Positions 1-20,613 of a stretch of DNA of 20,613 bases are shown here, in pieces. Location of the stretch: IMG/VR virus record IMGVR_UViG_3300044632_000902, positions 1-20,613 of that record. One strand, 5' to 3'. A program made the translations under genes and the position numbers. Numbering within the stretch: position 1 is the stretch's first letter; each line of letters opens with the position of its first letter. The notes under the pieces were generated by a model. It saw only the letters and a program-made list of their open reading frames with translations, did no database searches and was not told the origin of the DNA. This DNA comes from a virus.

Positions 1-3000
1 GTTGATAGTGCTTCGATTGTTACTGGAGGATCCGGATATTCAGTATATGAAGTAGCAGATGTTGAAATAATTTCTTCTGGATCTAATTATAATACAGATT
101 CGGCAGGACTGGTTTTAACTATAAATTATTTAGGACAAACAGCAACATTTACAGCCACAGTTGATACTGAAACAACAGTACCGGGAGAAAACGATTTATT
201 ATTTCCAATTAAGACAGTTACTCCTCTTGATAGGGGGCTTTGGAATGTATTACCGACCGCACCTTTAATTGCTGTTTCAGAACCTACATTTAGTTCAGAT
301 GGCTCTACCTTAAGTGGTGGATGTGTTTTAAGATTAACCTTTAGAGAAGTAAACGTTGGATCATCAGTACTAACAGTAAATTATGAAGGTCAAATAGCCA
401 CGTTCTCTGCTGCAATCTCTGCAGGAGAAGTAATCTCAGTAGAACCGATTGTTAGAGGAAGATTTACCACAATTAGAACAGCCCCAGTAGCGACTTCGGT
501 TGAACCTTCATACGGGTCAGGAGCTACTTTATCGATTGTATACAGAGAAAAAATAACCAAAGGTTGGAGACATTTAGAAGACTCAAACTACAGCGGAATT
601 TTTAATCCATTCGGAGGTTATAATCCGTATACCGGGTCGTTCGATACATCTGCCGCTGTAAGATTTTATCCTGCTGGAAGTGTTATATGGTGGGATAATA
701 AGTTATGGAAGGCCCTTGTTGACACAAATTTAAGCGACGACGGAAGTTCTTTTTATCTAGGATTAAGTGATTGGATTGAGCTAGATCCTATTTCCACCCA
801 ATGCTCTCTACCGACAAATGTAGCTCTTGGCGACGACGGATCTACTTTAGCAGCAGGATTATTGGATAAAAATCAGATAGCAGAATTAGTTAAAGCAGGA
901 GATCTGTTTGGATCTAGCCTAGCTATGAACAAAGATGGCAGTATTCTAGTTGTAGGTTCTCCTAACAGCGACGGGCAGTTTTTTGTAAATTATAGGGGAG
1001 TATGGAGTCAGTTTCAGGAATACACAGAATCGGATGTAGTACAGTATGACGGCAACTATTATAGGCTCATGGATACTTCAACCCCTGGACCGGTCGATTC
1101 TTCTATAGTCAGTAAAGGAGATATTCCTGTTCCTGGGATAACAGAATTGACGTTATCAGATTCGACACCCTGGCTACCTGTAGGAAATCTCAGCACAGTT
1201 AGTTCTGGAAAAATTCACATTTATAAAAAAGATAGCAACGATGTTTATAATTTAATACAGGTTGTTACTTCTGAAAATATAGATAGTTATAATAACACAG
1301 ATTCGGGATTAGATATAGGAATTTATTCTGGAGACAAGTTTGGATTTAGTTTAGATCTAGATCAAACTGGATCTACTTTGGTTGTTTCTAGTCCGGATGC
1401 AGATACTAATTTGCAAAATCAAGGTTCTGTATATGTGTTTACAACTACAGATTTAGATTCTCCTATATACAATCTTGAACAGAAAATTTCTAGCTACGAA
1501 TCTTATAACAATGAACAATTTGGTTTTTCTGTAAGTGTTGATTATAACTCCGAGAAAATTGTTGTAGGTGCAAAAAACGCTCCTTATAAAATTCCTGTGA
1601 GATTTGACATTTCTGCAGGAACAACTTTTGATGGAAATGCTACTAGTTTCAGCGAACCTCAAGGATATACTGGTCAGGTGTATGTGTTCGAAAAGAAATC
1701 TAATATCTATTTGTTAGCAGAAAAATTAGAAGCTGATTTACAAAATGCTGAATCTTTTGGATATAGCATCGATACTTTTGGCTCAGTCATAGTCACTGGA
1801 TCTCCTAATTATAGAGCACCTCTTGAAACAGAGGCCCAGGCGTTAAGTTCACATCCGATAGGAATAACAAGATTATTCAAGAAAGATTCTAATGTTAATT
1901 CCTGGAATACGTTGGCTCAGCAAACACAGAAAGTAGACATTGATTTAATTACCTCGATAGAAGTCTATGACGAAGTTACTAATCTTAAGCTGGCCGATGT
2001 TGATATAATAGATCATGCAAAGTTGAAAATTTTAGGAATAGCTGAACAAGAGATTAGTTACAAAACTGTATATGATCCTGCAGTCTATACTAACGGAACA
2101 GATGAACAAGTAGTAGATGAAACTACTGCCTGGTTTGAAAAAAATGTAGGCAAGCTATGGTGGAATCTATCTACAGTAAAATGGATAGATTACGAACAAG
2201 GCGACGATGTTTATAGATCTGGAAACTGGAACGGATTAGCTTTCGGGTCATCCATTGACATCTATGAATGGGTAGAATCGTCGCTGTTGCCTTCGGATTG
2301 GAGCATACTTGCTGATACAAATGAGGGACTGGCCGAAGGAATATCTGGACAGCCATTATATTCAGATAATACAGTGTACAGTGTAAAAGAAATATACAAT
2401 GTAAACACAGGTCAATTAACCGGAACTAGATATTATTTCTGGGTTAAAAATAAAGCAATATTACCAACAAACACTGTAGGAAGAAGATTGCCTTCTTCGG
2501 ACGTGGCATCGCTTATAATTAATCCTGCTTCTTCTGGTTTACCGATAATAGCTTTATTAGATTCTAATAAATTCTTGGCTTACAATTTTAATTCTTTATT
2601 AGAAAATGATACTGCTTATTTGAATATACAGTATAAGAAAAACAAAAAATCAAATAATTTAAGTCATAATGAATATTTGTTATTGTCTGAAAATTTAATA
2701 GGTAGTATTCCTAACCAAGACATTGAAACTAAATGGATAGATAGCTTGGTTGGTTTCGACCAAGCAGGTAACTCAGTTCCAGATCCTAAAATACCTGAAA
2801 AGCAAAGATACGGAATATCTTTCAGACCAAGACAAGGTATGTTCGAAGACAATAATAAAATATTAGGTATTTTAATTGATAGAATAAACGAGCATTTATT
2901 ATTAAGACCTTTTGCAGATACTTTAAATTACGAAAATTTAAACTTAGTCGATCCTAAACCAGAACAAAGTTCAAATGAGTTCGATGATGAAGTAGATAAT

Positions 3001-6000
3001 TTTATCGATTTACAAAATATTAATACTGTTAGACTCAAACAGGCAGTATTAACTGTGAATATAGTTGATGCAGAAATTGATACAATTGATATTGTAGATC
3101 CTGGATTCGGTTACAAAATACCTCCTCCTATAGAAATAGAAGGTGACGGATCAGGAGCCAAGGCCGAATTAATCATCGATAACCAAGGAAGGGTATCATC
3201 GGTAACCGTAATCGCTAAAGGAAAAAAATATACTTCAGCAATAGCTAAAGTAAGAAGTTATGCAGTGTTGGTAAATGTAGATGAAACAGCTAACGATTTC
3301 TGGAGTGTTTATTCTTATGACACTGTGAGAAAAGATTTTTTCAGAAGTAAGTCGCAGGGTTTTGATACGACAAAGTATTGGTTGAAGATTGACTGGTATG
3401 CGACAGGCTACTCTAAAACTTCCAGGATCAGTAAAGAAGTAGGATCTCTCTATGAAGAAAGCTCATTAGCTATACAAGAAGGAGATCTATTAAAAGTTAA
3501 AGAATTTGGATCCGGTGGTTGGGCATTACTTAATAAAGTAAAAGAAGGTGCTGGAGATGTTCTCAACAACTATGAATTGGTCGGTCGACAAAACGGAACG
3601 ATTCAGTTATCTACAAAATTGTATAGTAAGAGTTCTCAAATACTAGGCTTTGATGCAACTAGCTCTTACGATACCAGTGAGTATGATTTATTGCCGTCAT
3701 TAGAATTAAGAAATATCTTAAATGCAGTTAAGCAAGATATTTTTATAGAAGATCTAAGAAACGAATGGAATAATTTATTTTTAATTTCTTTAAGATATGC
3801 TTTCTCAGAACAAGAATATATTGATTGGGCATTTAAAACAAGTTTCTTAAATGCAACACATAATGTTGGCTCTTTAGAACAGAAAATAAATTATAAGAAT
3901 GATAATCTTGACAGCTTCAGAAGTTATGTAGAAGAAGTTAAACCTTATCGAACCACAATAAGACAATATAAGAGTAGGTACACAGGATTAGAAATAACAA
4001 ATTCTGTAATCAGTGATTTTGATTTACCTCCAGCGTACTCTAGCGCCAGCGGAAAAATTTTACCGATTAATAGTTCTTTTGATCTAACAGATCAGTATCC
4101 TTGGAAAAATTGGAAAGATAATTTAGGATTTGAAATAAAAGAAATCTTAGTTTCTAATAGCGGAGATGGATACACCTCTGCGCCAACGGTATTAATAGAA
4201 GGCGATGGTTCGGGTGCAGAAGCGATAGCTTTTATAACTAATAAAAAACTAAGATCTATTAAATTAATATCCGGAGGAACAGGATATACAAAAGCACCTA
4301 CCGTATCGTTAGTCGGTGGAAACGGATTCAATTCTAACGTAGCTAAGGCAGTGGCAATTTTAGGAGAGTCACCGATTCGAACTTTCGACGTCAAATTAAA
4401 ATTTGATAGAATAAGCAAAACTGGAACTTTATCGGAATTTAATTTTTCACAATCATTTACAGCTAGTGCATCGTCCGCTGTATTTGACTTAAAATATGCG
4501 CCTAGCAAAGATAGAAGTAAGATTTCAGTCACACGAAATGAACAGATTGTTTTCAACAATGAATATGAAATTATCTACTATACTTCAACAGTTGACACAT
4601 ATTCCTTAACTAAGGCAAAAATAAAGTTTTTAATTCAACTCGAGCAGGGAGACTTAATAACTGTTGCCTATGAGAAATTTAACGAAATTTACGATAGCGT
4701 TGATAGAATAAATTCTTATTATAATCCTGTCGAGGGAATGAAAGGCAAAGTAGTGAGTCAATTAATGACTGGTATCGACTACGGCGGTATTCAAATTCAA
4801 GGCACAACTTTTGATGTTAGCGGCGGCTGGGATGCGTTGCCTTGGTTTACTGATGCCTGGGATAGTGTTGAATCAAATAATGATTACCATTATGTAGTTT
4901 CTAGCGCAGACGACGGTAGTACTATAACAGTTTTATTACCAAAAGCTCCTGCGGCTAATCAGCGAGTGTCGATCTATTTGAAACGTGCTGGATCTAAAGA
5001 ACTAAGAACTATAGAAACTTTGGATGCAAACGGTAATCCTGTTGTGGTTTACGACGAAGCTGTTGCTGAGCCTCCAGTTATAAGAATCGATGATCCTTAT
5101 TTTGGAATGTACGACGGTAGTACAGTTATGCCTAACGGCAGAACAACCGAACCAGAAAATGCATTAATGCCTACGTTTGTCGGCGATGGAGAAAACAGAA
5201 CAGTAGTTTTTGATGAATACGGAGTTCAAACTTTCCCTGGTGATACATTAATTTTTAGAAATTTTGAAAGCGACGGAACTGTTTCTATTAAAGATCCTAA
5301 TCTTTTAGACACTGAACTCAGCGGAGGATCTTTTGCAGGTACTTGGAGTAATAATCTAATAGGACCTAACGCTGTTGCAGGATCTTACACTACCGCACAA
5401 GGAACGTTAGCTCAAGATATTTCGATTGATGGCGGAAAATTAATAAGTCCCGATCAAGTACCAGCTCCAGAAGAAAATATACCTGGACAAGTATTAGAAA
5501 GTTTAAGTATTAAAGTTTTTAACTCAACTTTTTCGGGAGGATCTCCTGTTAATTTAAGATTATACTTTGCTGACGGTATACAAAAGAATTACGATATAGG
5601 TTTACATATTCTAGAAGGTAAATCTCTTGTTGTGTATATCGATAAAATAAAACAAGAATTTATTGAAGGAAGTAATTTAATATACACAATAAATTATTCA
5701 ACTAATCAAGTAGAATTTGTTGATACTCCTGTTGCGGGATCATTGATAGAAATAATTTCGATAGGAGTTGGCGGAGTATCGATATTAGATTATACCGAAT
5801 TTGTAACAGACGGTGAGACTTCTCATTTCCTAACAAAGGCAAATTACTCAGATACCCAATCAGTGTTAGTCACTGTAGACGGAATAGAAGTAGACATAGG
5901 TTTTGTTGAAAGTTCGACAGTGACGGAAACTACAGGAAAAACTCTAATTGAGTTTAGCACCCAACCAGAACGAAATCAAGTAGTAAAAATTGTTGTTCTG

Positions 6001-7509
6001 GGAGCATCGTTAGATACAGACAGTACCCAGCAGTCTATTATCAGATCCAATCAACAGACTTTTATATATGACGGAAGTACTAGAAAATACGATTTAGATA
6101 AATTTGTTAATTTAACTAGAAACAGTTCAAAGTCTGCCATGTTAGTAGAAGTTAACAATGCACATTTACAAGGCGTCGATGCCGTAGTTCAGGTATACGA
6201 TGGTACAAATAATACAGTAGCATTAGGAATAGATCCAATTGAAGTTTCAGGAACTATTACTTCAAATAACATTAAAGTTTTTGTTAATAATGTTGAGCAA
6301 TCATTCTTAGTCGTATGGACTTATAATGGAACTACTAGTATAGTAACAGTTTCTACTACGTATCTCCAAGTAGGAGATATTATAAAAGTTGAAAACGATG
6401 TAAGAAGCCAATACAATATTGTCAGCAATGATATATTAATAAACGATTTGGTAGATTTAACAGCTGGAGATTTGATAACTGTAACTTGGTTCAGCGAATA
6501 CCCAACTTTCGATATCGTTAGTGACGAATACACAGGAGGAAAATCAATTTATAGATTGTCATCTACTCCTATAAATTCAAGTTATGTTTGGGTATACAAA
6601 AATGGTATACGTTTAACAGGAAACAAAGATTATTCTGTGTCTCTTCCGAGATCTGTATTATATCTCAATGATGAAACTACATCATCGGATAAAATTAAAA
6701 TCTTCCAATTTGGTAATAGGATTTACAAAAAATCATCTGCATATCAAATATTCAAAGATATGTTAAATGTTTATCATTATAAACGTTATTCTATTGATAG
6801 AAATGTAAAATTAGCTCAAGATTTAAATTATTATGATCAAGTTATTAAGGTAACTGATGCATCCAATCTTTCAATTCCTATAACTTCTAGAAATATTCCA
6901 GGAATTATTGAAATCAATGGAGAAAAGATCGAATACTTAGTATTAAGTGGAAACACATTGTCTCAATTGAGAAGAGGAAGTTTCGGCACAGCAATAGCAA
7001 CGGTGCATGAGCAAGGAAGTCATATAGTTAATTTAGGATCTTCTGAGAACATTCCTTACGTTGAAGAACAAGATAAAAATAATTTCATTAGCGACGGTAG
7101 TACGTTGTTGGTAGGTCCGTTACCTTATGTGCCTAACAAATCAACTAGAAATTCTTGGTATAGAACAGATATACCTTCTGAATATGGACCTTGTGATCAA
7201 ATAGAAGTATTTGTTGGCGGTGTTAGACTAAGAAAAGATCATATCACGATTTATAAAGAAGAATTAGGACCATCTAGCCCGTTAGCAGATACTACATTAC
7301 AAGCAGAATTTAGCGTTGACGGAGATTCAAATTACGTAAGACTTTCCGAACCGGTAAAAGCTGGAACTAGAATAACTATAGTTCGTCGAACTGGTAGATC
7401 TTGGTACGAAAGAGGAGAAACAACGGCAACATCGGGCTTAAGTTTATTGGATAACAATACTCCGATTGCAGTATTCTTGTCGCAAAAGACTACGGAGTTG
7501 CCCGAATAA
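1..7509 (+). CDS. Giant modular virion structural protein, 5' end missing (2502 codons present)
   Basis: Frame 1 is open from the first base to the TAA at 7507-7509, so the gene starts outside the window. An in-frame TTG at 862 has no ribosome-binding site and lies inside a conserved repeat, so it is not the start. Modules in order (residues counted from base 1): two possible CBM5/12-like segments (about 221-263 and 331-393); FG-GAP/integrin-type propeller repeats (about 274-605, with FGSSLAMNKDGS, FGFSLDLDQTGS, FGFSVSVDY, FGYSIDTFG); a Trp-rich segment near 717 (GKLWWNLSTVKWIDYEQGDD); glycine-rich GDGSGA repeats near 1048 and 1401; a KPYRTTIRQYKSRY motif at 1314; a series of beta-rich repeats at about 1500-2200; an LSQLRRGSFGT module near 2320; and a C-terminal module with RLRKDHITIY. 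From memory, these modules recur in very large virion proteins of marine T4-like phages. Its place ahead of the fibres suggests a baseplate or baseplate-attached protein, but no T4 gene number can be assigned. Confidence 0.85.
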   Translation, partial: VDSASIVTGGSGYSVYEVADVEIISSGSNYNTDSAGLVLTINYLGQTATFTATVDTETTVPGENDLLFPIKTVTPLDRGLWNVLPTAPLIAVSEPTFSSDGSTLSGGCVLRLTFREVNVGSSVLTVNYEGQIATFSAAISAGEVISVEPIVRGRFTTIRTAPVATSVEPSYGSGATLSIVYREKITKGWRHLEDSNYSGIFNPFGGYNPYTGSFDTSAAVRFYPAGSVIWWDNKLWKALVDTNLSDDGSSFYLGLSDWIELDPISTQCSLPTNVALGDDGSTLAAGLLDKNQIAELVKAGDLFGSSLAMNKDGSILVVGSPNSDGQFFVNYRGVWSQFQEYTESDVVQYDGNYYRLMDTSTPGPVDSSIVSKGDIPVPGITELTLSDSTPWLPVGNLSTVSSGKIHIYKKDSNDVYNLIQVVTSENIDSYNNTDSGLDIGIYSGDKFGFSLDLDQTGSTLVVSSPDADTNLQNQGSVYVFTTTDLDSPIYNLEQKISSYESYNNEQFGFSVSVDYNSEKIVVGAKNAPYKIPVRFDISAGTTFDGNATSFSEPQGYTGQVYVFEKKSNIYLLAEKLEADLQNAESFGYSIDTFGSVIVTGSPNYRAPLETEAQALSSHPIGITRLFKKDSNVNSWNTLAQQTQKVDIDLITSIEVYDEVTNLKLADVDIIDHAKLKILGIAEQEISYKTVYDPAVYTNGTDEQVVDETTAWFEKNVGKLWWNLSTVKWIDYEQGDDVYRSGNWNGLAFGSSIDIYEWVESSLLPSDWSILADTNEGLAEGISGQPLYSDNTVYSVKEIYNVNTGQLTGTRYYFWVKNKAILPTNTVGRRLPSSDVASLIINPASSGLPIIALLDSNKFLAYNFNSLLENDTAYLNIQYKKNKKSNNLSHNEYLLLSENLIGSIPNQDIETKWIDSLVGFDQAGNSVPDPKIPEKQRYGISFRPRQGMFEDNNKILGILIDRINEHLLLRPFADTLNYENLNLVDPKPEQSSNEFDDEVDNFIDLQNINTVRLKQAVLTVNIVDAEIDTIDIVDPGFGYKIPPPIEIEGDGSGAKAELIIDNQGRVSSVTVIAKGKKYTSAIAKVRSYAVLVNVDETANDFWSVYSYDTVRKDFFRSKSQGFDTTKYWLKIDWYATGYSKTSRISKEVGSLYEESSLAIQEGDLLKVKEFGSGGWALLNKVKEGAGDVLNNYELVGRQNGTIQLSTKLYSKSSQILGFDATSSYDTSEYDLLPSLELRNILNAVKQDIFIEDLRNEWNNLFLISLRYAFSEQEYIDWAFKTSFLNATHNVGSLEQKINYKNDNLDSFRSYVEEVKPYRTTIRQYKSRYTGLEITNSVISDFDLPPAYSSASGKILPINSSFDLTDQYPWKNWKDNLGFEIKEILVSNSGDGYTSAPTVLIEGDGSGAEAIAFITNKKLRSIKLISGGTGYTKAPTVSLVGGNGFNSNVAKAVAILGESPIRTFDVKLKFDRISKTGTLSEFNFSQSFTASASSAVFDLKYAPSKDRSKISVTRNEQIVFNNEYEIIYYTSTVDTYSLTKAKIKFLIQLEQGDLITVAYEKFNEIYDSVDRINSYYNPVEGMKGKVVSQLMTGIDYGGIQIQGTTFDVSGGWDALPWFTDAWDSVESNNDYHYVVSSADDGSTITVLLPKAPAANQRVSIYLKRAGSKELRTIETLDANGNPVVVYDEAVAEPPVIRIDDPYFGMYDGSTVMPNGRTTEPENALMPTFVGDGENRTVVFDEYGVQTFPGDTLIFRNFESDGTVSIKDPNLLDTELSGGSFAGTWSNNLIGPNAVAGSYTTAQGTLAQDISIDGGKLISPDQVPAPEENIPGQVLESLSIKVFNSTFSGGSPVNLRLYFADGIQKNYDIGLHILEGKSLVVYIDKIKQEFIEGSNLIYTINYSTNQVEFVDTPVAGSLIEIISIGVGGVSILDYTEFVTDGETSHFLTKANYSDTQSVLVTVDGIEVDIGFVESSTVTETTGKTLIEFSTQPERNQVVKIVVLGASLDTDSTQQSIIRSNQQTFIYDGSTRKYDLDKFVNLTRNSSKSAMLVEVNNAHLQGVDAVVQVYDGTNNTVALGIDPIEVSGTITSNNIKVFVNNVEQSFLVVWTYNGTTSIVTVSTTYLQVGDIIKVENDVRSQYNIVSNDILINDLVDLTAGDLITVTWFSEYPTFDIVSDEYTGGKSIYRLSSTPINSSYVWVYKNGIRLTGNKDYSVSLPRSVLYLNDETTSSDKIKIFQFGNRIYKKSSAYQIFKDMLNVYHYKRYSIDRNVKLAQDLNYYDQVIKVTDASNLSIPITSRNIPGIIEINGEKIEYLVLSGNTLSQLRRGSFGTAIATVHEQGSHIVNLGSSENIPYVEEQDKNNFISDGSTLLVGPLPYVPNKSTRNSWYRTDIPSEYGPCDQIEVFVGGVRLRKDHITIYKEELGPSSPLADTTLQAEFSVDGDSNYVRLSEPVKAGTRITIVRRTGRSWYERGETTATSGLSLLDNNTPIAVFLSQKTTELPE

Positions 7510-7512
7510 ATA
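7505..7512 (+). promoter_or_regulatory. Putative T4-type late promoter box
   Basis: AATAAATA matches 7 of 8 bases of the T4 late promoter TATAAATA. It overlaps the stop codon of the giant gene. In T4, transcription starts about 6-7 bases after this box, which here is about 7518. That places the AGAAGAG ribosome-binding site and the ATG at 7538 inside a short leader. In AT-rich DNA such a box can arise by chance. The position at a gene junction and the shared ATAAATAC core with the box at 14495 are the main support. Confidence 0.45.
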
Positions 7513-7524
7513 CACTATGGATTT

Positions 7525-7531
7525 AGAAGAG
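7525..7531 (+). promoter_or_regulatory. Ribosome-binding site that decides the start at 7538
   Basis: AGAAGAG lies 6 bases before the ATG at 7538. The in-frame alternatives at 7466 and 7517 have no comparable purine-rich motif. The one at 7466 would also overlap the preceding gene by 44 bases, and the one at 7517 would sit at the expected start point of the late transcript. Confidence 0.55.
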
Positions 7532-7537
7532 AACAAT

Positions 7538-8188
7538 ATGGAACAGCAGCCAACGCCAGAAAACATCCAAATTCCTGAAAAAAAGCCCAATGAAGTCGGT
7601 GGATTTCATTACGAGGGGCATATTAAAATTTGGGATCCGGAAAGTAAAGAAATATTCATTGATAAAAGAAACGCTATTCATTATGAAAATATGAGTGTAG
7701 CTATGGTCAACAGTATTAGTAATCAGGGTAAAGGTTGGATTTATCAAATGGTGTTTGGCTCAGGCGGCACAACTGTAGATCCTACCGGACTTATTTCGTA
7801 CTTGACTCCGAACACTATAGGTACTAATACCGGGTTATATAACCAAACCTATAGTAAAATAGTAGATCAAAATGCCACTGCTAACACAGATCCTATTCGA
7901 AATAAGATGGAAGTCAGACACATCAGCGGAGCCACATATTCAGATGTTATCATAACTTGTCTACTAGATTACGGCGAACCCGACGGTCAAGAAGCATTTG
8001 ATAACAGTCAGACATTATCTGGAGATTTCGTATTTGACGAACTAGGGTTGAAATCATATGATCCTTCTGGTTCGGGAAAATTGCTAACACACGTGGTATT
8101 CCATCCCGTACAGAAAAGCTTAAACAGATTATTACAGATTGACTATACAATCAGAATACAAAGTTTAACCGGTTTTAATGAGGTATAA
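7538..8188 (+). CDS. Conserved phage virion structural protein (216 aa)
   Basis: The family is recognised, from memory, as a conserved unnamed structural protein of T4-like marine phages that sits between the large baseplate-region genes and the fibres. Visible segments are an acidic, proline-rich N-terminus (PTPENIQIPEKKPNE), then GHIKIWDPESKEIFIDKRNA, HYENMSVAMVNSI, a glycine-rich stretch around FGSGGTTVDPTG, LLDYGEPDGQEAFDN, FDELGLKSYDPSGSGKLLTHV and a C-terminal FHPVQKSLNRLLQIDYTIR. No signal peptide, membrane segment or catalytic motif is seen. The start at 7538 is chosen for its AGAAGAG ribosome-binding site and late-promoter spacing; ATG 7517 would add seven residues. The stop is two bases before the next ATG, so it is probably co-translated with the first fibre gene. 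Its biochemical role is unknown; a baseplate or fibre-connector part is an inference from position. Confidence 0.75.
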   Translation: MEQQPTPENIQIPEKKPNEVGGFHYEGHIKIWDPESKEIFIDKRNAIHYENMSVAMVNSISNQGKGWIYQMVFGSGGTTVDPTGLISYLTPNTIGTNTGLYNQTYSKIVDQNATANTDPIRNKMEVRHISGATYSDVIITCLLDYGEPDGQEAFDNSQTLSGDFVFDELGLKSYDPSGSGKLLTHVVFHPVQKSLNRLLQIDYTIRIQSLTGFNEV

Positions 8189-8190
8189 AG

Positions 8191-10308
8191 ATGCCATATA
8201 ATGTAAATTTTACTGACAGTGCAAAATTACCCATTACCGTTAACGACAGCACTAATAACACAGAAACAAGTTTAATATTTCCAGGTAGGAATACTACAGG
8301 ATATGGTCAGAATATTGCAGAAAATTTTTTACATCTTTTAGAAAATTTTGCAAGTGCAAGCAGACCCCAAGGCCCTGTAGAAGGACAACTATATTTTAAT
8401 ACCAATAATAAAAGTTTAGAAATATACGACGGAACAAATTGGAAAGCAGCAAGTAATATTAGAGTAGACAACAATGAACCTAGTCTTGAATTAGCTGAAG
8501 CAGGAGAATTATGGGTTGATACTAATAATCAACAACTTTATATTTTCAGCGGCGAACGTTGGATTCTTGTAGGACCAAATTTTTCTACCGGGCTCAGAAG
8601 CGGACCGTTGGTTGAGCAAATAGTTGATAGTACTAACCAAAATAAAGTAATCGTTACTTTTTATGTCGAAGACGAGCCAGTCATAATTGTTTCTAAAGAT
8701 AGTTTTACACCTAAAATAGCTATTACTGGTTTTACAACTATTAAATCCGGCGTAAACATATCTTCAGTCAACGATTTAGGCGTTGGCGGATTTTCTCCTA
8801 AATTTTACGGAGCAGCATTAAATTCTGATTCTTTAAATGTATCAGGATCTGAGATTCCTGCTACAAGATTTTTGAGATCTGATGTTCTTAATACAACAGA
8901 ACAAGGTTTTAACATTAAGAACAATCAAGGATTAACTTTAGGAGTTGACAGTACATTTAGTTTAAGTGTCTCATCCGGTGCTGGAAAAATTTACAATTCA
9001 TCGGCTGGTAGTAGTATTGACATACAAACAAATCAAGATAACAGACCAGTCACAGTACTTAGAGTAATTGATAATAAGATAGCTATTAATAAAAATGTTC
9101 CAGATGAAGCATTAGATGTCAGCGGCAATTTTAAATTAGACGGTTCTATAATTCTTACTTCAACTACAGAAAGTACAAATTTTAACAATGGAACTTTTAG
9201 AACAGCTGGTGGAATCGCTGTTTCGAAAAATGTTTTAATCGGAACAACACTAAATGTAACTGGTACAGCTACAACTAGTAATGTAAGACCATCAGCAACT
9301 GATACTTACAATCTTGGGCAAAGCAGCGAATTGCGATATAATGCAGTATATACAAAAAATCTATATGCACAAAACTTGTTCGGAATACTTACAGGAAATA
9401 TCACAGGAAACGCTACCACTGCCACCAATTTAAAATTTCCTACACTGTTTAAAACCACAGGTGCAGTAACTTCTACAGTAGAAACATTTACTGGAACAGA
9501 AGGATCTATCACTCTTGAAACTTCGTTAACCAGTGAAATTATTAGCGGACAGACAAGAGCTCCTCTCGAAAGATTCCCTTCGGACAAAAACGACGACTTA
9601 TTAATATTTAGATCATCGGCATCAATCCCCGGCGGATCGACTGGTCTATTTAAGGTTAGCAAACAAGAATTTTTACAAGATGCTGTAATACCAATTGGAG
9701 GTGTTATTCCTTTTGCAGGTGATACTGTTCCCAGCGGATATTTGTTGTGCGATGGTAGAGAAGTTGAAATATCAAAATATAGAACTTTATATAATGTAAT
9801 TGGAAATGCTTACGGAACTCCAACCATAGGATTTGAAACTTTTAAACTTCCCGATCTAAGAGGAAGATTTCCTCTTGGTAGAGACGATATGGACAACAAA
9901 GATGACGGTGTGATAGCTGGCTTAGTTCAAGCAGCTCCCCCAGCGACTGGACAGATCGCGGGCAAAGTTTCAGGGCCTGCAGGACGAGTTGAGGGTGTTG
10001 AAGCTCAAACAGTTGGCGGAACAGGCGGCTCTTCCGACCAAATTCTCACAGTAGCTAATCTACCTGATCACGAACACGATATGATTGGATCAACAGGTGA
10101 ACAATATTATTCATCACGGGCCGATAGTGCTGTTCCAACCGATATTGGTTCTTTCTCTGGAAGAGGTGGTACAACACCGTCGCAGACACAATATCTTCCT
10201 ACTAGTGGAAGTATCAAAACAAGTGAAACTTTGTCAACTGCGTTTTCCACGATGAATCCGTTTTTAACATTGAATTTTATTATAAGATCAGGACCAACAG
10301 AATTCTAA
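8191..10308 (+). CDS. Tail fibre with C-terminal tail-collar domain (gp12-like tip), 705 aa
   Basis: Likely a receptor-binding short tail fibre or baseplate adhesin. Residues 1-130 form the docking domain shared with the next three genes. It contains FLHLLENFA and two copies of a G-x-L-Y/W-x-D/N-T...L-x-I-Y/F-x-G-x-x-W motif (near 65 and 105). The middle is a repetitive beta-rich shaft with TYNLGQSSELRYNAVY and a GxLTGNITGNAT tract. Residues about 499-565 match the Phage Tail Collar family (IPIGGVIPFAGDTVPSGYLL, then CDGREV and LPDLRGRFPLG). Beyond it, DHEHD near residue 627 gives an H-x-H pair. In T4 gp12, H-x-H histidines bind zinc at the trimer axis, so metal binding is plausible here. A GAGG ribosome-binding site precedes the ATG, two bases after the previous stop. 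The fold of the last 80 residues resembles the gp12/gp37-type receptor-binding tip only by motif. Confidence 0.85.
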   Translation: MPYNVNFTDSAKLPITVNDSTNNTETSLIFPGRNTTGYGQNIAENFLHLLENFASASRPQGPVEGQLYFNTNNKSLEIYDGTNWKAASNIRVDNNEPSLELAEAGELWVDTNNQQLYIFSGERWILVGPNFSTGLRSGPLVEQIVDSTNQNKVIVTFYVEDEPVIIVSKDSFTPKIAITGFTTIKSGVNISSVNDLGVGGFSPKFYGAALNSDSLNVSGSEIPATRFLRSDVLNTTEQGFNIKNNQGLTLGVDSTFSLSVSSGAGKIYNSSAGSSIDIQTNQDNRPVTVLRVIDNKIAINKNVPDEALDVSGNFKLDGSIILTSTTESTNFNNGTFRTAGGIAVSKNVLIGTTLNVTGTATTSNVRPSATDTYNLGQSSELRYNAVYTKNLYAQNLFGILTGNITGNATTATNLKFPTLFKTTGAVTSTVETFTGTEGSITLETSLTSEIISGQTRAPLERFPSDKNDDLLIFRSSASIPGGSTGLFKVSKQEFLQDAVIPIGGVIPFAGDTVPSGYLLCDGREVEISKYRTLYNVIGNAYGTPTIGFETFKLPDLRGRFPLGRDDMDNKDDGVIAGLVQAAPPATGQIAGKVSGPAGRVEGVEAQTVGGTGGSSDQILTVANLPDHEHDMIGSTGEQYYSSRADSAVPTDIGSFSGRGGTTPSQTQYLPTSGSIKTSETLSTAFSTMNPFLTLNFIIRSGPTEF
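9382..9417 (+). repeat. In-frame 12-base repeat (3 units), fibre shaft
   Basis: Three consecutive 12-base units of the type GGAAAYNTNACA encode a Gly-x-x-Thr periodicity (GILT-GNIT-GNAT). The last unit is slightly degenerate. The same unit occurs in two of the next three fibre genes. Confidence 0.6.
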
Positions 10309-10318
10309 GGTAAAAAAA

Positions 10319-12337
10319 ATGGCTTATACAATTAATAAAACTGACGGGACTATTCTAACTACTTTAGCTGATGGACAGCTAGATAATGTTACTACTGACC
10401 TTACTCTTATTGGAAAAAATTACAGCGGATTTGGTGATGCATTAAATGAAAATTTTGTAAAACTGTTAGAAAATTTTGCCGGATCGGCGATCCCAACAAA
10501 TGCTATTCGGGGTCAAATATGGTTCGATACTTCTGAATCTAAGTTAAAAGTTTACAATGGTTCGTCTTTCCAACCAGTTTCTAGTGCTACTATTGCCGAA
10601 TCTCTTCCTACAGATATAGCGATTGGTGATTTATTTTTTAATAGCACTGACAAACAACTTTATTTTTATGATGGTACCAGTCCTATTTTGTTAGGTCCTG
10701 ATTATTCACAAAGTCAGGGTTTGAGTGGGTTGAAGGTAGTTAATGTTTTAGATGATAGAAATCAAACTAGAATTGTTACTCTTTTATATGTAAATGCTGT
10801 ATTGCTCGGTATTTTTTCAAAAGATACCTTTACGCCTAAAGCAGATATATCTGGATTTGGCAGAACAGAAATTATACCAGGATTTAATCAAGCTACTGCT
10901 GCAGGAATAAAATTTTCAGTGACTGCAACTAATTCTGATCGATTAGGCAATCAGCCAGCATCATCATATGTTAGAAGTGATACCAGCGGTTCAATTGAAG
11001 GAAATCTCAGTGTTCGAGATAATTTACTTGTAGGTAACGATGATCAATTTCAGTTAGTAGTAGAGAATTCAAATGTCCAGTTAGCAAATATTTCTAACAA
11101 TAAAATATTTAAGGTATCAGTTAAGAAAGATCTAGAATCTGAGGACGCAATAATAATCAATCCTATTACAAGAACTATTGGATTGTATGACGATAACAGT
11201 TACATCTCTAGCCAGATTAATATCGGCGGATCTGTATCTATAGCAGGTAACATAACAGTAAATGGAACACTTACAGTAAATGACGGCGATGTAACTATTG
11301 TTAAGACCACAGAATTAAATGTCGAAGATAAATTAATTGTCTTGGCCCAAACAGGGGATAGTAGTCTTAATAGAGACGAATATGCAGACGAAGGTGGTGT
11401 CGTTTTAAAAGGAGCATATTTTGACGAAGACGTAGCTAGCCCTACATATAATACCTGGGTCTTGAAAGACCATATATTTCAATGGAGCAATGGAAATAAA
11501 GCAGTCTCAGGAACAAGAATGGCCCTGGCAGACGACGCCTGGAATAGTTCCGAACATATAAATTTAGAAGCAGGTAAGGCATTTAAAATTAATGGAACTA
11601 CAGTTATTGATGGTAGTAGCTTAGGACCTGGAATTACCAGTATTCCCGGAGTAACAAGTTTTGGTCCTCAGATATTCGTTCAAATTGGTCCTTCTGCAGG
11701 ATCCCCAGTATTAAGATTAGAACAAAATAGATTATCGGCTGTTGCTGTTAATTCTGATATCCAGATCACTCCTAATGGTACCGGAAATGTTCAATTAAGA
11801 CAGGTTACAGGATCGACATATGGAACGCAGACTAATGTAGGATTTCCGTTATTAAGGGGAGTAGCTACAACATCGCAGGCTTCTCCTAGTCAAACTGGCG
11901 AGTCGAAGATATTATTATCTTCTACAGAACTAACAGAAGCAACTAACAAACAATATGTTTTAAATTTTGTCAGAACTAGAGCTTTAGTTTTTAGTATAGA
12001 TACTTCGGACGGTCTAACAAATACAGCTATAGAAGGTATTTTAGCTACGTTAGCACCAATCGATGAATATGAAGTTGGTACAGTAGCACGAATATTATGT
12101 ACCTCACTGACAAATGCTAATACTACAGCAGATGTAGAATCTTCAAAATCAGTATCATTCACGAACTTTTTGACTCCGCCTAGCGGCTCTCCTGGAACAT
12201 CGCCCGGACTATCAGCTGTTTCCTTTAGCTCAGTGACAGTACCTGCCCAAACAATTCAAGTTTCTCCAAGAACAGTCAAAACATTTCAGATACAGCCGAG
12301 CGTTGGATGGAAATATATTAGTGAAACATTTGTATAA
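10319..12337 (+). CDS. Tail fibre/adhesin paralogue 2 (672 aa)
   Basis: The shared docking domain occupies residues 1-130, with VKLLENFAG and the paired motifs GQIWFDTSESKLKVYNGSSF (from 65) and GDLFFNSTDKQLYFYDGT. The shaft carries a module at about 313-365 (VNGTLTVNDGDVTIV, then VEDKLIVLA and ADEGGVVLKG) that recurs in the next gene, followed by TPNGTGNVQL. The C-terminal 170 residues are unlike the other three paralogues: FVRTRALVFSIDTSDGLTN, EYEVGTVARILC, a Ser/Pro/Gly linker near 615-630 and a Trp-containing end (SVGWKYISETFV). There is no collar domain, and the AEYxDLAExY domain of the next two genes is absent. An AAGG ribosome-binding site lies about 9 bases before ATG, and only 10 bases separate it from the preceding stop. 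It is a structural, probably trimeric virion fibre; receptor and exact mounting site are unknown. Confidence 0.8.
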   Translation: MAYTINKTDGTILTTLADGQLDNVTTDLTLIGKNYSGFGDALNENFVKLLENFAGSAIPTNAIRGQIWFDTSESKLKVYNGSSFQPVSSATIAESLPTDIAIGDLFFNSTDKQLYFYDGTSPILLGPDYSQSQGLSGLKVVNVLDDRNQTRIVTLLYVNAVLLGIFSKDTFTPKADISGFGRTEIIPGFNQATAAGIKFSVTATNSDRLGNQPASSYVRSDTSGSIEGNLSVRDNLLVGNDDQFQLVVENSNVQLANISNNKIFKVSVKKDLESEDAIIINPITRTIGLYDDNSYISSQINIGGSVSIAGNITVNGTLTVNDGDVTIVKTTELNVEDKLIVLAQTGDSSLNRDEYADEGGVVLKGAYFDEDVASPTYNTWVLKDHIFQWSNGNKAVSGTRMALADDAWNSSEHINLEAGKAFKINGTTVIDGSSLGPGITSIPGVTSFGPQIFVQIGPSAGSPVLRLEQNRLSAVAVNSDIQITPNGTGNVQLRQVTGSTYGTQTNVGFPLLRGVATTSQASPSQTGESKILLSSTELTEATNKQYVLNFVRTRALVFSIDTSDGLTNTAIEGILATLAPIDEYEVGTVARILCTSLTNANTTADVESSKSVSFTNFLTPPSGSPGTSPGLSAVSFSSVTVPAQTIQVSPRTVKTFQIQPSVGWKYISETFV

Positions 12338-12348
12338 CGGAGCGTTAA

Positions 12349-14481
12349 ATGGCCTATGTAATTAACAAATTTAATGGTGATAGACTTACCATACTAGAAG
12401 ATGGTACAAAGAACGAATCAACAAGTTTAGGCCTTGTTGGTAGAAATTATGTCGGCTACGGAGAAATACAAAATGAAAATTTTGTTTTCCTATTAGAAAA
12501 TTTTGCAAATTCTACAGCTCCGTCAAAACCTCTTGCTGGTCAAACCTGGTATAATACTTCAACAAAAACTCTTAATGTGTATAGCGGAACCGGATGGGCT
12601 CCGGCAGGAGGAGCCGCTGTTTCTAACACGGCACCTAACACAGCTATAGATGCAGCTTCAACAAATCCCATTCCGGGAGCTTTGTGGTTTAAAAACGATA
12701 CTAATCAACTGTATGTGTCAGACGGTACAGAGTGGAATCTTATAGGACCGGATGCTATAGAAAATTTTGGCATAACAAAATTAGTTAGTAGACCCATATC
12801 AGATGTAAACGGAGTACAACACCCAGCAGCTCTTCTTTATAGTAACGATGAGCCTATAGCAATTTACACCAGCGATTCTTTTACGATTAATACTTCGGAA
12901 AATTTAGTAGGATACACATCGCTGGTTAGGGGAATAAATTTAAAATCCGGAACAAATTTAAACGGAAGCGTATTAGGTAATTCTACCAGCGCCACTAGGT
13001 TAGAAAATTATGTAAACATTAATGGAATTCCTTTTAACGGTACACAGAGTATTAACATAAAATCTTCAACTACTAATACTCTTTCTCGAGGAACGTATCT
13101 TATAGGGAACAATTTTGACGGCAGTTCCGCTACCACATGGTCAGTAGATGCATCGTCAACGAATGTAATAGGAAAGGTAGTGGTTAGAGACAGTTCCGGA
13201 AATTTCAGTGCGGGCACTGTTACTGCTGATTTAATAGGAGATGTCACAGGTAATGTTACATCTATTTCGGGAACCAGTAGATTTGATGTAATAGAGGCGA
13301 ATACATTCGTCGGAAACACTTTAACAGGTAATGCTAGAACTGCATCTAGATTGGCTACCCCAGTCACAATTAACGGCGTTTCTTTTGACGGTAGTGCGAA
13401 TATCACAGTTCCTGCTTCCGCTAATACATTAACAGGAAATACAATACCTTCAAATGTTACACAATCGAGTTTAACTTCTATAGGAACTTTGGCCGATTTA
13501 AATGTGGGAGAATTTGGGGTAAAAATTGGTAGCGGTCAACAACTAAAATTATACCTAGACAGTAATAATCCAACCATCGAGTCTACAGTAGCTAATGGTA
13601 GCTTGAGTTTAGAAATAAACGATTCTCCAAAGAGTCAGAATAATCCTGCTATTTCTTTCGTGAGCTCGGCTCAAGCAGTTATATTGGGCGGAGATAATAA
13701 TCCTGCATTTACTAAAACTAAAAGTGGTGCTATAAATCTTGGCTTGCCAGATTTTAAGTGGAATACGGTTTATGCCACAGAATATCAAGGTAGTGTATCT
13801 AGGGTAAGTTCTTTATATCCTACAGTAGGTGGAACTACAATTACTGCTAATGCAGACGTTATTATAACAGGTAATCTTACTATTCAAGGTACAACATTAT
13901 CAGTTAATTCAACTGTCGTAAATGTAGCGGATAAAACATTAACTTTAGCTTCAGGTTCTCCTAGCTCAGCAGCAGCAGATCAGTCCGGATTATTGATAGA
14001 CGGATCATTCGCTGAGTTTTATTATAGAGCAACTGGTGATAAGTGGGTTTCAAATAAAGACATAGATGTAGGATCTAACAAATTTCGAGGTAGAGCAACA
14101 TCGGCTGAATATGCAGATTTAGCTGAAAATTATGTAGCAGATAACTTGTATGAACCAGGAACTGTATTGGCATTTGGCGGCGAGTTTGAAGTTACGCTAG
14201 CAGAAGATGAAACTAGAGCAGTAGCTGGAATAGTTTCAACTAATCCTGCATATCTAATGAATTCTGAATGTAAGGGAAAATATGTCACGGCCCTGGCACT
14301 AGAGGGCAGGGTTCCGTGTAAAGTTAGGGGAAAAATACGCAAAGGTGATTTACTAACCAGTGGCGGTAACGGATATGCTAGACCATCTATGGATCCAAAA
14401 ATTGGAACTATTGTAGGAAAAGCCCTTGAAGATTTTGACGGTACAGAAGGAATTATAGAGGTTGTTGTTTCTAAATTATAA
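12349..14481 (+). CDS. Tail fibre/adhesin paralogue 3 with AEYxDLAExY C-terminal domain (710 aa)
   Basis: Residues 1-130 are the shared docking domain, with FVFLLENFAN and GQTWYNTSTKTLNVYSGTGW starting at 64 and GALWFKNDTNQLYVSDGT following. The shaft has the short GDVTGNVT repeat, TPVTINGVSFDGSANITV, GLPDFKWNTVYATEYQGSVS, and the module LTIQGTTLSVNSTVVNVADK with LTLASG (about 506-552) seen also in paralogue 2. From about residue 585, SAEYADLAENYVADNLYEPG opens a domain of about 125 residues with a regular beta pattern and repeated valine-glycine strands (EGRVPCKVRGKIRKGD, VGKALEDF, EGIIEVVVSKL). From memory, this domain ends many marine T4-like fibres. A relation to the phage autoproteolytic chaperone families is possible but no catalytic residues could be placed. 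A GGAG ribosome-binding site precedes the ATG, 11 bases after the previous stop. Confidence 0.82.
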   Translation: MAYVINKFNGDRLTILEDGTKNESTSLGLVGRNYVGYGEIQNENFVFLLENFANSTAPSKPLAGQTWYNTSTKTLNVYSGTGWAPAGGAAVSNTAPNTAIDAASTNPIPGALWFKNDTNQLYVSDGTEWNLIGPDAIENFGITKLVSRPISDVNGVQHPAALLYSNDEPIAIYTSDSFTINTSENLVGYTSLVRGINLKSGTNLNGSVLGNSTSATRLENYVNINGIPFNGTQSINIKSSTTNTLSRGTYLIGNNFDGSSATTWSVDASSTNVIGKVVVRDSSGNFSAGTVTADLIGDVTGNVTSISGTSRFDVIEANTFVGNTLTGNARTASRLATPVTINGVSFDGSANITVPASANTLTGNTIPSNVTQSSLTSIGTLADLNVGEFGVKIGSGQQLKLYLDSNNPTIESTVANGSLSLEINDSPKSQNNPAISFVSSAQAVILGGDNNPAFTKTKSGAINLGLPDFKWNTVYATEYQGSVSRVSSLYPTVGGTTITANADVIITGNLTIQGTTLSVNSTVVNVADKTLTLASGSPSSAAADQSGLLIDGSFAEFYYRATGDKWVSNKDIDVGSNKFRGRATSAEYADLAENYVADNLYEPGTVLAFGGEFEVTLAEDETRAVAGIVSTNPAYLMNSECKGKYVTALALEGRVPCKVRGKIRKGDLLTSGGNGYARPSMDPKIGTIVGKALEDFDGTEGIIEVVVSKL
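13237..13260 (+). repeat. In-frame 12-base repeat (2 units), fibre shaft
   Basis: Two adjacent 12-base units (GGAGATGTCACA, GGTAATGTTACA) encode GDVT-GNVT. This is the same Gly-x-x-Thr unit found at 9382, 15474 and 15582 in neighbouring fibre genes. Confidence 0.5.
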
Positions 14482-14494
14482 GAATAGTTTAACG

Positions 14495-14502
14495 CATAAA
14501 TA
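14495..14502 (+). promoter_or_regulatory. Putative T4-type late promoter box before fibre paralogue 4
   Basis: CATAAATA, followed by CT, matches 7 of 8 bases of the T4 late box TATAAATA. It lies in a 41-base gap, the second largest in the window. A start point 6-7 bases downstream (about 14508) would leave a leader of about 14 bases holding the GGAG ribosome-binding site at 14512-14515 before the ATG at 14523. Spacing and location are what a late promoter needs. No experimental signal can be seen here. Confidence 0.55.
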
Positions 14503-14522
14503 CTGAATAATGGAGTTTATAG

Positions 14523-16271
14523 ATGGCATATCAAGTTGATAAATTTAACGGCACTTTTTTAGTATCTGTTGACGATGGTACTATTGATACAACCACAGAT
14601 CTAAGATTTGTTGGTAAAAATTATGCTGGTTATGGCGAAGTGCAAAATGAAAATTTTCTTCACTTGCTAGAGAATTTTGCCAATACGACAGCTCCTCCAA
14701 AAAGAATTACAGGTCAAATTTGGTTTGATACTGGTAGTAAAAAGCTTAAGTTTTTTGACGGTACTAGATTCAGAACTGCTAGTGGTGCAGAGATTGGAGT
14801 TGAACCCCCTCCAGGATTACAACCAGGAGATATGTGGTTTGACACAAGTGCAGAACAGCTTTATACCTGGAACGGAACAGAATACATATTAATTGGTCCC
14901 ATAGCCAGTCCTACCACGGGCGAATCTGCGGCAGTTCAGGATACAGTAAAAGATGATGTTAATAACAATCATTCTATTTTAAAATTAGTTTCTGAAGGCG
15001 AAGTTGTTGCGATTTTGAGTGCAGATTCTTTTAGACTTAACACATCCAACTCAATTACCGGTTTCCAAGATATTAAGAAAGGTATCACTCTTGTAAACAC
15101 TAATGGAACTACGGGTGTAACAAGTACCGATCATTATTTTTGGGGTACTGCTGCTAATGCAGTTAAGTTGGGAGGTTTTTCTGCATCGGATTTTGTTAGA
15201 TCCGGAGCAGCAACGTTTTCTACGGGATTATCAGTAGCTGATTCGGGATTGACAATTGGCGATCAGAATGATCTTAGAATATGGGTTGAAGATGGTAACA
15301 ATGTTTTATTAGAAAATCAACTAGGCGATAATATTACCTTTAGAATTAAAACATCTACTAACACCGATGTTTTGAGAATTTCTTCTACAGGAGTATTTCC
15401 TCCTACAGATTCAACATTTAATTTAGGAACTTCTGGTAGTGCTTGGTTACAAGTAACTGCTAATACCTTCAATGGTTCATTAGTAGGAAATGTAACAGGA
15501 AATACCACAGGTGTACACAAAGGAAACGTACTAGCTAGCGATAATTCAGTAGCTTATAATGCAACAACAAAAGTTTATACCGGTAGTTTTACCGGAAATC
15601 TAACAGGAAACGTTACAGGTAGTGTTACAGGTACAGCGTCTTCGGCATCTACATTGGGTGGTATTTCTGCTTCAGAGTCCGTTTCTAATAGTACGATTCC
15701 AATTAGAACATCTTCGGGTAACATTCTAGCTAATCAATTTGTAGGAACATCTGATAAGACCGACAGATTAAAAATTAATGATGCTGCCTCCGATACAGAT
15801 CCAAATTATCGTTCAGCCAAAACTACGGCTACAGCCAGTACTATAGCTGCTAGAGACTCGTCCGGAGATATATATGCTGTTAAGTTCAGAGGAACTGCAA
15901 CAGCAGCAGAATATGGCGATTTAGCAGAAAAATATCTACCAGATCAAGATTATGAAGTGGGAACAGTTGTATCTGTAGGCGGCGAAAAAGAAATTACAGC
16001 ATCAAAATTTGGAGACAGAGCGATAGGTGTTGTTTCAGAGTTTCCTGCATATCTTATGAATAACAATTTATCTGGTGGTGTAGCGGTAGCACTTAAAGGA
16101 AGAGTTCCTGTTAAAGTTGTTGGAGCAGTTAAAAAAGGCGATCGATTGATTGCAGTTGATAATGGAACTGCACAAAAAGCTGCATTTCACTCTCATGCCG
16201 ATGTGTTTGCTATAGCTTTAGAAACCAATGATGAAGTACAGCAAAAACTTGTTGAATGTATCGTAATATAA
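14523..16271 (+). CDS. Tail fibre/adhesin paralogue 4 with AEYxDLAExY C-terminal domain (582 aa)
   Basis: This is the shortest of the four paralogues. Residues 1-130 are the docking domain, closest by eye to paralogue 3 (KFNG, GKNYAGYGEVQNENF, FLHLLENFAN, GQIWFDTGSKKLKFFDGTRF from residue 64, then GDMWFDTSAEQLYTWNGTEY). The shaft contains DSTFNLGTSGSAWLQVTAN and two blocks of the 12-base Gly-x-x-Thr repeat (residues about 318-329 and 354-371). From about residue 461, AAEYGDLAEKYLPDQDYEVG opens the same C-terminal domain as in paralogue 3, about 120 residues with LKGRVPVKVVGAVKKGDRL and a diverged end (SHADVFAIALETNDEVQQ). It has its own late-promoter-like box at 14495 and a GGAG ribosome-binding site, so it may be transcribed separately from the three genes upstream. 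The function as a virion adhesin follows from its domains; the receptor is unknown. Confidence 0.82.
   Translation: MAYQVDKFNGTFLVSVDDGTIDTTTDLRFVGKNYAGYGEVQNENFLHLLENFANTTAPPKRITGQIWFDTGSKKLKFFDGTRFRTASGAEIGVEPPPGLQPGDMWFDTSAEQLYTWNGTEYILIGPIASPTTGESAAVQDTVKDDVNNNHSILKLVSEGEVVAILSADSFRLNTSNSITGFQDIKKGITLVNTNGTTGVTSTDHYFWGTAANAVKLGGFSASDFVRSGAATFSTGLSVADSGLTIGDQNDLRIWVEDGNNVLLENQLGDNITFRIKTSTNTDVLRISSTGVFPPTDSTFNLGTSGSAWLQVTANTFNGSLVGNVTGNTTGVHKGNVLASDNSVAYNATTKVYTGSFTGNLTGNVTGSVTGTASSASTLGGISASESVSNSTIPIRTSSGNILANQFVGTSDKTDRLKINDAASDTDPNYRSAKTTATASTIAARDSSGDIYAVKFRGTATAAEYGDLAEKYLPDQDYEVGTVVSVGGEKEITASKFGDRAIGVVSEFPAYLMNNNLSGGVAVALKGRVPVKVVGAVKKGDRLIAVDNGTAQKAAFHSHADVFAIALETNDEVQQKLVECIVI
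15474..15509 (+). repeat. In-frame 12-base repeat block A (3 units)
   Basis: The units GGTTCATTAGTA, GGAAATGTAACA and GGAAATACCACA encode GSLV-GNVT-GNTT. The tract sits 72 bases before a second block of the same unit in the same gene. Confidence 0.6.
15582..15635 (+). repeat. In-frame 12-base repeat block B (4.5 units)
   Basis: Four full units (GGTAGTTTTACC, GGAAATCTAACA, GGAAACGTTACA, GGTAGTGTTACA) plus a partial GGTACA encode GSFT-GNLT-GNVT-GSVT-GT. The period is exactly 12 bases, so gain or loss of a unit keeps the frame. Confidence 0.7.
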
Positions 16272-16283
16272 GGAAGAATAAAA

Positions 16284-17303
16284 ATGGCATCAGTCGGATC
16301 ACAAATATCAGCAGCGGACTATAACGCTATTAGAAATAAAATCATAGCTGTTATGGGAACAGGTACAACAAATCCTACCACCGGAGTGACTGATTATACA
16401 TTTGGCTATGGACAACAATTAATGAGTTCGGCTGTGTCAGAAGGACAAACGATTACTAGAGCACAGTTTGAAAATTTAAAAAATGACATATTAAATGCTA
16501 GACTACACCAAGATGGAACAACTCCTACTATTACCACAGTTAACGTTGGCGATGTTGTAAGATATGGAGCCACCCATCCAATAACACAATACGATACATT
16601 AACTTCTACAGCTATTACTAATAAATTTAATCTAGGAACAGGGTACTTTAGTACAGTAGCAGTTAAAGATAACGTAGGTACAGATCTTGTTATGCCTATT
16701 ACGAGAACTACTAGCTGGAGCTCTAGTGTTTCTTGTAACGTTACAGCTACTTTTGCTAGTGTAAATGCAATGCGTTACTTCTTCAATAGCGGCGGCCGAA
16801 TCAATTTTAATAGTAGCAGAACAGGCGGTGCTTCAACTTCTCAAAACAACATATGGTCTTCGACTTTAACCTCGGCAGGTACACAGGGGCTAGGTTCAAT
16901 CAGTAGCGGAAACCAAGGTGTTAATTTTTATAATCTCACAACGACTGATCAAATTTGGTATTCGATTACATCTTCGGCTCCTTATGCTTCGAATACGTGG
17001 AGATTACGAGCTAGATTAGGAAGTGGGGCAGTGGGTACTTCTACGTTTACGGCAACATCTATTATTTTTACAATTACTTGGACCGACGGATATACAGATC
17101 CTGATACAAATGCTGGAAACCCAGCACTAACCAATCCACCAGCTGACGTGGTAGATGGAACATTGAATTTAACAGTTACCCAAACTTATGCCGGTAGCAC
17201 ATCTGGAATTAATTTATTACCTGTAGTAACACCTCCTGCAGTTCAGCCAGTATGGACAATTACATTGCCTACATATAGTAATACTGCAATCTCTGGTTCA
17301 TAA
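16284..17303 (+). CDS. Ser/Thr/Asn/Gly-rich virion structural protein (339 aa)
   Basis: Recognised from memory as a family widespread in marine T4-like phages, annotated only as a structural or hypothetical protein. The N-terminal 80 residues look helical and differ from the fibre docking domain: ISAADYNAIRNKIIAVMGTG, a GYGQ motif near 43, TRAQFENLKNDILNARLHQDG. The remainder is beta-rich and very rich in Ser, Thr, Asn and Gly, with NAMRYFFNSGGRINF, SRTGGAS, NTWRLRARLGSG and TITWTDGYTDPDTNAGNP, then a proline-rich C-terminus. No Cys pairs, signal peptide or catalytic motif is evident. An AGGAAGA ribosome-binding site precedes ATG, 12 bases after the paralogue 4 stop, so it is likely transcribed with it from the box at 14495. 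The distinct N-terminus suggests a different attachment point on the virion (inference). Confidence 0.75.
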   Translation: MASVGSQISAADYNAIRNKIIAVMGTGTTNPTTGVTDYTFGYGQQLMSSAVSEGQTITRAQFENLKNDILNARLHQDGTTPTITTVNVGDVVRYGATHPITQYDTLTSTAITNKFNLGTGYFSTVAVKDNVGTDLVMPITRTTSWSSSVSCNVTATFASVNAMRYFFNSGGRINFNSSRTGGASTSQNNIWSSTLTSAGTQGLGSISSGNQGVNFYNLTTTDQIWYSITSSAPYASNTWRLRARLGSGAVGTSTFTATSIIFTITWTDGYTDPDTNAGNPALTNPPADVVDGTLNLTVTQTYAGSTSGINLLPVVTPPAVQPVWTITLPTYSNTAISGS

Positions 17304-17314
17304 TCTCATATCCC

Positions 17315-17352
17315 TAATTTAAGTAGCACTAAATAATATGCTACTTTAATTA
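17315..17352 (+). terminator. Long imperfect hairpin between virion and glycosyltransferase gene groups (possible terminator)
   Basis: The left arm 17315-17328 (TAATTTAAGTAGCA) pairs with the right arm 17339-17352 (TGCTACTTTAATTA) at 13 of 14 positions, with a 10-base loop. The central 8 bp (AAGTAGCA/TGCTACTT) are perfect. It follows the stop at 17303 by 11 bases. The stem is AT-rich and is not followed by a T run, so it is not a textbook rho-independent terminator. It may instead act in RNA processing or stability. On DNA the same symmetry would read from either strand. Confidence 0.45.
17329..17335 (+). promoter_or_regulatory. Late-promoter-like box inside the hairpin loop
   Basis: CTAAATA fits the TAAATA core of the T4 late box (TATAAATA) and lies wholly in the hairpin loop. 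A start 6-7 bases downstream (about 17341) would leave a leader of about 22 bases with the GGGG ribosome-binding site at 17354-17357 before the ATG at 17364. The match is weaker than the boxes at 7505 and 14495, and position is the main support. Confidence 0.4.
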
Positions 17353-17363
17353 AGGGGATATAA

Positions 17364-17714
17364 ATGGATGAACGTCTTCGAAAAGCCTTAGATTTTTCCA
17401 ATTTTAGGCATACTTTTTCAATTCAAAGAAAAATTTTAAAAGAAAAAAACGAAGCCCGCCTGACCTACGGCCATGCCGGTGGTATATTTAAAATTGATAT
17501 GTCGCTGATCACTTTTGTTGATATGCTTATTAACAATGGTCGGAAAAACGATGTACCTTTATTAGACTCGAATGACAATCCTATTTTAATTAATGATTTA
17601 GAAGAATTTAAAAACGAAATATTAGATAGATATTTTACTTCTACTTTAGAGTATTATAAAGAATACGAAAAAGTAAAAAAGACAAGGTCATTAGAAAAAC
17701 TGTTAGAACTATGA
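17364..17714 (+). CDS. Small conserved phage protein of unknown function (116 aa)
   Basis: The protein resembles, from memory, a short conserved hypothetical family of T4-like marine phages found near the fibre genes. It is charged and probably mostly helical: DERLRKALDFSNFRHTFSIQ, a central beta-like FKIDMSLITFVDMLINNG, a conserved-looking DSNDNPILINDLEEF segment near residues 70-85, and a basic C-terminal helix (YYKEYEKVKKTRSLEKLLEL). There is no membrane segment, signal peptide or enzymatic motif. A GGGG ribosome-binding site lies 6 bases upstream of the ATG. It is the first gene after the hairpin and its stop overlaps the start of the next gene by four bases (ATGA), so it heads a coupled operon with the glycosyltransferases. 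A structural or chaperone role would be a guess. Confidence 0.7.
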   Translation: MDERLRKALDFSNFRHTFSIQRKILKEKNEARLTYGHAGGIFKIDMSLITFVDMLINNGRKNDVPLLDSNDNPILINDLEEFKNEILDRYFTSTLEYYKEYEKVKKTRSLEKLLEL

Positions 17715-18571
17715 AAAAAGGAGTAATAGTTTTTGCACATAATAGCCCTTTTATAGATTATGGATTGTTAGCAATTATATCTGGGGGGTTAGCTAAGAAA
17801 AATCTCGGAGTACCAGTGTCCTTAGTAACAGACACTGGCACATTGGCGTGGTTGAACTCTTCTGGGATGGAAAAAAAGTTAAGCGATGTTTTTGAAAATA
17901 TTATAGAAGTCGAATATCCGTATACAGAAAATAAAAGAAAATTGCACGATGGATTTTATCATCAAACGGTTCCTTTTATAAATTCCAATAGATGTGATGC
18001 TTATTCATTATCGCCGTATGATAATACTTTATTAATAGACAGTGATTTTTTAATTTTCACTGATAGATTGAACGAGTATTGGAATGTTGAATCTAATGTT
18101 ATGATCGGAAGTTATATTAATGATATTTTAGATGATCGTCCGGGATATTTAGATAAGAGAATTTCGGAATCGAGTATTCCCTTATTATGGGCAACTACAG
18201 TGATGTTTAAAAAAAATAAAGAAAGCGAATTTTTCTTTAAACTAGTAGAATTTATAAAAGTAAATTACGTTTATTTTGCTGATCTTTTTAGATTCAACCC
18301 ATTACAATTTAGAAATGATATTGCATTCAGTATAGCTAAACATATACTCAGTGGATACGAAGTTGAAAATATTTATAATCTTCCCTGTTTAACGTCTACC
18401 CTTGATAAAGATGTTATATTGGAAATTGATAAAAATGGTAAGATGATAATTTTAATGAATCCTAATGATGACGGAAATTACAAGGCTGCGAAAATTATAA
18501 ACACTGATATTCATGTGATGAACAAGCAAAGTATTATTAGAAATAAAGACGTCCTAATGGAATTAATATGA
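17711..18571 (+). CDS. Putative GT-A-fold glycosyltransferase, paralogue A (286 aa)
   Basis: Likely transfers a sugar from a nucleotide-sugar donor. The N-terminus (KKGVIVFAHNSPFIDYGLLA, then GVPVSLVTDTGT) looks like a Rossmann-type nucleotide-binding half. YDNTLLIDSDFLIF contains a D-S-D motif at residues 110-112, in the place of the metal- and nucleotide-binding DxD of GT-A enzymes. Further features are LLWATTVMFKKNKESEFFF near 160-175, FRNDIAFSIAKHIL near 200-212 and a C-terminal DIHVMNK, whose His may be the second metal ligand as in GT8-like enzymes. There is no transmembrane segment, so it is probably cytoplasmic. It shares length and motif order with the next gene, suggesting tandem duplication. 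The start overlaps the previous stop as ATGA, with only a weak ribosome-binding site, which fits translational coupling. Donor and acceptor are unknown. Confidence 0.65.
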   Translation: MKKGVIVFAHNSPFIDYGLLAIISGGLAKKNLGVPVSLVTDTGTLAWLNSSGMEKKLSDVFENIIEVEYPYTENKRKLHDGFYHQTVPFINSNRCDAYSLSPYDNTLLIDSDFLIFTDRLNEYWNVESNVMIGSYINDILDDRPGYLDKRISESSIPLLWATTVMFKKNKESEFFFKLVEFIKVNYVYFADLFRFNPLQFRNDIAFSIAKHILSGYEVENIYNLPCLTSTLDKDVILEIDKNGKMIILMNPNDDGNYKAAKIINTDIHVMNKQSIIRNKDVLMELI

Positions 18572-19410
18572 AATTTGGTTATTTAATATTCGCTTCTAAC
18601 GAAAATATAGATTATCTTAGAATGGCCTATTGCTTGGCTATGAGTATTAAAAATACTCAGAAAGAAGGATACGACCAAGTAGCATTAGTTATAGATGATA
18701 AGTCAAAAGTTGATACTCTTAGTTCTCCTTGGGTCTTTGATAATATCATTGAATGGAATCAAAAGAAGGGTTGGGACGGAAGATCTTGGATGGACGAATT
18801 AACTCCTTTTGATTATACAGTATGTTTAGATGCCGATATGCTGTTCATGAGAGATTATAGTCATTGGATAGATTATTTTGTTGATAACAACACAGAACTC
18901 TTTATAACAAATAAGAGTTATACTTTTAGAAATGACATTGTCACAGACAATTTTTATAGAAAAACTTTCGAAAAGAACGACCTTCCGAATTTGTATAGCT
19001 TTTACACTTTTTTTAAGAAAGATTCTCAATTATCAAAAGAATTCTTTTCTTTAGGAAGATTCATTATTGAGAATCCTGTTGAATTTTCAAATCTATTTTT
19101 AAGTAAACACGTACCAAAAGTTTTAGGAACTGATGAAGCGTTTGCCTTGAGTGCAAAAATATTAGATATTTCAGATGATATTAGTTACGATTTAAGTTTT
19201 CCTTGTGTAACACATTTAAAACCTAGAATACAAGATTGGTCGTTCTCGTCTGATAAAGTTACAGATCATGTAGGGTTTTATTTAAACGATCAAGGAAATT
19301 TAAAAATTGGTAATTTCCAACAAACAAACATAATTCATTATGTTGAAAAAGATTTAATCACTAACGAGTATGTGAGTTTATTAGAGGATATTTTATGGTC
19401 GAAGAAATAA
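18568..19410 (+). CDS. Putative GT-A-fold glycosyltransferase, paralogue B (280 aa)
   Basis: Motif order is as in the preceding gene. The N-terminal strand and helix FGYLIFASNENIDYLRMAYC is followed by QVALVIDDKSKVDTL, then FDYTVCLDADMLFM with a D-A-D motif at residues 88-90, then SFYTFFKKDSQLSKEFF, LGTDEAFALSAKILDI and a C-terminal NIIHYVEKD with a candidate metal-ligand His. WNQKKGWDGRSWMDELTPFD just before the DxD is a Trp-rich stretch that could shape acceptor specificity. No membrane segment is seen. It overlaps the preceding stop by four bases (ATGA) and the following gene by 16 bases. Sequence identity with paralogue A is low by eye, so donor or acceptor probably differ. The GT assignment rests on the DxD context and fold pattern, not on a full family match. 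Confidence 0.65.
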   Translation: MKFGYLIFASNENIDYLRMAYCLAMSIKNTQKEGYDQVALVIDDKSKVDTLSSPWVFDNIIEWNQKKGWDGRSWMDELTPFDYTVCLDADMLFMRDYSHWIDYFVDNNTELFITNKSYTFRNDIVTDNFYRKTFEKNDLPNLYSFYTFFKKDSQLSKEFFSLGRFIIENPVEFSNLFLSKHVPKVLGTDEAFALSAKILDISDDISYDLSFPCVTHLKPRIQDWSFSSDKVTDHVGFYLNDQGNLKIGNFQQTNIIHYVEKDLITNEYVSLLEDILWSKK

Positions 19411-19991
19411 TAATCGAAGATTATTTTGATTTAAAAATTGATATACCTGTAATAAAATACTATGTTCGATTTGACAGAGATTCCGGAAGAGTCACAGAAG
19501 TTTTTCCTAGTCATAATAATATAGAAGAAAAAAGTTGTCTAGCAGTTGATTCTGATTTAGCTGTCGATCTGTTGACCGGAATTAAACCACTAACGTCGGT
19601 TAGAGTAGATATTAGTCAACCGCCATTTAAAATTGTAGAACACTCAAATCAAGATTTTGTTTTAAGTAAAATTGATAATGTTCTACATAGAGTGATTGAA
19701 AAAAAATGGTCGAAAATATCTAGACCAGATGTTCAAATAATTTATAATAGAAAAGAAGAAGAGCTTATTTTTAAAATAAATCCCTCTATAAAAGAAATGT
19801 CGTGGCCGGGTGAAAAAGAAATGATATTTTTGATTACAGGATATAATGATCCTAATAATTTAAAAGAGATGATCAAGTTTTCTATAGATGAATTATCGGC
19901 CTATCCTCAGAAATTTAAACTTAAATTGCGAAGTAAATTTAGTATTTTTACTAGACGATTGTTTTCTAATTACACTTTGGAAATTAAATGA
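19395..19991 (+). CDS. Unrecognised protein in the glycosyltransferase operon (198 aa)
   Basis: I do not recognise this family with certainty. The start is supported by an AGAGGA ribosome-binding site at 19383-19388, six bases upstream, and the gene overlaps the previous one by 16 bases. The N-terminal half is beta-like (VIKYYVRFDRDSGRVTEVF), with ACLAV-type hydrophobic segments (SCLAVDSDLAVDLLTGI). There is a VDISQPPFKIV stretch near residue 80, KKWSKISRPDVQIIYN near 105-120, and KEMIFLITGYNDPNNLKEM in the second half. The C-terminus is basic (KFKLKLRSKFSIFTRR). No signal peptide, membrane helix or catalytic triad is visible. The tight overlap on both sides implies co-expression with the glycosyltransferases, but a virion role is equally possible because some phage structural proteins have similar short beta segments. 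Confidence 0.6.
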   Translation: MVEEIIIEDYFDLKIDIPVIKYYVRFDRDSGRVTEVFPSHNNIEEKSCLAVDSDLAVDLLTGIKPLTSVRVDISQPPFKIVEHSNQDFVLSKIDNVLHRVIEKKWSKISRPDVQIIYNRKEEELIFKINPSIKEMSWPGEKEMIFLITGYNDPNNLKEMIKFSIDELSAYPQKFKLKLRSKFSIFTRRLFSNYTLEIK

Positions 19992-20613
19992 AAGTTATTG
20001 AATTTGATGTAATTTTTCTTAGCTACGATGAACCTAATGCAGATTTGCATTATGCAGACTTGTGCAATAAAGTGCCCTGGGCTAAAAGGGTTCACGGAGT
20101 TAAAGGCAGCGATCACGCACATAAAGCAGCAGCCGAAAAATCAGAAACCGAATGGTTCGTTACTGTTGATGCAGACAATATTGTAGATACTAGATTTTTT
20201 AATATTGATCTTGATATGAAAGATCCTAAGGTACAAGTCTACGGCTGGTGCGGCCGCAACGTGATTAATGGACTTCGTTACGGTAACGGCGGATTAAAAA
20301 TTTGGAAGAAAGATTTTGTTCTCAATATGCGCACACATGAAAACAGTGACAGTGATCGAGGACAGGTTGATTTTTGTTGGGAAGACGGATATAAAAATTT
20401 TCCTTTGAGTTTTAGTGATAGTATAATAACAGGTAGTCCTTTTCAGGCCTGGAGAGCTGGTTTCCGAGAAGGAGTTAAAATGACCCTTCTAGACGGCGTA
20501 AAAGTTCCTCCGCAGGAAATACAAGAGAGAATATGGTGGCATAATATTCATAGGCTTCGTATGTGGTCAACGGTTGGTGCCCATGAAGATAATGGTTTGT
20601 TCGCTGTTATGGG
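19988..20613 (+). CDS. Putative GT-A glycosyltransferase, 3' end cut by the window (208 codons present)
   Basis: The gene is open from ATG 19988, which overlaps the previous stop as ATGA, to the right edge. The sequence FDVIFLSYDEPNADLHY, then AKRVHGVKG, AHKAAAEKSETEWFVTVDAD with a D-A-D motif at residues 61-63, is the pattern of a GT-A-like family that I recall as common in cyanophages and other marine phages. Later features are YGWCGRNVINGLRYGNGG near 85-100, WKKDF, a DFCWEDGYKNF segment near 128 and SPFQAWRAGFREGVKM near 150, which look like the acceptor half. It is unlike paralogues A and B outside the DxD region, so it is a separate family rather than a third duplicate. The missing C-terminus prevents a length check. 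Substrate is unknown. Confidence 0.7.
   Translation, partial: MKVIEFDVIFLSYDEPNADLHYADLCNKVPWAKRVHGVKGSDHAHKAAAEKSETEWFVTVDADNIVDTRFFNIDLDMKDPKVQVYGWCGRNVINGLRYGNGGLKIWKKDFVLNMRTHENSDSDRGQVDFCWEDGYKNFPLSFSDSIITGSPFQAWRAGFREGVKMTLLDGVKVPPQEIQERIWWHNIHRLRMWSTVGAHEDNGLFAVM

Follow-up and report, generated by a model that had tools for sequence, protein, structure and literature searches.

A putative late promoter nested in a hairpin that pairs the ribosome-binding site of a probable tail-fibre chaperone gene in an uncultured T4-like phage

Late promoters and ribosome-site hairpins in phage T4

In phage T4, the combination of a late promoter with a hairpin over the ribosome-binding site is a described mechanism of gene control (PMC3014915, PMC2988022), and the genes I-TevII, I-TevI, 49, e, segB and 26 are named as hairpin-controlled in one or the other of these papers. 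The effect of such a hairpin can be expressed as the opening cost, which is the computed free energy required to unpair the ribosome footprint from -14 to +3. The probability of an unpaired Shine-Dalgarno sequence gave no discrimination from shuffled sequences, and the opening energy was therefore used instead. In the T4 controls, the opening cost of the read-through RNA and of the RNA started at the late promoter is 15.8 and 4.3 kcal/mol for e, 15.6 and 3.2 for 49, and 13.2 and 0.4 for I-TevII. The leaders of the T4 genes 55 and denV are costly too and have no late box, so the opening cost alone is not specific; the informative quantity is the change of the opening cost with the 5′ end rather than the cost itself.

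A blind census covered 1972 genes from 20 phages or contigs, and the six T4 genes listed above came out near the top. The comparison of read-through with promoter-started RNA is a cheap computational test, which recovers these six known cases unprompted. The same census shows that the divergent T4 genes 26 and 51 (116428 and 116479) share an AT-rich region, where each late box lies in a hairpin taking in the ribosome-binding site (ddG 10.5 and 9.6); gene 26 is listed in PMC2988022, and gene 51 was not seen on that list. A genome-wide association of late boxes with hairpins was not found in the census outside T4 and the clade described below. An opening cost of at least 10 occurs in 6.7% of the late-box genes and 5.2% of the other genes of PA5oct, with corresponding values of 4.2% and 8.8% in P-SSM4 and of 0% and 3.6% in HTVC008M.

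The hairpin and its genomic setting

The stretch of DNA considered here, called the window, is 20,613 nucleotides (20.6 kb) long and is a fragment of a T4-like phage with tail and tail-fibre-type genes. The features discussed below are as follows.

7506-7512, + strand: ATAAATA late box ahead of the ORF that begins at 7517, without a hairpin (motif scan)
14496-14502, + strand: ATAAATA late box of the upstream gene 14523-16271, the nearest + strand NTAAATA upstream of the element (motif scan)
16284-17303, + strand: upstream gene of 339 aa in a tail-fibre-like position, presumed source of read-through RNA, stop codon at 17301-17303 (ORF, position)
17308-17361, + strand: RNA hairpin of 20 bp with left arm 17308-17328, loop 17329-17338 and right arm 17339-17361 (fold, pairing, covariation)
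17329-17335, + strand: putative late-promoter-type box CTAAATA in the loop, predicted RNA start at about 17340-17342 (T4 consensus TATAAATA, orthologues, strand bias)
17352-17357, + strand: Shine-Dalgarno AAGGGG of the 116-aa ORF, its GGGG (17354-17357) paired with the left arm in read-through RNA (sequence, fold, opening energy)
17364-17714, + strand: putatively controlled gene, 116 aa, KALDFSNF family, predicted fold like DUF4376, a tail-fibre chaperone domain (AlphaFold, Foldseek)

The first-pass annotation described two arms, TAATTTAAGTAGCA (17315-17328) and TGCTACTTTAATTA (17339-17352), paired at 13 of 14 positions around the 10-base loop CTAAATAATA (17329-17338). Arms, pairing and loop are exactly as it claimed and the hairpin is real, but its length was understated, since the pairing extends outward to 17308-17361. 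The fold consists of three stem segments, in which 17308-17315 pairs with 17354-17361, 17316-17319 with 17348-17351, and 17321-17328 with 17339-17346. The outward extension is the part that pairs the Shine-Dalgarno of the next gene, whose presence in the right arm (GGGG, 17354-17357) had been overlooked. The minimum free energy of the region 17295-17375 is -26.7 kcal/mol (z -6.3), and none of 200 shuffles folded as well. Within the window, this is the sole hairpin with at least 13 of 14 arm pairs and a loop of 3-12 bases; dinucleotide shuffles contain on average 0.08 comparable hairpins per window, and such a hairpin is present in 6 of 100. The 60-bp intergenic gap between the ORF end at 17303 and the ORF start at 17364 is almost entirely hairpin, and the left arm begins 5 nt past the upstream stop codon. 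The search for a known RNA family gave only sub-threshold chance matches to the hairpin.

The element had been placed at the border of the virion and glycosyltransferase gene groups. It does lie between the virion genes and the next gene group; the first gene behind it, however, does not code for a glycosyltransferase but for a small protein whose predicted fold is DUF4376-like, and the two 280-aa genes that follow find no support as glycosyltransferases in Pfam, NCBIfam or PHROGs. The AlphaFold model of the 116-aa protein (pLDDT 92) matches DUF4376 proteins in Foldseek with E values of 5e-4 to 1e-2 and TMq of about 0.5-0.7, and the matches in the PDB are limited to weak ones with prefoldin. 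Sequence-family searches in Pfam, PHROG and NCBIfam gave no match, DUF4376 included. DUF4376 proteins are tail-fibre chaperones in the Alteromonas phages V22 and A5 (PMC7289586, PMC10579305), and in relatives of the window the 116-aa gene is placed behind fibre-like ORFs. From predicted fold and position, the best guess for the 116-aa product is probably a tail-fibre chaperone. At the other end of the window, a 2215-aa ORF (862-7509) has separate parts that match virion structural, baseplate wedge and head closure PHROGs.

The late-promoter box and its sigma factor

The box CTAAATA in the loop differs by one base from ATAAATA, the usual form in this clade, and the orthologues L013-L015 have ATAAATA at the same place of the loop. 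Boxes of the type NTAAATA that precede genes are predominantly on the coding strand. For ATAAATA, the ratio of coding to opposite strand is 16:0 in the clade of the window, 46:5 in marine relatives and 42:1 in P-SSM2 and P-SSM4. For CTAAATA, the same-to-opposite ratio is 14:0 in P-SSM2 and P-SSM4 and 7:2 in marine relatives; the bias is absent in PA5oct (7:5) and T4 (0:1), and in the window's own clade it comes from the 116-aa gene only. The ATAAATA motif is also described before structural genes in phage CBB (PMC5259590). The larger contigs of relatives encode a gp55-type late sigma (phrog_12791, E 1e-81) closest to the sigma of PA5oct; the gene is not in the window itself, which is a 20.6-kb fragment. 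No hairpin was found at the other late boxes of the window.

A computed switch in ribosome-site accessibility

The start of late RNA about 6 bases past the box, at about 17341 in this case, follows from the geometry of T4 late promoters. At the sequence level, the read-through stem pairs the Shine-Dalgarno, and the box at 17329-17335, identified by sequence only, is placed so that the predicted transcript lacks the 5′ arm. The opening cost is 17.0 kcal/mol for read-through RNA and 3.7 kcal/mol for RNA started at 17341, and with other RNA ends it is 12.8-13.9 against 1.7-4.7 kcal/mol. The scan of 5′ ends gives 10-17 kcal/mol for ends at or before 17311 and 2.5-4.6 for ends at or after 17317, so that earlier starts hide the ribosome site and later starts expose it. 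Because this step falls between 17311 and 17317, the switch is insensitive to the uncertainty of the start position. The suggestion of the first-pass annotation that one element divides read-through RNA, able to form the hairpin, from newly started RNA, unable to do so, is borne out by these computations.

These results point to the following mechanism. Read-through transcripts from the upstream tail-fibre-like genes would carry the entire hairpin, and their right arm would pair the Shine-Dalgarno of the 116-aa gene, leaving ribosomes unable to load. A gp55-type late sigma would recognise CTAAATA in the loop, and the RNA begun there would start within the right arm, without the left arm. Such RNA would have a free Shine-Dalgarno and be translated, and the 116-aa protein would be made only from its own late mRNA. 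We consider it likely that the element is indeed a late promoter nested in a hairpin that sequesters the ribosome-binding site, and that synthesis of the 116-aa protein is confined in this way to the late mRNA of its own gene.

Conservation among relatives

In IMG/VR, 46 homologues of the 116-aa gene were found, and none among cultured phages. Covariation was analysed in six distinct leaders, which are those of the window, L008, L010, L012, L013 and L014. RNAalifold predicts the same two stems across all six, with five pairs changed on both sides. Among these sequences, 88% of the stem cells are paired, compared with 43-60% for slid partners, and 8 cells are changed on both sides; the covariation score was reached by shuffles once in 500 times. 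The changes of the arms keep the pairing, G-U included, while some outer-stem pairs are broken in some of the leaders. The TAAATA of the loop is invariant in all six while the arms differ. Compensatory changes of this kind, which the first-pass annotation had proposed to look for in related phages, are present, and the element is both real and conserved.

The switch in accessibility is likewise computed for the orthologues. The opening cost of read-through and started RNA is 20.1 and 6.9 in L008, 13.8 and 3.8 in L010, 13.7 and 3.8 in L012, 10.1 and 2.7 in L013, and 11.3 and 3.5 in L014; in L015 the sequestration is no better than in shuffles (z 0.8). Among 270 genes of the relatives, the 116-aa orthologues take ranks 1, 2 and 3.

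The more distant homologues have several different arrangements. The marine group L031-L041 has GTAAATA just ahead of a stem that is not the one described above but likewise includes the Shine-Dalgarno; the opening cost there is 7.7-13.3 for read-through and 1.7-2.5 for started RNA. In L016 and L022, the hairpin is stronger and terminator-like, with U6 between it and the ATG. In L018-L030 and L040, the promoters are mostly sigma70-like and the structure is weak; examples with a weak hairpin or none are L018 (z -0.8) and L023 (z 0.7). The homologues L042-L047 have neither promoter nor structure, and in L042-L045 the gap is 9-13 nt. The idea that every homologue retains the Shine-Dalgarno hairpin and that the class of promoter changes from late to sigma70 was rejected: clear support came from L022 only (z 9.1), weak support from L027 and L040, and L018, L023, L024 and L030 stayed within shuffles.

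Alternative explanations

The hairpin could mainly end the upstream tail-fibre mRNA, or protect its 3′ end from exonucleases, with the overlap of the promoter as a means of saving space. This is consistent with the short distance from the upstream stop codon, with the U6-bearing hairpins of L016 and L022, and with the unrelated T4-like locus L145 (2526), where a 13-bp hairpin with the loop TAAATAAT is followed by a U-tract. In the window and close orthologues, however, there is no U-tract past the right arm. An intrinsic terminator was rejected for this clade; in the window the right arm is followed by AAAUG after GGGGAUAU, and the terminator scan finds none. The conserved outer stem specifically takes in the Shine-Dalgarno, and L042-L047 lack any hairpin at the same gene border. 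This explanation is unlikely, and the termination, cleavage or stabilisation of read-through RNA proposed in the first-pass annotation is unsupported, though stabilisation of the upstream mRNA could coexist with the hiding of the ribosome site.

It is also improbable that the box is no promoter and that the hairpin acts simply to repress translation, or is an RNase III-type target whose cleavage frees the ribosome site. The single-base difference of CTAAATA from the consensus would agree with this, and an RNA stem of this length (20 bp), interrupted by an internal bulge, is a possible substrate of RNase III. The loop speaks for a promoter: TAAATA is invariant against varying arms, NTAAATA is kept in orthologues with different arms (as ATAAATA in L013-L015), and the motif is strongly strand-biased upstream of genes.

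An inverted repeat acting as DNA, for example as a protein-binding palindrome or a cruciform modulating the opening of the late promoter, would explain the symmetry of the arms about the box, but it is very improbable, as other late boxes of the same phages lack such arms and the arms change with pairing kept, including G-U, as expected for RNA. That the inverted repeat arose by chance in AT-rich intergenic DNA, as the few shuffled windows with a comparable hairpin might suggest, is hardly credible given the coincidence of a late box in the loop with a Shine-Dalgarno in the arm, the fold z score, the compensatory conservation and the top rank among 270 genes.

Possible role of the element

The nested late promoter and ribosome-site hairpin, which is the preferred reading, raises the question of what is separated. 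The nearest upstream boxes on the + strand (7506 and 14496) are of the late type, and the read-through RNA is therefore probably late too. As the upstream genes are apparently late, the early-versus-late logic of T4 is not directly transferable; if the upstream RNA is truly late, the device must serve something other than timing. Its role may be to fix how much chaperone is made relative to fibre, or to protect against occasional early transcripts that read through. A wider proposal, possible but doubtful, is that the nested promoter and hairpin isolate two late units rather than early from late, so that the fibre mRNA yields no chaperone and the chaperone's own promoter determines its amount; under this proposal the arrangement would be a compact module for setting protein ratios that recurs independently in T4-like phages, one version of it combining a terminator with the promoter.

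Further candidates

The opening-cost test yields new candidates, including the endolysin gene of another T4-like phage. This gene (L175, minus strand 6887, contig G018) codes for an M15-peptidase endolysin (Pfam PF08291, E 4e-21; phrog_894), and its leader combines an ATAAATA box with a hairpin of -20.8 kcal/mol hiding the ribosome-binding site. By analogy, the leader is likely an independent counterpart of that of T4 gene e. The largest difference between read-through and new-start RNA in the census (14.8 kcal/mol, ddG 13.6) belongs to the hypothetical gene gp275 (477 aa) of PA5oct (NC_071039, 135020; L183 +15020), which immediately precedes the UvsX-like recombinase gene and has ATAAATA between the arms. 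In the same phages as the 116-aa gene, a gene of 94-96 aa (MSRPKP...; L050 -8151, L051 +9317, L065 +3817, L208 -4883) has a late box and then a conserved hairpin with changed arms, and is the clade's second candidate for such control.

The exact core of the element occurs in 34 stretches. A mobile element placed before other genes was rejected, as most non-orthologues are not long hairpins; the two exceptions are L140 and L145. In L145 (2500-2550), the 13-bp hairpin and its U-tract are directly followed by the ATG of a 307-aa ORF, so that terminator, late box and leader are combined in one 40-bp element. In L140, on the minus strand before the ORF 6796-6044, a perfect 11-bp stem with the loop TAAATAAT has the start codon in its right arm. 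This ORF is a head-tail adaptor (phrog_211), and RNA started at the box would be nearly leaderless.

Comparison with known systems

The late promoters of CBB- and PA5oct-type jumbo phages and of T4-like cyanophages share with the present locus the ATAAATA type of box and the gp55-type sigma (PMC5259590); unlike here, most late boxes in the genomes examined lack a ribosome-site hairpin. The leaders of the homing endonucleases I-TevI, I-TevII, I-TevIII and segB of T4, and mobE of Aeh1, form a related known set (PMC2988022). In I-TevII, TATAAATA lies between or within the arms CCTCGTAT and ATACGAGG, with the Shine-Dalgarno in the right arm, which is the arrangement of the present locus too (PMC2988022). 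Those leaders delay an endonuclease, which in I-TevI protects intron splicing, whereas the 116-aa gene is not an endonuclease.

The leader of T4 gene e, and also those of soc and 49, places the Shine-Dalgarno within a hairpin whose formation is restricted to read-through RNA (PMC3014915). As at the present locus, the late promoter of e is sited so that late RNA loses the left arm, with opening costs of 15.8 against 4.3 kcal/mol in e and 17.0 against 3.7 kcal/mol here. In contrast, the read-through RNA of e is early and its product is lytic, whereas here the upstream genes have late boxes of their own and the gene encodes a small, chaperone-like protein. The mechanism is thus known from T4, and the new aspects are the gene, the phage group and the setting behind apparently late virion genes instead of early or middle ones. 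The reach of a textbook T4 control device is in this way widened to include uncultured T4-like phages and, with the probable tail-fibre chaperones, a class of genes that is absent from the T4 list of such control.
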